DNA of 64,000 nucleotides from Catellatospora methionotrophica (GTDB taxonomy: Bacteria; Actinomycetota; Actinomycetes; Mycobacteriales; Micromonosporaceae), in NCBI RefSeq assembly GCF_011297335.1, contig NZ_JAAOTJ010000002.1, forward strand, positions 248,001-312,000, in the 5' to 3' direction. Below are positions 1 to 64,000 of this stretch, piece by piece. A model generated the notes under the pieces. It was not told the origin of the DNA. It made no database searches and saw only the letters and a list, made by a program, of their open reading frames with translations. Positions within the stretch are counted from its first letter, which is position 1; each line of letters opens with the position of its first letter. Both the position numbers and the translations under genes were made by a program.

Positions 1-54
1 GAGAGCTACGAGAAGCTTCAGCTCCTGTCGGTCACCGGCACGCTGCGCGTCTGA
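1..54 (+). CDS. C-terminal end of an unidentified protein (partial)
   Basis: An open frame enters from the left edge, reads ESYEKLQLLSVTGTLRV and stops with TGA at 52-54. Only 17 residues are visible, too few to recognise a family. It faces the hydrolase gene that ends at 79, with 24 bases between the two stops, so it is the last gene of a rightward unit converging on the fatty-acid-type operon. Codon use is GC-rich at third positions apart from AAG CTT. Confidence 0.5.
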   Translation, partial: ESYEKLQLLSVTGTLRV

Positions 55-78
55 GCCCGCCGCCACGTCCGGCCATGC

Positions 79-978
79 TCACCTCGCGGGTTCCGCGGGG
101 ATCAGGTCGTGTTCGTGGAGCCAGGCGAGCAGGTGTCCGGCCAGCTCCTGGGGGTGTTCGAGCTGGGGGACGTGGCCGGAGTCGAGTTCGACGTAGGTCC
201 AGTGGGGCAGGCGGGCGGCGACCGCGCGGGCGGAACCGATCGGCACGTGCCGGTCGTGTACGCCGTGGGTGAGCAGCACCGGCATGCGCAGCGACTCCAT
301 CGCCCGCCAGTAGCCGTCGGGGCGGGCCAGCAGGCGCAGCAGTGACCGGCTGGCGCCGAGGTATCCGGCGGCCCGGCGCGGGCTCGCCGCCGCCATCTCC
401 TCGTCGAGCGCTACCGCGTCGGCGATGACCTGTTCGGGCACCCGGGACGCGTCGGCGCAGGTCATCGCGAGGGTTTCCTCGACGCGCCGCCGGGCGGGCA
501 CGGTGGCCAGGCGGCGGCGCATGGCCCAGCCGGCGAGACCGGGCACGAGGTTGATCAGGAACAGCTTCCGGATCTCCGGATCGATCTTGACGTTGGGGGC
601 GATCGGCACGCTCGGGTCGACCAGTGCCAGCCCGCGTACCGCGTCCGGGGCGGCGGCCGCGGTCAGCGTGGAGATCATGCCGCCCATCGAGTTGCCGACC
701 AGCACCGCGGGCTCGCCGACGACCTCGGTGACGTAGCGCCGCAGCAGCTCGGCGTTGGCGGTCACGGTGGTGGGCCCGGCCGCGGTGCCCGTGCGGCCGA
801 ACCCGGCGAGATCAAGAGCGCTGACCCGGGCGTACGGCGTCAGCAGCGGCGCGATCCGCGTCCAGTTCAGGTGCGAACCGCCCAGCCCGTGCACCAGCAC
901 GACGGGCGGGGTGTCGGGCCGCCCGCCGAAGTCGACGTGGTGCACGGGTCCGCCGAGGTCGGCGTACGCGCTCCTCAT
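79..978 (-). CDS. alpha/beta-fold hydrolase
   Basis: A 299-residue cytosolic alpha/beta hydrolase. Visible features are the oxyanion-hole HG motif (LVHGLGGSHLNW, about residues 28-39), the nucleophile elbow GNSMGG with Ser97, a late Asp in THGVHDRHVP and the catalytic His in SGHVPQLEHP. The substrate is unknown; esters or acyl-CoA thioesters are plausible from context. The start is ATG at 978, two bases after the stop of the upstream acyl-CoA dehydrogenase and preceded by GGAG; a longer open frame up to 1086 would run into that dehydrogenase and is rejected. It is the last gene of the operon that begins with the MaoC gene at 4696. Confidence 0.85.
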   Translation of the reverse strand: MRSAYADLGGPVHHVDFGGRPDTPPVVLVHGLGGSHLNWTRIAPLLTPYARVSALDLAGFGRTGTAAGPTTVTANAELLRRYVTEVVGEPAVLVGNSMGGMISTLTAAAAPDAVRGLALVDPSVPIAPNVKIDPEIRKLFLINLVPGLAGWAMRRRLATVPARRRVEETLAMTCADASRVPEQVIADAVALDEEMAAASPRRAAGYLGASRSLLRLLARPDGYWRAMESLRMPVLLTHGVHDRHVPIGSARAVAARLPHWTYVELDSGHVPQLEHPQELAGHLLAWLHEHDLIPAEPAR

Positions 979-980
979 GC

Positions 981-2225
981 TCAGCTCCGCTCCGCGCTGT
1001 ACTTGCGCAGTTCCCGCTTGGCCAGCGAGGCCTTGTGCACCTCGTCGGGGCCGTCGGCCAGGCGCAGGGTGCGCGCCCCGGCCCACATCTGGGCCAGCGG
1101 GAAGTCCTGGCTGACGCCGCCGCCGCCGTGCACCTGGATCGCCTTGTCGATCACCCAGCCGGCCATCTCCGGCACGACGATCTTAATCGCCTGGATCTCG
1201 GTGTGCGCGCCCTTGTTGCCGACGGTGTCCATCAGCCAGGCGGTCTTGAGCACCAGCAGGCGGGCCTGCTCGATGCGCACCCGGGCCTCGGCGATCCACT
1301 CGCCGACCACGCCCTGCGCGGCGAGCGGCTTGCCGAACGCGACACGCTCGGTGGCGCGGCGGCACATCAGCTCCAGAGCCCGCTCGGCCATGCCGATGAG
1401 CCGCATGCAGTGGTGGATGCGCCCCGGGCCGAGCCGCGCCTGGGCGATGGCGAAGCCTTCACCCTCGCCCGCGACCAGGTTCGCGGCGGGTACGCGTACG
1501 TCGGTGAAGGTGATCTCGGCGTGGCCGCCGTGCCAGCCGTCGTCGTAGCCGAACACCTGCATGCCGCGCTTGATCTCGACGCCGGGAGTGTCCCGTGGGA
1601 CGAGGATCTGGCTCTGCTGGCGGTGCCGGTCGGCGGACGGGTCGGTCTTGCCCATCACGATGAAGATCGCGCAGCGCGGGTTCATCGCGCCCGACGACCA
1701 CCACTTGCGCCCGTTGATGACGTAAGAGTCGCCGTCGCGCTCGATGCGGGTGGTGATGTTGGTGGCGTCGGACGAGGCGACCTCCGGCTCGGTCATGCAG
1801 AACGCCGACCGGATCTCGCCCGCGAGCAGCGGCTTGAGCCAGCGCTCCTGCTGCTCGGGGGTGCCGAACATGGTCAGCACCTCCATGTTGCCGGTGTCGG
1901 GGGCGTTGCAGTTGATCGACTCCGGGGCCAGGTGCGGGCTGCGTCCGGTGATCTCGGCCAGCGGCGCGTACTGCAGATTGCTCAGCCCCGCACCCAGCGG
2001 GTGGTGCGGCAGACTGAGCCCATGGGGTGCCAGAGGCACCAGGTTCCACAGGCCGCGCTTGCGGGCCTCGGTCTTCAGCTCCTCCATGACCGGCGGCGTC
2101 GTCCACGGCGCGATCTCGCCGAGCTGGTGCTCGGCGACGGCCTCGGCCGGGTAGACGTGCTGCTCCATGAAGTCGAGCAGGTCGGCACGCAACTGCTCGG
2201 TGCGCTCGTCGTACGAGAAGTCCAT
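981..2225 (-). CDS. acyl-CoA dehydrogenase family protein (ACAD10/11-like)
   Basis: A 414-residue FAD-dependent acyl-CoA dehydrogenase of normal family length. It shows the FAD/substrate loop [13 protein letters not shown], the middle beta-domain region [16 protein letters not shown] and the C-terminal helical domain with [11 protein letters not shown] and [13 protein letters not shown]. The ADGPDEVH ending is typical of the subgroup that includes ACAD10/ACAD11. It sits five bases downstream of an APH-like phosphotransferase gene, the two activities fused in mammalian ACAD10/11. The pair may therefore convert 4-hydroxyacyl-CoAs by phosphorylation and elimination; that is inference from neighbours, and ordinary alpha,beta-dehydrogenation of an acyl-CoA is the alternative. 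Confidence 0.9.
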
Positions 2226-2229
2226 GGTC

Positions 2230-3255
2230 TTACGCCTCCTGCAGCGTGCGGTGTCCGAGCGTGATCAGATGCGGGACCATGGCGCCGACGCGGTCGAAGC
2301 CCTCGCCGACCGTCTGGCCCGCGAGATACCGGTAGTGGATGCCTTCGAGGATCCCGACGAGCTTGTAGTGCGCGAACGCGACGTACCACGGCAGCTGTGA
2401 CAGGTCCGCGCCGCGCCGGGCGGCGTACCGGGCCGCCATCTGCGCGGAGGAGGGGAAGATCCCGGCTGGGGGAGCCTCGCCGAACAGGCCGTCCATCACG
2501 GGCTCGGTCCACATGCGCCAGTAGCAGAGGAACAGGCCCAGGTCGGCGAGGGGGTCGCCGATGGTGGCCATCTCCCAGTCGAGCACGGCGACGATCTGGT
2601 CGCCCGGCCCGACGATGCAGTTGTCGAGCCGGTAGTCGCCGTGCAGGATCGACACCTGCGCGGCCTGCGCGGGCATCCGCGCCACGAGGTCGTCGTGCAG
2701 CTCGGCCAGGCCGGGCAGTTCCCGGTTGTGGGAGTGCTGCAGCTGGGTGCTCCAGCGGCGCAGCTGCCGGGCCAGGTAGCCCTCCGGCTTGCCGAAGTCG
2801 CCGAGCCCGACCGCCGCCGGGTCGACCGCGTGCAGGTCGGCGAGCACGTCCATCAGCGCCAGCGAAAGCGAGCCGACCCGCTGTGCCCCGAGCGTCGAGG
2901 TCTGCCCGGCGGTACGCCACACCGTCCCGTCGACGTGCTCCATCACGTAGAACGGCGCCCCGATCACCTCGGGGTCCTCGCACAGCGCGACGGTGCCCGG
3001 CACCGGCACCCGCGTGCCGCCCAGCGCCGAGATCACCCGGTACTCCCGGGACATGTCGTGGGCGGTGGACAGCACGTGCCCGAGCGGCGGGCGGCGCACC
3101 ACCCAGCGCTGCGCGTCGTCGGCGACGCGGTAGGTCAGGTTGGACTTGCCGCCGGGGATGAGTTCGCCGGTCAGCTCGCCGTCAACCAGGCCGGGGCGGG
3201 CCCGGTCCAGGAACGACCGCAGGGCGGACAGGTCGAGGCCCTTGGGATCGGTCAC
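2230..3255 (-). CDS. APH-family phosphotransferase (ACAD10/11 kinase-like)
   Basis: A 341-residue aminoglycoside-phosphotransferase-fold kinase. The catalytic loop [12 protein letters not shown] (HGDxxxxN) and the metal-binding VLDWE motif are present, with a nucleotide-binding region near [10 protein letters not shown] at the N-terminus. The GTG at 3255 is chosen because it overlaps the stop of the upstream oxidoreductase gene (GTGA); the open frame to 3549 lies inside that gene. Families of this type next to acyl-CoA dehydrogenases phosphorylate hydroxyacyl-CoAs rather than antibiotics (ACAD10/11, Pseudomonas LvaA). Substrate here is not shown by the sequence. Coupled by overlap upstream and a 4-base gap downstream. 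Confidence 0.85.
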
Positions 3256-4247
3256 GGTTTCACCACCAGGCGGCCCACGGTCTCGCCCGCGCCGAGGCGG
3301 GTCAGGCCGTCGGCGGCCTCGTCGAGGCTGAGCACGCCGCCGATCAGCGGCTGGACGACACCGTCGGCGGCGAGCCCGCACAGCGTCTCGTGCGCCTGCC
3401 CGACCAGCGCCGGGTCGAGCTGCCGGTACAGGCCCCAGTGCACGCCGACGATCGAGTAGTTCTTCACCAGGGCGTGGTTGAGCCCCGGCGTCGGGACGGT
3501 GCCGCCCGCGAAGCCGACGACCAGGATGCGGCCCTCGAACGCGACGCACTTGGCCGAACCCGTGTACGCGTCGCCGCCCACCGGGTCGAAGATCACGTCC
3601 GCGCCGCGCCCGCCCGTGGCGGCCTTCACCGCGCCGACGAAGTCCTGCTCGCGGCGGTCGACGACCAGGTCCGCGCCGAGCTTGGCGGCGACCTCGGCCT
3701 TGGCGGCCCCGCCGACGACCGCGATCACGGTCGCGCCCGCGGCCTTGCCGAGCTGGATCGCGGCGCTGCCGACGCCACCCGCGCCCGCGTGGATCAGCAG
3801 CGTCTCGCCCGGCTGCAGCCGGGCCCGGCGGTGCAGCGAGAACCAGCCCGTCTGGTACGCGATGTGCATCGCCGACGCCTGCACGTCATCCAGCGCGGCC
3901 GGGGCGCTGAACGCGTCCGCGGCCTCGACCAGCGCGTACTCGGCCAGCGCCCCGGACGGCAGCGCGGTGGTCCCGATGACCCGGTCGCCCTCGGCGAACC
4001 CGGTCACGTCGGCCCCGGCGGCGACCACCTCGCCGCACAGCTCCACCCCCGGCGTGAACGGCAGCGGCGGGCGCACCTGGTACTGCCCGCGTACCAGCAG
4101 CACGTCGGGGAAGTTCAGGGCGGACGCCTTCACGCGTACCAGCAGCTGGTGTGGTCCTGGGGTCGGCACCGGCGTCTCGGCCAGGCGCATCACGTCGCCC
4201 GGCTCGCCGTTGGCGGGCACCTGCCAGGCGCGCATCGTGGCGGCCAT
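3252..4247 (-). CDS. zinc-independent NADPH:quinone oxidoreductase family protein
   Basis: A 331-residue medium-chain reductase of the QOR/zeta-crystallin type. It has the GroES-like N-terminal half (LNFPDVLLVRGQYQ, FTPGVELCGEV) and the Rossmann half with IHAGAGGVGSAAIQLGKAAGA, followed by ADVIFDPVGGD and the C-terminal GRLVVKP. No structural-zinc cysteine cluster is seen. The ATG at 4247 overlaps the stop of the MaoC gene by one base (TGATG), which fixes the start; the longer frame to 4898 is an artefact. In this operon it probably acts on an enone or enoyl intermediate, but the substrate is not evident. Confidence 0.88.
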   Translation of the reverse strand: MAATMRAWQVPANGEPGDVMRLAETPVPTPGPHQLLVRVKASALNFPDVLLVRGQYQVRPPLPFTPGVELCGEVVAAGADVTGFAEGDRVIGTTALPSGALAEYALVEAADAFSAPAALDDVQASAMHIAYQTGWFSLHRRARLQPGETLLIHAGAGGVGSAAIQLGKAAGATVIAVVGGAAKAEVAAKLGADLVVDRREQDFVGAVKAATGGRGADVIFDPVGGDAYTGSAKCVAFEGRILVVGFAGGTVPTPGLNHALVKNYSIVGVHWGLYRQLDPALVGQAHETLCGLAADGVVQPLIGGVLSLDEAADGLTRLGAGETVGRLVVKP

Positions 4248-4696
4248 CAGAGGTACATCCGGGACACGGTCTCGGCGACGCAGACCGGCTTGTCGCCGCC
4301 CTCGCGCTCGATGGTCACCTGCGAGGTCAGCTGCACGCCGCCGGTGACGTCCTCGACCGACAGCAGCTTCACCGTCGCGCGCACCCGCGAGCCGACCGGC
4401 ACCGGGGCGGGGAAGCGCACCTTGTTGGTGCCGTAGTTGACGCCCATCTTCACGTCCGGCACCCGCAGCGCGTCGCCGGCCAGGAACGGGATCAGCGACA
4501 GCGTCAGGTATCCGTGCGCGATGGTCGTGCCGAACGGCCCGGACGCGGCGCGGGCCGGGTCGGTGTGGATCCACTGCAGGTCGCCGGTGGCCTCGGCGAA
4601 CATGTCGACCCGCTGCTGGTCGATCTCCAACCACTCGCTGGTGCTGACGACGGTGCCGGCGGCGGCACGTACGTCGTCCAGGGAGGCGAAGGCCAT
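4247..4696 (-). CDS. MaoC-type (R)-specific enoyl-CoA hydratase
   Basis: A 149-residue single hot-dog domain protein, the usual length for bacterial MaoC/PhaJ-like hydratases. The hydratase signature is clear: ATGDLQWIHTDP followed by PFGTTIAHGYLTLSL, carrying the Asp/His pair that adds water to trans-2-enoyl-CoA. It is the first gene of the five-gene catabolic operon and lies divergent from a TetR regulator. The start ATG is preceded by AAAGGGA about eight bases upstream. The palindrome at 4732-4751 lies in its promoter region, so repression by the neighbouring TetR protein is likely. Confidence 0.9.
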   Translation of the reverse strand: MAFASLDDVRAAAGTVVSTSEWLEIDQQRVDMFAEATGDLQWIHTDPARAASGPFGTTIAHGYLTLSLIPFLAGDALRVPDVKMGVNYGTNKVRFPAPVPVGSRVRATVKLLSVEDVTGGVQLTSQVTIEREGGDKPVCVAETVSRMYL

Positions 4697-4731
4697 GTCT
4701 GGTGTCCCTTTCCACGGTGAGGACTGGCGAA

Positions 4732-4751
4732 CTAAGTAAGCGCTTGCTTAG
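4732..4751. promoter_or_regulatory. TetR-type operator between the MaoC operon and its regulator
   Basis: The sequence CTAAGTAAGCGCTTGCTTAG is a 20-bp inverted repeat with one mismatched pair, AT-richer than its surroundings. It lies in the 110-bp divergent intergenic region, 36 bp upstream of the MaoC start and 56 bp upstream of the TetR start. Arrangement and sequence (AAGnAAGCGCTTnCTT) resemble operators of TetR-family lipid-metabolism regulators. Binding by the adjacent TetR is inferred. Confidence 0.75.
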
Positions 4752-4806
4752 GATGCCGGTGTGGAAGGGTGCTGTCAACGCTTCCCCCGAGCCGTGGAGG
4801 ACCCCG

Positions 4807-5439
4807 ATGGACACCGCCGCCGCCGACCTCGACGAGGTCGCGATGCTGGAGCGGGCCTGGCACGACGTCAGCCCGGCACCCGCCCGGCGGCTGCTCATCG
4901 CTGCCGTGCAGGCCTTCGCCGAGCGCGGCTACCACGCCACCACCACCCGCGACATCGCCACGCGGGTCGGCATGAGCCCCGCCGGGGTGTACGTGCACTA
5001 CCGCTCCAAGGAGGAGCTGCTGCACCGCATCTGCCTGGTCGGGCACCGGCACTCGCTGGTAGCCCTGCGCGCCGCGGCCGCCCGCAGCGACGACCCCGTC
5101 CAGCAGCTGCGCGACGTCATCGGCGACTTCGCCGCCTGGCACGCCCTGTTCCACACCCCGGCCCGCGTCATCTCGTACGAGCTGAACGCCCTCGCACCGG
5201 CGCACCTCACCGAGATCACCGCGCTGCGCCACGAGATGGACCTGCTCGTCCGGGCGACCCTCGAACACGGTGTCGCGCAGGGCGTCTTCGACGTCCCGGA
5301 CATCCCCGGCACCGGCCTGGCGCTGCTGTCGCTGACCGTCGACGTCGCCCGCTGGTACCGCACGTCCGGCCGCCGCGCCCCCGCCGACATCGGCGCGCTC
5401 TACGCCGACCTGGCCGTACGCATGGTCCAGGCTCGCTGA
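4807..5439 (+). CDS. TetR/AcrR-family transcriptional regulator
   Basis: A 210-residue TetR-fold repressor. The N-terminal helix-turn-helix is visible as AFAERGYHATTTRDIATRVGM followed by SPAGVYVHYRSKEELLHRIC, about residues 36-80; the rest is the variable helical ligand domain. ATG at 4807 has a good GGAGG six bases upstream, so the longer frame from 4702, which runs through the operator, is rejected. Divergent orientation and the shared palindrome indicate that it controls the MaoC-to-hydrolase operon and itself, probably released by an acyl-CoA. Its stop lies four bases from the stop of the convergent MmcQ gene. Confidence 0.88.
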   Translation: MDTAAADLDEVAMLERAWHDVSPAPARRLLIAAVQAFAERGYHATTTRDIATRVGMSPAGVYVHYRSKEELLHRICLVGHRHSLVALRAAAARSDDPVQQLRDVIGDFAAWHALFHTPARVISYELNALAPAHLTEITALRHEMDLLVRATLEHGVAQGVFDVPDIPGTGLALLSLTVDVARWYRTSGRRAPADIGALYADLAVRMVQAR

Positions 5440-5443
5440 AGGC

Positions 5444-5878
5444 TCAGGTCGGCGGGTGCTCGGCCAGCCACACCTTCGCCCGGCGGGCCGAGGCGCGCGA
5501 CAGCCACGCGTCCTGCACCAGCTCGGCCAGCTCCCCATGGCTGATCTCGCCGACCCGGCTCGCCCGCAGCAGCACCGACGGGTGGCCGTTGAAGTGCGCC
5601 GTGGTGAAGTACGGCGAGGACTCGTCCTGGACCATGGCCTGCTTGTCGGCGTCGGAGTCGACCCAGAAGACGATCACGTCGGGGTAGCGCTCGCCGGTGT
5701 CCGGGTCGAACGCGTCGGGCCGAGGGTTGCGGAAGAAGACGAACGACTTGCCGCCGACCTGGTAGACGGGGTTCTCACCGGCATACTCGACGGTCACGTG
5801 CGGCATGGCCAGGGCCAGCTCGTGCACGTCGTCGACCGTGGCGGGCCGCTCGCTGTCGTCGGACACGCCATCGAGCAT
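5444..5878 (-). CDS. MmcQ/YjbR family protein
   Basis: A 144-residue protein of the MmcQ/YjbR (CyaY-like fold, double-wing) family. Typical features are an N-terminal helix region (DVHELALAMPHVTVEY), a GGKSFVFF strand, and the SSPYFTTAHFNGHPSVLLRAS segment near the C-terminus. Members are described as putative DNA-binding proteins but function is poorly known. It ends four bases from the convergent TetR gene and starts 53 bp from the divergent VOC gene, so it is probably monocistronic. GTG at 5866 is an alternative start. Confidence 0.8.
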   Translation of the reverse strand: MLDGVSDDSERPATVDDVHELALAMPHVTVEYAGENPVYQVGGKSFVFFRNPRPDAFDPDTGERYPDVIVFWVDSDADKQAMVQDESSPYFTTAHFNGHPSVLLRASRVGEISHGELAELVQDAWLSRASARRAKVWLAEHPPT

Positions 5879-5919
5879 ATGTCCCGGCAGGTCCGGTGGA
5901 CGCCCGTCCTACGCGGCGA

Positions 5920-5925
5920 CAGGAT
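5920..5925 (+). promoter_or_regulatory. candidate -10 box of a leaderless promoter
   Basis: CAGGAT ends six bases before the ATG at 5932. No separate ribosome binding site fits this ATG well. Spacing matches the other leaderless candidates in this window. No convincing -35 hexamer is seen. Confidence 0.4.
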
Positions 5926-5931
5926 ACGAGG

Positions 5932-6315
5932 ATGCGATCTCGAACCGCGGGCATGTGGTGGGGCACCGCCATCGAAGCACCCGACCCGGCCGCGCTGGCC
6001 CGCTTCTACGCCGAACTGCTCGGCTGGCCCCTCGTGCACGAGGAGCCGGGGACGGCGATCGTCGCACCGCCGCAGGGTGCCGTGTACCTGGTGTTCCAGC
6101 GGGCCGGCGACTACCGGGCACCGGTCTGGCCGCCCGTCGACGGGGCACAGCGCCCGATGATGCACTTCGACTTCCAGGTCGGCGACCTCGACACGGCCGT
6201 CGCCGACGCGCTCGCCCTCGGCGCCACGCTCGGCGCGGCCTCGCCACGGGAGAACGTACGCGTCCTGATCGACCCGGCCGGACATCCGTTCTGCCTCTGC
6301 CTCGACGAGGACTGA
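5932..6315 (+). CDS. VOC (glyoxalase/bleomycin-resistance fold) family protein
   Basis: A 127-residue vicinal-oxygen-chelate fold protein with two beta-alpha-beta-beta-beta units. The start of the first unit reads WWGTAIEAPDPAALARFYAELLGWPL and the second MMHFDFQVGDLDTAVADALALGATL, ending in LIDPAGHPFCLC. This looks like the actinobacterial glyoxalase-like subfamily, whose members have no common substrate. ATG at 5932 is preferred because it follows CAGGAT plus six bases; 5896 and 5953 are alternatives. It converges on the MFS gene with a five-base gap. Confidence 0.82.
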   Translation: MRSRTAGMWWGTAIEAPDPAALARFYAELLGWPLVHEEPGTAIVAPPQGAVYLVFQRAGDYRAPVWPPVDGAQRPMMHFDFQVGDLDTAVADALALGATLGAASPRENVRVLIDPAGHPFCLCLDED

Positions 6316-6320
6316 GCTGC

Positions 6321-7622
6321 CTAACCGCGCGCCAGCCTGCCCTCTGCCGGGCTGGTGACCCGCGGGTGGTCGGCCGGTGCGGTGACGTGCCGGGGCAGGT
6401 AGGCGAGCCCGGCGACGGCGACGACCGCCGCGGCGGTCAGCCAGATGGCACCGACGCCCCGGCCGCCCAGCGCCGCGCCGAGTCCGGCAGTGGCCAGCAG
6501 CGCCCCGGCGTTGGTGCTCATCGAGTACGCCGAGAGCACGCTCGCCCGACGTCCGGGCGGGCAGGCCCGGTGCAGCAGGGCCTGGGCGAGCGGCGCGCGC
6601 ATCTCCAGGAACAGGTACACGCAGACGAACGCGGCCGCCGCGACGGCGAATGACGGAGCCAGGGCCATTCCCGCGACGGCCGCGCCGATCAGGGCCAGCA
6701 GCACCGCGCACAGCGGCGCCTGATGGCGGGCGAACCTGTCCGGCGCGCGGGCGGCCAGCAGCCCACCGGCGATCCCGGCCACGGTCGAGGCGATGACCAG
6801 CGCGCCCAGTGTTCCGGTGGCGCGGGCCGGGTCGCCGAGCAGGCGCGCGAACTCAGGCTGCCAGAAGGTCTCGACCGCTCCGATGCCGACACCGACGCCG
6901 ATACCGGCGGTCAGCAGCAGCCGCAGGCCGCGGTGCTGGACCGCGACGCGCACACTGTCCCTGGCGAACGCGGGGCAGCCGCGCAGCGCCCGCAGCGCCG
7001 CTCGCCACGTGCCGCCGCGCCGCGGCTCGCGTACCAGTAGCAGGACCGCGGCGACCTGCGGCACACCGCTGGCCGCGGCGATCAGGAACGGCAGTGCCGC
7101 GGGCGCGAACAGCCCGGTGGCCTGAGCCGAGGTCAGGTAGGGCAGCACGGTGACGGTCAGCGCCCCGGCCAGCACCGCGACGTTGGTCAGCGTCATCGCC
7201 GTGCCGACGGGTCGGCGCACGTCGGCGTTCGGTCGCAGGGCGTGGAGTCCGTCGACGTACCACGCCTCCAAGGCTCCGGAGTTCAGGGCGCGTCCCGCGC
7301 CGCCGAGCACCATGGCCAGGCAGAAACCGGTGACGGTGTGCGCGGCCAGGAACCCGGCGAAGCAGGCGGTCTCCAGCACGGCGGCGGCGATGAGCACCGG
7401 CCTGCGCCCGATCACGTCGGCGAGGGTGCCGGTGGGCAGTTCCAGGATCGCCGCGGTCGCGGTGTACGCGCTGAAGACCGCACCCACCTGCGCGATGCTC
7501 AGGCCGCGCTGGGCGGGCAGCAGCGCGAACACCGGGATGACCAGCCCGAGCGGCAGCCAGCGCAGCAGGTGACAGGTCCAGTAGGCGCGGGTGTGCCGCC
7601 GTACCGCCGCGAGGCCGGTCAC
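6321..7622 (-). CDS. MFS transporter
   Basis: A 433-residue major facilitator with about twelve hydrophobic segments. The conserved loop after TM2 is seen in LPTGTLADVIGRRPVLIAAA. Such proteins paired with ArsR-type repressors are usually drug or metabolite exporters. GTG at 7622 overlaps the repressor stop (GTGA), which sets the start; the open frame to 7955 extends into the repressor gene and is rejected. Expression should follow the repressor gene and the palindromic operator at 8186-8223. Substrate is unknown. Confidence 0.87.
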   Translation of the reverse strand: MTGLAAVRRHTRAYWTCHLLRWLPLGLVIPVFALLPAQRGLSIAQVGAVFSAYTATAAILELPTGTLADVIGRRPVLIAAAVLETACFAGFLAAHTVTGFCLAMVLGGAGRALNSGALEAWYVDGLHALRPNADVRRPVGTAMTLTNVAVLAGALTVTVLPYLTSAQATGLFAPAALPFLIAAASGVPQVAAVLLLVREPRRGGTWRAALRALRGCPAFARDSVRVAVQHRGLRLLLTAGIGVGVGIGAVETFWQPEFARLLGDPARATGTLGALVIASTVAGIAGGLLAARAPDRFARHQAPLCAVLLALIGAAVAGMALAPSFAVAAAAFVCVYLFLEMRAPLAQALLHRACPPGRRASVLSAYSMSTNAGALLATAGLGAALGGRGVGAIWLTAAAVVAVAGLAYLPRHVTAPADHPRVTSPAEGRLARG

Positions 7623-8197
7623 GGCTGCTCCGGCACGCCGAATCCGAACAGCCGCACCGGCCGTGCGTCCTTCGGCCGCTGCCCGTCCGGCCGGTCGCGG
7701 AAGCGGGCGATCAGCTGCCGCAGTTCCTCGTTGACCTCCTGCACCTCGTCGGCCGTCATCGCGGCCGTGTCCGCGAGCACGAACGCGGCTTCCTGCCAGG
7801 ACGCGTCGTAGGTGTCCTCGTCGCGCCAGTAGGACCGCAGCGACGTCAGCGCGTGGTTGGTGAACTCGTCGCGCAGCAGCCGGGACGCGGCGACGAACTC
7901 GGTGGACTCGCCCGCGCCGGCCGACCAGTGCATGCCACGGCCTCGTGCGCGCCACGGCCGGTCGCGCCCCTTCTCCGGGGGATCGGCGTCTTCGACGAAC
8001 CCGTACTTGGCCAGTTGTTTGAGGTGGTAACTGGCGGAGGGAGCGGAGACGCCGGTGCGTTCGGCCAGCTGGGTGGCGGTGGCTGGGCCCGCCTCCGTCA
8101 GTTGGCGCAGCAGCGCCAGGCGCAGCGGGTGAGCCAGCGCCCGCATCGCGATCGGATCGGTCAGTGCGACGGGATCATGGGACACGCTTTTCAACAT
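7619..8197 (-). CDS. ArsR-type winged-helix transcriptional regulator
   Basis: A 192-residue regulator. Residues from about 14 to 75 form an ArsR/HTH_20-like winged helix: IAMRALAHPLRLALLRQLTEAG, then ATATQLAERTGVSAPSASYH and LKQLAKYGFVED. The C-terminal half is an uncharacterised helical ligand domain. No metal-binding cysteine pair is present, so it is not a classical metal sensor. The ATG lies inside a 38-bp perfect palindrome, so the repressor probably blocks its own promoter and that of the MFS gene which overlaps its end. The start could also be read as leaderless or with AAAGG as a short ribosome binding site. Confidence 0.87.
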   Translation of the reverse strand: MLKSVSHDPVALTDPIAMRALAHPLRLALLRQLTEAGPATATQLAERTGVSAPSASYHLKQLAKYGFVEDADPPEKGRDRPWRARGRGMHWSAGAGESTEFVAASRLLRDEFTNHALTSLRSYWRDEDTYDASWQEAAFVLADTAAMTADEVQEVNEELRQLIARFRDRPDGQRPKDARPVRLFGFGVPEQP

Positions 8198-8223
8198 ACC
8201 TTTATAAAGGTATGTTGAAAAGC
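8186..8223. promoter_or_regulatory. 38-bp perfect palindromic operator over the regulator start codon
   Basis: From G8186 to C8223 every base is paired with its mirror base, 19 pairs around the centre TTTATAAA. The core ACATACCTTTATAAAGGTATGT is flanked by GCTTTTCA and TGAAAAGC. It contains the start codon of the ArsR-type gene (8195-8197) and the stop codon of the upstream membrane-protein gene (8202-8204). It is strongly AT-rich against the local background. Autoregulation by the ArsR-type protein is the simplest reading. Confidence 0.85.
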
Positions 8224-8765
8224 TTTTCGGTCGCCCTCCGGCGGCGCAGAACGAGCGTCCAGCCGAGCGCGGTCAGCAGTAGCACCGTGCCGAGTTGCCA
8301 GGGGAAGCCGAACAGCAGTGTGAACCAGGTGCCGATCGGGTTCGTGCGCTGCCAGGTCGTCTCGGCGGCCGGTCCGTCGCCCGGCGGGTCCGGCGCCACG
8401 GGCGGGGTCAGCGGGCTGTAGACGACGCCGACCGTGTCGCCACCGAATCGGCTGCCGAGGGTGCTGAACAGCGAGAAGTCCAGGCGGGTCGTCTCCAACT
8501 GGACCCGGTCGCCGGCGACTGAGTAGGCCGCCGTCCATCCCCGGTAACTCATCGCGACCAGTTCGTCGGTCACCGTGTCCAGGTCCTGCGCGCGGGTGCC
8601 CGACGAGGTCGGGGCCGCGTCGAGGAATGGAAGTTGCAGCCCGGCGAGCCGCACGCCGGACCAGTGCCGGGGCCCGAACCCGGTGGCTGCCGCCGACAGG
8701 ACCAGCAGCGGCGTCAGCACCGCCACGCAGAGCACGGTGACGGCGGCGTCACGCAATCGAAGCAT
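8202..8765 (-). CDS. hypothetical membrane-anchored protein
   Basis: A 187-residue protein I do not recognise. It has an N-terminal hydrophobic segment (about residues 8-28, AVTVLCVAVLTPLLVLSAAA), a roughly 110-residue probably extracytoplasmic central part, and a C-terminal transmembrane segment (about 145-172) followed by a basic RRRRATEKLFN tail, so both ends are likely cytoplasmic. The stop TAA lies inside the 38-bp palindrome that begins the next gene; binding of the repressor there could act as a roadblock separating the two genes. No catalytic motif is seen. Confidence 0.65.
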   Translation of the reverse strand: MLRLRDAAVTVLCVAVLTPLLVLSAAATGFGPRHWSGVRLAGLQLPFLDAAPTSSGTRAQDLDTVTDELVAMSYRGWTAAYSVAGDRVQLETTRLDFSLFSTLGSRFGGDTVGVVYSPLTPPVAPDPPGDGPAAETTWQRTNPIGTWFTLLFGFPWQLGTVLLLTALGWTLVLRRRRATEKLFNIPL

Positions 8766-8810
8766 GCGCTGTAGACGTCCTGGACCACGCGACGGTTGCC
8801 GATAGCGTGC

Positions 8811-8856
8811 GGCCTACCTATGTGGTGCTGTGGGCACAGCACCACAGAGGTAGGCC
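8811..8856 (-). terminator. long-stem terminator downstream of the GH20 gene
   Basis: GGCCTACCT-A-TGTGGTGCTGT (8811-8831) pairs with ACAGCACCACA-G-AGGTAGGCC (8836-8856), a 20-bp paired stem with one internal A/G mismatch and a GGGC loop. It begins 18 bases past the GH20 stop and ends 45 bases before the next gene. There is no U-tract, as is common for actinobacterial terminators. Confidence 0.8.
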
Positions 8857-8873
8857 ACGGTACGACGTGGTGG

Positions 8874-11249
8874 TCAGGCGGTGAGGGCGAAGTCGTCGAT
8901 GTCGAACAGGCCGGTGCCGCCGCTGCTGGTGAAGACGAGGAACAGCGGGCCGGAGCCGGCGCTGAGGGTGGTGCTCACTTCGGCGTACACGCCGTAGCCG
9001 CCGGTGTTGGTGACGGTGGCGGAGCCGATGAGCGGTCCGGTGGCCGAGCCGGTGCGGATCTGGATGGTGCCGCCTGATCCGCCCGAGGACACCCGCGCGG
9101 TGAAACCGGTCTTCCCGGCAGGGCTGACACCGGAGAATCCGATCCAGTCGCCGATCTCGATGTAGCCGACGCGGTTCCCGCCGTGCGCCGCCGCGTCGGC
9201 GACTATCTGGACACCGGACTGCGAGCTGTACGACTCCGCCTCGACCCGGCTCACCGGCGGTGGGCTGGTCGCGGTGCCGGTGAGGGCGAAGTCGTCGACG
9301 TCGAACAGGCTGGTGCCGCTGCTGGTGAAGACGAGGTATAACGCTCCCGATCCGCTGGAGACGGTGGTGGTGACATCCGTGTAGCTGCCCCACCCGCCGG
9401 TGTTGGCGACGTTCACCGAGCCGATGAGCGGTCCGGTGGCGGAGCCGGTGCGGATCTGGATGGTGCCGCCGGTGCCGCCGGAGGAGACGCGGGCGGTGAA
9501 GCCGGTCCTGCCTGCGGGGTTGACGCCGGAGAAGGCGATCCAGTCGCCGTTCTCGATGTAGCCGACGCGGTTGCCGCCGTGCGCCGCGGCGTCGGCGACG
9601 ATCTGCACACCGGACTGTGAGGTGTAGGACTCCGCCTCGACGCGGCCCGTCGCGGGCGGGGTAGCCCACGGGACCTGCGTCGACCGGTAGAAGTTGATGT
9701 TCTGCAGGGTCCAGCGGGGGCCCTGCGCGCCCAGGCGGACCTTGAAGGTGTCCCAGTTACGGGCCGACTGCGGCGACCAGGCCAGCTCGGCGAGGGCGGG
9801 CAGGCGCGGGAAGGCCATGTACTCGATGTTCGCGAGCGTGGTGAGGGTCTCGCTCCACATCGGCGCTTCCACGCCGAGGATGGCACTGGACGGCACGCCG
9901 GACAGCAGCGTCGCCGGGTCCCAGTTGTACGCCGTCTGCACCTCGATCAGCCCCGCCCAGCTCAGGCCGAGCGGGGTCTGGTTGTTGTACTTCATGTCGA
10001 GGTACGCCTTGTTGGCGGGCGACATCACGACCTTGGCGCCCTTGGTGACCGCCGCGCTGATGTTGGCGTCGGAGGTGGTGGTGCCCCAGTACTGCGCGAT
10101 CCGGCCGGGGGAGTGGTCGGCCTGGCCGAGCTGGTGCCAGCCCATGACGGTCTTGCCGGTGGCGGTGACGTACGGCTGGATGCGGTTCATGAACGTGCGG
10201 TAGTCGGCGGCCGGGGTGCTGTTGGCCTCGTCGCCGCCGATGTGCAGGTACGGGCCGGGGGTGAGGGCGGCCAGCTCGGCGAGGACCTGCTGCACGAAGG
10301 TGTAGGTGACCTCCTTGCCGACGCACAGCGAGCTGAACCCGACGCTGGTGCCGGTGTACAGCGGCGGCGCGGTGTTGTTGCAGTTCAGTTCGGCGTACGA
10401 GGCCAGGGCGGCGTTGACGTGACCGGGCATGTCGATCTCGGGCACGATCGTGATGTGGCGGGCCGCGGCGTAGTTGACGATGTCGGTGTACTGCGCCTTG
10501 GTGTAGTAGCCGCCCGCGCCCCCGCCGACCTGGGTGCTGCCGCCGACGGTGGCCAGGCGCGGCCACGCGTCCACGACGATGCGCCAGCCCTGGTCGTCGG
10601 ACAGGTGCAGGTGCAGCGTGTTGATTTTGTACTGGCTGATCTCGTCGAGGTACCGCTTGACGGTGTCGACGCCGAAGAAGTGCCGTGACACGTCGAGCAT
10701 CGCGCCCCGGTAGGCGTAGCGCGGGTAGTCGATGATCCGCCCGCCCGCGAGCTCCCACGGTCCGGGCTGGACGGTGCGCGCCTCGACGGCAGCGGGCAGC
10801 AGCTGGCGCAGGGTCTGCACCCCGTGGAACAGCCCGGCGGCGGTCTGCGCGCGTACGGTGACCAGCGTGGTGGTGACGTCGAGCTGGTAGCCCTCGCCGC
10901 CGACGCTCGGGTCCGCGCCGGTCAGCAGCAGTGCGATGCCGCTGGTCGGGGTGCCGCTGACGGTGGTGACGGGCAGCGCGTAACCGGTGGAGGGGCGCAG
11001 CAGGTCGGCGAGGTAGGCGCCGACGGCGGCGGCCGCCGTCGAGCCGGTCGGGGTCTGGATCGCGGCGGACGCGGGCAGCGTGTAGGTGGTGCCAGCGGGC
11101 TGGACGGTCACCGGCACGGGCACGACGCTGGTCAGGCTCACCGGGGCGGCGTCGGCCGGTGGTGCGGTGGCGACCCAGGCGAGGCCGATGGTGGCGGTGA
11201 CGGCGGCGACTGCGGATACGAGCAGAACTTGCCGGGCGCGACGGTGCAC
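8874..11249 (-). CDS. secreted GH20 beta-N-acetylhexosaminidase with two CBM6-like modules
   Basis: A 791-residue secreted enzyme that releases terminal N-acetylhexosamines, most likely from chitin oligomers. It has a signal peptide (residues 1-35, ending near PPADA), a GH20b-type N-terminal domain, and a GH20 barrel with the catalytic pair Asp340-Glu341 in LHIGGDEAN. Two nearly identical CBM6-like modules follow at about 536-656 and 668-791, each beginning RVEAESY and ending DDFAL, joined by a TATSPPPVS linker. GTG at 11249 has GGAGG upstream. It lies 78 bp downstream of glutaminase but probably has its own promoter, and ends at a strong terminator. No DasR-like site was seen upstream. Confidence 0.92.
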   Translation of the reverse strand: MHRRARQVLLVSAVAAVTATIGLAWVATAPPADAAPVSLTSVVPVPVTVQPAGTTYTLPASAAIQTPTGSTAAAAVGAYLADLLRPSTGYALPVTTVSGTPTSGIALLLTGADPSVGGEGYQLDVTTTLVTVRAQTAAGLFHGVQTLRQLLPAAVEARTVQPGPWELAGGRIIDYPRYAYRGAMLDVSRHFFGVDTVKRYLDEISQYKINTLHLHLSDDQGWRIVVDAWPRLATVGGSTQVGGGAGGYYTKAQYTDIVNYAAARHITIVPEIDMPGHVNAALASYAELNCNNTAPPLYTGTSVGFSSLCVGKEVTYTFVQQVLAELAALTPGPYLHIGGDEANSTPAADYRTFMNRIQPYVTATGKTVMGWHQLGQADHSPGRIAQYWGTTTSDANISAAVTKGAKVVMSPANKAYLDMKYNNQTPLGLSWAGLIEVQTAYNWDPATLLSGVPSSAILGVEAPMWSETLTTLANIEYMAFPRLPALAELAWSPQSARNWDTFKVRLGAQGPRWTLQNINFYRSTQVPWATPPATGRVEAESYTSQSGVQIVADAAAHGGNRVGYIENGDWIAFSGVNPAGRTGFTARVSSGGTGGTIQIRTGSATGPLIGSVNVANTGGWGSYTDVTTTVSSGSGALYLVFTSSGTSLFDVDDFALTGTATSPPPVSRVEAESYSSQSGVQIVADAAAHGGNRVGYIEIGDWIGFSGVSPAGKTGFTARVSSGGSGGTIQIRTGSATGPLIGSATVTNTGGYGVYAEVSTTLSAGSGPLFLVFTSSGGTGLFDIDDFALTA
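8877..9644 (-). repeat. tandem duplication encoding two CBM6-like modules
   Basis: The segments 9282-9644 and 8877-9248 encode two modules of about 121-124 residues that are identical over long stretches, for example SGVQIVADAAAHGGNRVGYI and IQIRTGSATGPLIGS. Similarity extends through the whole module, indicating a recent internal duplication. Confidence 0.85.
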
Positions 11250-11287
11250 GACGTCCTCCAGCGCAATGGTAAAGTTTCTTGCTAGTT

Positions 11288-11317
11288 CGACCGCAGGCTA
11301 TGTCTAGGGTGCGGTCG
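11288..11317. promoter_or_regulatory. inverted repeat between glutaminase and GH20 genes
   Basis: CGACCGCA (11288-11295) and TGCGGTCG (11310-11317) form an 8-bp perfect inverted repeat with a 14-base spacer. It may be a weak terminator for glutaminase or an operator for GH20. An AT-rich tract (AAAGTTTCTTGCTAG, 11271-11285) lies between it and the GH20 start. Confidence 0.35.
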
Positions 11318-11327
11318 TGTCAAGCGC

Positions 11328-12200
11328 TCAGAACACCGACCAGCCGCTCAGCGCGGCGAAGTGCTCCAGCGCCAGCAGGCCCGAGACCGAGTTGCCGGAG
11401 GAATCCAGGCCGGGCCCCCACGCGCACACCGCGCCCACACCGGGAGCCACGGCCAGGATCCCTCCCCCCACCCCCGACTTCAGGGGGAGTCCGACGCGGT
11501 GCGCGATGTCGGCACTCGCGTCGTACGCGCCGCAGGCCAGCATGGTCGCGTTGATGCGCCTGGTGTCCTGCGGGCTGATCAGCCGACGCCCGTCGGCCCG
11601 CACGCCGCCGCGCGCGAGCAGCAGCGCGGCCAGCGTCAGATCACGGCAGCTCGCCGTGATCGCGCACTGCCAGATGTAGTGCGTCAGCACCTGGTCGACG
11701 CCCTGGTGCAGGTTGCCGTACGCGGCCATCAGGTGGGCCAGGGCCAGGTTGCGTTCGGACCGTTCCCGCTCGTGCTCGGCGACGGCGGCGTCCATCTCCA
11801 CGCCGGCGGCGGCGGCCTCGACCCGGATCAGGTCCAGCACGCCGTGGCATGCCTGACCACCGGTGACCTCCAGCAGCCGGTCCACGACGACCAGGGCCCC
11901 CGCGTTGATCAGCGGGTTGCGCGGGATGCCGGACTCGACGTCCAGTTCGGAGATCGCGTGGTACGGGCGGCTGGACGGCCTGCGGCCGACCCTGGCCCAG
12001 ATCTTGTCGCCGTCCGCGGCGATCACCAGCGCCAGCGCGAACACCTTGGCGATGCTCTGCACGGCGAACGGCTCCTGCCACGACCCCTGCCCGTGCACCC
12101 GGCCGTCGACGGTGGCCACGGCGATGCCGAAGCGGCGGTCCGGCACGGGGTGCAGGCGCGCTGCGGCGTACACGGTCTCGACCACGGTGTCGAGGTTCAT
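11328..12200 (-). CDS. glsA: glutaminase
   Basis: A 290-residue serine-dependent glutaminase of the beta-lactamase-like fold, converting glutamine to glutamate and ammonia in the cytosol. The catalytic Ser-x-x-Lys motif is QSIAK (Ser49, Lys52), with the family motif ESGIPRNPLINAGALVV and the late KSGVGGGILAVAPG segment. ATG at 12200 has GGAG six bases upstream; the frame to 12293 is not supported. Length is close to the bacterial norm of about 300 residues. It is divergent from the protease gene at 12487. Confidence 0.93.
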   Translation of the reverse strand: MNLDTVVETVYAAARLHPVPDRRFGIAVATVDGRVHGQGSWQEPFAVQSIAKVFALALVIAADGDKIWARVGRRPSSRPYHAISELDVESGIPRNPLINAGALVVVDRLLEVTGGQACHGVLDLIRVEAAAAGVEMDAAVAEHERERSERNLALAHLMAAYGNLHQGVDQVLTHYIWQCAITASCRDLTLAALLLARGGVRADGRRLISPQDTRRINATMLACGAYDASADIAHRVGLPLKSGVGGGILAVAPGVGAVCAWGPGLDSSGNSVSGLLALEHFAALSGWSVF

Positions 12201-12486
12201 CCGGGGCTCCACGGGTGCGGTAGGCGATGGCGGCCGTGACCATCCTGGCCGGGCCACGACCTGTCGCGAAACAGGGAAACCCCTTGCATGCACGGGTGTC
12301 GGCGGGACGGTGCCAGTTGCGTACGAGGGTTATCCCTTGCCTTGGTGCAAGCCCGTGGCCTGCGGGTTCTGCGGCGGTGACCGCGGCCATATCGTCGGTC
12401 CACCTCGCCCCGAACCGAAGTGCGTCGATGCGACGCGACCGCCTTCGCCGCGAGGACCCCGTCACCTCCTCAAAGGAGCACCTCCG
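12201..12486. other. divergent intergenic region, glutaminase / S1 protease
   Basis: 286 bp with no convincing gene. It must hold both promoters. AAGGAG at 12473-12478 is the ribosome binding site of the protease. I see no strong palindrome and no recognisable riboswitch. Confidence 0.5.
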
Positions 12487-14613
12487 ATGCGTACACGCAC
12501 CAGATACGTAGCCTCGCTGTTCGGCGCGGCGCTGTTGGGCGCGGCGGTCCTGCCGGCCCTCGACGGCGTACCGGCCAGCAGCGCGCCGCCGCGGGCCGAC
12601 GCCGTGCACCCGGCGGTCGCCGCCGGTGTCGCCCGCTCGCTCGGCATCAGCGTCGACCAGGCCCGCCGGGAGCTGGCCGCCCAGGACGCGGCCCACCGGG
12701 TCGCCGCGTCGCTGCCGGGCAGCCTGCGCAGCGAACTGTCCGGCACCTGGTTCGACGGTGCGAGGCTCGTCGTGGCGGTGACCAGCCGGTCGGCGGCGGC
12801 CCAGGCGTCCGCCGCGGGAGCCAGCCCCCGGCTGGTCACGCGCGGACCCGCCGAGCTGGGTCGGCTGCTCGCCGGAGTGAAGTCCGTCGTCGGCACGGGT
12901 GTGCCCGGCGTCTACGGCTGGGGTATCGACGTGCAGGCCAACGACGTCGTCGTCAACGTGAACTCCGCCCGGCAGGGTGCCGCGACGGAGGCCGCCGTCG
13001 CGCGGCTGGCCCGGCTCGGCTCCGGCGTGCGGATCGTGCGCACCGCGTCGCAGCAGCGCCAGCAGGCAGGCGACGTGCGGCCCGGCAGCCCGTGGTGGCC
13101 GGGTTCGGAGAGCAACTGCTCCATCGGTTTCCCCGCCACGGACGCCAACGGCGGCAAGCACTTCCTGACCGCGGGCCACTGCACCAACGACGCCAACCAG
13201 GCGGCGTACGGCCAGCAGGGCCAGGCGAACCGGATCGGCACCTCGAACGTCGGCGGTTCGCGCAGCGTCAACGCCCGCGAGGGCGACATGGGCGTGGTCG
13301 CGGTGACCGAGGCGGGCTGGAACCTGTCGGCGTCGGTCAACACCTGGGGCGAGGCCGCCGTGACCGTCACCGGTTCCGCCGAGGCACTGGTCGGCGACCG
13401 GGTCTGCCACTCCGGCAACACCTCCCACTGGCAGTGCGGCGTCGTGAAGTACACCCACAAGTCCGTCGACTACGGCGGCGGTCTGATCATCGAGGACCTG
13501 ACCTGGAGCACCGCCTGCTCGCTGGGCGGCGACTCCGGTGGCGCGTGGCTGCTCGGCGACAAGGCCGTCGGCCTGCACGACGGCGGCCCGTCGCAGTGCG
13601 TGTCGAACCCGTCCGACGGCGACCTGTCGATCTTCCAGCCGGTCAACGAGGCGCTGGCGAAGTGGAACCTGACCCTGGTCACCGGGTCCGGTTCGGACAC
13701 GAGCCCGCCGACCGCGCCCGCGAGCCTGCGCTCGACCGGCACGACCGCCGCGTCGGTGTCACTGGCCTGGAACGCGTCCACCGACAACGTCGGCGTCACC
13801 GCGTACGACGTGTACCAGGGCTCGGCGCTGGCCACGACGGTGACGGGGCCGTCGGCCACGGTCGCGGGGCTCAGCGCGGACACGGCGTACACGTTCACGG
13901 TCAAGGCCCGTGACGCGGCCGGCAACACCTCCCCGGCGTCTAACGCCGTCAGCGCCCGCACCCACCCGGGCGGCGGTGGCGACACGCAGCCGCCGACGGT
14001 GCCGGGCAACCTGCGCTCCACGGCCAAGACCAGCACGTCGGTGTCGCTGGCCTGGAACGCGTCCACCGACGACGTCGGCGTGGCCGCGTACGACGTCTTC
14101 CGGGGCACGACCCTGGCCGCCACCGTCAGCACCACCAGCGCGACGGTCACGGGGCTGAGCGCGGACACGTCCTACTCGTTCACGGTCCAGGCGCGCGACG
14201 CGGCGGGCAACAGGTCCGCGGCGAGCGCGGCGCTGACCGTGCGCACCGATCCGGGCGGCGGCGGGCGTACGTTCACCAGCGGCACCGACTACGCGATCAC
14301 CGACTACGGCCAGTTCTTCAGCCCGGTGCAGTCCACGGCGACCGGCCAGGCCACCGCGACGGTCACGGTGGTGGTCACGATCGCGCACAGCTGCGCCGAG
14401 GACATCGGCATCTCGCTGTACACCCCGACCGGTTACGCGTACCCGGTCAAGTACAGCGGCAGCGGCCAGTACAACTGCACGGCGTGGAACGGGTCGCGGA
14501 CGTTCACCGTCCCGAACGTGCTCAGCGGCGCCGCCGGGACGTGGAAGCTGCGCGTGACCGACTACGGCCCTGGCGACACCGGCGTGCTCGACGCCTGGTC
14601 GATCACGCTGTAG
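12487..14613 (+). CDS. secreted S1-family serine protease with two FN3 domains and a P domain
   Basis: A 708-residue secreted modular protease. A signal peptide (about 1-33) and pro-region precede a streptogrisin/alpha-lytic-like catalytic domain at about 205-395 with His231 (TAGHC), Asp267 (EGDMGVV) and Ser350 (GGDSGG). Two fibronectin type III domains follow (about 407-490 and 505-590; each has SLAWNASTD and AYTFTVKARDAAGN-like strands), then a proprotein-convertase P domain at about 600-708 (ISLYTPTGY, GTWKLRVTDYG). FN3 and P domains probably aid substrate binding or folding. ATG at 12487 has AAGGAG eight bases upstream; upstream in-frame extension is rejected. A hairpin terminator follows. 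Confidence 0.92.
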   Translation: MRTRTRYVASLFGAALLGAAVLPALDGVPASSAPPRADAVHPAVAAGVARSLGISVDQARRELAAQDAAHRVAASLPGSLRSELSGTWFDGARLVVAVTSRSAAAQASAAGASPRLVTRGPAELGRLLAGVKSVVGTGVPGVYGWGIDVQANDVVVNVNSARQGAATEAAVARLARLGSGVRIVRTASQQRQQAGDVRPGSPWWPGSESNCSIGFPATDANGGKHFLTAGHCTNDANQAAYGQQGQANRIGTSNVGGSRSVNAREGDMGVVAVTEAGWNLSASVNTWGEAAVTVTGSAEALVGDRVCHSGNTSHWQCGVVKYTHKSVDYGGGLIIEDLTWSTACSLGGDSGGAWLLGDKAVGLHDGGPSQCVSNPSDGDLSIFQPVNEALAKWNLTLVTGSGSDTSPPTAPASLRSTGTTAASVSLAWNASTDNVGVTAYDVYQGSALATTVTGPSATVAGLSADTAYTFTVKARDAAGNTSPASNAVSARTHPGGGGDTQPPTVPGNLRSTAKTSTSVSLAWNASTDDVGVAAYDVFRGTTLAATVSTTSATVTGLSADTSYSFTVQARDAAGNRSAASAALTVRTDPGGGGRTFTSGTDYAITDYGQFFSPVQSTATGQATATVTVVVTIAHSCAEDIGISLYTPTGYAYPVKYSGSGQYNCTAWNGSRTFTVPNVLSGAAGTWKLRVTDYGPGDTGVLDAWSITL

Positions 14614-14624
14614 TCGCCGCCGAC

Positions 14625-14659
14625 GGCCGGGGTGTGCGATTCTTCGACACGCCCCGGCC
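14625..14659 (+). terminator. terminator of the S1 protease gene
   Basis: GGCCGGGG (14625-14632) pairs with CCCCGGCC (14652-14659), and the stem continues inward with TGTG against CACG (one G-U pair), giving about 12 bp around a loop containing TTCTTCG. It starts 12 bases after the stop codon. Confidence 0.75.
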
Positions 14660-14751
14660 ACCCGCACAGGTGAGGTGCCTTGACGTCTGCCCCGCCCTGA
14701 CTCCGTCTCCTACTCCGGCCTGAAGGCCGCAGTATCCACGGAAGGAATCTG

Positions 14752-17454
14752 ATGACCGCCCCGACCACCCTCGTCGGCCGCCAGGCCCTGGTCGATGAGC
14801 TGCGCCGACGGCTCGCCGACGGTGGCCGCGTCACGCTCAGCGGAGCCGCCGGGTCGGGGCGCACGGCGGTCGCCGCCGCCGTGGCCGACGGCGCCCGTCC
14901 GGTGTGGACGCTGCGGCCGAGCCCGGAGGACCGCACGATCGCGTTCTGCGCGCTGGCCGACCTGCTGCTGCAGCTCGACGGGCAGGGGCGGCTCGGCGAC
15001 ACCCTGCCCGCCCCGCAGCGCGCCGCCGTCGACGCGGTGCTCACCCGGCGGGCGGGCAGCCCCGATCCGCTGGCCCTGCGGCTGACCCTGGCCGCGTTGC
15101 TGCAGGCGGGGCTGCTGGTCGTCGACGACGCGCAGTGGCTCGACGAGCCGAGCCGCGAGATCCTGGCGTACCTGGTACGCCGGGGCGAGGGCTCGCTCGG
15201 TGTGCTGGCCACGGTCCGCGCGGGCGAACCCGTGCTGACCGGCACCACCGAGCTGGCGCTGCCGCCGCTGGACCTGCCGCAGACCGCGCAGCTGCTCGCC
15301 GACCGGGGCACCCCGAGCCGCCTCGCCGCGAAGATCCACGCTGCCGGGGGCGGCAATCCGCGCCTGCTGCTGGCGATCGGCTCGGCGGCGGCCGCCGACG
15401 CCGACCCGGCCACCTTCGACACCGCCGTGCTCACCCCGCAGGTGCTGGCCGCGGCACGTGCCATGCTCGCCACCCTGGACGGCTCACCACGGCACACCCT
15501 GCTGCTGGCCGCGCTGGCCGACCGGCCGACGCTGCGCCAGCTCCGCCGCGCGGGGCGTGCCACGGCCGCGCACGACCTGGCCGCCGCGCAGGCCGCGGGC
15601 CTTGTCGAGGTGACCGCCGAAGCGCGGGTCACCCTGCGGGCCGGGGCGCTGGCGGCGGTGCTCGTCCACGACGCCGCACCCGAGCAGTTGACCGGCGGGC
15701 ACCGGGCGCTGGCCGCGGCGGCCGACGACGACGCCACCCGGCTGTGGCACACCAGCGCCCTGAGCCACCTGCCCGACACGGCCCTGGCGTGCGCGCTCGG
15801 CGACGCGTCCGCCGCCGTGCTGGCGCAGGGCCGCCCCACCCGCGCGGCCGAACTGGCGCTGCGCGCCGCGACACTGGCCACCACTGCCGTGCCCGCCGAC
15901 CGGATCTCCGCGTGGCTCATCGAAGCGGCCCGCGCCGCCGGGGCCGCCGGGCGCACCGACCTCGTACGCAGTGCCGTGCAGTTGCTGGAGGAGACGCCGA
16001 GCCCGCCCGCCGACCGGGCCCGAGCCCGGCTGTCGATGGCCGACGCCGCCGGTCAGGCACTGGACGGCCTGGACGAGATGCTGAGCCGGGCACTGGCCGA
16101 GGCGCACGACGACCACGCGCTCGTGGCCGCGGTCCGGTTGCGGATGGCGTGGCACGCCAACCTCGCCGAAGGCTCCCCGCAGCGGGCCGCCGAGCAGGCG
16201 CAAGCCGCGGCACACCATGCCCGGCTGGCCGCCGACGAGCCCAAGCAGGCGCTCGCGCTGACGATGCTCGCCCGCATGCAGCGCATCCTCGGCGAGCCCG
16301 CAGCCGAGCACACGCTGGCGCAGGCGCTCGCGCTGCCCGGCACCCCGGCGGCGTACGGCCTGCACAACTCGCCGCACTATCTCGCGCTGCGCCACGCCTA
16401 CTTCGACGACCAGCTCGACACGGCCCGCCGGGGCCTGCTGGCGATGCTGCCCGCGGCCGAGGACTCCGGCATCGCCGAGGACGTCGTCGACATCCTGCGC
16501 AACCTAGCCGAGGTCGAGATCCGGTCGGGCCGATGCCAGTCGGGGCAGGCACGGGCGCAGCACGCCCTGCGGCTCAGCGAGCGGGCCGGGCTGTCCCCGG
16601 GGCCGTCCTGCTACACGGCTGCGCTGGCCGAACTCGCCGCGGGCACCCCCGAACAGGCCCGCCGCCACGCCGAGCGGGCGCTGACCGCGTCCACCCACGA
16701 GCATGACCAGATCTACCTGGCCCGTGCCTGGCACGCCCTGGGGCAGATCGAGCTGGCCTGCCGCGACAACGCGGCCGCCGCCCGCGCGCTGCGTCACGTC
16801 CAGGAACTGGAGCGCCGCCAGCAGGTACGCGACCCGTCGCTGCTGCGCTGGCACGCCGACCTCGCCGAGGCGCTGGTCGGCGTCGGCGACCTCGACGAGG
16901 CACAGCAGCTGATCACCGACGTGCGTGCCCTGGCGGGGGAGCTGGCCCGTGACGGCGTGAACGCGGCGCTGGACCGGGCCGAGGGCCTGTACCGGTGCGC
17001 GGCCGGTGACGCCGCGCACGCGGTGGCGCTGCTGCGCCGCTCGCAGGACCAGTTCGCGATCCTCGGCATGCCCCTGGAACGCGGCCGTAGCCTGATCGCG
17101 CTGGCCGGGGTCGAACGCCGCCGCCGACGTCGCGCGGCGGCCCGGGATTCGTGGCAGCAGGCCGAGGAGGTCTTCGCCACCGCCGGGGCCCCGGTCTGGG
17201 CGGCGGCCACGCGCCGGACCGCCGACCACGCCGTCGACGGGGACCGGGCGGATGCGCCCGACCTGTCCGAGACCGAGGCCAAGATCGTGGGCTTGGCCAC
17301 CGGCGGCGCGTCCAACCGGGAGATCGCCGCGACGTTGTTCTTGAGCGTCAAGACCGTCGAAGCGACCCTGACCCGCCTGTACCGGCGCACGGGGGTGCGC
17401 TCGCGGGCGCAGCTGCACCACCTGCTCGGCACCGCGGAGCGCAGGGGCGGATGA
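14752..17454 (+). CDS. LAL-type LuxR-family regulator with degenerate P-loop
   Basis: A 900-residue regulator of the large ATP-binding LuxR type. An N-terminal AAA-like ATPase (about 1-300) has the loop GAAGSGRT at 31-38 and a Walker B-like LLVVDDAQWLDEPS. The middle is helical and TPR-like. The C-terminal LuxR helix-turn-helix reads LSETEAKIVGLATGGASNRE then IAATLFLSVKTVEATLTRLY, about 843-890. The usual Walker A Lys is Arg37, so ATP binding or hydrolysis may be weakened; the second LAL gene in this window keeps the Lys. ATG is preceded by GGAAGGA. It probably controls a neighbouring or distant gene set; no target is evident. Confidence 0.88.
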   Translation: MTAPTTLVGRQALVDELRRRLADGGRVTLSGAAGSGRTAVAAAVADGARPVWTLRPSPEDRTIAFCALADLLLQLDGQGRLGDTLPAPQRAAVDAVLTRRAGSPDPLALRLTLAALLQAGLLVVDDAQWLDEPSREILAYLVRRGEGSLGVLATVRAGEPVLTGTTELALPPLDLPQTAQLLADRGTPSRLAAKIHAAGGGNPRLLLAIGSAAAADADPATFDTAVLTPQVLAAARAMLATLDGSPRHTLLLAALADRPTLRQLRRAGRATAAHDLAAAQAAGLVEVTAEARVTLRAGALAAVLVHDAAPEQLTGGHRALAAAADDDATRLWHTSALSHLPDTALACALGDASAAVLAQGRPTRAAELALRAATLATTAVPADRISAWLIEAARAAGAAGRTDLVRSAVQLLEETPSPPADRARARLSMADAAGQALDGLDEMLSRALAEAHDDHALVAAVRLRMAWHANLAEGSPQRAAEQAQAAAHHARLAADEPKQALALTMLARMQRILGEPAAEHTLAQALALPGTPAAYGLHNSPHYLALRHAYFDDQLDTARRGLLAMLPAAEDSGIAEDVVDILRNLAEVEIRSGRCQSGQARAQHALRLSERAGLSPGPSCYTAALAELAAGTPEQARRHAERALTASTHEHDQIYLARAWHALGQIELACRDNAAAARALRHVQELERRQQVRDPSLLRWHADLAEALVGVGDLDEAQQLITDVRALAGELARDGVNAALDRAEGLYRCAAGDAAHAVALLRRSQDQFAILGMPLERGRSLIALAGVERRRRRRAAARDSWQQAEEVFATAGAPVWAAATRRTADHAVDGDRADAPDLSETEAKIVGLATGGASNREIAATLFLSVKTVEATLTRLYRRTGVRSRAQLHHLLGTAERRGG

Positions 17455-17478
17455 GCACCGACGACCGTGTGCCGAGAG

Positions 17479-18321
17479 TCAGCCGGTAGCGGCGGGCAGG
17501 ATCAGGCGCAGGCCGGGTGGGGTGGGCCGGGGCTGCCACTCGCGGGGGTAGCCGACCGAGACCTCCTCGAACGGCACGCCGTCGTGCCGGGTGCTGCGCG
17601 GGATGTGCAGGTGCCCGTAGACGACGGTGTGGGCACGGTGGCGCAGGTGCCAGTCGGCGGTGGCGGTGGTCCCGCACCACTGGGCGAACTCGGGGTAGCG
17701 CAGGATCAGGGTCGGTTCGCGGACCAGCGGGTAGTGGTTGACCAGTACCGTGCGCTCGGTGGCCGCCACTGTCGACAGCAGCGCCTCGGTGTGCGCGAGC
17801 CGGGCGGCGCACCACTCCTCCCGGCTCGGGTACGGGTCGGGGTGCAGCAGGTACTCGTCGGTGCAGACGATGCCGGTGCGGTGCGCGTAGGCCAGGCCCT
17901 CGGCCTTGGTGGCGCAGCCGGGCGGGCGGAACGTGTAGTCGTACAGCACGAACAGGGGCGCGATGGCGACCGGGCCGTCGGGGCCGTGATGGCGCAGGTA
18001 CGGGTCCTCCGGGGTGCGCACGTCCAGGCCGCGGCACATCGCGACGAGCGCGTCGTAGCGTTCGCGCCCGCGCAGCCGCACCGGGTCGTCCGGTGGGGTC
18101 CACAGCTCGTGGTTGCCCGGCGCCCAGATCACCTGCGCGAACCGCTCCCGCAGCCGGGCGAGGCCGGTGCGCACGGCGGCGAACTGGTCGGCGACGTCCC
18201 CGGCGACGATGAGCCAGTCGGCGGGGGTGTGCGGGGACAGGCCGTCGGCGAGGGTGCGGTTGTCGGCGTACGACAGGTGCAGGTCGCTGACCGCCCAGAC
18301 GTTGCCTGGCGCGGAGGTCAC
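17479..18321 (-). CDS. metallophosphoesterase
   Basis: A 280-residue calcineurin-like phosphoesterase, probably cytosolic because no signal peptide is seen. Metal-binding motifs are in order: SDLHLSY, GDVADQ, GNHELW, VNHYPL and YGHLHIP. The GTG at 18321 is preferred because CACTAT followed by six bases precedes it, a leaderless arrangement seen elsewhere here; the GTG at 18366 has no ribosome binding site. Substrate is unknown. It converges on the LAL gene with a 24-bp gap and lies downstream of the sulfatase terminator, so it is a separate unit. Confidence 0.85.
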   Translation of the reverse strand: MTSAPGNVWAVSDLHLSYADNRTLADGLSPHTPADWLIVAGDVADQFAAVRTGLARLRERFAQVIWAPGNHELWTPPDDPVRLRGRERYDALVAMCRGLDVRTPEDPYLRHHGPDGPVAIAPLFVLYDYTFRPPGCATKAEGLAYAHRTGIVCTDEYLLHPDPYPSREEWCAARLAHTEALLSTVAATERTVLVNHYPLVREPTLILRYPEFAQWCGTTATADWHLRHRAHTVVYGHLHIPRSTRHDGVPFEEVSVGYPREWQPRPTPPGLRLILPAATG

Positions 18322-18327
18322 GGTTCC

Positions 18328-18333
18328 ATAGTG
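18328..18333 (-). promoter_or_regulatory. candidate -10 box of a leaderless promoter
   Basis: On the minus strand CACTAT is followed by GGAACC and then the GTG start at 18321. Position 2 is A and position 6 is T, the two most conserved -10 bases. Confidence 0.4.
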
Positions 18334-18400
18334 GAGGATGCGTCCGGGTCGGGGTAGGCCCGGCACGGGTTTCGGAGCGCACGTTGCCGTAAGGACGCCC

Positions 18401-18432
18401 GGTGGGCGGCGGAGCGGCTCCCGCCGCCTACC
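18401..18432 (-). terminator. terminator of the ROK-ABC-sulfatase operon
   Basis: GGTGGGCGGCGG (18401-18412) pairs with CCGCCGCCTACC (18421-18432), 12 pairs with one G-U, around an 8-base loop. It begins four bases after the sulfatase stop codon. Confidence 0.75.
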
Positions 18433-18435
18433 GGA

Positions 18436-19929
18436 TCAGGTCGCGGCGGGCCGGTAGGTCGCGTCGTCGAGGCCGCTCAGGGTCGGGTCGTGGGTGACCT
18501 CGCCGACGTCGTACATCGAGGTCATCCAGTGGTAGAAGTTGTCGCCCCGGTCCCGTAGCACCTGGTAGAGCCGCCGCAGCAGCCGCGAGCGGACCGGTTC
18601 CAGCTCCGGCAGCCGGTACAGGTTGAGCAGCTCGTCGGGGTCGTCGCGCAGGTCGTAGAGCTCGTTGACCGAGTCGGGGTTGACCACCAGCTTGTACCGG
18701 TCGGTGCGCAGCATGCGCTGCGGGTACGGGAAGTGGTGGCCGTGGAACTCGCACACGATGTCGGGCGCCCAGTCGGCGGGCTGCCCGGTGGTCAGCGGCA
18801 GCAGGCTGCGTGAGTCGACCGCGGCCGACGGGTCGAGTCCGGCCAGCTCCAGGATCGTGGCGGTGCAGTCGAGCAGGCTGACGAACTCGTCGCGGACCAC
18901 CCCGGCCGGTCGTCCGGGCACGCGCAGCAGGCCGGGAGTGCGGTAGATGTCCTCGTACATCGCCGGGCCCTTGTCGTGCAGCCGGTGCGCGCCGGTGAAC
19001 TCGCCGTGGTCGCAGGTGAAGAACACCGCCGTGTCGTCGGTCAGGCCGAGCTCGTCCATCGCCGCGACGATCCGCCCGATCTCGTGGTCGATCATCGCGA
19101 CGTAGCCGTGGTAGACGGCTATCAGCTTGCGGGTCTGCTCGATCGGCATGGTGTCGAAGGTCCAGTGGGCGCTGTAGTTGCGCTGCACCGGCGGTTTGCC
19201 GTCGAATGTCTCGGCGATCGAGCGGGGCAGCTCCACCGTCGCCGGGTCGACCAGGTCGAAGTACTCGTCGGGCACGATGTAGGGCAGGTGCGGGCCGAAG
19301 AAGTTGGCCTGCAGGAAGAACGGCCGCCCGTCGGCGGCGTAGCGCCGCATCAGCTCGATGACGCGGGTCGCCAGGTAGTGCTCGAAGGTCGCCTCGACGG
19401 GCTGGTGCAGGCGGGCCGCGAGCAGGTTGCCGGGGCCGCCGTTGGGCAGGGTGCCGCGGATGCGGTCGCTGATCGCGTACGGCGGATGCCCGCCCTCGGC
19501 CAGGAAGGCCCGGTAGTCCTCGTGGTCGACGGGGTTGTGCCAGCCGGGCAGGTCGGGGCCGTCGAAGCCGAAGTCGGCGGCCCGGCGGTGGTGGCCGACG
19601 TGCCACTTGCCGACCAGCCCGCACTGGTAGCCGGAGTCGCGCAGCACCTGGGAGAACGAGAACACGTCTTCGGGCAGATCCTCGAGGTATCCGACGTTGC
19701 GCTCGTGGTTGGCCAGCAGCCGGTGCCGGAACGGGGCCTGCCCGGTGAGCAGGCTCGCCCGCGACGGGGTGCAGATCGCGGTGGGGGTGTACCAGCGGTC
19801 GAAGCGGGTGCCCGTACGGGCCAGCTCGTCGAGCACCGGAGTGCCCACGAGCTGGTTCCCGTACGCGCCGAGCGTGTCCGCCCGATGCTGGTCGGTCATC
19901 AGGAACAGGATGTTGTGCCGCCGCGTCAC
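18436..19929 (-). CDS. sulfatase (cysteine-type, cytoplasmic)
   Basis: A 497-residue type I sulfatase of the alkaline-phosphatase-like superfamily, hydrolysing sulfate esters. The signature CTPSRASLLTG places the formylglycine-forming Cys at residue 53, and FLMTDQHRADT gives the metal-binding Asp and Gln. KWHVGHH and TCDHGEF supply further active-site residues. No signal peptide is present and translation is coupled to the lipoprotein gene by a GTGA overlap, so it likely acts in the cytosol on an imported sulfate ester. An activating formylglycine-generating enzyme is not in this window. A longer frame through 22005 spans other genes and is spurious. Confidence 0.9.
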   Translation of the reverse strand: MTRRHNILFLMTDQHRADTLGAYGNQLVGTPVLDELARTGTRFDRWYTPTAICTPSRASLLTGQAPFRHRLLANHERNVGYLEDLPEDVFSFSQVLRDSGYQCGLVGKWHVGHHRRAADFGFDGPDLPGWHNPVDHEDYRAFLAEGGHPPYAISDRIRGTLPNGGPGNLLAARLHQPVEATFEHYLATRVIELMRRYAADGRPFFLQANFFGPHLPYIVPDEYFDLVDPATVELPRSIAETFDGKPPVQRNYSAHWTFDTMPIEQTRKLIAVYHGYVAMIDHEIGRIVAAMDELGLTDDTAVFFTCDHGEFTGAHRLHDKGPAMYEDIYRTPGLLRVPGRPAGVVRDEFVSLLDCTATILELAGLDPSAAVDSRSLLPLTTGQPADWAPDIVCEFHGHHFPYPQRMLRTDRYKLVVNPDSVNELYDLRDDPDELLNLYRLPELEPVRSRLLRRLYQVLRDRGDNFYHWMTSMYDVGEVTHDPTLSGLDDATYRPAAT

Positions 19930-20927
19930 TTGCCCGCCGCCGTGAACAGGTCGCCGGTGTAGTACGTCGCCGGGTCGACGGTCGCGGGCAGCTTGCCCGC
20001 CGCCACGAAGTAGTCGTTCATCCCGGACAGCCACTTGGCGATCGTGCCGTCGGCGGTGAACCTGTCCAGGTCGGCGACCGGGATCGTCTGCGAGTTGGCG
20101 GCGTCGGCCCGCACCTGGTCGACGCTGACCTTGAGCAGCTTCGCGGTGTACTCCACAGCCTGGTCGGGGTGCTCGCTGCGGAACGCGATGGCCTCGCGCA
20201 GCACGGCGAGCACCTTGGTGACCTTGTCCTTGTCGCCGTCGACGACCTTGTTCCCGGCCACGAACGCGGTGGGGAAGGAGACCTGCGCCGCGAAGTCGGC
20301 GTTCTTCGCCAGCTCGACCAGGTCCGGGACCTGCTTCTTGATGGTCGCGGTGGCGGGATACCAGAAGCCCGCCGCGTCGATCTTCTTCGACGAGAACGCC
20401 GACACGATCGTCGCCGGGTCCATCGGCACGACCTTCAGGTCCTTCTTGGTCAGCCCGGCCGACCGCAGGGCGAGGGTGAGGATCATGTCGCCGGAGGTGC
20501 CCTCGGGCACGCCGACGGTCTTGCCGCGCAGGTCGGCCAGGCTGGTGATGCCGGGCTGGGCGATGACCCGGTCGGCGTTGCCGAGCGTGTTGATCGCGAT
20601 GACCTTGGCCTTGCCGGAGGCGGGCAGCCACATCGCGCCGGGTCCGATGTAGCCGAACTCCAGGTCGCCGGTGTCCAGCGCCTGGATCTGCAGCGGGCCG
20701 TTGGTGAACACCTTCGCGTCGGCCTTCAGGCCGTGGGCCTGCCACAGGTTCTTCTCGTTGGCGATGGCCAGCAGGCTGGCGCCGTTCCAGTCGCCGATGT
20801 AGCCGAGCTTGACGGCGGTCAGGGCGCCGCCGCCCGGGGCGGTGGCGTCGTCGCCGCAGGCCGTGGTGGCCAGGGTGAGGGTGAGCGCGACGGCGGCGAG
20901 GCCGAGGGCGCGTCGGTTCAAGGGCAT
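19926..20927 (-). CDS. ABC transporter substrate-binding lipoprotein (sulfonate/taurine type)
   Basis: A 333-residue extracytoplasmic binding protein of the SsuA/TauA/nitrate-type family. The signal region ends LATTACGDD with the probable lipidated Cys at about residue 23. Family features include LGYIGDWNGASLLAIANEKN, the GDLEFGYIGPGA ligand segment and LADLRGKTVGVPEGTSGD. It belongs to the importer formed with the next two genes and delivers the ligand, probably a sulfated or sulfonated organic compound. The order regulator-permease-ATPase-binding protein-sulfatase is continuous on the minus strand. Confidence 0.87.
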   Translation of the reverse strand: MPLNRRALGLAAVALTLTLATTACGDDATAPGGGALTAVKLGYIGDWNGASLLAIANEKNLWQAHGLKADAKVFTNGPLQIQALDTGDLEFGYIGPGAMWLPASGKAKVIAINTLGNADRVIAQPGITSLADLRGKTVGVPEGTSGDMILTLALRSAGLTKKDLKVVPMDPATIVSAFSSKKIDAAGFWYPATATIKKQVPDLVELAKNADFAAQVSFPTAFVAGNKVVDGDKDKVTKVLAVLREAIAFRSEHPDQAVEYTAKLLKVSVDQVRADAANSQTIPVADLDRFTADGTIAKWLSGMNDYFVAAGKLPATVDPATYYTGDLFTAAGK

Positions 20928-20978
20928 GGTGAATCCTTCGGATGTACGGGTGTGGGTGGAACCTGTCGCCGGGTGCGG

Positions 20979-21745
<767 letters not shown>

Positions 21746-21749
<4 letters not shown>

Positions 21750-22546
21750 CGGGTCTCCTGCCAGCGGGTGAGGCGGTTGCCGCCCAGCAGCAGGGCGCGG
21801 TCCATGAGCAGGCCGAGCACGCCGATCGACACGATGCCGACGAAGATGGTGGGCAGGTCGTAGTACAGCTGCGCGGTCTGCATCCGGTGGCCCAGGCCCT
21901 CCTGCGCGGCCAGCAGCTCGGCGGCGACCAGGGTGGCCCACGCCGCGCCGAGCCCGACCCGCATGCCGACCAGGATGAACGGCGTCGACGCGGGCACCAC
22001 GACACGGGCGAACACGGTGGCGTCGCCCGCGCCCAGCACCCGGGCCGCGTTGATCAGCGTGCGCTCGACGCTGACGACGCCCTGGTAGGTGGAGATGACG
22101 CAGGACAGGAACGCGGCCAGGAAGATCACGAAGACCTTCGGGGTCTCGTCGATGCCGAGCAGCACCAGCACCAGCGGCAGCATGGCCAGCGGCGGGATGG
22201 TGCGGAAGAACTGGATCCACGGCTCGAACAGCCCCCGCGCGACGGCGTACCAGCCCATCAGGAAGCCGACCACGATCGCGGCGGCCGACCCGAGCACGAA
22301 CCCGGTGAGCACCCGGAGCAGGCTGGCGACGGCGTCGTCGAGCAGCGTGCCGTCGGCGGCCATCCGCCCGGCCTGCACGGCGACCTCGGCCGGGGTCGGG
22401 AACTGCAGGCCCGCGGCGGCCAGCGCCCACCACAGGCCGACCCCGGCGGCGACCGACACCAGGTTCAGCGGCAGCAGGCTGCGCGGGCGGCGCGCGGGCG
22501 AGGTCGTACGCGCCGGGGCGGGCACGGGCGGGGTCACGACAGCCAC
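21746..22546 (-). CDS. ABC transporter permease (SsuC/TauC-like)
   Basis: A 266-residue inner-membrane permease with about six hydrophobic segments. The EAA-type coupling loop is seen in [22 protein letters not shown]-like sequence near residues 165-190, and [20 protein letters not shown] is typical of the SsuC/TauC group. The GTG at 22546 lies 13 bases inside the end of the ROK gene, so regulator and transporter are co-transcribed. Confidence 0.9.
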
Positions 22547-23769
22547 GACGGACCTGCCGGGTTGGTAAGGCGCACGGGCCTGCTTCCTCGGATCGGGGTG
22601 GGGCGGCTCGGTGTCACCGTGGCCGGGTAGCTGGCCAGTAGTGGCGAGTCGTGGAACAGCGCGGTGATCGCGCCGAGCGCGCCGCCGGAGTCGGGCAGCG
22701 ACGCGGCCCGCACCAGCGGGGCGGCGTCGGGCAGCCAGGACAGCTCGTAGGTGATCGTCGACCGGACCTGCTGCAGCAGCGCGGGGGCGAGCTGGACGAT
22801 CTCGCCGCCGAGCACGATCTCGCTCGGGTTGAGTGCCATCGCGACCGCGCCGAGGACCCGGCCGACGGCGGTCCCGGCCTCACGCAGCACCCGGTCGACG
22901 GTCGGCTGCGCGATGTCGACGGCGGCCCGCAGGTCGTCCAGGTTCTCCAGCGGTATGCCCAGCGCCCGGCACCGGGCCAGCACGGCGGGCACGGACGCGA
23001 TCGTCTCGACGCAGCCGCGTTTGCCGCAGCGGCACAACTCGCCCTGCTCGCCGACGACGGTGACGTGGCCGAACTCGCCCGCGTGGCCGCCCGCGCCGCG
23101 CACCAGCCTGCCGCCGACGACCAGGCCGCCGCCGACCCCGTCGGACAGCCGCAGGTAGACGAGGTTGCCCGCGGTGTCGGCCGACGAGCGGGCCGCTTCG
23201 GCGAGCCCGGCGTAGCGCACGTGGTTGTCGACGGTGACCGGGGCGGCGAAGCGGTGCGCGAAGGCGTCGGCGACGCCGTCGGCGGGCAGCCGGTTGCCCC
23301 AGCCGGGCACGCCGACGGCGACCGCCTGCAGCGCCCCGTAGTGCACGCCGGTGTCCGCGGACAGCTGCTCCACCAGCGCGAAGGCGGCTTGCAGGCGTTC
23401 GGGCCAGCGGGCCGACTCGGGGTAGCGGGCGGTGCCCGCGGCGATGATCTCGTGCGCGGCGTCGGCGACCGCGATGTGCACCCGCCGGTGTCCGAAGTCG
23501 ACGCCCATGAACTGGCCGGAGCCGGGGTCCAGGGCGAGCCGTTCGGCGGGCCGCCCGCTGCCGACCCGGCCGTGGCTGTCGGTGTCCACGACGGTGATCG
23601 CACCGCGCACCAGCAGCTCGCTGGTGATCTCGGAGATGGTGGTGCGGGACAAACCGACCCGGTCGGCGATCTCGCCGCGGCTCAGCGCGCCCGACTGCTG
23701 CAGCACGCGCAGCACACGCTCCTCGTGGGAGCGGCGGACGAGCGCGTGGGCGCTGCTGGCGGGCGGCAT
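22534..23769 (-). CDS. ROK-family transcriptional regulator
   Basis: A 411-residue ROK repressor. The N-terminal winged helix reads [20 protein letters not shown] then [15 protein letters not shown]. The sugar-kinase-like ROK domain follows, with [23 protein letters not shown] and the zinc-binding [14 protein letters not shown] regulators usually sense a sugar, which hints that the imported compound is sugar-related. ATG at 23769 follows a good -35/-10 pair at leaderless spacing; a TTG at 23805 would lie in the -35 box. It is the first gene of the sulfatase operon and probably autoregulates it. Confidence 0.88.
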
Positions 23770-23776
23770 GAGCGAA

Positions 23777-23805
23777 AAGCTAGGGGGGCCGAATTTTTCC
23801 GTCAA
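23777..23805 (-). promoter_or_regulatory. predicted promoter of the ROK-sulfatase operon (leaderless)
   Basis: On the minus strand TTGACG (23805-23800) and TAGCTT (23782-23777) are separated by exactly 17 bases, close to the vegetative sigma consensus. The ATG at 23769 begins seven bases after the -10, so transcription would start at or next to the start codon. Confidence 0.65.
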
Positions 23806-24051
23806 CGCTCCGACAGAATTCGGGGCTCATTTCAACGGATCCTGTTAATACTCTTCACATCCTGGCAAGAACGGCCGCCGCCACCCCCGTCCCGTCGCAG
23901 CAACTGGACGGGTAGGCGCAGGTCCGGGTGCGGTCGCGGCGTCCGCGCGGCACCGCATTCCGACGGCCTCTCGCGGGAAGAATGCCGCAAACCTACTGTC
24001 GCCGCAGATGCGGCGCGCCCGATGCGCGGCGCGACGACGGAAGGGACCGCG

Positions 24052-26403
24052 ATGCGCGGAGTCCTCTCACGACCGCACGGCCTGGCCCGCACCCTGCTGG
24101 GCGCGGCGGTGCTGCTGAGCGCGGCGCTGGCCGTGCCACCCGCCGGGCAGGCCGCCGACGCCGTGGCGGCGGCCACGGTCTACACCAACCCGGTCAGCGC
24201 CGGGGTCGTGGACAGCCTGCCGGACCCGGCGATCATCCGGGCCAAGAACGGCACCTGGTACGCGTACGGCACCACCAACCCGGTGCGGCTGCTGGCCGGC
24301 GACCAGGTCGAGCACATCCTGCCGGTGCTGACCTCGCCGGACATGGTGACCTGGAGCTATGCCGGGGACGTGTTCAGCTTCGCCGGGCGGCCGTCGTGGT
24401 GGCCGAGCGGCACCCGCCCGTGGGCGCCCGACATCCGCTACGTCGACGGTGTCTACCACCTGACCTACTCGCTGTCCGGCGGCGGGATCGCGCTGGCCAC
24501 CGCCCCGACGCCGACCGGCCTATGGACCGACCGGGGCCTGCTGGTGCCCGCGGGCGGCGGCGGCTGCCCGAGCGGCGCGATCGACCAGGCGTCGTACACC
24601 GACCTCAACGGCGACCGGTACCTGTACTGGGGCAGCTACGACACGATCTGCGTGTCCCGGCTCAACGCCGCCGGGACCGCGCTGACCGGGGCGGTCACCC
24701 AGGTCGCGCGCGGCCGCCGGATGGAGGGCGGCTTCGTGGTGCGCCGCGACGGCATGTACTACCTGTTCTACTCCGACGCGGGCTGCTGCGACGGCGCGTT
24801 CAGCGGGTACGCGGTGAAGGTCGGCCGGGCGAGCAGCCCGCTGGGGCCGTTCACCACCCCGGGCGGGTCCAACCTGATGGACCTGACCAGCAAGGACGGC
24901 ATCGTGGTGGCCGCCAGCGGCAACGGCTTCGTCGGCCCCGGCCACAACGCGCTGGCCACCGACCTGTCGGGGCAGGACTGGCTGGTGTACCACGCGATCC
25001 GGCAGGCCAACCCCGACTTCCCTCCGGTGACCAGCCCGTGGGGCGGCACCATGAACAACCTCAGCCGCCGCCCGCTGATGATCGACCGGCTGGACTGGAT
25101 CGGCGGCTGGCCGGTGGTCCGCGCCGGAGCGGGGCCGTCCACCGGATCGCAGCCGGCGCCGGTCACCACCTGGACCGTCGGCAGCGGCTTCAACGGCGGC
25201 TCGCTGTCGGGCTGGACCGGGCCGTGGACGCTGGGCAGCGACCCCGACTCCCAGGGCTTCCTGTCCTACTCGGGCAGCGGCACGGCGTACCAGCTCAGCA
25301 CCGCGACCGTCAGCGGCGACCTGCGGATCGAGGCCGACCTGCGGCTCGGCGCGGCCAACACGGGCGGCGCAGTCGGCCTGGTCGTCAGCTACACCGACGC
25401 GAACAACAACGTGGTCGCCTGGATCAACCGCCCGCAGCAGAAGCTGATCGTCGAGGCGCGGGTCGGCGGCGTGCTGACCAGCCTGTCGGGCAACCTGCCC
25501 GCGGGCTTCGACCACGACTCGTGGCACAACCTCGCCGTCGAGCGGCGCGGCAGCACCCTGGTCGCCTGGGTGACCCCGGACCGGCTCCGCACCGCCGTGG
25601 CGACGGTGACGCTCACCCTGCCCGCTGGGGCGACCGGCGCGGGCCGGATCGGGGCGGTGTCCACCGGCGGTGTCAGCGCGGCCGACAACCTCGGCGCGGC
25701 TCCGCTGTACCAGCCGGTCACCGCGAAGGTGCCGCCGCCGCAGCTGGGGGCGCTACTGGCGGCGTACAGCGACGAGTTCAGCGGGTCCGGCACGCCGCAG
25801 GCGGGCGACCCGGCCTGGAGCTGGGTACGCGGCGCGGGCGTCACCGCGAACCGCTCCGGTGGGGCGCTGGTCTGGCCGACCCAGGCCGCCGACCTGTACG
25901 AGGGCACCAACACGGCATCGGTGCTGCTGCGCGCCGCGCCGCCGGGTGACTTCGTGGTGGAGACGAAGCTGGCGTTCACCGGCGACACCGGCAACCAGCA
26001 GGCGGGGCTGGTGCTCTACGAGCACGACGACCGCTACGTCAAGCTCACCCACTCGGTGCTGCCGCTCAGCCGGGGCGGCGGCGCGCTGCTGCACGTGACC
26101 GACTTCGGCAAGGAGGCCGAGCGGCCCACCACGACCCCGCCGTCGGCGGTGTTCCACCGGCCGATGTTCGGCGGCCCGGCCACGTCGACGCTGTGGCTGC
26201 GCCTGCTCTACCACTACGACGCCGCCAGCGGCGAGCACGACATCCGGATGGGGTCCAGCACCTACGGCACGTCCTGGACGTGGGGCGGCACCTGGTCGCT
26301 GCCACGCGTCGGCGCGCTGCGCATCGGCCTGGTGTCGATGAACCGCGCCGGGGCCACGGCGAGCTTCGACTACGTGCGCACGTACGCGGTCGCCGCGCTG
26401 TGA
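24052..26403 (+). CDS. secreted GH43-family glycosidase with two C-terminal concanavalin-like domains
   Basis: A 783-residue secreted protein with a signal peptide at about 1-35. The five-bladed GH43 domain (about 42-358) carries candidate catalytic residues Asp58 (LPDPAI), Asp178 (GAIDQAS) and Glu225 (MEGGFV), and WAPDIRYVDGVYHLTYS and GHNALATDLSG are typical of arabinanase/xylosidase-like members. A laminin-G-like domain follows at about 380-540 and a DUF1349-like beta-sandwich (FVVETKLAF, QQAGLVLYEHDD) at about 580-780. It probably trims arabinose- or xylose-containing polymers. ATG has GGAAGGGA upstream. It is divergent from the ROK operon by 282 bp of AT-richer DNA and ends at a strong hairpin. 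Confidence 0.88.
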   Translation: MRGVLSRPHGLARTLLGAAVLLSAALAVPPAGQAADAVAAATVYTNPVSAGVVDSLPDPAIIRAKNGTWYAYGTTNPVRLLAGDQVEHILPVLTSPDMVTWSYAGDVFSFAGRPSWWPSGTRPWAPDIRYVDGVYHLTYSLSGGGIALATAPTPTGLWTDRGLLVPAGGGGCPSGAIDQASYTDLNGDRYLYWGSYDTICVSRLNAAGTALTGAVTQVARGRRMEGGFVVRRDGMYYLFYSDAGCCDGAFSGYAVKVGRASSPLGPFTTPGGSNLMDLTSKDGIVVAASGNGFVGPGHNALATDLSGQDWLVYHAIRQANPDFPPVTSPWGGTMNNLSRRPLMIDRLDWIGGWPVVRAGAGPSTGSQPAPVTTWTVGSGFNGGSLSGWTGPWTLGSDPDSQGFLSYSGSGTAYQLSTATVSGDLRIEADLRLGAANTGGAVGLVVSYTDANNNVVAWINRPQQKLIVEARVGGVLTSLSGNLPAGFDHDSWHNLAVERRGSTLVAWVTPDRLRTAVATVTLTLPAGATGAGRIGAVSTGGVSAADNLGAAPLYQPVTAKVPPPQLGALLAAYSDEFSGSGTPQAGDPAWSWVRGAGVTANRSGGALVWPTQAADLYEGTNTASVLLRAAPPGDFVVETKLAFTGDTGNQQAGLVLYEHDDRYVKLTHSVLPLSRGGGALLHVTDFGKEAERPTTTPPSAVFHRPMFGGPATSTLWLRLLYHYDAASGEHDIRMGSSTYGTSWTWGGTWSLPRVGALRIGLVSMNRAGATASFDYVRTYAVAAL

Positions 26404-26407
26404 CCGC

Positions 26408-26442
26408 GACGCCGGGTGGTCCCGCACGGGCCACCCGGCGTC
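26408..26442 (+). terminator. terminator of the GH43 gene
   Basis: GACGCCGGGTGG (26408-26419) pairs perfectly with CCACCCGGCGTC (26431-26442), and CCCG/CGGG pairs inside. It lies four bases after the GH43 stop and between two convergent genes, so it may serve both. Confidence 0.8.
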
Positions 26443-26512
26443 CGGCCGTCGCTCCCCGCTCTCCTTGAAGCACCCCGCCCGCACGTGATCCCCGAGAAAG
26501 GGCAGTCCGCGG

Positions 26513-28498
26513 TCACGCCGTACGCGATCTCGACGCGATCCGGGCGGCGGGGCGCGGCTGAGCGGTGCGCCCGGCCGGTCCGAAGTGCTGGATCACGCCC
26601 TCGCTCAACTCGTGCGGTGCCAGCGAGAGCTGCGCCGCCGCCGATTGCAGCAGCAGGTCGACGTCGCCGTGGCGCACCGCGTCGATCAGGTACGGCGCGA
26701 CGGTCCGGTAGGCGCGCACCCGAGCCTCCGGCCAGTCGGCGTGGAAGCCGTCGGGGAACGCCCTGGCCAGCGCGTGTTCGACGGCGAGCAGCGGCAGTGG
26801 CCGCTCGGCGGCCAGCAGGTCCAGCAGCGCGTCGTCGGGGCCTCGGTCGTGCAGCAGCGCGGCGATGTCCTTGTGCCCCGCCGGGGCGGTGCCCAGGACC
26901 CGCCCGTGCGGCCAGGTGACTGCCAGCGGGTAGGCCCGGTTCAGGGCTTTGACGCCCGCGCTGTCGGCGTCGAACGACATGATCAGCGACGTGTCGGGCC
27001 GGGCGTGCGCGGCCAGCAGGCCGAACTGGGCGGCGGTGAACGCGGTCCCGCACGGCGCGACGGCGATGGTGGTGACCCCGTCACCGGCCAGCCCGCGGTA
27101 GGCCAGCTGCGCGGCGATCGTGTCGGTGGGCCCCTCGACCACCACGAACTGCGCGGGAGCGCCCTGGCGGCGCAGCTGCGGGGCGAGGCCGTAGAGCAGC
27201 TCGCCCTTGCGGAACACCGGGGTCGCGGGCGTGTTGAAGAACTTGGCCCTGGTGGGCTGCCCGGAGAGGTCCCGGCCGGTGAATCCGGCGATCTGCCCGT
27301 CGGGGGTGTGGATGGGGAACATCAGCCGGTCGCGGAACAGGTCGTAGCGGCCGCCGCCGTGCAGGCGGCTCGCGGCGACCAGCCCGGCGTCGAGCATGAC
27401 CTGCTCGGAGAAGCCCAGCGAGCGCAGGTGCCGCAGCAGGGTGTCGTTGCCGGGTGGGGCGACGCCGAGCTGCCAGCCGCCGTCGGGATCGGCGGCCGCG
27501 CCGATGCCCCGCGAACGCAGGTAGGCGGCGGCGCTGCGGCTGGCGGGCAGGCGGGCGGCGTAGAAGGCGGCGGCGGCCGCGTTGGCGGCGTACAGCACGG
27601 CCAGGTGGGCGGTGTCGGAGGCGGGGACTGCCGGCGGGGCCGGTCGGCGTTGCGCCGGGACGCGGGCGGCACGCGTCGGCGGGGTCGGCGGTGCCGGGCG
27701 TACGGGCGTGGGGCGGGCGGATGCCGGGCGCTGGTCGAGTGCGCGCCGCAGCCGGGCGGTGAGGGCGTCGGCGGCCCCGATCGCCGCCGTGGCGCTGCCG
27801 ATCACGGCCTGGTCGAGGGCTGCCGGGTCGGTGACGTCGGGCCAGTGGCCGGGGCCGGGTGGCGGAGCGTCGGGTGGTTGCAGCCCGAAGCGCAGCGCGA
27901 CGATGCGGGCGGCTCCGGCGGCCTGCACGTCGCGGGCCGGTCCCGCCGACAGCATCCGGCGGGCCAGGTGGCCGACCAGGTGCCCGGCGGTCGCGGAGAT
28001 CGGCAGGTTGGCGGCCAGGTCGAGCCGGTCGCCGTCGGCGCTGGCCGCCGCCGCGAGTCCCCGGCGCAGCCGCACGGACAGTCCCGCCCGGTCGGCCAGC
28101 GCGGCCAGCGCCGCCACCACCGGCACCAGGTCGTGCGCGGGTGGCCGGGTCGGGGGCAGCGCATTGGTCTGCGCGATGTCGAACACCTTGACGACGTCGT
28201 GCGCACCGCCGGTGCCGTCCAGCGGTTGCAGCAGGGTCACGCCGCGTTCGCCGCGGCGCACATGGGCGCCGCGGGCGCGCCACTGCTCGTAGGTGGCCAG
28301 GTCAGTGGCGTGCGGGTGCTGGCGTGCGATGAGCAGGACGTCGTTGACGCCACGTCCGGGGTGGCGGGCCGCGACGGCGAGCATCCGCGCCCAGCCCTGG
28401 GCACTGGTGAGGTCCGCGGCGGCCAGTCGCAGGGTGAGCATGGTGGCGTGCAGGAGAGCACGGTTCGTGTGGTGCGTCTGCGTGGTCACGTCTCCCAC
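26513..28498 (-). CDS. ArdC-like / DnaG-like primase fusion protein (Toprim)
   Basis: A 661-residue protein. Residues about 34-93 (GWARMLAVAARHPGRGVNDV, ARQHPHATDL, GAHVRRGERGVTLLQP) resemble the N-terminal ssDNA-binding domain of ArdC/LtrC-type antirestriction proteins. After a Pro/Ala-rich linker (about 275-310), residues about 320-560 look like the DnaG catalytic core: AAAYLRSRGIG, RLMFPIHTPDGQIAGFTGR and a Toprim domain with Glu455 (VVEGPTD) and Asp510/Asp512 (SFDADSAG). The CHC2 zinc-binding domain is absent. Such fusions are usual on plasmids and integrative elements, but no relaxase, integrase or conjugation gene is nearby. GTG at 28498 is used; GTG at 28489 is an alternative. Confidence 0.75.
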   Translation of the reverse strand: MGDVTTQTHHTNRALLHATMLTLRLAAADLTSAQGWARMLAVAARHPGRGVNDVLLIARQHPHATDLATYEQWRARGAHVRRGERGVTLLQPLDGTGGAHDVVKVFDIAQTNALPPTRPPAHDLVPVVAALAALADRAGLSVRLRRGLAAAASADGDRLDLAANLPISATAGHLVGHLARRMLSAGPARDVQAAGAARIVALRFGLQPPDAPPPGPGHWPDVTDPAALDQAVIGSATAAIGAADALTARLRRALDQRPASARPTPVRPAPPTPPTRAARVPAQRRPAPPAVPASDTAHLAVLYAANAAAAAFYAARLPASRSAAAYLRSRGIGAAADPDGGWQLGVAPPGNDTLLRHLRSLGFSEQVMLDAGLVAASRLHGGGRYDLFRDRLMFPIHTPDGQIAGFTGRDLSGQPTRAKFFNTPATPVFRKGELLYGLAPQLRRQGAPAQFVVVEGPTDTIAAQLAYRGLAGDGVTTIAVAPCGTAFTAAQFGLLAAHARPDTSLIMSFDADSAGVKALNRAYPLAVTWPHGRVLGTAPAGHKDIAALLHDRGPDDALLDLLAAERPLPLLAVEHALARAFPDGFHADWPEARVRAYRTVAPYLIDAVRHGDVDLLLQSAAAQLSLAPHELSEGVIQHFGPAGRTAQPRPAARIASRSRTA

Positions 28499-28647
28499 CT
28501 GCCCGTCCGCCGAGTGCCTGCGCTGCGTCCGGCCCGCTCCCGCCCACCGAGACAGCGACTCATGTAGATGCTATGCCGAGGGTGCGACAGAACCGTCGCC
28601 TTCGCGGGCGGCGGCTGTGGAGCAGCGGCCGCGTCGCCCCTGCGGCG

Positions 28648-28653
28648 TATGGT
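28648..28653 (+). promoter_or_regulatory. candidate -10 box of a leaderless promoter
   Basis: TATGGT ends six bases before GTG 28660 and fits TANNNT. No ribosome binding site precedes that GTG. Confidence 0.45.
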
Positions 28654-28659
28654 GTCGCC

Positions 28660-29823
28660 GTGATCGAGACGGCGGTGGCGGGCGCGAACGCGCTGACAAG
28701 GCGATGGGTGTCCACGATCGACTCCGGGGCGTCGGCCGCGGTCTCCGGGGCGGGAGTGTGGCCGCTGCTGGCCTACCTCGCCCCGGCCGCCGACGGCGAC
28801 GGTCGCGACGAGCTGGCCGAGGCGGTCGGCCTGCCCCCGGATGCCGCGGCCGCTGGGGCGGCTGCCCTGGTGGAACTGCTGCGCACGGCACCCGGGCTGC
28901 GGGCCGCGATCGGCGCGTGGGTCCACCCGCGACTGGACCTGCGCGACTCGTGGCGCGACAGCCTGCCGCCGGGCACCGTGGGCACGCTCGGCGGGCAGGC
29001 CGCGCTGGACGCCTGGGTGCGCGAGCAGACCGGCGGCCTGCTCGATCGGATGCCACTGCGGATCGACCCCGAGACCCTGCTGGTGCTGGCGTCGGCGCTG
29101 GTCGCCCGGACCCGCTGGCAGGAGCCGTTCACCGACGGCGTGCTCAGGCCTGACGAGGGACCGTGGTCCGGGCAGCATCTGGCGGGCCTGCACCGGACCA
29201 CGCGGAAGCTCGACATGCTCGCCGAGTACGCCACCGCGCACGGTCCGGTCACCGTGCTGACCGTCGAGGGCTCCGACGGCATCGATGTCGACCTGGCCGT
29301 CGGCCTGCCCGGGACTCCGGCTGCCGCGGTGCTCACGGCGGGGGTCGACGCCCGGTCGGCTCGGCCGTCCAAGCACGGCTCACAGTTCGCCGAGGGCGAC
29401 ACCGCGCCGGGTGTCACCGTGGACCGCGGCTGGGCGCACGACGACGCACCACGGCTGCTGGCGAGCCTGCCCCGGTTCACGGTGACGTCGTCACACGACC
29501 TGCTCGCCGACCCCGACCTGTTCGGGCTGCGTACGGTGTCGGAGCTGAGCCGGCAGCGGCTGCCCGGGGTGAGCGACTTCCCGCTGGGTGTCGGTGCGGC
29601 GGCGCAGGACCTGACCGCGTCGTTCACGGCGGACGGGTTCGAGGCGGCGGTGGTGACCGCGTTCGGCATGCGGGCCGGCAGCGCCCCGCCGTCGGGCCGC
29701 CCGCTGCAGGTGCGGCTGCTGCTGGACCGGCCGTTCGGGTTCGTGGCCCGGCACCGCCCGTCGGGCCTGGTGCTGGTCGCGGGTTGGGTCGCGAGCGGGG
29801 AGACACCGGCGGAGTCCGAGTAG
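28660..29823 (+). CDS. serpin-family protein
   Basis: A 387-residue serpin, the usual length for the family. Clear elements are the N-terminal NALTRRW/VSGAGVWPLLAYLA region, the WVREQTGGLLDRM helix segment, LVLASALVARTRWQEPF (strand before the breach) and the C-terminal DRPFGFVARH signature. The hinge at Glu328 reads FEAAVVTAFGM, close to the small-residue hinge of inhibitory serpins but with Val-Val in place of Ala. The P1 residue cannot be assigned. No signal peptide is seen, so an intracellular role is likely. GTG at 28660 follows TATGGT at leaderless spacing; ATG 28573 is less likely. Target protease unknown. Confidence 0.85.
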   Translation: MIETAVAGANALTRRWVSTIDSGASAAVSGAGVWPLLAYLAPAADGDGRDELAEAVGLPPDAAAAGAAALVELLRTAPGLRAAIGAWVHPRLDLRDSWRDSLPPGTVGTLGGQAALDAWVREQTGGLLDRMPLRIDPETLLVLASALVARTRWQEPFTDGVLRPDEGPWSGQHLAGLHRTTRKLDMLAEYATAHGPVTVLTVEGSDGIDVDLAVGLPGTPAAAVLTAGVDARSARPSKHGSQFAEGDTAPGVTVDRGWAHDDAPRLLASLPRFTVTSSHDLLADPDLFGLRTVSELSRQRLPGVSDFPLGVGAAAQDLTASFTADGFEAAVVTAFGMRAGSAPPSGRPLQVRLLLDRPFGFVARHRPSGLVLVAGWVASGETPAESE

Positions 29824-29832
29824 TGCGCCCGG

Positions 29833-29869
29833 CGCGGACGGACCCGCAGTGGCGTCGGGTCCGTCCGCG
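29833..29869. terminator. bidirectional terminator between serpin and regulator genes
   Basis: CGCGGACGGACCCG (29833-29846) pairs perfectly with CGGGTCCGTCCGCG (29856-29869), 14 bp with a 9-base loop. It lies between two convergent stop codons at 29823 and 29878. Confidence 0.82.
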
Positions 29870-29877
29870 TCCGATGG

Positions 29878-30201
29878 TCAGCGCTCGGCGGGCGAGGCCG
29901 CCTCGACCTGCTGGATGAGCAGTTTGAGGTGGGCGATCTCGTCGCGCAGGGCGGTCTGCCCGGCCGGGGTGAGCGTGACCCAGGTGCGGGGGCGCTTGCC
30001 CTCGTACCCCTTCTCGATCTGGATCAGCTCGGCCTTCTCCAGGACGGTCAGGTGCTGGCCGAGGTTGCCGGCGGTCAGCTGCAGGGTGGTGCGCAGGAAA
30101 CCGAACTCCACCTGGCGGGCCTGCTGGGCGATGGCCAGGATGCCCAGCCTGACGCGCTGGTGGACGACGTCGTCGAGGCTGTTGGTGGGGTGGTCGGTCA
30201 T
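29878..30201 (-). CDS. winged-helix transcriptional regulator
   Basis: A 107-residue single-domain winged-helix protein of the ArsR/MarR-like class. The sequence VRLGILAIAQQARQVEFGFL, then LTAGNLGQHLTVLEKAELIQ and KRPRTWVTLTPAGQTALRDE gives the recognition helix and wing. ATG at 30201 overlaps the stop of the membrane-protein gene by one base (TGATG), so the two are translationally coupled. Such pairs often form one-component stress or membrane-status switches; the signal is unknown. The open frame to 30459 is rejected. Confidence 0.82.
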   Translation of the reverse strand: MTDHPTNSLDDVVHQRVRLGILAIAQQARQVEFGFLRTTLQLTAGNLGQHLTVLEKAELIQIEKGYEGKRPRTWVTLTPAGQTALRDEIAHLKLLIQQVEAASPAER

Positions 30202-30932
30202 CACGGCTGGACCTCGGCGGCGGGCCGGAACAGGGCGAACGCGGCCGCGCCCAGCAGCAGCGCGGCGGCCGGGACCAGCAGGTGCGGCAGGAAGAACCAC
30301 GGCGACGACGAGTGGATGAACCGGCTGCTCTCGGCCACCACGATGACCAGGTAGCCGACGCTGTACGCCGCCAGGGCCCCGTTCCGCTCGACCCAGGCGA
30401 GCACCAGCAGTGCCAGCCCGATCACCGCGATGGGGCTGGCGAAGCCGTTGACCAGCCACGCGGCGGGGCTGAGCGCGATGTCGGCCGCGTCGACGGCGAA
30501 CGGGTCGGCGGGCACGGGCAGCAGCGGCTGGTACGCCTGCCAGACCGACACGGCCGCCATGGCGAGGGCCAGCGCGACGCCGGTGATGACGTAGGGCCGG
30601 ATGGGGGTGCCGATGCCGCGCCGCCGGGACTGGCGGACGTAGAAGCCCGCGATCACCCCGTACGCCAGCACCAGCGCGAGCGTCCAGTAGCCGAGCTCGA
30701 CCGGGTGGGGTGTCATGCAGACGGTCTGCCCTGGCTGGGAGCGGCAGGTGCCGAACAGGTCGACGAACGGGGCGTACCGGTAGACGGGTATCGCGACCAG
30801 GGTGACCGCCGCGAAGACCAGCAGCGGGAACCAGGTGCCCCGCTGCGCGACACGGACCTGGCGGGTCAGCTCGCGCACGGCGGCCAGCAGGTCGTGAGGG
30901 CTGTCCGTCGGCGAGACGGATTCGTGTGTCAT
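30201..30932 (-). CDS. hypothetical multi-pass membrane protein
   Basis: A 243-residue integral membrane protein of unknown family. A cytosolic N-terminal helix (residues 1-33, VRELTRQVRVAQRG) precedes about six hydrophobic segments near 34-52, 80-97, 113-132, 160-175, 178-195 and 210-235. A short extracytoplasmic loop has two cysteines (FGTCRSQPGQTVCMTP) that could form a disulfide. It is co-transcribed with the winged-helix regulator and may be its target or sensor. The gene is divergent from the NACHT gene. Confidence 0.7.
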   Translation of the reverse strand: MTHESVSPTDSPHDLLAAVRELTRQVRVAQRGTWFPLLVFAAVTLVAIPVYRYAPFVDLFGTCRSQPGQTVCMTPHPVELGYWTLALVLAYGVIAGFYVRQSRRRGIGTPIRPYVITGVALALAMAAVSVWQAYQPLLPVPADPFAVDAADIALSPAAWLVNGFASPIAVIGLALLVLAWVERNGALAAYSVGYLVIVVAESSRFIHSSSPWFFLPHLLVPAAALLLGAAAFALFRPAAEVQP

Positions 30933-31045
30933 GCAGTTAGCTTTGCATTACAGACCTGTCTGCGCAAGGGGCCGTTCTGGCGCGGCCGGCCGGACGGGCC
31001 GACTCGTTCGGCTGACCGCCGGACGTGCCACTTGTCCGCGTATCT

Positions 31046-31051
31046 CAGACT
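31046..31051 (+). promoter_or_regulatory. candidate -10 box of a leaderless promoter
   Basis: CAGACT ends six bases before GTG 31058, in the 92-bp region divergent from the membrane-protein gene. It matches A at position 2 and T at position 6. Confidence 0.4.
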
Positions 31052-31057
31052 GTCGAT

Positions 31058-33508
31058 GTGCGACCTACTGATGAGCGGCGACGGCTGCGCTGGCTGGCCG
31101 CCGCCGGGGCCACCGGCGTCGCCTCGGCGGCCGTCTTCGCCGGGCTGGTGTGGTTCCTGCTGCGCGAGGGCCGGGAGAACGCCGACCAGTGGGCGAGCAT
31201 CTTCGCGCTCCCGCTGACCTGGGTCGTCACGACCGGAGCGATGGTGGCGTGGATGCTGCGGCGGGCCTCGCACCGGCCGCAGCCCGACGAGGTGGCGCTG
31301 GCCCGGCTGCGCCGTGTCGTGAACCTGACCTGGTCCCGCGAGCTCGCGGCGCGCACGCTGCACCTGCCCCGGCCGCTGCACGTGGGCTGGCGGCTGACCG
31401 AGACGCCCGGCGTGCAGGCCGCGGGCGTGCTCCGGCTGGCCGGCGCCGACGAGCGCACCAGGCCCGTGCCGTGGGGCAGCGCGGCCGGATCGCCGGGCGA
31501 GGACCTGCTCACCGTGCTGAACCATCCGCACGTGCGGCACGTGGTCGTGCTCGGCCGTCCGGGAGCGGGCAAGTCGACCACGGCACTGCTGTTCGTCGCG
31601 GCGGCCACCGCGCCCGACCATGCCGGAGCGGTTCCCGTGCCGCTGTCGATCGCCGCGTGGGATCCGGCGGCAGGCGGTCTGGAGAGCTGGGTCGTACGCC
31701 AGATCGCCGAGGAGTATCCGCAGGTCAGCGCTGCCGAGGCGGAGCACCTGGTCGAGCGGCGGCTGATCGTGCCGGTGCTCGACGGCCTCGACGAGCTGCC
31801 CGTGCGCAGCCGTGAACTGGCCCTGCACGAGCTGGAGACCTCGGCCGGGGCGGGACTGCGCGCGGTGCTGACCTCGCGGACCGACGAGTTTCGCGAGATC
31901 GTCGAACGCCAGGGGGTGCTGCCCCAGGCGATCGTGGTCGACATGGAGCCGGTGTCGGTGCCCGACGCCACGACCTACCTCGGCGAGCGGGAGCCGACCG
32001 ACAGCACCCGCTGGTCCGGGCTGACCGGGCGGATGGCCGAGCAGCCCACGGGTCCGGTAGCGGCCGCGCTGGCCACCCCGTTGATGATCTCGATGGCGCG
32101 GCAGGCCTACCGGGCGCCGGGCACGAGTCCGTCGGACCTGCTGACCCTGCCGTCGGAGGAGCAGATCCGCAGCCGGGTGCTGAGCCGGTTCCTGCCGTCG
32201 GTGTACGGCTCGGAGCCCGCCGCGGCCCGCGCGGGCCGGTGGCTGTCCCTGCTCAGCCGCCGCCTGCCGGCCCAGCCCGGCGACCCGAACCTGCACTGGT
32301 GGCGGCTGGCCCGGCTGGTGCCCCGGCCCGTGCTCGTGCTGCTGGCCGCGCTCCAGCTGGCGGTGCTCTGCGCGGTGCCCGGCGCGCTGCTCACGCTGCT
32401 GGAGGACCCGCGGGACGCGCTGCTCGGGGCTGCCCAGACCGGCGTCGTCGGCCTGTTCCTGGGCACGGTCGTCGGCGTCGGGATGGTCCGTACGGTGTGG
32501 TCGCCGGACCGGCCGCAGCGGCACCCGCTCGTCCGCGCGGCCCGGACGGTGCTGGCCGAGGCGTTCACGGTCGCGGCCGTCCTGTCGGCGGCCCTGCTGG
32601 CCGTGCTGCTCGTCGTGGCACGGTATGAACCGGACGCCGCCGCGCGGCTGGCCGCGGTGCTCGCCGACGCGGTCCGCCGCCCGGACCTGGCGATGGTCAC
32701 CAGCGACGACCCGTACAGCATCGTCGTGCCGTACCTGTTCATCATCGTGGCGCTGCTGGTGTTCGTCCGGGCGGTCACGGCGGGCCAGGCCGGAGCACCG
32801 CGCCGGATCGTGCCGCGCCTGCGGCGGCTGCCCGCCAGCCTGGTGCTGGGTCTGGCGGTCGGCCTCGCCATCGCCGTTCCGTCGATCGCGGCGTTCTTCG
32901 CCGGTGACGCGGTCGAGGTGGCGGTCATGGCACCGGTGGTCGCGGGCCTCGCCGCGGCGCTGGCCGTGCCGATCGGGATCGGGCGCTGGCTCAGCGGCTC
33001 GGCGAACCGGCTGGAGGAGGCCGTCTCACCCGCCTCGGTGCTGCGCCGGGACCTGATGGCCTCGGTGGTCGCGGCGCTCGGCACCGGCCTGTCGGTGGCC
33101 GCCGCGATCACCCTGCTGCTGTCGCTGGACGGCGAGCTGGTGCTCGGACTGTTCCTCGCGGCCGCTGTCGGCGTCGGCGTGACGCTGCTGGCCTTCCTGA
33201 GCGCCAGTTCGGCGTGGTGGGCGTACGCCACGGCGTGTGGCTGGCTGTGGCTGACCCGCAGGCTGCCGCTGCGGCTGATGCGGTTCCTGCGGTCCGCGCA
33301 GCGGCTGGGCGTGCTGCGCCAGGCCGGTGCCGCCTACCAGATCCGCCACGACCTGCTGCGGCGGCACCTGGACGGGTACGCCGACGCGCCCGGTCCCGCC
33401 CGGCCGCCCGGGGTGCGGGCGTTCCTGTCGCGACACGCTCTGACACTGCTCGGCCTGGCGTCGATCGCGGCGCTGGCGGTCACGGTCGCCGGTCTCGACT
33501 CCCGATGA
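31058..33508 (+). CDS. membrane-bound NACHT-domain NTPase
   Basis: An 816-residue STAND NTPase with membrane anchors at both ends. Two N-terminal hydrophobic segments (about 13-35 and 47-65) are followed by a NACHT domain with Walker A LGRPGAGKST (Lys172), Walker B VPVLDGLDELP (Asp242 and following acidic residues) and LTSRTDEFREI. From about residue 425 there are six to eight hydrophobic segments and a final C-terminal one. No known effector or sensor repeat is visible. NACHT proteins of bacteria include phage-defence proteins and regulators; which applies is unknown. GTG at 31058 fits a leaderless -10; GTG at 31025 would add 11 residues. Confidence 0.83.
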   Translation: MRPTDERRRLRWLAAAGATGVASAAVFAGLVWFLLREGRENADQWASIFALPLTWVVTTGAMVAWMLRRASHRPQPDEVALARLRRVVNLTWSRELAARTLHLPRPLHVGWRLTETPGVQAAGVLRLAGADERTRPVPWGSAAGSPGEDLLTVLNHPHVRHVVVLGRPGAGKSTTALLFVAAATAPDHAGAVPVPLSIAAWDPAAGGLESWVVRQIAEEYPQVSAAEAEHLVERRLIVPVLDGLDELPVRSRELALHELETSAGAGLRAVLTSRTDEFREIVERQGVLPQAIVVDMEPVSVPDATTYLGEREPTDSTRWSGLTGRMAEQPTGPVAAALATPLMISMARQAYRAPGTSPSDLLTLPSEEQIRSRVLSRFLPSVYGSEPAAARAGRWLSLLSRRLPAQPGDPNLHWWRLARLVPRPVLVLLAALQLAVLCAVPGALLTLLEDPRDALLGAAQTGVVGLFLGTVVGVGMVRTVWSPDRPQRHPLVRAARTVLAEAFTVAAVLSAALLAVLLVVARYEPDAAARLAAVLADAVRRPDLAMVTSDDPYSIVVPYLFIIVALLVFVRAVTAGQAGAPRRIVPRLRRLPASLVLGLAVGLAIAVPSIAAFFAGDAVEVAVMAPVVAGLAAALAVPIGIGRWLSGSANRLEEAVSPASVLRRDLMASVVAALGTGLSVAAAITLLLSLDGELVLGLFLAAAVGVGVTLLAFLSASSAWWAYATACGWLWLTRRLPLRLMRFLRSAQRLGVLRQAGAAYQIRHDLLRRHLDGYADAPGPARPPGVRAFLSRHALTLLGLASIAALAVTVAGLDSR

Positions 33509-33625
33509 GCCCGCCGATCGGCATCGGAGATCGGCCCCGAAACATGTTGGAAAACTGCCCGGAATGGCTGCGCAAAGACAGTAGTGACAAACAAATCAAT
33601 CACTGGTCTTTGCTGCGTACTCCGT

Positions 33626-33631
33626 TATGCT
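33626..33631 (+). promoter_or_regulatory. candidate -10 box in the glnR upstream region
   Basis: The 221-bp region 33509-33729 has no gene and includes an AT-rich tract (about 33575-33635). TATGCT fits TANNNT and lies about 100 bases before glnR, implying a long untranslated leader. No clear GlnR box was recognised. Confidence 0.3.
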
Positions 33632-33729
33632 CATGCCTTATCCGCCCGTCAGCGACGCCGGGACCGAACGGGCACCGCATCCCCCGCGCAGGCCCGATCG
33701 GCGAGATTCGCGAGTGACGGAGGCGTTCC

Positions 33730-34476
33730 GTGGAAATCCTGCTCCTGGTGACCGCACGTGCCGGTGAACCATCGGCCGTGCTGCCCTCGATCGACCTGCT
33801 CCCGCACTCCGTGCGCACCGCTCCGCGCGACGTGCGCACCCTGGTGTCGACCCCCAGCCCCGACGCCGTCCTGATCGACGCGCGCACCGAACTGTCCGAG
33901 GCCCGTGCGACCTGCCGGATGCTGCACGCGACCGGCATCGGCGTGCCGCTGATCGCCGTGGTCACCGAGGCCGGGCTGGTCGCGATCAACGCCGACTGGG
34001 GCGTCGACGACGTCATCCTCGCCACCGCCGGTCCCGCCGAGGTCGAGGCGCGGCTGCGGGTGGCGACCGGCCGCCTGAACTCCGCAGCGGCGGCTGCCGG
34101 CGGCGTGATCCGGGGCGGCGAGCTGACCATCGACCCCGACACGTACGCGGCCAAGCTCAAGGGACGCCACCTCGATCTCACGTACAAGGAGTTCGAGCTG
34201 TTGAAGTTCCTGGCCCAGCACCCGGGCCGGGTGTTCACCCGCGACCAGCTGCTGCGCGAGGTGTGGGGCTACGACTACTTCGGCGGCACCCGCACCGTCG
34301 ACGTGCACGTGCGCCGCCTGCGCGCCAAACTCGGCTCCGAGTACGAGGCGATGATCGGCACCGTCCGCCAGGTCGGCTACAAGTTCGTGCTCCCGTCCTC
34401 GCGCCCGCAGTTCTCGGACGCGGGCGATTCCAGCCTCGCCGACGCGCTGCTGGTCGACCTCAACCTGGCCGGCTGA
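33730..34476 (+). CDS. glnR: GlnR-type nitrogen-response regulator
   Basis: A 248-residue OmpR/PhoB-type orphan response regulator matching actinobacterial GlnR, the global activator/repressor of nitrogen assimilation genes. The receiver domain has the GlnR form [20 protein letters not shown], with Asp50 in DAVLID and the segment [20 protein letters not shown] then [11 protein letters not shown]. The C-terminal winged helix reads [40 protein letters not shown] and [15 protein letters not shown]. The usual acidic pocket of phosphorylated receivers is not seen, consistent with GlnR working without a partner kinase. GTG start has GGAGG six bases upstream. No nitrogen-assimilation gene adjoins it. 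Confidence 0.9.
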
Positions 34477-34524
34477 CACCGCCGGCCGGGTAGCCCCGCC
34501 GGGTGAGGTCCGTGCCGTCGCGCG

Positions 34525-35352
34525 GTGACGGGCATTCGACGTCGCGGTAACCGGGTCGGCGTGCGATCGTTGCCATCACACGTGGCCCCTGAAATCGCAC
34601 AGCACCCCAGCGGCCGGTACGCCGTCCCGGACGTCCCGGCGTATCTCGACGCCTGCGACACGGTCGAGCTGAAGGCCGTCCTGGCCGAGTCGGAGGGCAG
34701 CCGGGCGGCGCACTCGCTGGGCTTCGACCTGGCCGGTGTGCTGACCAGGCAGGTCTACTACCTGGACACGCCCGGTCTGGCGCTGGAGGCGGCCGGGGTG
34801 ATCGTGCGGGTCCGGCGCACCGGTGACGCCGGTGCCGACACGACGGTGCGCATCCGCCCGGCCGACCCCGCCGCGCTCGAACCGGAGCTGCGCCGCCGCA
34901 AGGGCTTCAACGTCGAGCTGGACATGGGCCCCGACGGCTTCGTCTGCTCGGCGTCGCTGAAGACCCGGCTCGCCGGGGCGACGGTGGTGGCGGCGGCTAC
35001 GGGCCGGGCATCGCCGGGGGCGCTGTTCACGCCGCGGCAGCGGCGGCTGTTCCAGGCGTACGCCCCGGTCGGCATGGCCCTGGACGGGCTCTGCCTGTTC
35101 GGCCCGGTGCGGGTGCAGCGGCTGGCGGGCACGGCCCGTGGCTGGCAGCACCCGCTGACGGTGCAGATGTGGGAGTTCCCGGCCGAGCCGGTGGTGGAGC
35201 TGTCGAGCAAGGTCGCCGCGGCGGACGCGGCGGCGGCCGTGGCGCGGTGGCCGTCGTTCCTGGACCTGCACCGGGTGATCCCGAGGCTGTTCCGGCACAC
35301 GAAGGCGCAGACGGCCCTGCGCGCTTCGGCGCCACGGCCCGCCTTTGGATGA
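34525..35352 (+). CDS. CYTH-like domain protein
   Basis: A protein of up to 275 residues. The stretch VELKAVLAESEGSRAAH, then TRQVYYLDTPGLALEAAGVI and VRVRRTGDAGADTTVRIRP resembles the CYTH (triphosphate tunnel) fold, followed by an ELRRRKGFNVELDMG segment and a helical C-terminus. The full ExExK signature is not present, so catalytic activity is uncertain. The start is unclear: GTG 34525, 34561 and 34582 are possible, and none has a good ribosome binding site. It lies 48 bases after glnR in the same direction. Confidence 0.6.
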   Translation: MTGIRRRGNRVGVRSLPSHVAPEIAQHPSGRYAVPDVPAYLDACDTVELKAVLAESEGSRAAHSLGFDLAGVLTRQVYYLDTPGLALEAAGVIVRVRRTGDAGADTTVRIRPADPAALEPELRRRKGFNVELDMGPDGFVCSASLKTRLAGATVVAAATGRASPGALFTPRQRRLFQAYAPVGMALDGLCLFGPVRVQRLAGTARGWQHPLTVQMWEFPAEPVVELSSKVAAADAAAAVARWPSFLDLHRVIPRLFRHTKAQTALRASAPRPAFG

Positions 35353-35453
35353 GGGCGGCCGCCGGCCCGGATCCTGTGGTTCCGTCCGCTTCCGACCATG
35401 CGGATCAGCACTGTCCGCCCGGAAGTGGGGCAGACGCCGCGTGGCCGACTGGG

Positions 35454-35459
35454 CAGAAT
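35454..35459 (+). promoter_or_regulatory. candidate -10 box of a leaderless promoter
   Basis: CAGAAT ends six bases before GTG 35466; no ribosome binding site is seen. Confidence 0.45.
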
Positions 35460-35465
35460 GCGCGC

Positions 35466-35918
35466 GTGCCCTCAGTCGCCGTACGCCGCTCGAAGCGGCT
35501 CACCCCGCTGCCCGCCCTCGGCCCGCTGTACCTGGTCATCCTCGTCATCTGCGGGGCGCTGGCCGTGGAGGCGTTCGCCGACGGCCGGTACGCCGATCCG
35601 ATGCTGATCCCGCTGGCCGTCCTGCTCGTCGCCGCGTACGGCGGGCTGCGCCAGGGCGTCTACCTCGCCGGTGACCAGCTGATCCTGCGGTTCGGGCTGG
35701 GCCGCACCGTCGTCGGGCTGAACGGGGTGCGCGAGTTCACCATCCGCCCGCAGCCGTCCGGCAAACGGCTGCTGTTCCTGGAACTGCTCGACGGCACGCA
35801 GGTCCCGATGGGTGTCGGCGTCAGCCGGAACCTGTTCAGCCCGGTCGTCAGGATGCCCTTCGAGAAGCTGGTCGCCCTCGTGGAACTGCTCGACACGCGA
35901 CGCCGACAGGCGGGCTGA
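35466..35918 (+). CDS. small membrane protein with PH-like C-terminal domain
   Basis: A 150-residue protein. Two hydrophobic segments (about 18-36 and 45-62) are followed by an 80-residue cytosolic beta-rich part (DQLILRFGLGRTVVGLNGVR, then EFTIRPQPSGKRLLFLEL) resembling bacterial PH-like domains. Function unknown. GTG at 35466 follows CAGAAT at leaderless spacing; longer in-frame sequence from 35169 overlaps the CYTH-like gene and is rejected. It ends eight bases from the convergent NB-ARC gene. Confidence 0.65.
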   Translation: MPSVAVRRSKRLTPLPALGPLYLVILVICGALAVEAFADGRYADPMLIPLAVLLVAAYGGLRQGVYLAGDQLILRFGLGRTVVGLNGVREFTIRPQPSGKRLLFLELLDGTQVPMGVGVSRNLFSPVVRMPFEKLVALVELLDTRRRQAG

Positions 35919-35926
35919 CCCGGCGG

Positions 35927-38179
35927 TCACCAGTCCTCCCGCGAGGGCGGCTGCGGCACGGCGAGCTTGTTGGCGACGTCGTTGGCCGCCGGGTGGCCCG
36001 CGTTGGACAGCAGCTTGTGGGCGTGTTTCCAGAGTTCGCGGGCGGTGGCGTGGTCGCCCAGCGCCTGGAACGCGTCACCCGCGTGGTCGGCCAGCTGCGC
36101 GTCGAGAACGGGTTCGTCGAGCAGGCGGGCCAGGTCGCGGGCGAGGTCGTACTGCTCGATGGCGGCGGCGTGCTCGCCCAGGTGGTGGCGGGCCTGGCCG
36201 AGGCCGTCGCGGCTGACGGCCTCGTTGGCGAAGTCACCGGCGAGGTGCTGGTGGCCTGCGGCCCGCTCGAAGAACACGGCCGCGGCCGCCGCGTCGCCGA
36301 GGAAGGCGTGGTAGAGCCCGACGGCGTTGGCGGCCCGGCCGGTCCAGCTGGGGTCGGCCATGCTGCTCCAGAGTTCCAGGGACCGGGTCGCGTGGGACAG
36401 GGCCAGGTCGTGGTCACCCTGCAGGAAGCAGACGTAGGACAGGACGAATTCGGTCTCGGCCTCGCCGGGGCGGTCGCCTGCGGCGCGGCACAGCTGCATG
36501 GATTCGTGCATGTGGGCGTACGCGTCGGTGAAGTGCCGCAGGCGTCCGGCGACGGCGCCCAGGAAACGGTGGGCGTGCGCGGCCGCGGCGTGGTCCAGTG
36601 AGGCGGTCGCCGCCCGCAACGCGACGGCCCAGGCCGCGCCCTCGTCGTGCCAGCGGTGCTGCTCGAACAGGAACGTGTCCAGGGCCCAGCCGAGCTGCCA
36701 GGCGTGCCGGTCGAGGCCGTCGTCGCGGGCCTGGCGCAGGGTGGCGAGCAGCACCGAGCGTTCGGATTCCAGCCAGGCCAGCGCGGTCCGGTAGTCGGGC
36801 CGGTGGCTGCCTTCCGGCGGCGGCACGGGCAGCGGGATGGCCGGGCGGATGGGGTTCAGCACGCGGTCGGCTTCGTGGGCCCGGCGGGTGTAGTAGTCGA
36901 GCAGCCGGGTCAGCGCGTCGCGGCGCTGGTCGCCGGTGTCGACGGCGCGCGCCTGCTCGGCGGCGTAGTCGCGCAGCAGTTCGGGCAGCACGTAGCGACC
37001 GGGCAGGTGCTCGGTGATGAGCCCGGCCCCGATCAGCTCGTCGAGTTCGGCGGTGGCGTCGTGGGTCCCGGCGAGCGCGGCGGCCGCGGGGGCGGCGATG
37101 TCGGGTCCGGCGGACAGGCCGAGCAGGCGGAACAGCCGCGCGGCGGGCGGGCTGATCGCCGTGTACGACCAGGAGAAGACGGCGCCCAGCGCGTCGTGGG
37201 CCCGCGATCCGGCCCGGTGCAGTTCGGCGGCGGCGCTCGCCAGGGGGAAGCCGGTCTGGCGCACCCGGGCGGCGGTGAGGGCGATCGCCAGCGGCAGGCG
37301 TCCGCAGGCTGCCACGGCGTCTTCGGCTGCCTGGTCGTCGGCGGTGCCGGGCAGGCGGGACAGCAGCAGTGCCACGGCTTCGGCGTGGGTCGGCAGGCCG
37401 ACCGCGACGGGTGTGGCGGCGTACTCGGCGACCAGGGTGGTCAGCGGGTTGCGGCTGGTCACCACGGTGCGCACGTCGGGGCCACCGGCCAGGAGCGGGC
37501 GGACCTGGTCGGCGTCGCGGGCGTTGTCGAGCACGACGAGCAGGCGGCGCTCGGCGGCGAGACTGCGGAACCGGGCCACCTGCGCGGCCCGGTCCGCCGG
37601 GACGTCCCGGGCGGCGACGCCGAGCGCGTCGAGGAAGCCGCGGACAGCGTCGGCGACCGGGTCGGCCCCGTCGCTGTCGCGGGCGTAGCCGTGCAGATCG
37701 GCGTACAGGCGGCCGTCGGGATAGGGCTCCGCCTGACCGTGTGCCCAGTGCACGGCCAGGGCGGTCTTGCCGACGCCGGGCGGCCCGGTGACCACCACGA
37801 CGGGGCCGGTCGCGGACTCCAGGGCCGCCAGCAGTGCGGGGCGGCCGGCGAACCCGCCGCTCGTGGCGGGCAGCAGGTTGGGCCCGGCCGGGCGGTGACT
37901 CCTGCGGCGGTGCAGGCCCTCGTGGACGCCGACGAGGATGTCGTGGCGGCGGCGCCACTCGGCGAGTTCGGTGTCGGTGGCGCCGCACGCGAGCGCGAAC
38001 GGGCGTACCAGCGCGTCGAAGTCCGGCGGGCGCTTGATCTCTCCATTGAGGATGGCGTAGAGCTGGGTGCGGCTGATGCGGATGTCGCGGGCGATGCCCG
38101 GCAGGTCTCTTCCTGAAGCCCGCCAGCGCGCCTGCAGATCAGCGCAGAACTCGCCGACGGGGGTCGAACGTTCCTCCAC
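35927..38179 (-). CDS. HTH / NB-ARC / TPR regulator
   Basis: A 750-residue STAND-type regulator. Residues about 8-75 form an XRE-like helix-turn-helix (GRDLPGIARDIRISRTQLYA). The NB-ARC ATPase has Walker A VTGPPGVGKTALAVHW, Walker B LLVVLDNARDADQVRPLL and the VVTSRN sensor. The C-terminal 300 residues are TPR-like helices (AHAHRFLGAVAGRL, DRPGEAETEFVLSYVCFLQG). This architecture occurs in actinobacterial secondary-metabolism and differentiation regulators. GTG at 38179 follows TAGTCT by seven bases and lacks an upstream ribosome binding site. It is monocistronic; targets unknown. Confidence 0.85.
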   Translation of the reverse strand: MEERSTPVGEFCADLQARWRASGRDLPGIARDIRISRTQLYAILNGEIKRPPDFDALVRPFALACGATDTELAEWRRRHDILVGVHEGLHRRRSHRPAGPNLLPATSGGFAGRPALLAALESATGPVVVVTGPPGVGKTALAVHWAHGQAEPYPDGRLYADLHGYARDSDGADPVADAVRGFLDALGVAARDVPADRAAQVARFRSLAAERRLLVVLDNARDADQVRPLLAGGPDVRTVVTSRNPLTTLVAEYAATPVAVGLPTHAEAVALLLSRLPGTADDQAAEDAVAACGRLPLAIALTAARVRQTGFPLASAAAELHRAGSRAHDALGAVFSWSYTAISPPAARLFRLLGLSAGPDIAAPAAAALAGTHDATAELDELIGAGLITEHLPGRYVLPELLRDYAAEQARAVDTGDQRRDALTRLLDYYTRRAHEADRVLNPIRPAIPLPVPPPEGSHRPDYRTALAWLESERSVLLATLRQARDDGLDRHAWQLGWALDTFLFEQHRWHDEGAAWAVALRAATASLDHAAAAHAHRFLGAVAGRLRHFTDAYAHMHESMQLCRAAGDRPGEAETEFVLSYVCFLQGDHDLALSHATRSLELWSSMADPSWTGRAANAVGLYHAFLGDAAAAAVFFERAAGHQHLAGDFANEAVSRDGLGQARHHLGEHAAAIEQYDLARDLARLLDEPVLDAQLADHAGDAFQALGDHATARELWKHAHKLLSNAGHPAANDVANKLAVPQPPSREDW

Positions 38180-38186
38180 ATTGGCC

Positions 38187-38192
38187 AGACTA
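38187..38192 (-). promoter_or_regulatory. candidate -10 box of a leaderless promoter
   Basis: On the minus strand TAGTCT is followed by seven bases and then the GTG at 38179. It fits TANNNT. Confidence 0.45.
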
Positions 38193-38292
38193 TCCGGTGC
38201 CGACCAGGTGCCCGGTCGTCGTCCCCGGCGCGCCGATCATGCGATCGCCGGCGGCACCGGGCCTGCCGCGTGCGGCCTGGCGGTGTCGCGCC

Positions 38293-38460
38293 TCAGGTGC
38301 CCTTCGGGCCGAGGTCCTTCTCCGCGATGACGGTGTCACGGCGGTTGCGGCGGCGCAGGGCACCGGCCACGCCTGCCGCCGCGGCCCCCGCGAGGGCGGC
38401 GAACAGCGCCAGCCGGGCACCGACCGGCATCCCGTTTCCCCGCGTGCCACCAGCCGTCAT
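38293..38460 (-). CDS. 55-residue small membrane protein
   Basis: A short gene on the minus strand: MTAGGTRGNGMPVGARLALF, then an Ala/Gly-rich hydrophobic segment (about residues 16-32), then ALRRRNRRDTVIAEKDLGPK and GT before TGA. GGGGG lies six bases before the ATG, and third positions are GC-rich throughout. One transmembrane helix with a basic cytosolic flank is predicted. No family recognised. It is divergent from the SDR gene and lies upstream of the NB-ARC gene in the same direction. Confidence 0.6.
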   Translation of the reverse strand: MTAGGTRGNGMPVGARLALFAALAGAAAAGVAGALRRRNRRDTVIAEKDLGPKGT

Positions 38461-38539
38461 CGCACACCCCCTGTCACCGCAGCATAGGCCCCGGACGGGC
38501 GGCGTCGCCGCCGCTCTCGGTCACGATCACGGTGGGCTC

Positions 38540-38568
38540 TTGTTATCGTCGAAAGGAACATAACGGAC
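38540..38568 (+). promoter_or_regulatory. candidate promoter/operator of the SDR gene
   Basis: TATCGT (38544-38549) fits a -10 box, and GTTAT (38542-38546) mirrors ATAAC (38560-38564) across 13 bases. The AT-rich patch stands out in this 167-bp divergent region. Both readings are tentative. Confidence 0.3.
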
Positions 38569-38627
38569 AAACCCGGCCCGTGACCGACGCTGCCGCCCCA
38601 CGGCGGGCGGCGGAACGGGGCAGCACC

Positions 38628-39380
38628 ATGACGGAGAAGCAGACTCCCGCCCGGGTGGCGGTGGTGACCGGCGGCTCACGCGGTATCGGCTTCGCGTCGG
38701 CCCGCCTGCTCGCCGCCGACGGGCACGCGGTCGTCATCTGCTCGCGTAACCAGGGCGAGTCCGACACGGCCGCCAAGGAGATCATCGCGGACGGCGGGAC
38801 GGCGATGGGCGTACACGGCGACGTCTCCGACGAGGCCTCGGTCGGGGCCCTGTTCGACACGGCCGAGGCGGCCTACGGCGGGGTCGACGTGGTGGTGCAC
38901 GCCGCCGCCCACGCCGGTCTCGGGCGTACGTCGACGGTCGCCGACCTGGACCTGAACGTGCTGGACGAGCTGTACCGCACCAACATCCGGGGCACGTTCA
39001 TGGTCGCCCAGCAGGCCGCCCGCCGGGTACGCGACGGCGGCGCGATCGTCACGTTCTCGTCGGCGGTGGTGGCCCTGTCCATGCCCGGCTACGCCTCCTA
39101 CAGCGCCAGCAAGGGCGCGGTGGAGGCACTGACGCTGATCCTGGCCCGGGAGCTGGGGACGCGCGACATCACCGTCAACGCGGTCGCGCCCGGCCCGACC
39201 GCGACGGAGCTGTTCCTGGAGGGCAAGGACGACCGGACCCTGTCCGAGCTGGCCGCCCGCGCTCCGGTGGGGCGGCTGGGCACTCCCGAGGAGATCGCGG
39301 AGGTCGTGGCGTTCCTGGCCCGCCCGGCCGGCCACTGGATCAACGGCCAGGTGCTCCAGGTCAACGGCGGTGTGCTCTGA
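38628..39380 (+). CDS. short-chain dehydrogenase/reductase (SDR)
   Basis: A 250-residue classical SDR. The cofactor motif is VVTGGSRGIGFASA (TGxxxGxG), followed by GDVSDEAS, the NAG-like HAAAHAGLG segment, catalytic Ser in FSSAVVAL, and YSASK with Tyr-x-x-x-Lys. The C-terminus VNAVAPGPTATELF and WINGQVLQVNGGVL are typical of FabG-like enzymes. NADP is likely from Ser-Arg-Asn after strand two (ICSRNQGE). Substrate unknown. Its end overlaps the end of the convergent NAD(P)-binding gene by 20 bases. Confidence 0.9.
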   Translation: MTEKQTPARVAVVTGGSRGIGFASARLLAADGHAVVICSRNQGESDTAAKEIIADGGTAMGVHGDVSDEASVGALFDTAEAAYGGVDVVVHAAAHAGLGRTSTVADLDLNVLDELYRTNIRGTFMVAQQAARRVRDGGAIVTFSSAVVALSMPGYASYSASKGAVEALTLILARELGTRDITVNAVAPGPTATELFLEGKDDRTLSELAARAPVGRLGTPEEIAEVVAFLARPAGHWINGQVLQVNGGVL

Positions 39381-40173
39381 CGGCCGAGCACCGCTCCGCA
39401 GCCGGTGGAGCACCATGCGGCGGCCGAGCACGCTCGACCGCCGCGCCGATCCAGTCCGCGAGCCGGATGCCGCCCAGCCGCCACGGCCGGGCGGGGACCA
39501 GCGTCGTGTCGTCGACGGTCGCCCCGAAGTAGTAGGCGGCCCGGTCCACGACCACTTGCCGGTTGTCGTTCCGCGCGGCGAGCAGCCGCCGCACCAGCGC
39601 GTCCTGGCGTATCCGCTCGGGTCCGGCGATGTCGAGGCGGCCGCCGCGGGCGTGGCCCTCGGCGACGTCGGCCAGGATCGCGGCCGTGTCCTGGACCGCG
39701 ATCGGCTGCATCAGCACCGGTGACAGGCGGATCGTGTCGCTGCCGCCCACGGTGACGCCGCCGGCGAACTCGTAGCACTGGGTGCTGCGCACGACGGTGT
39801 ACGGCACCAGCCCGTAGCCGACCAGCTGCTCCTGGGCAGCCTTGGCCCGCATGTAGCCGCTGGCGGGCATCCGGTCGGCGCCGACGACCGACAGCGCCAC
39901 GTGATGGGGCACCCGGGCCGCGACCTCGGCCGACAGCAGGTTGCGCCCGGAGGTCTGGAAGAAGTCCATGACCTCGGCGGGGCAGAACGTCGGGGCGTTG
40001 CTGACGTCGACGACGGCTTCGGCCCCGGCGACCGCCGCGGCGAGTCCGGTCCCGGCGAAGCTGTCGACCCCGGTGCTGGGCGAGGCGGCGGTGACGTCGT
40101 GGCCCCGGTCCCGCAACTGTCGGGTGAGGTGCGAGCCGACCAGGCCGCTGGCCCCGATGACGGTGATCCTCAT
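39361..40173 (-). CDS. NAD(P)-binding Rossmann protein (NmrA/YbjT-like)
   Basis: A 270-residue atypical SDR. The N-terminus MRITVIGASGLVGSHLTRQL carries the GxxGxxG dinucleotide motif, and HHVALSVVGADRMPASGYMR then AKAAQEQLVGYGLVPYTVVR is typical of NmrA-like proteins. The C-terminal third is the variable substrate part. ATG at 40173 overlaps the stop of the GGDEF-EAL gene (ATGA), so it is the second gene of that operon. Its last 20 bases overlap the convergent SDR gene. Confidence 0.83.
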   Translation of the reverse strand: MRITVIGASGLVGSHLTRQLRDRGHDVTAASPSTGVDSFAGTGLAAAVAGAEAVVDVSNAPTFCPAEVMDFFQTSGRNLLSAEVAARVPHHVALSVVGADRMPASGYMRAKAAQEQLVGYGLVPYTVVRSTQCYEFAGGVTVGGSDTIRLSPVLMQPIAVQDTAAILADVAEGHARGGRLDIAGPERIRQDALVRRLLAARNDNRQVVVDRAAYYFGATVDDTTLVPARPWRLGGIRLADWIGAAVERARPPHGAPPAAERCSAVRAHRR

Positions 40174-41630
40174 GGCCGGCTGCTCCCTTCCGCCCAGCCC
40201 GCGTGCGGGCGCTCGGCGCTGGTGCCGAGGCGGGCGTCGATGGCGGCGGGCGACTGCGGCCTGCCGTACAGGTATCCCTGGATCACGTCGCAGCCGAGCC
40301 GCCGCAGCGTCGCGGCCTGGGCCTCGGACTCGACGCCCTCGGCGATCACGCCGAGGCCCAGGCTGCGGGCGAGTCCCACGACGGCTGCGATCAGGACGCA
40401 GTCGACCTGGTCGGCGAGTTCGCCGATGGGCGCGCTGACGAACTGGCGGGCGAGTTTGACGTGGTGGATCGGCAGCGACCGCAGGTTGCCGAGGTTGGCG
40501 TAGCCGGTGCCGAAGTCGTCGATCGCGATGCGCACCCCGAGGCGGGCCAGCGCGCGCAGGGTGTCCAGCGCCGGTCCGGTGGCCGGCATCATCCTGGTCT
40601 CGGTGACCTCCAGCTGCAGCATCGCGGGGTCGATGCCGTGCTGGGCGAGCAGCCCGGCGACCAGGATGGCGAGCGCGGGATCGTCGGTCTGGGCGGGGGC
40701 GATGTTGACGCTCATCACCAGCTCGCGGCCCGGGTGCCGGGTCTTCCAGGTGCCCGCCTGCGCGCAGGCGGTGCGCAGCACGAACCGGCCGACTTTGTCG
40801 ATCATGCCGGTGTCCTCGGCGACGGGGATGAACTGGGCCGGCCCGACCAGGCCGTGCTGGGGGTGCTGCCAGCGGGCCAGCGCTTCGACGCCGTACAGCT
40901 CGCCGTCGTGGGCGCGGACCATGGGCTGGTACTCCACGAACAGCTCGCCGCGTTCCAGTGCCCGGGGCAGGGCCCACGCCATCTCGTGCCGGATCAGCTG
41001 CCGGGCGTGCAGGTCCGGGTCGAAGCGGCCGCGACCTTCGCGGCCGGAGGCCTTGGCCTGGGTGAGCGCGGACTCGGCGGCGTTCATCAGGTCGCAGGCG
41101 GAGTCGTGTCCCGCCGCCGGGGCGGCCGTGCCGACGCTGGCCGTGAGGTGCAGCCGGCGGGTGCCGATCTGGACGGGCCGGCGGATCGCCTGCTGGATCA
41201 GGTCGGCGACCCGCGCCAGGTCGGTGACGGGCGCCGAGGTGGGCACCAGGACCGAGAACTCGTCGCCGCCCGTACGGGCGATCAGGTAGGCCGGGCCGAG
41301 CGTGTCGGACAGCCGCCGCGCGACGACCTGGAGCACCTTGTCGCTGACGTCATGGCCGAGCGTGTGGTTGATCGCGGTGAATGCGTCGATGTCCAGGCGG
41401 CACAGCCCGGCGGCGGGTGACCCGGCGGCGAGTAGCGCCTGGCGGAACGTGCTGCGGTCGGGCAGACCGGTCAGGGGGTCGTGCTGCCGGGCGGCGACCG
41501 CGTGCCGCGGCGGCCGTGGTGGCGCCGGGTGGTCGGCGGCGGGAGGGGCGACGACCAGCACGCCTGCGGCGAGGTCGTCGATCGCGGTTCCACCGGGGCG
41601 GCGGCTGGTCTCGATCTCGAAGTGGTCCAC
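40170..41630 (-). CDS. GGDEF-EAL bifunctional-type cyclic-di-GMP protein
   Basis: A 486-residue protein with tandem cyclic-di-GMP domains and no obvious membrane or sensor domain. GGDEF (about 50-205) keeps the signature at 121-125 (RTGGDEFSVL), so synthesis is possible; no RxxD inhibitory site precedes it. EAL (about 218-465) keeps GVEALARW, the VTETRMM glutamate, DDFGTGYANLGN, the Lys of HHVKLARQFV and AEGVES, QGYLYGRP, so hydrolysis is also possible, though KID reads KLA. It probably tunes cyclic-di-GMP, which controls development in actinomycetes. GTG start lies downstream of a hairpin. Confidence 0.88.
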   Translation of the reverse strand: MDHFEIETSRRPGGTAIDDLAAGVLVVAPPAADHPAPPRPPRHAVAARQHDPLTGLPDRSTFRQALLAAGSPAAGLCRLDIDAFTAINHTLGHDVSDKVLQVVARRLSDTLGPAYLIARTGGDEFSVLVPTSAPVTDLARVADLIQQAIRRPVQIGTRRLHLTASVGTAAPAAGHDSACDLMNAAESALTQAKASGREGRGRFDPDLHARQLIRHEMAWALPRALERGELFVEYQPMVRAHDGELYGVEALARWQHPQHGLVGPAQFIPVAEDTGMIDKVGRFVLRTACAQAGTWKTRHPGRELVMSVNIAPAQTDDPALAILVAGLLAQHGIDPAMLQLEVTETRMMPATGPALDTLRALARLGVRIAIDDFGTGYANLGNLRSLPIHHVKLARQFVSAPIGELADQVDCVLIAAVVGLARSLGLGVIAEGVESEAQAATLRRLGCDVIQGYLYGRPQSPAAIDARLGTSAERPHAGWAEGSSRP

Positions 41631-41943
41631 GTCTCACACCTTCGGGGTACGCCTTGGCAGGCTCGTCGGGGAGTCGGGCGCTGTCGCGCCGGACTCGTCC
41701 ACGGTCGCTGGATCGGCTCCCCGTCGCCCCGGGGTACTCCCGGGGTTCGCGCCCGGGCCGCCGGCCCCGGGACCCGGTGCGACGCCTACGGCGGCGGAGG
41801 TTGACGCCCCGATGGCGGCCGCTGGGTCTTTTGGGCGTTTGTGCTGCCGAGGGGCGGTGCCCGTGCGCGCCGCTTGGCCCGGTCGGCAGCGCGGCCCTGG
41901 GTAGGATGACCCTAATTACCGGTTTGCGCACCGACGATGAGAA
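41631..41943. other. divergent intergenic region, EAL operon / LAL regulator
   Basis: 313 bp without a supportable gene. It must carry both promoters. TAGGAT (41902-41907) is a candidate -10 for the LAL gene, about 36 bases before its ATG, followed by a CCTAATTACC patch. Much of the rest is G/C runs and short inverted repeats, the best of which is listed separately. Confidence 0.5.
41671..41696 (-). repeat. hairpin upstream of the GGDEF-EAL gene
   Basis: GAGTCGGGCGC (41671-41681) and GCGCCGGACTC (41686-41696) form an 11-bp stem with one mismatch and a TGTC loop, 40 bases upstream of the GTG start. It could be a leader structure or an operator. Confidence 0.45.
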
Positions 41944-44730
41944 ATGAACCATCCCTTGAGCGCGTCCGCAACGGCACAGGTGGGACTGACGGGACGGCGG
42001 CCGGAGTCGGCGGCGCTGGCGCGTGTGCTGGACCGGGCCCGCACGGGGACCAGCGCGGTCCTGGTCGTCCGGGGCGAGGCGGGGATCGGCAAGACGGCGC
42101 TGCTGGAGGCCGCCGACACCACCGGGCTGCGGGTCACCACGGTCACCGGCGTCGAGTCCGAGATGGAACTGCCCTACGCCAGCCTGCACCAGCTGTGCGC
42201 CACGATCCTCGACCCGCTGTCACAGCTGCCCGCCCCGCAGAGCGAGGCCCTGTCCGTCGCGTTCGGCCTGCGGACCGGTCCGCCCCCGGAACGGTTCATG
42301 GTCGGGCTGGCGGTGCTCAGCCTGCTCTCGGCGGCCGCCGCGGACCGGCCGCTGGCGTGCTTCGTCGACGACGCACAGTGGATCGACCACGCCTCGCTGC
42401 AGGCGCTGGCGTTCGTGGCGCGGCGGCTGCAGGCCGAGCCGGTCGCGCTGATCTTCGCGGTGCGGGAGCCGAGCTATCCCCCGGTGCTGCCCGGCCTTGC
42501 CGAGCTGGTCGTGCCGGGCCTGAGCGACGCCGACGCGCGTACGCTGCTGACCTCGGTCGTCGGTCCGCTCGACCCGCTGGTGCGCGACCGGCTCGTCGCC
42601 GAGGCACACGGCAACCCGCTGGCCCTGCTGATGCTGCCGCGCACGCTCGCACCGGCCGAACCCGGCGGCGGATTCTGGCATCCGGAGGGCCGCTCCGCGA
42701 CGAGCCACCTGGAGAACGCGTACCGCCAGCAGATCCAGGCCCTGCCGCCCGACACCCGCCGCCTGCTGCTGATCGCCGCCACCGACCCGACCGGCGACGC
42801 CGGCCTGCTGTGGCGGGCGGTCGAAGCCGAGGGCATCCCGGCGGACGCCGCAGGCCCGGCGGAGGCGGCGGGGCTGGTCGACTTCGGCGCCCGGGTGCGG
42901 TTCCGGCACCAGCTCGCCCGCACCGCCGTCTACCGCGGTGCCACCGTGACGCAGCGCCGCGCCGCGCACCTGGCGCTGGCCCAGGCCACCGACCCCGAGC
43001 GGGATCCCGACCGCAGGGCCTGGCACCGCGCCCGTGCCGCCACCCAGCCGGACGAGAGCATCGCTGCCGACCTGGAGCACTCCGCGCAGCGGGCACACAG
43101 CCGGGGCGGAGCCGCCGCGAGCGCGGTGTTCCTGCGCTGGGCGACGGACCTGACCCCCGACCCGGTGCGCCGGGTCGCCCGCGCGCTGTCCGCCGCCGAG
43201 GCGGCGTTCGAGGTCGGCGCGATCGACCGTACGCACAACCTGCTGGCCGTCGCGGAGATCGGGCCCACGGACGACCTGCAGTGCGCCAGGATCGAACGGC
43301 TGCGCGCCCGGCTGGTGTCCACTCAGGTGCGCGACGGCGGCACGGCCCACCGGCTGCTCGACGCGGCCGGTCGCATGGCGCCGTACGACGCCGCGCTCGC
43401 CCGCGACACGCTGCTGGAGGCGCTCGGCGCGGCGATCTTCGCCGGTCGGCTCGGCCCCGGAGAGGTGGAGGTGGCCAGGGCCGTCCGATCCGGACCGCCC
43501 GCAGCGGACCCGCCCCGGCAGGTCGACGTGCTGCTGGACAGCATCACCGCCCGGATCATCGACGGCCACGCCACCGATGTCGGCGCGCTGCAGTACACGC
43601 TGCGTATGCTGTGCAGGCACCACGGCACCGACGCCGAGCAGCCCGCGGACTGGTTGTGGCTCACCTGCCCGGTGACCCCGGAGCCGCTGGCACCGGAGTT
43701 GTGGGACGACGCGGCCTGGCACGAGCTGACCAGCACCGCCGTCGGCATCGTCCGCAGGGCGGGCACGCTGTCCGTGCTGCCGATCGCACTGAGCTACCAG
43801 GCGAACTACCTCCTGCACACCGGTGACTTCGCGACCGCGGCAGCGCTGATCGACGAGGCGACCGCGATCTCGGAAGCGACCTACCACACGCCGCTGATGT
43901 ACACGTCGCTGCTACTGAGCGCGTGGCGGGCACGGGAGCCCGAGTCGCTGGAAGCCATCGAGGCCGGTGTGGGCGAAGCCCGTCACCGGGGCGAGGGGCG
44001 CGCGCTGGCGCTGGCCGAGTACGCGGCCGCGGTGCTGCACAACGGCCGTGGCCGCTACGACGCCGCGCAGGCCGCGGCCACCCGCGCGTGCGCGTACGAG
44101 GACCTGGGCATCTTCGGCTGGGCGCTGGCCGAACTGGTCGAGGCGGCCGCCCGCAACGGCGACCGGGACGCCGCGGCGGCGGCCCTCGACCAGCTCGTGC
44201 CGCGCACCCGTGCCAGCGCCACCACCTGGGCGCGGGGCGTCGAGGCCCGGTCGCGCGCCCTGCTGGCCGACGGCCCCGCCGCCGACCTGCTGTTCGCCGA
44301 AGCCGTCGAGCACCTGGAACGCTGCCGGATCACCATCCACCTGGCCCGCACCCGGCTGGTGTACGGCGAGTGGCTGCGCCGGCAGAACCGCCGCCAGGAC
44401 AGCAGGGCGCAGCTGCGCGCCGCTCACGAGGTGTTCGCCCGCGCGGGCGCCGATGGCTTCGCCGAGCGCGCCCGGCGCGAGCTGACCGCGACCGGGGAGA
44501 CGGTGCGCAAACGTCACGAGAGCCCGCTGGCTGAACTGACCAGCCAGGAAGCCCAGATCGCCTGGCTGGCTCGGGACGGTCACAGCAATCCCGAGATCGC
44601 CGCGCAGCTGTTCATCAGCCCCCGCACCGTCGAATGGCACCTGGGGCACGTGTTCGCCAAGCTCGGCGTGAGCTCGCGGCGGCACCTGCCCGCGGCGTTG
44701 CCCGCCACCCGTTCCCCGGAGCCGGCGTGA
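41944..44730 (+). CDS. LAL-type LuxR-family regulator
   Basis: A 928-residue regulator. The N-terminal ATPase has an intact Walker A GEAGIGKT (44-51) and a Walker B-like LACFVDDAQWIDHASL. The centre is helical and TPR-like. The C-terminal LuxR helix-turn-helix reads LTSQEAQIAWLARDGHSNPE then IAAQLFISPRTVEWHLGHVF. Unlike the LAL protein at 14752, the P-loop Lys is conserved. It precedes the glycosyltransferase operon in the same direction by 240 bp and could control it. ATG has a weak GATGAGA upstream. Confidence 0.9.
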   Translation: MNHPLSASATAQVGLTGRRPESAALARVLDRARTGTSAVLVVRGEAGIGKTALLEAADTTGLRVTTVTGVESEMELPYASLHQLCATILDPLSQLPAPQSEALSVAFGLRTGPPPERFMVGLAVLSLLSAAAADRPLACFVDDAQWIDHASLQALAFVARRLQAEPVALIFAVREPSYPPVLPGLAELVVPGLSDADARTLLTSVVGPLDPLVRDRLVAEAHGNPLALLMLPRTLAPAEPGGGFWHPEGRSATSHLENAYRQQIQALPPDTRRLLLIAATDPTGDAGLLWRAVEAEGIPADAAGPAEAAGLVDFGARVRFRHQLARTAVYRGATVTQRRAAHLALAQATDPERDPDRRAWHRARAATQPDESIAADLEHSAQRAHSRGGAAASAVFLRWATDLTPDPVRRVARALSAAEAAFEVGAIDRTHNLLAVAEIGPTDDLQCARIERLRARLVSTQVRDGGTAHRLLDAAGRMAPYDAALARDTLLEALGAAIFAGRLGPGEVEVARAVRSGPPAADPPRQVDVLLDSITARIIDGHATDVGALQYTLRMLCRHHGTDAEQPADWLWLTCPVTPEPLAPELWDDAAWHELTSTAVGIVRRAGTLSVLPIALSYQANYLLHTGDFATAAALIDEATAISEATYHTPLMYTSLLLSAWRAREPESLEAIEAGVGEARHRGEGRALALAEYAAAVLHNGRGRYDAAQAAATRACAYEDLGIFGWALAELVEAAARNGDRDAAAAALDQLVPRTRASATTWARGVEARSRALLADGPAADLLFAEAVEHLERCRITIHLARTRLVYGEWLRRQNRRQDSRAQLRAAHEVFARAGADGFAERARRELTATGETVRKRHESPLAELTSQEAQIAWLARDGHSNPEIAAQLFISPRTVEWHLGHVFAKLGVSSRRHLPAALPATRSPEPA

Positions 44731-44970
44731 GCGGCGACGCCGCACCGGCGGGTGCCGCGGCGGCGCGGCGAGGTGACCGTCCAGCGGCGGTCGGCACGGG
44801 TCGATGTGCCTGGTCGACGCCGGTCACTGCCTGGGGTCCCGGCCGATTCGATCTTCCGGCGCTGCCATACTGGCCGCGAACGAACGCGATGCGACGTCGC
44901 GGTGGAAAGGGCGGAACATGATCGCCAACTGTCGCCGGATACTCGTCTCCTGCCGGGCCGGGGGCGGCCG

Positions 44971-46191
44971 ATGAGCGCGGTCGCGTTCCTCAACATCGGC
45001 ATGCACGGCCACATCAACCCGACACTGCCCGTCGTGGCCGAACTCGTGCGCCGCGGCCACGCGGTGACCTACCACACGACGCCCGCCTTCGCCGAGGAGG
45101 TCGCGGCCGCCGGAGCACGGGTGTTCCTGTACTCCGGCGACGAGGTGCCGATGTCGGGCCCGCCCTCGCCGGTCACCCTGATGGAGCAGCTGGCGCGTAC
45201 GGCGGTGCAGGTGCTGCCCGGTGTGCTGACCGATTTGCGCGCCATGCCGCCCGACCTGATCGTGCACGACTCCGCGTGCCTGTGGGGCCCGGTCGCGGCC
45301 CGGGAACTCGGTGTCCCGGCCGTGTCGTCGTTCACCACGTTCGCGTTCGGGCGGCAGGTGCCCAGCCCCACCCGCGCCTCCTGGGGACTGCTGGCCGCGG
45401 CGGGCGCGATGCCGAGCAGCGCCAGAGGCTACCTGCGGGCCCGCCGGGAACTGCGCCGCCGGTACGACACCAGCGACGTTCCCCTGATCGACCTGGCCGA
45501 CATCCGCCAGCCGCTCAACCTCGTCTACACCTCACCGGTGTTCCATCCCGGCGCGAACGGTTTCGACAAGTCCTACCGCTTCGTCGGGCCGAGCATCGGC
45601 GCGCGCCCGGCCGACCCGATGTTCCCCATCGACAGCCTGCGCGACCCGGTGCTGTACGTGTCCATGGGCACGGTGTTCGACGCCGGTCCGCAGGTGCTGC
45701 GCACCGTCGCCGAGGCGCTCGCCCCGCTGGGCGGCACCGTGGTCGTCGCCACCGGCCACACCGACCCCGCCGCGCTCGGCCCGCTGCCGCCCACGGTGCT
45801 CGCCCGCGGCTCCGTGCCGCAGTTGGAGGTGCTGTCACGCGCCGCGCTGTTCGTCACCCACGGCGGCGTGAACAGCGTCAACGAGTCGCTGCACGCCGGT
45901 GTCCCGATGCTGGCCGTCCCGCAGGGCGCCGACCAGCTGCTCGTCGCGGACCGCATCGCCGAACTGGGCGCGGGCCTGGTGATCCGGACCGAGGACGTCA
46001 CTGTGGACGCTGTACGCGCCCTCGCCCGGCGGCTGCTCGGCGAGCCCCGGTTCCGGGACGCCGTGCACGGCCTGCGGGACGCCCAGCAGCACGCGAGCGG
46101 CGCCCCGCGGGCCGTCGACGAGCTGGAGCGCTACCTGCGGCAGACCGGCGCGGCCCGGCCGGGCCCGGCCGAGCTGCCGACGCAGGGCTGA
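44971..46191 (+). CDS. GT1-family glycosyltransferase (macrolide type)
   Basis: A 406-residue GT-B fold glycosyltransferase. The N-terminus has AFLNIGMHGHINPTLPVVAE with the catalytic-type His after GMHG, and the C-terminal donor site reads RGSVPQLEVLSRAALFVTHG then GVNSVNESLHAGVPMLAVPQ and GADQ. It resembles macrolide-inactivating (OleD/MGT) and natural-product transferases. The donor sugar and acceptor are unknown. No polyketide or peptide synthase is in the window, so self-protection or detoxification is more likely than biosynthesis. First gene of a three-gene unit; three bases separate its stop from the next ATG. Confidence 0.88.
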   Translation: MSAVAFLNIGMHGHINPTLPVVAELVRRGHAVTYHTTPAFAEEVAAAGARVFLYSGDEVPMSGPPSPVTLMEQLARTAVQVLPGVLTDLRAMPPDLIVHDSACLWGPVAARELGVPAVSSFTTFAFGRQVPSPTRASWGLLAAAGAMPSSARGYLRARRELRRRYDTSDVPLIDLADIRQPLNLVYTSPVFHPGANGFDKSYRFVGPSIGARPADPMFPIDSLRDPVLYVSMGTVFDAGPQVLRTVAEALAPLGGTVVVATGHTDPAALGPLPPTVLARGSVPQLEVLSRAALFVTHGGVNSVNESLHAGVPMLAVPQGADQLLVADRIAELGAGLVIRTEDVTVDAVRALARRLLGEPRFRDAVHGLRDAQQHASGAPRAVDELERYLRQTGAARPGPAELPTQG

Positions 46192-46194
46192 GCG

Positions 46195-46686
46195 ATGACC
46201 CCGTTCGTCGCCGTCGTCCTGGTGCTCGCCGGGCTGTCCGAGGCCATCGGCCGGCTGCTGCCGATGGTCGCCGGACTGCGCGGCGCGTCCCGTAGGCGGG
46301 TGTTCTGGCTGGTGCTGGCCGGCGCCTTCGTCGACGCGGCGGTGTTCGCGCTGTGGCCGCTGACCGCGTGGACCGTCGCCGAACTGGTGCTGCCCGTGTC
46401 GCCCTCCGGCCAGAATGTGCTGGTGTGGACACCCGCGCTGGCCGCCCCGCTGCTGCTGGCTGCGGTGCTCGCGTTCCCGCTGCTCGGGCCGTTGCTGCAC
46501 CTGCTGGTCATGGTCGGCGTCGGAGCCGGGCTCGCCTCCGCGCTCGGGGCGGTGGCCGGGATCGGCTGGTGGGAGGCCGCCGGTTGCGTGGCCGTGGCGG
46601 GCGTCGGGCTCGGCCTGGCCGTCGAGGGCGTACGCCACCTGGTCGTGCGGTTCAACCGGACCCGGACCCCGGAGCCCCTCGCATGA
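46195..46686 (+). CDS. hypothetical integral membrane protein
   Basis: A 163-residue protein made almost entirely of hydrophobic segments, about four to five helices (near 2-22, 36-62, 78-100, 104-122, 124-145), with a short basic C-terminus. No family recognised. It lies between a glycosyltransferase and a hydrolase-like gene and overlaps the latter by four bases (ATGA), so it should be part of the same membrane process. Confidence 0.7.
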   Translation: MTPFVAVVLVLAGLSEAIGRLLPMVAGLRGASRRRVFWLVLAGAFVDAAVFALWPLTAWTVAELVLPVSPSGQNVLVWTPALAAPLLLAAVLAFPLLGPLLHLLVMVGVGAGLASALGAVAGIGWWEAAGCVAVAGVGLGLAVEGVRHLVVRFNRTRTPEPLA

Positions 46687-47633
46687 TCGAGTTCGCGTTG
46701 CTGCTGCTGGTCGCCGGGATCGGGCCGGTTCTGCTCGCCGAGGCGCTGCTCGCCCGGTACGAGGTGCTGGCGTACGCGGCAGGCTGGCGTACGCCCACCA
46801 CCGACCTGCCCGCGCGTATGCCGTACGCCCGGGGCGCGGAAGCCGACCGTCCCCCGGCCGCGTACCTGGTCTACCTCGACGGCATCGGCAAGCGCCGCTT
46901 CCAGGACACCCGCGACGGAGGGCAGCTGGTCAAGGCCATCCTCGGCCGGGCGCCGGAACTGCGGGTGCTGGGCCAGGTCCAGCCCTACTCGCCACTGGCC
47001 CACCCGCTGGGCAACCGGCCGGTGTGGATCTGGCTGCGCCGCCGTATCGGGCTGGTGCTGTTCCTGCACAACGTGATGCAGATCTTCGTCGCCGCCGACC
47101 GGCGCTACCGGCCGCTGTACAACCGTGCCGTCGGCTCGCAGATAGCCACCCAGCTGCGGCTGGCCGGATACCACCCCGGCAGCGGCATCCCCGTGGTGCT
47201 GCTCAGCTACAGCGGCGGCGCGCAGGTCGCCACGGGCGCGGTCGAGGAACTGTGGGCGCAGCTGCGCGCCCCGATCCGCCTGATCACCCTCGGCGGCTTC
47301 TTCAACGGCGCCAACGACATCGGCCACGCCCAGCACCTGTACCGGCTCACCGCCGCCGACGACTGGATCGAGCGGGCCGGCACCTCGCTGTTCCCGCAGC
47401 GCTGGCGGCTGTTGCGCTGGAGCGGGTGGGGCCGGGCCGTCCGCGCCGGGAAGGTCACCGTGCACCTGCTCGACCCGGCCACCCACGTCGGTCCGCGCAG
47501 TTACATCAGCCCCCAGGCCAAGCTGCCCGACGGCCGCAGCCACCTCGACCGGACCGCCGACACCATCGTCGCGCTGATCCGCGACCAGCCGGCCACGGCC
47601 GCACCGGCCGACGCGCCGACCACTCACTCCTGA
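46683..47633 (+). CDS. membrane-anchored alpha/beta-hydrolase-like protein
   Basis: A 316-residue protein. An N-terminal hydrophobic segment (residues 3-24) anchors a soluble part with YLVYLDGIGKRRFQDTRDGG and LLSYSGGAQVATGAVEELW, the latter like a nucleophile elbow (Ser in SYSGG). A second hydrophobic stretch lies near 119-137. A catalytic His candidate is near ATHVGPRSYIS. Lipase- or esterase-type activity is possible but unproven. ATG overlaps the preceding gene; the longer frame from 46353 is rejected. It converges on the DUF4259 gene with a 10-base gap. Confidence 0.65.
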   Translation: MIEFALLLLVAGIGPVLLAEALLARYEVLAYAAGWRTPTTDLPARMPYARGAEADRPPAAYLVYLDGIGKRRFQDTRDGGQLVKAILGRAPELRVLGQVQPYSPLAHPLGNRPVWIWLRRRIGLVLFLHNVMQIFVAADRRYRPLYNRAVGSQIATQLRLAGYHPGSGIPVVLLSYSGGAQVATGAVEELWAQLRAPIRLITLGGFFNGANDIGHAQHLYRLTAADDWIERAGTSLFPQRWRLLRWSGWGRAVRAGKVTVHLLDPATHVGPRSYISPQAKLPDGRSHLDRTADTIVALIRDQPATAAPADAPTTHS

Positions 47634-47643
47634 CCCGCCGGGC

Positions 47644-48024
47644 TCACCCGGCTGCCTGCCTGCGGGCCGCCAGGTCGGCCAGCTGGTCGAACGTCCGGGC
47701 GAGCACGGCCCGCCGCTGCTCCTTGAAGCCGGGCTGCGGCTCCAGGCCGTCGATGGCCTGATCCCAGACGTCCAGGAACCGCGCCTTCCATCCGGTGACG
47801 GCGTCGGCCTCGGGCAGACTCGCGCCGACGTGGTTCTGCGACGCGATCAGGTGCAGCAGTTCGAGGTTGCACGGCACGGCTACGCCCCAGTACTCGTCGG
47901 GCTCGATCGCGACCGGGTCCCCGTCCATCGCCTCGGCGACCTCGCGGATGAGCCGGTCGGTCAGCATGGACAGGTGGTCGGCGGCCGTGTCGTCGTCGAA
48001 GTTGCCGCTGCCCCAGGTGCCCAT
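47644..48024 (-). CDS. DUF4259 domain protein
   Basis: A 126-residue protein beginning MGTWGSGNFDDDTAADHLSM, the characteristic start of DUF4259 proteins, followed by an all-helical remainder. Function of the family is unknown; such proteins are often encoded near immunity or toxin loci, but none is evident here. GGGG precedes the ATG. It lies 65 bases downstream of the lipoprotein gene in the same direction. Confidence 0.8.
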   Translation of the reverse strand: MGTWGSGNFDDDTAADHLSMLTDRLIREVAEAMDGDPVAIEPDEYWGVAVPCNLELLHLIASQNHVGASLPEADAVTGWKARFLDVWDQAIDGLEPQPGFKEQRRAVLARTFDQLADLAARRQAAG

Positions 48025-48089
48025 GCCTACCCCGTTCACGCGATGCCGATGCCGGCGGCCCGGAGCGTATCGCGCCCGGCTGACGGTTC

Positions 48090-48650
48090 TCAGGCGCACG
48101 CGGCGGTGACCGCCTTCTCGGCGGCTGCCATCGCGGGCGAGTCGAGCGCGGCCTGGAGTTTCGCCTGCTCGCTGTCGGACCCCTCGACCGCGACGATCGC
48201 CTGCTCGATCGCCAGCTGGTACGCGGAGATTTTCGCCTTGAGCTGCGGGTCGGCGCTGAGTTCGGCGGCGGCGGCGACCCGCGTGTGCATGGCGGTGAAC
48301 GCGGCGTTCAGGTCGACGGTCGCGGTGGCGAGCCCCTGCTTCGACAGCCCGCCCCGGCGCAGCACCGCCCCCACCGGCGCGAGCGCGGCGACGCCGGACT
48401 GGTGGGCTTCGGCGAACGCGGCGCAGGCGGTGTTCTTCGGAGTGCCCGTCGCCGTGGTCGCGGAGGTGGCGGCGGAGGGCACGGCCTGCCCGGTGACGGC
48501 AGTGGTGGCGGTGGCCGGGGTGGTGGTGGCTCCGGTCGGCGCGGCCGGGCCCGGACCGGCGGCCGGGGTGACCTTGCCGCAGGCCGCGGTCGCGGACAGC
48601 GCGAATCCCACCAGGACGGTGCCGAGAAGACGGACGGTGCCAGGTCGCAC
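48090..48650 (-). CDS. hypothetical lipoprotein
   Basis: A 186-residue protein with a lipobox (ALSATAACGK, Cys at about residue 24), then a Thr/Ala/Pro-rich linker to about residue 70, then a helical domain with two cysteines (NTACAAF and TAACA near the C-terminus) that could be bridged. No family recognised. It lies 55 bases downstream of the NicO-type exporter gene and may be co-transcribed with it. GTG start has AGGGAA upstream. Confidence 0.7.
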   Translation of the reverse strand: MRPGTVRLLGTVLVGFALSATAACGKVTPAAGPGPAAPTGATTTPATATTAVTGQAVPSAATSATTATGTPKNTACAAFAEAHQSGVAALAPVGAVLRRGGLSKQGLATATVDLNAAFTAMHTRVAAAAELSADPQLKAKISAYQLAIEQAIVAVEGSDSEQAKLQAALDSPAMAAAEKAVTAACA

Positions 48651-48705
48651 GATGTTTCCCTTCTGCCGCGCCGCTGCGCGGGCCGGACGTGGTCGGATCA
48701 GTGGT

Positions 48706-49956
48706 TCAGAAGGCGAACGCGGCTCGGGCGGCGAGACCGCAGCCGACCACGATGATGACCGATGCCGTCGCCTCGGCGGGCACGGTGAGGCGGCCGAGCC
48801 ACGCCCAGCGCTCGCGTGCCCGCAGCAGCAGGAGCCCGGCCGCGGTCAGCATGCCCGCCATGCCCAGCCCGTACACGATGACCAGGACGATGCCGAACCA
48901 CAGCCGCCCCAGCGCGGCCGCACCGAGCAGCACCACCAGCGCGGTCGGGCTGGGCACCAGGCCACCGGCGATGCCGAGCGCGGTGAGGCTGCCCCGGCGG
49001 CCGTCGGGCCCGTGGCTGTGCCCGTGGCTGTGGCCGTGGTGGTCGTGGTGGTGGGGCGTGCCGTGGTCGTGGGCGTGCCGGTGGGCGTGGCGGTGGCGCA
49101 GGCCGTTGACGAGGATGCCCGCGCCCACCACGGTGATCAGGATGCCGCTGGCCACGCCGAGCCAGCGGAGCACGGATTCTGCGGCCAGGCCCGCGAACGT
49201 CGTGGTCGCGATACCGAGGACCAGCACCCCGGCGGTATGGGTCAGCGTGACGGTGCCGCCGACGATGACCGCGTCGCGCCGCCGCCCCTGACGTCCGGCC
49301 ATGTACAGGGCCATCACGGTCTTGCCGTGGCCGGGCAGGGCGGCGTGGGCCGCGCCGAGCAGCGCCGCGAACAGCAGCGCGAGCAGCAGGACCTGCGGCG
49401 ACGGGTCACCGACGGCGCCGGCGAGCCAGGCCTCACCGCGCTGGAGCCAGCCACCCGGTGCGGCGGCGGCAGCCGGGCTCGCGGCGGCTGTCGGCGCGGC
49501 GGCTCCGGATCGCAGGGTCAGCTCGGCCGACCGCTCGTAGGGCGGCAGCTGCTCGGGCGGCGGCACTCCCTCGCCCGCCAGGACGATCTGGTTCGCGCCG
49601 ACCCGGTCGGTGAGGTAGCCGTTGACGACCGAGATGGAGGACGCCGCGTCCGGCGTGGTGGGGGCGGACAGTCGGCAGGTGAGCCGGGCGGTCTGCATAC
49701 CCGCTGCGCCCTGGTGTTTGAGCTCGTGCGACTGGAGGGTCCAGCGCAGCGGGGCCTGGCCGAGCCGGGCGTCGAGTTTCGCGGCGAAGGCCGTGCAGTC
49801 GGGAGTGAGCTGCTTGGCCGCGACCTCGCCGACGTCGAGCACGGCGACGACGTCGACGCGGTCGGCGTGCAGCGTCACCTCGACCAGCTGGTCGACCGAG
49901 AACGGGGTCAGCGGGTGGGCGGCGATGGCCGCGCCGAGCAGGAACGTGAGGATCAC
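48706..49956 (-). CDS. NicO/RcnA-type metal exporter with His-rich loop
   Basis: A 416-residue membrane protein. A signal-like N-terminus precedes an extracytoplasmic domain of about 200 residues, then about six transmembrane segments. The family motif HAALPGHGKTVMALYM and the second half TLTHTAGVLVLG are typical of nickel/cobalt exporters. A cytosolic loop is strongly His-rich (HRHAHRHAHDHGTPHHHDHH and onward), suggesting metal binding and transition-metal efflux. GTG at 49956 has GGAGGG seven bases upstream; the open frame to 50106 is rejected. No metal-responsive repressor gene is adjacent. Confidence 0.87.
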   Translation of the reverse strand: MILTFLLGAAIAAHPLTPFSVDQLVEVTLHADRVDVVAVLDVGEVAAKQLTPDCTAFAAKLDARLGQAPLRWTLQSHELKHQGAAGMQTARLTCRLSAPTTPDAASSISVVNGYLTDRVGANQIVLAGEGVPPPEQLPPYERSAELTLRSGAAAPTAAASPAAAAAPGGWLQRGEAWLAGAVGDPSPQVLLLALLFAALLGAAHAALPGHGKTVMALYMAGRQGRRRDAVIVGGTVTLTHTAGVLVLGIATTTFAGLAAESVLRWLGVASGILITVVGAGILVNGLRHRHAHRHAHDHGTPHHHDHHGHSHGHSHGPDGRRGSLTALGIAGGLVPSPTALVVLLGAAALGRLWFGIVLVIVYGLGMAGMLTAAGLLLLRARERWAWLGRLTVPAEATASVIIVVGCGLAARAAFAF

Positions 49957-50001
49957 GAGACACCCTCCGTGGCGGTTGTCGGCTGGGGCGGTGGGGCGGG
50001 T

Positions 50002-50041
50002 GTGTGTGGAGGCACGCCGGTCGCGTCGCGCCCCCACACAC
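50002..50041 (-). terminator. terminator of the secreted phosphoesterase gene
   Basis: GTGTGTGG (50002-50009) pairs with CCACACAC (50034-50041), an 8-bp stem with a GC-rich 24-base loop, starting four bases after the phosphoesterase stop. Confidence 0.55.
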
Positions 50042-50045
50042 GGGT

Positions 50046-51401
50046 TCAGCTGATTCGGGTGACCTTCACCGCGTCGGCGATGACGTAGCCGGTCCCGGCG
50101 GTCCACCGGCTGACGCCGACCTTGTTCTCGTCACCGGCGGTCAGCTGGAAGTTGCCCAGCGAGACCCATTTGCCGCCGTTGGCACGCTGGTTGACGTTGA
50201 CGGTCTGGTTGCCGGTCGCCGTGACGACGATGTACGGCGTGGCGTCGTTGTAGCCGGTGTTGGCCGCGTACCAGACGGCGACCTGATAGGTGCCCGTCGC
50301 CGGGACGTTCACCTTGTACCAGGCCGGATCGCTGGACGAGACCGGGTCGGCGAAGCGGTAGTCGGCGCCGTACCGCTGGGCCGAGTAGGTCGAGGTGCCC
50401 CAGTTGGCGCTCGCGGTGAACCGGCCCGCCGTGGTGTTGTCGACGATCGTGCTCCAGGCCTGCGGGACCAGGTTGATGTTGCGGAGCACGAACTGGTTCG
50501 CCGCGTCGGTCTTGTAGGTGTTGAGGAAGGGGGAGTAGGTCTTGACGTCGAGCGTCTTGGCGTTCGGGTCGACCGTCATGATGCGCAGGAAGCTGTTCGG
50601 ATCGCGCTGGGACGCGTTCTGGTAGTCCGCCTGGATCTGGTGCACCGTGTTGCCCTTGGTGCCCTGCTGGGTGATCACACCGGCGTTGACGTAGTGGCCG
50701 GAGAACGTGAACCGGAAGTTCGCCTGCTTGCTGACCAGGTTGGTCCACAGGTTGTTGCCGTTGGTGTCCTTGGTGACACCGTTCTGGTAGGCGTGGGTGA
50801 CCAGGATCGCGTTGTGGTTCGGGTGCGCGGCCACGATCGAGTTTGCCCACGTGATCTCGGCGGAGCTGGGCGCGTACTTCATCGCCACGACCAGCCAGTC
50901 CACGCCACCGGCGGTGAACGTGTGGTACGTGTTGTCGTTCGCGGTCGCCGGGTAGGTCCCGCCGAACGACGGCAGCCCGGTGAACGTGGACCGCGGGTAG
51001 TGGGTGTTGTACCGCGTCGTGGTGCGGGTGGTCGAGGCGGTCCCCGGGTCGAGGTCGTGGTTGCCCGGCCCGATGATGTACGGCACGTCGTCGGTGGGCA
51101 GGCCCATCGCACTCTTGCTGTTGTTCCACTGGGCCAGCTGGTCGGAGTTGTCGATGACGTCGCCGACGTGCAGGACGTACTTGATGTTCCGCGCGGTCTG
51201 CTGGTCGTCCACCCACTGCATCTGGGCCCGGAACACCTCCGGCCAGTACTCGGAGGCGTACTGGGTGTCGGGCAGCATCACGATGGTGAAGGTCTCCGCC
51301 GCGGCCTGTGCCTGAGCCGTCGCCGCCGGTCCGGGCAGAGCCGTGATCATGAGCACGGCCAGGGCCGCCCCGAGCATCCGGGTGGTCTTGGTGATCCTCA
51401 T
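50046..51401 (-). CDS. secreted metallophosphoesterase with golvesin-like C-terminal domain
   Basis: A 451-residue secreted protein with a signal peptide (about 1-34). The calcineurin-like catalytic part (about 38-290) shows LPDTQYAS, VGDVIDN, GPGNHDLD, LVTHAYQ and SGHYVN, the metal-binding set. The C-terminal 130 residues (WYKVNVPATGTYQVAVWYAA, VIADAVKV) form a golvesin/xanthan-lyase-like carbohydrate-binding domain. It may release phosphate from extracellular or cell-wall phosphoesters. ATG has AGGAGGAAAGGAAGG upstream. The AT-rich promoter region follows; no clear PHO box was seen. Confidence 0.88.
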   Translation of the reverse strand: MRITKTTRMLGAALAVLMITALPGPAATAQAQAAAETFTIVMLPDTQYASEYWPEVFRAQMQWVDDQQTARNIKYVLHVGDVIDNSDQLAQWNNSKSAMGLPTDDVPYIIGPGNHDLDPGTASTTRTTTRYNTHYPRSTFTGLPSFGGTYPATANDNTYHTFTAGGVDWLVVAMKYAPSSAEITWANSIVAAHPNHNAILVTHAYQNGVTKDTNGNNLWTNLVSKQANFRFTFSGHYVNAGVITQQGTKGNTVHQIQADYQNASQRDPNSFLRIMTVDPNAKTLDVKTYSPFLNTYKTDAANQFVLRNINLVPQAWSTIVDNTTAGRFTASANWGTSTYSAQRYGADYRFADPVSSSDPAWYKVNVPATGTYQVAVWYAANTGYNDATPYIVVTATGNQTVNVNQRANGGKWVSLGNFQLTAGDENKVGVSRWTAGTGYVIADAVKVTRIS

Positions 51402-51817
51402 TCCTTCCTTTCCTCCTCGGTCGGTGGAGCAGGACCGCGGCATGGCGCGACCGGTCCGGGGCACGCTCCACATTGCACTGGTGAAGGAAGTTTCCAAAAA
51501 CGTAGGTCAGGTTGCAAGAAAACTCTAGTGATTGATTTGGATTCGTTATCGGCTGTCGCCAGGCGTTCATGCGCCGCTCACCTGCGATCAAGGCGGTCGA
51601 GCGATGCCGTCGGCGGGCCAGGCGAGGCTCGCTGCCGGGCGGCGCCGGGCTGATGCCCGCCGCCTGCGCAGCCACCTCGGCGGCATTGTCGGTCGGGTCC
51701 GTTAACTTGTCGCCACCTCGGACGATCCGGGGCGCAGGCGGGCGGGGCTGCGGCTGCGCGCCGTGCCCATTAACCTGCTCGCGATCATCGGAAAGTCCCC
51801 GCGGGAAGGTGCGCGAC
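51402..51817. other. divergent intergenic region, phosphoesterase / WGR operon
   Basis: 416 bp without a supportable gene. The left part (51480-51550) is AT-rich and should hold the phosphoesterase promoter; it contains AAGTTTCC, similar to the AAGTTTC upstream of the GH20 gene. The right part is GC-rich and should hold the promoter of the five-gene operon. GGGAAGG at 51803-51809 is the ribosome binding site of the WGR gene. Confidence 0.5.
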
Positions 51818-54800
51818 ATGGCCACGCAACGACGGCTGACCTGCGTCAGCGGCAGCTCGGCGAAGTTCTGGCAGGTCAGCCAGGACGGCGGCGAGCTGGT
51901 CATCCAATTCGGCCGGATCGGCGCCGCGGGCCAGCAGCAGCAGAAGTCGTTCGACACCGCGCAGGCCGCGACCGAGGCCGCCGACCGGCTGATCGCCGAG
52001 AAGCTGCGCAAGGGGTACGCGCCGGACACGGCCGCCCCGGACCCCGGCGTGACCGGCCCGGCGCAGGCACCGGCCGTGCCCACGGCGGACGAGGCCGACG
52101 AGGACACCTTCGTCATGCCGGTGGGCTGGCGGCGCGTCCTGCTGCCCAGGCGCGGCGGCGAGCCGGTTGCCCGCAAGCGCCCCGAGGCGGGCGCGGCCGC
52201 GAAGGTGTCGACCGCCATGGGGCTGCACGAGGAAATCCTGAAGCAGTCCCTGGCGATGCCACAGGCAGATCCGGTGCTCGTCCAGGCGGCCACCGCCTGG
52301 CTCGACAGCCCTGCCGTGGACAACCCGATCGGAGCCGCCGTGGTCGTGGCGATGCTCGGCCAGTACGTCCGCTACGACGACAACACGACCCTGCCCGCCG
52401 TCGCCGATATGTGGTTGCACGAGTACGGGACGGTCTTCGCCGCTCGGGCCGTGTGCGAGCTGGGTTCGCTGTGGTTCTACGGCGACCACGGTCAGCGGGT
52501 GGGGTCGCAGGCCGGGATCCTGCGACGGCTGCTCGACACCGAGCAGGTCGGCCAGTGGCTGGGCATGCACCGTTCGGTCCTGACCAGCCGGGTGCGTGCC
52601 GCCGTCGCCGCCGCGCCCGACGCCGAGTACGCCCAGGTGGTCACCGCGCTCGCGGAGCTGCGTGAGCACGGGTTGCACCAGCGGGCGGCCGCTTCGTACC
52701 TCGTGCCGTCCGAGGCGGACTGGGTCGACGCGGACTGCCGCGAAGCGGTGCGGGTCAACACCAAGTTCGCAGACGTGCTGGTCAGTGCGGTCAGCACGCC
52801 CGAGCAGGCAGACCTGATCGTCTCGCACCTGTCGCGCGGATTCGGGGCCGGGATCATGTCGCTGATGGCCACGGTCGTCGACGGGCTCGGTCCCGCGCAC
52901 GCCGTGCCGCTGCTGGCGCACTGGTTCGACGGGGCGTACGCGGCCGACGCTGAGCGCCGGATGCTGGGCATGCTCAGCGAACTACCCGTCGACGAGGCCA
53001 TGGGCGCATTGCTGGACCGGGTCGAACACCGGCTGGCTCAGCCGTATCTGTTGCAGGCGGCGGCCCGGTTCCCCCGCCGTGCGCTGCGGTTACTCGCCGA
53101 ACGCGACAGCAAGATCACCGGCGGGCTGTTGCGCGCCCACGTGCTCGGCCACCCGGACCTGGTGGACGAGGCGCTGGCGGCGGTGAGCCCGGCCGCCGCC
53201 GAGCGCATCAGCGCCGTGGCCCTCGCCGCCGCGCAGCGGGTGGAGGCACCGGCCGAGCTGCTGCCCACGGTCCTGGTCAGTCCGCCCTGGACGGCAGCGC
53301 GCACCGTACGCAAACCGGTGGTGATCGAAGGCCTGGTCTGCGCGGACCCGGCGACCATGCGCTGGCTGCCCGGTGAGCGGGAGCAGTGGCGGGCCAGGCA
53401 GTCCCACTTCCCCTCGTGGGCCGCCGAGCACGGCGGCGACTGGCAGAACGTCATCGGCAACCTGAACGACACGCAAACCGGCTACAGCTCCTGGTACGGC
53501 CAGATCGCGTTCTTCGTGGCCGGTCCCGAGGAGCTGGCCGCCCCGCTGATCGGCCGCTGGCGGCCCGGCGACCTGTGGGACGCCGCCGACTGGATGCCGT
53601 CGGTGGTGGCCCGATTCGAGCTGGCGGTGCTGCCGATGCTGCTGGACGGCGCCCGCCGGAGCGCGGCGCAGCACGTGCCGCTGCTGCTGCCGTACGCCTC
53701 GCCGGAGGTCGCGGTCGTGATGGCCGACGCGCTGGCCCGGCTGAAGTCGGTGCGGGAAATCGCGTTGTCGTGGCTGGCGCGGCAACCTGAGGCCGCCGCA
53801 CGGGCTCTGGTCCCGCCGGCGCTGGGCAAGGCGGGAGTGGCGCGGCGGCAGGCCGAGCAGGCGCTGACCGTGCTGGCCGCCAACGGCCACCGGGACGCCG
53901 TCACGGCCGGTGCGGACGCCTACGGCCCGGCCGCGCGGGACGCCGTCGACGCGCTGCTGGCCGAGGACCCGCTGGACCTGCTGCCCGCGAACATGCCGGT
54001 GCTGCCGGAGTGGGCCGACCCCGGGCTGCTGGAACCGGTGCAGTTGCGCGGGGACGCCGGTGCGCTGCCGCGCGGCGCGGTCCGGCACCTGCTGACCATG
54101 CTGGCCGTGTCGAGAGCGGGCGAGCCGTACGCGGGCGTGGCCCTCGTTCGGGAGGCGTGCGATCCCGGCAGCCTGGCCGAGTTCGGCTGGTCGCTGTTCA
54201 CCCGGTGGCAGGCCGTCGGCTTCCCGTCCAGGGACGGCTGGGTGATGAACGCGCTGGGGCTGGTCGGCGACGACGAGACCGTGCGGCGGCTCGCGCCGCT
54301 GATCCGGGTGTGGCCCGGTGAGGGCGGCCACAACCGGGCCGTGACCGGCCTGCACGTGCTGGCGGCCATCGGCTCCGACACCGCGCTGATGCACCTGCAC
54401 GGCATCGCCGAGAAGGCCAAGTTCACCGGGCTGAAGGAACGGGCCCGCGCCAAGATGGCCGACGTGGCGGCGCAGCTGGGGCTGACCGCCGAGCAGCTGG
54501 CCGACCGGCTGGTGCCCGACTTCGGGCTGGCCGCCGACGGCAGCCTGACCCTGGACTACGGCCGCCGCACGTTCACCGTAGGGTTCGACGAGCAGCTCAA
54601 GCCGTACGTCGCCGACGGCGACGGCAAGCGCCGCAAGGAGCTGCCCAAGCCCGGCGCGGCCGACGACGCCGCGCTGGCGCCCGCCGCGTACCAGCGGTTC
54701 GCCGGGTTGAAGAAGGACGTGCGCACCGTCGCCGCGGACACGATCCGGCGGCTGGAGCTGGCGATGACTGCGCGGCGGCGGTGGAGCGGGGAGGACTTCA

Positions 54801-55435
54801 CCAAGCTGCTGGTCGGGCACCCGCTGCTGTGGCACATCGTGCGGCGGCTGGTGTGGGGCGTCTACGACGAAGCCGGTGACCTGGTCGCGGCGGTGCGGGT
54901 CGCCGAGGACCGTAGCTTCGCCGACATCGACGACGAGACGGTTTCGGTGGCCGCCGACGCCGTCATCGGCGTGGCCCACCCGGTGGAGCTGGCCGACGCC
55001 CTGCCCGGCTGGGCGGAGGTGTTCGCCGACTACGAGATCCTGCAGCCGTTCGCCCAGCTGGGCCGTGCCGTGTACGGGCTGTCCGAGCAGGAGCGGCAGG
55101 GCACGGTGCTGACCCGATTCGGCGACGTGAAGATCCCGACGGGCCGGGTGGTCGGCCTGGAGCGGCGCGGCTGGCGGCGGGGCGCGCCGCAGGACGCGGG
55201 CCACCAGGGCTGGATGGAACGCGACGTGCCCGGCAACCGCATCGTCATGGTCGACCTCGATCCGGGCATCGCCGTCGGCTACATCGACATGTTCCCGGAG
55301 CAGTCGCTGGAACGGATCTGGGTCAAGGGACCGGGCGACGGCTACTGGCACGACCGTAGCAAGACCACGTTCGACGTGCTGGACCCCGTGACCGCGTCGG
55401 AGATCCTGCGCGACCTGGAGGAGATCACCCGATGA
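51818..55435 (+). CDS. WGR / DUF4132 (MolR-type) protein
   Basis: A 1205-residue protein of the MolR/YehI type. The N-terminal WGR domain (about 5-75) has FWQVSQDGGELVIQFGRIGA, where the name-giving Trp is Phe31. The large central part is HEAT-like helical repeats. The C-terminal DUF4132 region (about 930-1120) includes LTLDYGRRTFTVGFDEQLKP and LLVGHPLLWHIVRRLVWGVY. WGR domains elsewhere bind nucleic acid ends or act as protein modules. ATG at 51818 has GGGAAGG upstream; the frame back to 51569 is rejected. It is the first gene of the five-gene MoxR-VWA operon and overlaps the next by four bases. Confidence 0.87.
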   Translation: MATQRRLTCVSGSSAKFWQVSQDGGELVIQFGRIGAAGQQQQKSFDTAQAATEAADRLIAEKLRKGYAPDTAAPDPGVTGPAQAPAVPTADEADEDTFVMPVGWRRVLLPRRGGEPVARKRPEAGAAAKVSTAMGLHEEILKQSLAMPQADPVLVQAATAWLDSPAVDNPIGAAVVVAMLGQYVRYDDNTTLPAVADMWLHEYGTVFAARAVCELGSLWFYGDHGQRVGSQAGILRRLLDTEQVGQWLGMHRSVLTSRVRAAVAAAPDAEYAQVVTALAELREHGLHQRAAASYLVPSEADWVDADCREAVRVNTKFADVLVSAVSTPEQADLIVSHLSRGFGAGIMSLMATVVDGLGPAHAVPLLAHWFDGAYAADAERRMLGMLSELPVDEAMGALLDRVEHRLAQPYLLQAAARFPRRALRLLAERDSKITGGLLRAHVLGHPDLVDEALAAVSPAAAERISAVALAAAQRVEAPAELLPTVLVSPPWTAARTVRKPVVIEGLVCADPATMRWLPGEREQWRARQSHFPSWAAEHGGDWQNVIGNLNDTQTGYSSWYGQIAFFVAGPEELAAPLIGRWRPGDLWDAADWMPSVVARFELAVLPMLLDGARRSAAQHVPLLLPYASPEVAVVMADALARLKSVREIALSWLARQPEAAARALVPPALGKAGVARRQAEQALTVLAANGHRDAVTAGADAYGPAARDAVDALLAEDPLDLLPANMPVLPEWADPGLLEPVQLRGDAGALPRGAVRHLLTMLAVSRAGEPYAGVALVREACDPGSLAEFGWSLFTRWQAVGFPSRDGWVMNALGLVGDDETVRRLAPLIRVWPGEGGHNRAVTGLHVLAAIGSDTALMHLHGIAEKAKFTGLKERARAKMADVAAQLGLTAEQLADRLVPDFGLAADGSLTLDYGRRTFTVGFDEQLKPYVADGDGKRRKELPKPGAADDAALAPAAYQRFAGLKKDVRTVAADTIRRLELAMTARRRWSGEDFTKLLVGHPLLWHIVRRLVWGVYDEAGDLVAAVRVAEDRSFADIDDETVSVAADAVIGVAHPVELADALPGWAEVFADYEILQPFAQLGRAVYGLSEQERQGTVLTRFGDVKIPTGRVVGLERRGWRRGAPQDAGHQGWMERDVPGNRIVMVDLDPGIAVGYIDMFPEQSLERIWVKGPGDGYWHDRSKTTFDVLDPVTASEILRDLEEITR

Positions 55436-56517
55436 GCGAGCAGATCCAGCGCCCCCCGGCCGAGGTGCGCTACGCCGCCGAACTGGCCCGGCTGCGCGAG
55501 ACCGACGACGGCGAGCGCCCGCCCGGCTGGGCGCTGAGCCTGCGGGCCGCGCGCGCGTTCGTCATCGGCGACGACAAGCTCGGGGTGAGCCGCAAGTTCG
55601 TCGGCGACCCGTCGCTGATCGACCGGGCGCTGGTGACCCTGGCGACAAGCCGCGGGCTGATGCTGGTCGGCGAGCCCGGCACAGCCAAGTCGCTGCTGTC
55701 GGAACTGCTGGCCGCCGCCGTCAGCGGCACGTCGACGCTGACCATCCAGGGCGGCGCGGCCACCACCGAAGACCAGATCAAGTACTCGTGGAACTACGCG
55801 CTGCTGGTCGCTGAGGGCCCGTCGACCCGGTCGCTGGTGCCCGCGCCACTGCTGCACGGGATGGCCGAGGGCCGGGTGGTGCGCTTCGAGGAGATCACCC
55901 GGTGCCCGCTGGAGGTGCAGGACAGCCTGCTGTCGCCGCTGTCGGACCGGGTGCTGGCACTGCCTGAGCTGACCGGCCCGGAGTCGATGGTGTTCGCGCG
56001 CGAGGGTTTCAACATCATCGCGACCGCGAACACCCGCGACCGGGGCGTCAACGAGATGAGCGCCGCGCTCAAGCGCCGGTTCAACTTCGAGACGGTGTTC
56101 CCGATCGCCGACTTCGACACCGAGCTGCAGCTTGTCGAGGCCGAGGCGGCGAAGCTGCTCAGCGCGTCCGGGGTCGGCGTGCCGCCGCGCCGCGACGTGA
56201 TGGAGGTGCTGGTCACCGCGTTCCGGGAGCTGCGCGACGGGCACAACACGCGCGGCGACGCCACCGACCGGCTGTCCGGGGTGATGAGCACCGCCGAGGC
56301 GGTGTCGGTGGCCCACGCCGTCGGGCTGCGGGGCTGGTTCCTGCGCCGCGAGCCCGGCACCGCCGCGGACCTCGTGTCGTGCCTGGCAGGGACGGCGGCC
56401 AAGGACAGCCCCGAGGACCTGGCCAAGCTGCGCCGCTACCTGGAGCAGCAGCCCCGGGGGCGGCGCGGAGGGCAGTGGCAGGCCCTGTACGAGGCCCGAC
56501 ACGAGCTTCCCGGCTGA
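55432..56517 (+). CDS. MoxR-family AAA+ ATPase (YehL-like)
   Basis: A 361-residue AAA+ protein. Walker A is GEPGTAKS (80-87), typical of MoxR proteins; Walker B reads VVRFEE (149-154) with Glu in place of the usual Asp; sensor 1 is ATANTRDRG with Asn200; the arginine-finger region is ALKRRFNFE. MoxR ATPases act as chaperone-like partners of VWA proteins. Neighbours place it in the YehL subfamily. It starts inside the WGR stop (ATGA) and ends three bases before the DUF5682 gene. Confidence 0.9.
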   Translation: MSEQIQRPPAEVRYAAELARLRETDDGERPPGWALSLRAARAFVIGDDKLGVSRKFVGDPSLIDRALVTLATSRGLMLVGEPGTAKSLLSELLAAAVSGTSTLTIQGGAATTEDQIKYSWNYALLVAEGPSTRSLVPAPLLHGMAEGRVVRFEEITRCPLEVQDSLLSPLSDRVLALPELTGPESMVFAREGFNIIATANTRDRGVNEMSAALKRRFNFETVFPIADFDTELQLVEAEAAKLLSASGVGVPPRRDVMEVLVTAFRELRDGHNTRGDATDRLSGVMSTAEAVSVAHAVGLRGWFLRREPGTAADLVSCLAGTAAKDSPEDLAKLRRYLEQQPRGRRGGQWQALYEARHELPG

Positions 56518-56520
56518 GCG

Positions 56521-58779
56521 ATGGCCGTCACCTACCTCGGCGTACGCCACCACAGTCCGGCGTGCGCCCGCCTGGTCGCCGACACGATCACGGCTGTGCG
56601 TCCGGCGTACGTGCTGGTCGAAGGGCCCGCGGACATGAACGGGCGGATCGGTGAGCTGCTGCTCGGGCACGAGCTGCCGATCGCCGTGTACACCGGTTAC
56701 CGCGACGGGCGGCGCAGGCACGCGTCGTGGGCGCCGCTGTGCGCGTACTCCCCGGAGTGGACGGCGCTGACCGCGGGCCGGGAGGTGGGCGCGCAGCTGC
56801 GGTTCATCGACCTGCCCGCCTGGGATCCGGCCCTGGCCGGGTTGCGCAACCGGTACGCCGACGCCGAAACCCGCTACAGTGCCGCGACCGAGCGGCTGTG
56901 CCGCGAGTTCGCCGTCGACAACATCGACGCCCTGTGGGACCACCTGTTCGAGATCGCGCCCGCCGAAGGCCTCGCCGAGCGGCTGGACGTCTACTTCGAC
57001 GCGGTACGCGGGGAGACCGAGGCCGGGCCCGACGACACCGCCCGCGAGCGGTACATGGCGCACTGGGTGCGGGCGGCGGCGGCCGACGCCGGAGACCGGC
57101 CCGTCGTCGTGGTCACCGGCGGCTTCCACCGCCCCGCGCTGATCCGGCTGGCACAGCACGGCGACCGGGACTGGCCCGAGGTGCCGCAGCCGCCCGGCGA
57201 CGCGGTCGTCGGCAGCTACCTGGTCCCGTACTCGTTCCGGCGGCTCGACGCCTTCGACGGCTACCAGTCCGGCATGCCGTCCCCGGCGTACTACCAGCAG
57301 CTGTGGGAGTCCGGCCCGGTCGAGGCCGCGGCCCGGCTGACCGGGGCGGTGGCGACGCGGCTGCGCGGCCGCCGCCAGCCGGTGTCCACCGCCGACCTGA
57401 TCGCCGCACGGGTCACCGGGCAGGCCCTGGCCGCGCTGCGCGGGCACCCGGTGCCGTCGCGGGTCGACGTGCTCGACGGCCTGGCCGCCGCCCTGGTCGG
57501 CGAGGCGCTAGAGGTGCCGCTGCCCTGGGCGACACGCGGGCACCTACGGCCGGGCAGCCACCCGGTGGTCGTCGAGATGGTCGCGTCGCTCAGCGGCGAC
57601 CTGGTCGGCGTGCTGCATCCGGACACGCCGCTGCCCCCGCTGGTGCACGCCGCGCGGCGGCAGCTCGCCGACCTCGGCCTGGACGGGTCCGGCGAGATCG
57701 GTATCGACCTGGGCGACGACACCGACCGGCAGCGCAGCCGCCTGCTGCACCGGCTGCGGGTGCTCGCCGTGCCCGGTGTGGAGCGCGCCGCCGGGCCGGG
57801 TCCCGGTCAGGTTCCGCTGCTGCGGGAGCGGTGGCTGCTGGAGCCGTCGGATGACCGGCTGCCCGCACTGATCGAGGCGGGCAGCTACGGCGGGGACCCG
57901 CTGGACGCGGCCGCCGCGGTGCTCGCGGAACGGATCGCCGCCGCGGGCGGCGACATGCCGGTCATGGCGGCGCTGCTGTTCGACGCGGTGCTGTGCGGCG
58001 CGGGCGAGCTCGCCGGGCCGCTGCTGGACGAACTGGACGCCGCCGTGGCGTCCGCCGCCGACCTGGGCGGGCTGGGTCAGGCGCTGGGCGTGGTGCTGGC
58101 GATGTGGCGTCACGACGGGGTGTTCGACACCGCGGGCAGCGTCACCCTGGGTACCGTCGTGGCCGCGGCGACGCGCCGCGCCCTGTGGCTGATCGAGGGC
58201 GTACGAGGCGGCGCTGCCCCCGCCGACCGGGCCCGCATCCATGCCGTCACCGGTGTCCGCGACGCGCTGCGCCACGCCGGTGGCCAGCTCGGCCTGGACC
58301 TGCCCGCGGCGCTCGGCGTCGCCGACCGGGTCGCCGCCGACCGGGACGCCCCCGCCGACCTGCGCGGCGCGGTCTTCGGGCTGGGCTGGTCACTGCGCGG
58401 CAGCGCCACGGACGCGGGCCGGGCGATGCGCGGCGCGTTCACCCCGGCGGGCGCGGGGGACTGGCTCGCGGGCCTGTTCGCCCTGGCCCGCGAGGAGGTG
58501 CTGCACGCCGAGGGCATGGTGGAACTGCTCGACGAGCTGGTCGGGGGGCTCGGTGAGGCGCAGTTCCTGATCGCGCTGCCCGCGCTGCGGCAGGCGTTCG
58601 CCTGGTTCCCGCCCCGCGAACGGCACCAGATCGCCGTCCGGGTGCTGCGGGCGCGCACCGGCGGCACCGGGCCGGACCTGCTGCGGTTGGATGCCGCACC
58701 GGGACTGGTCGCGGCGGGCATGGCACTGGACGAGCGGGTCGACGCGGCGCTGCGCCGGGAGGGACTGATCACCACATGA
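56521..58779 (+). CDS. DUF5682 family protein (YehM-like)
   Basis: A 752-residue protein. The N-terminus YLGVRHHSPACARLVADTIT, followed by VLVEGPADMN and VVVVTGGFHRPAL, is typical of DUF5682, whose fold in this half recalls TraB/erythromycin-esterase-like hydrolases; that link is tentative. The rest is helical. It has no signal peptide. Function is unknown, but it occurs with MoxR and VWA genes. It overlaps the VWA gene by four bases. Confidence 0.85.
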   Translation: MAVTYLGVRHHSPACARLVADTITAVRPAYVLVEGPADMNGRIGELLLGHELPIAVYTGYRDGRRRHASWAPLCAYSPEWTALTAGREVGAQLRFIDLPAWDPALAGLRNRYADAETRYSAATERLCREFAVDNIDALWDHLFEIAPAEGLAERLDVYFDAVRGETEAGPDDTARERYMAHWVRAAAADAGDRPVVVVTGGFHRPALIRLAQHGDRDWPEVPQPPGDAVVGSYLVPYSFRRLDAFDGYQSGMPSPAYYQQLWESGPVEAAARLTGAVATRLRGRRQPVSTADLIAARVTGQALAALRGHPVPSRVDVLDGLAAALVGEALEVPLPWATRGHLRPGSHPVVVEMVASLSGDLVGVLHPDTPLPPLVHAARRQLADLGLDGSGEIGIDLGDDTDRQRSRLLHRLRVLAVPGVERAAGPGPGQVPLLRERWLLEPSDDRLPALIEAGSYGGDPLDAAAAVLAERIAAAGGDMPVMAALLFDAVLCGAGELAGPLLDELDAAVASAADLGGLGQALGVVLAMWRHDGVFDTAGSVTLGTVVAAATRRALWLIEGVRGGAAPADRARIHAVTGVRDALRHAGGQLGLDLPAALGVADRVAADRDAPADLRGAVFGLGWSLRGSATDAGRAMRGAFTPAGAGDWLAGLFALAREEVLHAEGMVELLDELVGGLGEAQFLIALPALRQAFAWFPPRERHQIAVRVLRARTGGTGPDLLRLDAAPGLVAAGMALDERVDAALRREGLITT

Positions 58780-59909
58780 CCGATCCGGCACTGCAGCGCT
58801 GGCGGCTGCTGCTCGGCACACCGGGCGCGGCCTGCCTCGGTGACCAGCCGATGGACGCCGACGCCGTGGCCCGCGACGCGGCCCTGGACTGGCTCTACGG
58901 CCGCGACGAGGACCTGCGCCGCCGCGGCGTGCGCACCGGCAGCGGACGCGAGGGCGGGCTCGGCCCGTCGGCGCTGACCACCGCCGGGTGGCTCGACGAC
59001 ATCACCCGGCTGTTTCCGAAGGAGACGGTCGAGCGGCTACAGCGCGACGCGGTCGAGCAGTACGAGATCCACGATGTGGTCACCGACCCGGCCGTGCTGG
59101 AGCGCATCGAGCCCAACCCGGCGCTGCTGCGCGCGGTCCTGCACACCAAGCACCTGATGAACCCGCAGGTGCTGCGGCTGGCCCGGCGTATCGTGGAGGC
59201 GGTCGTCCGCCAGTTGATGGACAAGCTGGCCGCCGAGGTGCGGGTGGCCTTCTCCGGCACCCGCACCCGCAGGCCGAGCCGCCTGCGGATAGCCCGCAAC
59301 TTCGACGTGGCCCGGACCCTGCGCGCCAACCTGGGCCGCTACCAGCCGGACACCGGCAAGCTCGCCATCCAGACGCCGTACTTCTTCTCCCGCGTACGCC
59401 GCCATCTGCAGCAGTGGCAGGTCATCCTGCTGGTCGACCAGTCGGGGTCCATGGTGGACTCGGTGATCCACTCGGCGGTGACGGCGGCGTGCCTGTGGGG
59501 GCTGCCCGGCGTCCGCACCCACCTGGTCGCGTTCGACACCAGCGTCGTCGACCTGACCCGCGACGTGGACGACCCGGTCGAGCTGCTGATGAAGGTGCAG
59601 CTCGGCGGCGGCACCGACATCGGCCGCGCGGCCGCGTACGGCGCGGGTCTGATCGACGACCCGCGCCGCGCGATCGTGGCGCTCATCTCGGACTTCTACG
59701 AGGGCGGCGATCCGGGCCGCCTGGTGCGCACCGTACGCGGCATGGTCGAGCAGGGCAGCAAGGTGTTGTGCCTGGCGGCGCTGGACTCGCAGGCCAACCC
59801 GTCCTACGACCGGCAGCTCGCCCAGCGGCTGGCCGACCAGGGCGCGCACGTGGGCGCGATGACGCCCGGTGAGCTGGCGTCGTTCGTCGCGGAGCACGTG
59901 GGCCGATGA
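58776..59909 (+). CDS. VWA domain protein (YehP-like)
   Basis: A 377-residue cytosolic protein. The N-terminal half is helical. The VWA domain (about 213-375) has an intact MIDAS: DQSGS at 221-225, Thr280 in GGGTD and Asp306 in SDFYEGG. VWA proteins of this type are the usual partners of MoxR ATPases. Coupled to its neighbours by 4-bp overlaps on both sides. Confidence 0.9.
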   Translation: MTDPALQRWRLLLGTPGAACLGDQPMDADAVARDAALDWLYGRDEDLRRRGVRTGSGREGGLGPSALTTAGWLDDITRLFPKETVERLQRDAVEQYEIHDVVTDPAVLERIEPNPALLRAVLHTKHLMNPQVLRLARRIVEAVVRQLMDKLAAEVRVAFSGTRTRRPSRLRIARNFDVARTLRANLGRYQPDTGKLAIQTPYFFSRVRRHLQQWQVILLVDQSGSMVDSVIHSAVTAACLWGLPGVRTHLVAFDTSVVDLTRDVDDPVELLMKVQLGGGTDIGRAAAYGAGLIDDPRRAIVALISDFYEGGDPGRLVRTVRGMVEQGSKVLCLAALDSQANPSYDRQLAQRLADQGAHVGAMTPGELASFVAEHVGR

Positions 59910-61990
59910 GGACCGACCTGCTCGCCCTGACCCCCGATGCGCTGTCCGCGCTCACCAACCGTGGCCTGGTCAAACGCGCCGCCAAAGACCTCGACGCGGC
60001 CCCGCCGACGCTGCGCGAAGACCCGGACGGCACCGTGCGTGGCGACTTCGCCGACGGGCCGAGCGCGTCGCTGCCGCCGACGGGCGGCCTGGCGGCGGGG
60101 AGCTGCGACTGCGGCGCGACCGGAGTCTGCCGCCACCTCGTCGGCCTGGTCCTGGCCTGCCAGCAGCACGCCGCCGACAGCGCGTCCGGGCCGGTATCCG
60201 GCCCCCTGCCCGCATCCGGTGCGCCACCGGCGTTCGGCGCGGCGGCGGGGCAGGGCGGGGACGAGCGCGGCCCGGTGAAACGCCCCGCGACCGCAGCCGT
60301 CGCCCGCACGCTGCCGCCCGCGACGCCGCCCGTCGCGGGGCAGGAGGCGTGGTCGCCGGGGCAGATCAGCGACGAGGAGCTGACCCGCCGGATCGGCACC
60401 CGGCTGATGAACACCGCGCGCCGAGCCCATCGCGCCGGTTACACCGCCCGCGTGCGCCGGGCCACGGCCGCTGACGCGGTGCCGCAGGTGGAGCTGCCGA
60501 CCGCGACGGTGCGTTTCCTGGTGCCCGGGGACCTGGGCTTCGCTCACTCCGACGCCGCCGCAGGCAGCCGGGACGACGTGCTCGCGCTGGCCGTGTGGGC
60601 GTTCCGGGCCGCCGACGCCGCTCACCCCGACGCCGCCGACGTACGCCTTGACGTAGGCGGCCAGCAGACCGGCGACACCGGCTCCGGCCTGGAACGGGCG
60701 CTGGCCCTGGCCGGGACGGTGCTCCGCGAGGGCGCGACCGAACTCGGGACGGGCCTGGACGCCACCGTCACCGACGTACGCCGCCGGCTCGACGAGTCCG
60801 GGCTGCGCTGGCCGGTGCTGGCCGTCGACGGCCTCGCCGAGCAACTGACGTCCTATCGCGACCGCAGCGCCCGCTACCGTCCCGCGGAACTGGCCGCGCA
60901 ACTGGCTGAACTGCACGCCCGGCATCGCGCGGTGACCCGGCCCGGGGCGGTGCTGCGCAGCAGCGTGCTCGGCACGGCCGAGGCGGCCGAGACCCCGCTG
61001 CGGCGGGCCCGCCTGGACAGCCTCGGCTGCCGCGTGCACGCCTACGGCGACCAGCGGACGGCCGAGGTGTTCCTGGCCCACGCCGACAGCGCGACGGTGT
61101 TGGTGCTGCGCCGCACCTTCGACACAGCCGACGACGGGCCCGCGCTGGCCCGCCGCCGGGTCGACCGCAGCACCCTGGGCGCACTGGCCGGGGGCAGCCT
61201 GGTCACCGAGTCCGCGGTGCGCAGCGCCAGCCGGGCGGTGCGGCTGGCCACGTCACGGGTCGCCAAGACCACGATCAGCCCGTCCCGCGCCGCGTGGGGT
61301 GAACTGCCCGCCGCGCTGGTCGTCCGGGACTTCGCGGCGCTGGCCGCCGAACTCGACGCGCTGGCCCCGCGCCTGATCCGGCCCCGCGTGGAGGCGGAGC
61401 TGGTCCGGGTACTGGCCGTGACCGGTGTCCGGTCGATCGGCTACGCGCCCGGCGACCAGCGTATCGACGCCGAGATCGTCGACGGCGACGGCAACACCGC
61501 CGTGGTCAGCGCGGTGCACGCCGCGGCCGCGCCCGGCCGCCTCGACGTGCTGGCCGCGGCCCTGGCAGGCGAGCACGGTGAGGTGCGCTACGTCAGCGGC
61601 ACGGTACGGCGCAGCGGCGGTACGGTGCTGCTCGACCCGATCGGGCTGGCCGCCGGGGACACGGTCGTCGTGCCCGACCTGGCCGTGCCGCAGGGCAGTG
61701 CCGGGTTGGCGCTGAGCGGCGGTGACCTGGCCGACCCGCTGGCCGCGGCGCTGACCACGGCCCGCGATGTGCTGGCCGAGGTGCCGCACCGCGGCCTGCG
61801 CCACCTTCCGCCGGGGTTCGCAGCCCGGCTGGCCACGGCCGCGCAGCGCCTCGGCTCCCTGGGACTACGCCGGGCAGGCGACGGCCTCACCACGTTCGGC
61901 GGGCTGCTCGACGGCGATCCGGGGGAGGCTGCCGAGCAGGCATGGGTCGACGCCTACCTGCGGGTGGACCTGGCCCTGGACATGTGCTGA
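59906..61990 (+). CDS. SWIM zinc-finger protein (YehQ-like)
   Basis: A 694-residue protein with an N-terminal SWIM finger: Cys67, Cys69, Cys75 and His77 in CDCGATGVCRHLVGLV. SWIM fingers bind DNA or protein. A Pro/Ala-rich linker (about 90-155) leads to a large C-terminal part without recognised motifs. It is the last gene of the operon and ends ten bases from the convergent protease gene. The GC-rich linker is the most divergent-looking part. Confidence 0.87.
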   Translation: MRTDLLALTPDALSALTNRGLVKRAAKDLDAAPPTLREDPDGTVRGDFADGPSASLPPTGGLAAGSCDCGATGVCRHLVGLVLACQQHAADSASGPVSGPLPASGAPPAFGAAAGQGGDERGPVKRPATAAVARTLPPATPPVAGQEAWSPGQISDEELTRRIGTRLMNTARRAHRAGYTARVRRATAADAVPQVELPTATVRFLVPGDLGFAHSDAAAGSRDDVLALAVWAFRAADAAHPDAADVRLDVGGQQTGDTGSGLERALALAGTVLREGATELGTGLDATVTDVRRRLDESGLRWPVLAVDGLAEQLTSYRDRSARYRPAELAAQLAELHARHRAVTRPGAVLRSSVLGTAEAAETPLRRARLDSLGCRVHAYGDQRTAEVFLAHADSATVLVLRRTFDTADDGPALARRRVDRSTLGALAGGSLVTESAVRSASRAVRLATSRVAKTTISPSRAAWGELPAALVVRDFAALAAELDALAPRLIRPRVEAELVRVLAVTGVRSIGYAPGDQRIDAEIVDGDGNTAVVSAVHAAAAPGRLDVLAAALAGEHGEVRYVSGTVRRSGGTVLLDPIGLAAGDTVVVPDLAVPQGSAGLALSGGDLADPLAAALTTARDVLAEVPHRGLRHLPPGFAARLATAAQRLGSLGLRRAGDGLTTFGGLLDGDPGEAAEQAWVDAYLRVDLALDMC

Positions 61991-62000
61991 CGGGCCGGGG

Positions 62001-62843
62001 TCAGGGGATGGTGAGGCCGTACACCGCCAGGATCTCGGCGATGGGCTGGTAGTAGGTCGTGCCGCCGGAGGTGCAGTTGCCGGTGCCGCCGGACAGGATG
62101 CCCAGGATGATCCCCGCCGAGGTGTAGAGCGGGCCGCCGCTGTCGCCGTTCTCGGCGCAGATGTTCGTCCTGATCAGACCTGTGACGGTGCCGTCGGGGT
62201 AGTTGACGGTCGCGTTCAGGCCGGTGACGACGCCGCAGCGTACGCCCGTGGTGGCCCCGCTGCGACAGACCGCCTGCCCGACGTACGCGTTGCCGGTCCC
62301 GTACAGCTGCAGCAGGCCGGGGTAGGTGTTGACGGCGCTCGGGTGGCTCAGCCGGCTCGTGTACTTGATCAGGCCGTAGTCGTTGTTCGGGAAGCTGCTC
62401 GCGGTGCGGGTGCCGATCGCGATGGTGTGGGCGCTGCTGGTCCACCAGGTCGCGGAGCTGTTCGTGCAGTGTCCGGCGGTGATCAGGTAGTAGGTGCTGC
62501 CGCTGCGCGCGTTCGCGCCGAGCGAGCAGCGCGAGGTGCTGCCGTAGATGGCGTCGCCGCCCGCCAGCATCGTGCGCAGGCGGCCGGGCTCACGGCGTAC
62601 GTCGCCGGTTCCGCGTAGTCCGTCGCGCAGTAGCGCGGCGTCGCGTGCGGTGACCGTCTCGTCGAGCGCGACGGTCGTCCGTCCGGTCACCGGGTCGGTG
62701 GTCCAGACGGTGCCGGGTGTGTGCGCGACGGCGGACAGGGACCGGGTCGCCGGTCCGGGCACGGCGACCGCCGGGCTCGCGGTCATGGCCGTCGCGGCCA
62801 GCACGGCGAGGGTCGCGGCGGCGAGGTGGAAGGGGCGTCTCAT
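62001..62843 (-). CDS. secreted S1-family serine protease (streptogrisin-like)
   Basis: A 280-residue secreted protease with a signal peptide (about 1-28) and a short pro-region. The catalytic triad is His125 (TAGHC), Asp155 (NDYGLI) and Ser235 (NGDSGGP). Four cysteines in the mature part (106, 126, 193, 203) plus two near 229 and the C-terminus can form the usual disulfides. Unlike the protease at 12487 it has no accessory domain. GGAGG lies five bases before the ATG. It is divergent from the Ig-like repeat protein gene. Confidence 0.92.
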   Translation of the reverse strand: MRRPFHLAAATLAVLAATAMTASPAVAVPGPATRSLSAVAHTPGTVWTTDPVTGRTTVALDETVTARDAALLRDGLRGTGDVRREPGRLRTMLAGGDAIYGSTSRCSLGANARSGSTYYLITAGHCTNSSATWWTSSAHTIAIGTRTASSFPNNDYGLIKYTSRLSHPSAVNTYPGLLQLYGTGNAYVGQAVCRSGATTGVRCGVVTGLNATVNYPDGTVTGLIRTNICAENGDSGGPLYTSAGIILGILSGGTGNCTSGGTTYYQPIAEILAVYGLTIP

Positions 62844-62873
62844 GGCGTCCTCCGGGGTGTGTGGACGGGGAGG

Positions 62874-62954
62874 AGTCCAGAATTGCATCGACATTCTTCG
62901 AAGGACAAGGGATGGCTGATGCCGACGCGGTCCAGGTTGGATGAATTCTGGACT
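62874..62954. repeat. 11-bp inverted repeat in the divergent promoter region
   Basis: AGTCCAGAATT (62874-62884) and AATTCTGGACT (62944-62954) are perfect inverted copies separated by 59 bases, between the protease start and the Ig-like gene. The spacing suits a looped operator rather than a hairpin terminator. Confidence 0.6.
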
Positions 62955-63082
62955 GAGCGCCGTGAACATGAGGAAAGGACATGTTTGACCGTTTGGCCGT
63001 TTTTGTGTATCCGAGCGGTCATATGCTCCGTATCGGTGTTTTCGCACCACACGGGACCATCTCGCTCCGGAGGCACAAGCGC

Positions 63083-64000
63083 ATGCGAACCGCACGCCCC
63101 AACTCGAAACTCCGCTCGGCGGCGCACGGCGCGCTGCTGAGCCTGGCCCTGCTCGCCGCCGTCGGGTCGGCCGGCTCGGCCGCCTCGGCCGCGCCGGTCA
63201 GCCTGCGCCAGGCGGCCATGCAGGAACTGTCCACGGAAGCCTCCGACGACGTGACCATCGGCGGTGCGGTCTCCGACACGGCGTCGCTGTCCGACCTCGA
63301 CCCGGTGACCGAGACCGGCACCATCACGTTCTCGCTGTACGGCCCGAACGACGCCACCTGCAGCGGCACCCCCGTGTTCGTGTCGGCGGTGGCGACCGCC
63401 GGGGAGGGCGACTTCGGGTCGGGCGACTACACCCCCGAGACCGCCGGTGTCTACCAGTGGATCGCGTCCTACACCGGCGACCTCAGCGGTGAGACCGTGT
63501 CCACCACGTGCGACGACGAGGACGAGAGCGTCGAGGTGCTGCGGGCCACCCCGGCGCTGTCCACGGTCGCGTCCGGCAACGTGCCGCTGGGCGGCGAGGT
63601 CTTCGACACCGCCACCATCGCCGACGGCTACCAGCCCACCGGCACCGTCACGTTCAACCTGTACGGCCCCGGCGACGAGGTCTGCGAGGCAGCCCCCGTC
63701 ACCACCTCCACCGTCGACGTCGACGGCAACGGCGACTACCAGTCGGCCGTGTTCGAGCCGACGGCCGTCGGCGGCTACCGCTGGCGGGCCGACTACAGCG
63801 GCGACGCCAACAACGCCCCGGTCGGCACCGCGTGCAACGACGAGGACGAGGACTTCGACGTCCTGACCGCACCCGACCTGACCACCCTGGCCTCGGCCGA
63901 CGTGGACCTCGGCGGCGCGGTCAGCGACACCGCGACGCTGTCCGGCAGCGACGACGCCACCGGCTCGATCGTGTTCGAGCTGTACGGCCCGAACGACGAC
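63083..64000 (+). CDS. secreted Ig-like repeat protein (partial, runs off the window)
   Basis: An open frame of 306 codons without a stop to the window end. A signal peptide (about 1-37, ending GSAASAAP) is followed by acidic Ig-like repeats of about 107-110 residues. Each repeat has GGxVxDTA, then FxLYGPxD, then WxAxYxGD; the first and second contain one cysteine pair each (93/143 and 201/251) with the same 50-residue spacing and a CDDEDE/CNDEDED acidic end. The third is cut. It is probably a cell-surface or secreted structural protein. GGAGG lies nine bases before the ATG. Confidence 0.8.
   Translation, partial: MRTARPNSKLRSAAHGALLSLALLAAVGSAGSAASAAPVSLRQAAMQELSTEASDDVTIGGAVSDTASLSDLDPVTETGTITFSLYGPNDATCSGTPVFVSAVATAGEGDFGSGDYTPETAGVYQWIASYTGDLSGETVSTTCDDEDESVEVLRATPALSTVASGNVPLGGEVFDTATIADGYQPTGTVTFNLYGPGDEVCEAAPVTTSTVDVDGNGDYQSAVFEPTAVGGYRWRADYSGDANNAPVGTACNDEDEDFDVLTAPDLTTLASADVDLGGAVSDTATLSGSDDATGSIVFELYGPNDD
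63239..64000 (+). repeat. tandem Ig-like coding repeats
   Basis: Three copies of a unit of about 320 bases begin near 63239, 63563 and 63884, the last incomplete. Anchor motifs GGAVSDTA, GGEVFDTA and GGAVSDTA recur 110 and 107 residues apart. Confidence 0.75.

Follow-up and report, generated by a model that had tools for sequence, protein, structure and literature searches.

A five-gene MoxR-DUF5682-VWA operon of an actinomycete with a predicted hydrolase domain and a candidate DNA-damage promoter

The operon and its relatives

In the window (the whole stretch of 64,000 nucleotides of Catellatospora methionotrophica DNA analysed here), five intact ORFs without internal stops lie tightly packed on the + strand across 51818-61990. 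Three of their junctions are 4-base ATGA overlaps and the fourth is a 3-base gap, as an earlier note made from the letters of this DNA had described them, and the ORF coordinates agree. The genes, domains and motifs referred to below are as follows.

51686..51708, +, predicted PafBC / RecA-NDp promoter, TTGTCGGTC-N8-TAACTT (consensus match)
51818..55435, +, YehI-like protein with WGR domain, helical middle and DUF4132, 1205 aa
51836..52030, +, WGR domain at residues 7-71 of the first protein, optional among homologues (Pfam)
54623..55174, +, DUF4132 domain, residues 936-1119 (Pfam)
55432..56517, +, MoxR AAA+ ATPase, YehL-like, 361 aa
55669-55692, +, Walker A motif of MoxR
56521..58779, +, DUF5682 protein, YehM-like, 752 aa
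56521..57270, +, predicted hydrolase domain of the DUF5682 protein, residues 1-250 (AlphaFold model, fold comparison)
56548-56550, +, His10, invariant in the DUF5682 N-domain
56620-56622, +, Glu34, invariant in the DUF5682 N-domain
57043-57045, +, Arg175, invariant in the DUF5682 N-domain
57127-57129, +, His203, invariant in the DUF5682 N-domain
58776..59909, +, VWA (CoxE-type) protein, YehP-like, 377 aa
59436-59450, +, MIDAS motif DQSGS of the VWA protein
59906..61990, +, SWIM zinc-finger protein, YehQ-like, 694 aa
60104-60136, +, SWIM motif CxCx5CxH, residues 67-77 of the fifth protein (by eye)

The ORF of the DUF4132 gene stays open upstream as far as 51569; we favour 51818 as the probable start because of the WGR homology at residues 7-71 and the promoter match at 51686-51708. 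Pfam models recognised the expected domains in the first four proteins, namely WGR (57.6 bits, 1.4e-15) and DUF4132 (199.3 bits, 6.7e-59) in the first, AAA_5 (124.7 bits, 3.4e-36) in MoxR, DUF5682 (337.4 bits, 2.4e-100) in the third and VWA_CoxE (184.7 bits, 2.2e-54) in the fourth, while the fifth protein had nothing above the Pfam cut-off and its SWIM motif was recognised by eye only. The motifs are kept among homologues: the Walker pattern in 81/81 MoxR sequences, DxSGS in 75/75 VWA sequences and CxCx(4-30)CxH in 65/71 homologues of the SWIM protein.

Comparison with E. coli K-12 MG1655 gave each of the five proteins its own counterpart, with the order conserved (E values between 2e-165 and 5e-42), and the correspondence with yehI-yehL-yehM-yehP-yehQ proposed in the earlier note thus stands. 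Identity ranges from 26 to 63.5%: 34% to YehI (over the C-terminal half), 63.5% to YehL, 36.7% to YehM, 59.0% to YehP and 26.3% to YehQ (601 columns, E 5e-42). Unlike the window, E. coli has yehK inserted between yehI and yehL, and its WGR domain is carried by yehF, not yehI. The pairing of WGR with DUF4132 in the title of that note accordingly describes the window protein but not the E. coli set, nor the 86 of 113 related DUF4132 proteins in which WGR went undetected (27/113 is a lower bound, from a single-sequence search). E. coli yehH is annotated as a pseudogene. YehL is described as one of seven MoxR subfamilies (PMC3893208); the literature searched yielded no role for the yeh set, and three papers that name YehL (PMC11432383, PMC11834572, PMC9964418) lie outside it.

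Far from being scattered without synteny, the outcome that the earlier note had set against its own reading, the homologues keep together in different genera and phyla. A simple gene caller read I-L-M-P-Q as one contiguous run in 61/80 actinobacterial loci (the best 80 of 530 relatives found), the other 19 including contig-end cuts and genes missed or split by the caller. In the order sample, 41 of the 43 DUF5682 places outside the source genome carry the MoxR-DUF5682-VWA trio, one exception being a contig-end cut and the other a hit below the DUF5682 family cut-off. Judged by these neighbourhoods, the constant core of the system is MoxR, DUF5682 and VWA. DUF4132, on the other side, varies in its count, from 0 to 5 called genes or pieces per locus in the best 80 of 530 relatives (the two of L106 resemble one split gene, the five of L119 three).

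The source genome holds four copies of the trio, and its members are co-inherited: the same four clades appear in separate MoxR, DUF5682 and VWA trees (29 loci; support 0.97-1.0), with a further locus, L051, outside all four. MoxR of seven relatives, E. coli included, is 64-81% identical to that of the window. DUF5682 and VWA form a single polypeptide in one sister clade (the C21 type, seen in the source genome, at four loci and at three more), and this natural fusion supports a physical interaction of the two proteins and makes their contact our strongest prediction.

The N-terminal domain of the DUF5682 protein

Five residues of the DUF5682 protein, His10, Glu34, Arg175, Glu176 and His203, are invariant both in an alignment of 13 sequences drawn from the four clades and one outlier (A2) and in an alignment of 50 (A3), and this His/Glu/Arg set argues for a catalytic role. 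The C-terminal part is predicted to be long and helical. As helical repeats filled the matches when Foldseek was run on the full-length model, the N-domain was modelled separately (AlphaFold, residues 1-250; pLDDT 88.8, pTM 0.88) and compared with solved structures by VIA-align. The top three rows were Tetrahymena complex IV chains (Z 10.1-10.2), which we do not count as Tiki members despite the highest Z (10.2). Rows 4-5 were ChaN (Z 8.5) and HopBA1 (Z 8.2), and EreC, succinoglycan-biosynthesis proteins of the BcR135 kind, RRSP and PMT followed up to row 14 (Z 6.8-5.5). Here 6a7h and 6a8j, titled 'bacterial protein toxins', are taken by us to be RRSP from their residue numbers and titles, and 2qgm is presumed on the same grounds to be of the BcR135/136 kind. 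Histidine phosphatases came after the Tiki-type rows, from Z 5.5 downward; with rows less than 1 Z apart treated as tied, the lower Tiki-type rows tie with them, and only ChaN and HopBA1 exceed by more than 1 Z all the histidine phosphatases that are listed together with EreC.

We predict from these comparisons that the DUF5682 N-domain shares the ChaN/Tiki/erythromycin-esterase fold. The prediction rests on VIA-align, the model and the residues because profile comparison and Foldseek gave nothing significant: hhalign of 41 DUF5682 N-domains against 22 Ere-family sequences reached a probability of 0.8%, and Foldseek with the DUF5682 models returned no match at E <= 0.001. An hmmsearch of A2 against solved structures matched only designed PPR proteins, on a helical stretch. 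TraB/PrgY had a single member among 149 genomes of the phylum, and the member found gave no useful PDB match.

The spacing of the invariant residues allows a closer comparison with EreC, for which R261 and H289 are given as catalytic residues (PMC7979712). Akin to that pair, Arg175 and His203 are 28 residues apart, whereas the His-Glu step is 28 in EreC and 24 in DUF5682, and DUF5682 does not have the Glu three residues ahead of His10 that the GExxH motif of Ere proteins (E47 and H50 of EreC) would place there; most A2 sequences read G-V/I-R-H-H at this position. DUF5682 thus resembles the Tiki/TraB/ChaN/Ere superfamily in its predicted fold and its invariant His, Glu, Arg and His, but adds to it the HH pair, the long helical tail and the MoxR-VWA context.

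The upstream site and DNA damage

PafBC provides a DNA-damage regulation that is independent of LexA. The site at 51686-51708 fits the PafBC promoter consensus, tTGTCRgtg-8nt-TannnT (PMC5656591), in all but its last lower-case g. By domain content, PafBC itself is encoded in the source genome, where a WYL+WCX gene is followed by an HTH_PafC+WYL+WCX gene, some 2-4 kb away from the Pup ligase. The operon and its source genome share with the PafBC regulon of actinobacteria the promoter motif and the PafBC-type genes.

Outside the window the strict promoter pattern precedes 6/65 related operons, and this count plus the window match is what we take as the clean test, the 'loose' -10 pattern having been picked after the sequences were seen. 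The wider count of matches and near matches, controlled against other genes of the same loci, is 34/65 operons vs 4/689 genes. Set against membership of the regulon are the 31/65 operons without a match, which include those of Micromonospora, Asanoa and most Actinomadura and Paractinoplanes. A site of PafBC type was also found at 4/16 further order loci of all types (two of type A, two of type D). Among the paralogous operons of the source genome, that of type B lacks a site, whereas sites with one mismatch lie at the start codon of type C and at -85 of type D. Genome-wide, the strict pattern occurs at only 3 sites in the source genome (reversed control, 1), and no repair gene was seen by eye at the other two. 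The recA promoters used as a control match within one mismatch at 12/12 own-genus loci, which share one identical site and are not independent, and at 6/11 others.

In searches for LexA sites, the actinobacterial palindrome was found within one mismatch in 0/69 upstream regions and its half-site core in 1/69, and the LexA box CTGT-N8-ACAG was seen neither at the E. coli nor at the Iodobacter operon. With up to six mismatches allowed, E. coli yielded only two LexA-like sites, of which the first is inside yehM and the second lies beyond the operon. One Deinococcus RDRM-like site, with one mismatch, was estimated to be no better than chance and set aside. As to the earlier suggestion that the machine acts on nucleic acid, the kept SWIM motif and the damage-type promoter speak for it, while the part that leaned on WGR is weakened by the detection of that domain in only 27/113 DUF4132 proteins, a lower bound.

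What the operon may do

The explanation towards which we lean, while rating its chances as somewhat short of even, is that the operon encodes a DNA-damage-induced AAA+/VWA machine with a Tiki-fold hydrolase, for which the DUF4132 and SWIM proteins select the targets. Upon DNA damage, PafBC would switch on the promoter before the DUF4132 gene and the five proteins would be co-produced. MoxR, by analogy a hexamer, may form the motor together with the VWA protein as co-chaperone, and DUF5682, the putative hydrolase of Tiki/ChaN/Ere fold with its long helical tail, would be held by VWA as the working enzyme. The DUF4132 protein (sometimes WGR-bearing) and the SWIM protein would pick out the target, probably a protein sitting on damaged DNA or close to it. 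MoxR, by hydrolysing ATP, would then remodel or deliver this target, or activate DUF5682, so that the target is cleaved and released.

A broader version, which we regard as doubtful, holds that MoxR-DUF5682-VWA is an unrecognised class of ATP-driven hydrolytic machine found from E. coli to actinomycetes, in which an AAA+ ring with a VWA arm would feed or gate a Tiki-fold protease, with interchangeable recognition subunits (DUF4132/WGR, a 1600-aa protein, DUF5691, SWIM), and which would serve some actinobacteria as a LexA-independent DNA-damage effector. For the yeh-type set, the analysis defines which genes form the constant core, predicts an enzyme whose key residues are named and points to a likely inducing condition; if the proposal is true, AAA+ remodelling would be joined to a Tiki-type hydrolase and the PafBC response would gain an effector.

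The same genes may be read in other ways. They could form a maturation chaperone of the CoxD-CoxE or RavA-ViaA type, acting in cofactor insertion or assembly, with DUF5682 or another enzyme as its client and DUF5682 not a protease. CoxD-CoxE genes have metal-hydroxylase or CO dehydrogenase genes nearby, and a scan of seven window proteins that flank the operon brought up none of these. The VWA protein is of the CoxE type, as in CoxD-CoxE, DUF5682 adjoins MoxR and VWA as a client might, and characterised MoxR proteins are described as maturing dedicated complexes (PMC3893208). Against a client enzyme, clustering of 719 flanking proteins from the best 80 of 530 relatives gave no family common to more than 5 genera, and maturation would leave the damage-type promoter and the SWIM and DUF4132 partners unexplained; we consider it unlikely. 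Less probable again is a DNA-repair accessory in which SWIM and WGR/DUF4132 bind damaged DNA, MoxR-VWA strips stuck proteins and DUF5682 is a non-catalytic scaffold. Such a role would suit the promoter, the kept SWIM motif and the long helical part of DUF5682, and a DUF4132 operon of Deinococcus radiodurans is reported to rise upon DdrO depletion (PMC8533742), but the detection of WGR in only 27/113 DUF4132 proteins counts against it, and the invariant His, Glu and Arg residues point to catalysis rather than to a scaffold.

The least probable of these readings, to our judgement, is the one raised by the earlier note, a biological conflict system (anti-phage or abortive), here with DUF5682 as the effector. 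It draws on the presence of four related copies within a single actinomycete genome, on the vWA-MoxR ternary conflict systems known from multicellular prokaryotes (PMC7159879) and on the vWA-MoxR-VMAP sets reported in the vicinity of CRISPR loci (PMC10910872). As described, the ternary systems likewise combine MoxR, vWA and a third protein in several copies per genome, but that third protein is VMAP, iSTAND, FtsH or a beta-propeller, and here it is DUF5682. So far as Pfam has models for them, none of these four was found in the five window and ten paralogous-locus proteins, the bpMoxR model scored 21.4 bits on the window operon, below its 27-bit cut-off, and the terms 'WGR', 'DUF5682' and 'yeh' are absent from the main text of PMC7159879. 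The defence searches were negative or nearly so: four of the five proteins matched nothing in PADLOC, the match of MoxR to a restriction-enzyme model (E 0.018) was taken as chance, and the ten flanking window proteins gave a single, HTH-only match. The flanking families, none common to more than 5 genera in the best 80 of 530 relatives, speak against it as well, and the conflict reading is not supported. Congruent clades in the three trees and the high identity of MoxR in seven relatives also weigh against a conflict role. Viral contigs yielded no confirmed type-A MoxR relative, with one unverified phage scaffold seen. On the side of this reading, relatives turn up in 40 plasmid records, some of them (several) as large as a chromosome, and the copy on an Iodobacter plasmid has a type I restriction system nearby.

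Window operon and its E. coli counterpart

The five genes of the operon are intact, with positions and overlaps as the earlier note had described them, and the operon stands alone, because its upstream neighbour is divergent and its downstream neighbour convergent.

Features of the window
Upstream neighbour, divergent: metallophosphatase with a golvesin-type domain
51686-51708: predicted PafBC-type promoter, TTGTCGGTC-GGGTCCGT-TAACTT, ~110 bases 5' of the start codon
51818-61990, + strand: operon encoding DUF4132, MoxR, DUF5682, VWA and SWIM proteins
Downstream neighbour, convergent: trypsin-like gene

Pfam assigned WGR and DUF4132, AAA_5, DUF5682 and VWA_CoxE to the first four proteins, while the Pfam scan of the fifth gave no match above cut-off and a CxCx5CxH motif was read in it by eye. 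The likeness to the yeh set that the note had pointed out was borne out: the window gene set is the counterpart of the E. coli yeh operon, each protein pairing in the same order with one yeh-region product of K-12 MG1655 (34% identity to YehI, 63.5% to YehL, 36.7% to YehM, 59.0% to YehP and 26.3% to YehQ), and the MoxR and VWA motor pair is conserved far above the other three. As far as excerpts of two reports go (PMC9334617, PMC12795559), the yeh region is dispensable in certain E. coli ST131 isolates and Shigella sonnei lineages, because a resistance transposon insertion is reported in the former and a deletion including yehL and yehM in the latter.

A type-A MoxR profile scan of one genome per species recovered 530 relatives, of which we retained the 80 best, every one from an actinobacterium. 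The synteny expected by the note held in this neighbourhood survey, with the five genes contiguous and in the same order in 61 of these 80 loci. Where neighbours were called, 4-base overlaps occurred at 53/72 DUF5682-VWA, 51/68 VWA-SWIM, 40/71 DUF4132-MoxR and 10/80 MoxR-DUF5682 junctions, the last of these being -1 in 31 loci and +2 or +3 in 29. Of the 80 loci, 56 had a single called DUF4132 gene, 13 had two, 6 had three, 2 had four, 1 had five and 2 had none, some of these calls being pieces of a single gene. A single-sequence search found WGR in at least 27 of the 113 DUF4132 proteins. Three loci (L136, L141, L163) carry at least three DUF4132 genes in a row beside single copies of the other genes, a tandem expansion of this subunit. 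Across the phylum, 20/296 genomes had a MoxR match at E <= 1e-60.

Four locus types sharing a MoxR-DUF5682-VWA trio

The genome holds three MoxR-DUF5682-VWA loci besides that of the window.

Locus types in C. methionotrophica, by gene order
Type A (window): DUF4132, MoxR, DUF5682, VWA, SWIM
Type B (contig 21): small DUF4132 protein, 1600-aa protein, MoxR, fused DUF5682-VWA, SWIM-like protein (SWIM-like by eye)
Type C (contig 5): SWIM, DUF5691, MoxR, DUF5682, VWA
Type D (contig 4): 460-aa protein, VWA, MoxR, long DUF5682

DUF5682 was present in 37 of 150 genomes of the order (this genome counted), and the full trio was found at 41 of the 43 DUF5682 places in the other genomes (20/20 and 21/23, the 21 comprising 19 trios by gene calling and two added by tblastn); of the two exceptions, L279 runs off its contig and L280 scores under the family cut-off. 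One set of 29 loci was used for separate MoxR, DUF5682 and VWA trees, and in all three each of the four types formed a split (support 0.97-1.0), with one locus, L051, outside all four. On these trees the three proteins are inherited together, because the four types recur in all of them. The type-B fusion, seen here and at seven other loci, argues that DUF5682 and VWA proteins are in mutual contact, since the two are joined there in one chain.

In two Salinispora loci (L118, L153) a type-D trio lies directly 5' of a type-A operon, which makes a tandem of two related systems. On contig 54 (L017:4266-10021) a DUF4132 protein adjoins a 1615-aa protein related to the 1600-aa one of type B, and the 19 kb read there held no MoxR, DUF5682 or VWA gene. 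Two more DUF4132 proteins of this genome, with a C-terminal DUF7737 (L015:5881-8634, L018:9211-11739), had no trio in the surroundings searched.

Predicted fold of the DUF5682 N-domain

Nine residues (H10, H11, P13, E34, D97, R175, E176, G200 and H203) were invariant across the clades in 13 sequences, and likewise in 50. The full-length model (pLDDT 87.5, pTM 0.82) combines an alpha/beta N-domain with a long helical tail; the N-domain (residues 1-250) was also modelled alone (pLDDT 88.8, pTM 0.88). Foldseek returned no E-value <= 0.001 for the DUF5682 models, and profile comparison of the N-domain with the erythromycin-esterase family was negative. We aligned the N-domain model by VIA-align with the best 1000 chains by Foldseek rank (993 aligned). 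The top three rows were Tetrahymena complex IV chains (Z 10.1-10.2), the best score belonging to the subunit 7w5z_E and its relatives (Z 10.2). Rows 4-14 comprised (i) ChaN (Z 8.5), HopBA1 (8.2) and EreC (6.8 and 6.7); (ii) succinoglycan-biosynthesis proteins read as the BcR135 kind (6.8 and 6.3); and (iii) chains read as RRSP (6.7, 6.2 and 5.5) and PMT (6.5 and 6.4), it being noted that Z under 8 can reflect a common arrangement and that several Tiki-type rows tied with the histidine phosphatases, which follow row 14 from Z 5.5 down. The proteins of rows 4-14 all belong to the Tiki superfamily, whose His/Glu catalytic set PMT lacks, according to excerpts of PMC6254334 and PMC7979712; the latter gives the EreC residues as H50, E78, R261 and H289. 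The R175-H203 step of DUF5682 spans 28 residues, as does R261-H289, whereas the first-pair step is 24 in DUF5682 (H10-E34) and 28 in EreC (H50-E78). Judged from the models, and with the Foldseek E-values, the negative profile comparison and the tied rows weighed against it, the N-domain very probably shares the Tiki-superfamily fold, and DUF5682 is probably catalytic.

Candidate damage promoter and proposed role

A LexA-independent damage promoter, given as tTGTCRgtg-8 nt-TannnT (PMC5656591), closely resembles the PafBC site (PMC8223512), both in excerpt. The upstream region could be read for 65 related operons, of which 6 carried the strict pattern and 34 came within one mismatch or a relaxed -10, as opposed to 4/689 in the same tests upstream of other genes in those loci, two of the four (L123, L130) being genes called immediately 5' of the operon. 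Counted by genus, the pattern was found in Nonomuraea 9/9, Microbispora 2/2 and Acrocarpospora 2/2, and was low in Actinomadura (3/14), Paractinoplanes (1/6) and Micromonospora (0/1). The recA gene of this genome carries TTGTCGGAC-N8-TAGCGT, 18/23 recA loci lie within one mismatch (own genus 12/12, one identical site; others 6/11), and the Pup ligases have a WYL gene and a gene of the PafC type close by. Genome-wide the strict pattern matches 3 times, as opposed to once in the reversed control, so the argument rests on conservation across species and not on rarity within one genome. The pattern is scarce in types B and C. The type-D operon of this genome (L016) has a one-mismatch site 85 bases before position 3569; among other type-D loci, L066 has an exact site, L067 one with one mismatch, and L064 and L065 none.

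Our tentative preference is for a damage-induced motor: DNA damage would induce MoxR and VWA, which would act together with DUF5682 as a predicted Tiki-fold hydrolase, on targets picked by the DUF4132 and SWIM proteins. We infer the formation of such a complex, its reaction and its substrate. That MoxR and VWA instead serve cofactor maturation seems unlikely. A non-catalytic repair accessory would accommodate the candidate promoter while sitting against probable catalysis by DUF5682, and we hold it quite improbable. The conflict system that the earlier note had entertained for MoxR-VWA sets found little backing and is very unlikely: PADLOC matched none of four window proteins and MoxR only weakly (E 0.018), and gave one HTH-only match among ten flanking proteins; no family among the 719 flanking proteins at the loci of the best 80 of 530 relatives occurred in >5 genera; and viral contigs held no confirmed type-A MoxR relative. 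In phage records DUF5682 appeared once, as a 26% relative on an unverified faecal 'Bacteriophage sp.' scaffold (L184, MT835988.1, 14 kb).

The gene set itself corresponds to the already known yeh operon. In the literature searched, DUF5682 had no mention and DUF4132 appeared in three papers; three papers, genome or method papers as listed, name at least two of the yeh/molR genes. Among the matches listed and excerpted, none described the four-clade trio core, the predicted DUF5682 hydrolase fold or the damage-type promoter.

About 36 bases 5' of the type-C operon of Deinococcus taeanensis (L181:6047-6063) lies an RDRM-like palindrome with one mismatch, alone not above chance. A DUF4132 operon of D. 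radiodurans has been linked to DdrO depletion (PMC8533742, in excerpt). Plasmid records hold type C in Rhizobium and Deinococcus, and a type-C-like locus of a Hymenobacter plasmid (L180:10112-13022), where the DUF5682 annotation is fragmented and shows no adjacent VWA gene, is perhaps degraded. Type A occurs in plasmid records of Iodobacter and of Agrobacterium vitis, where DUF4132 stands between DUF5682 and VWA; 5' of the latter operon, on the same strand, lie an adenylosuccinate-synthetase-like gene and two unknown genes (L179:5548-10065).
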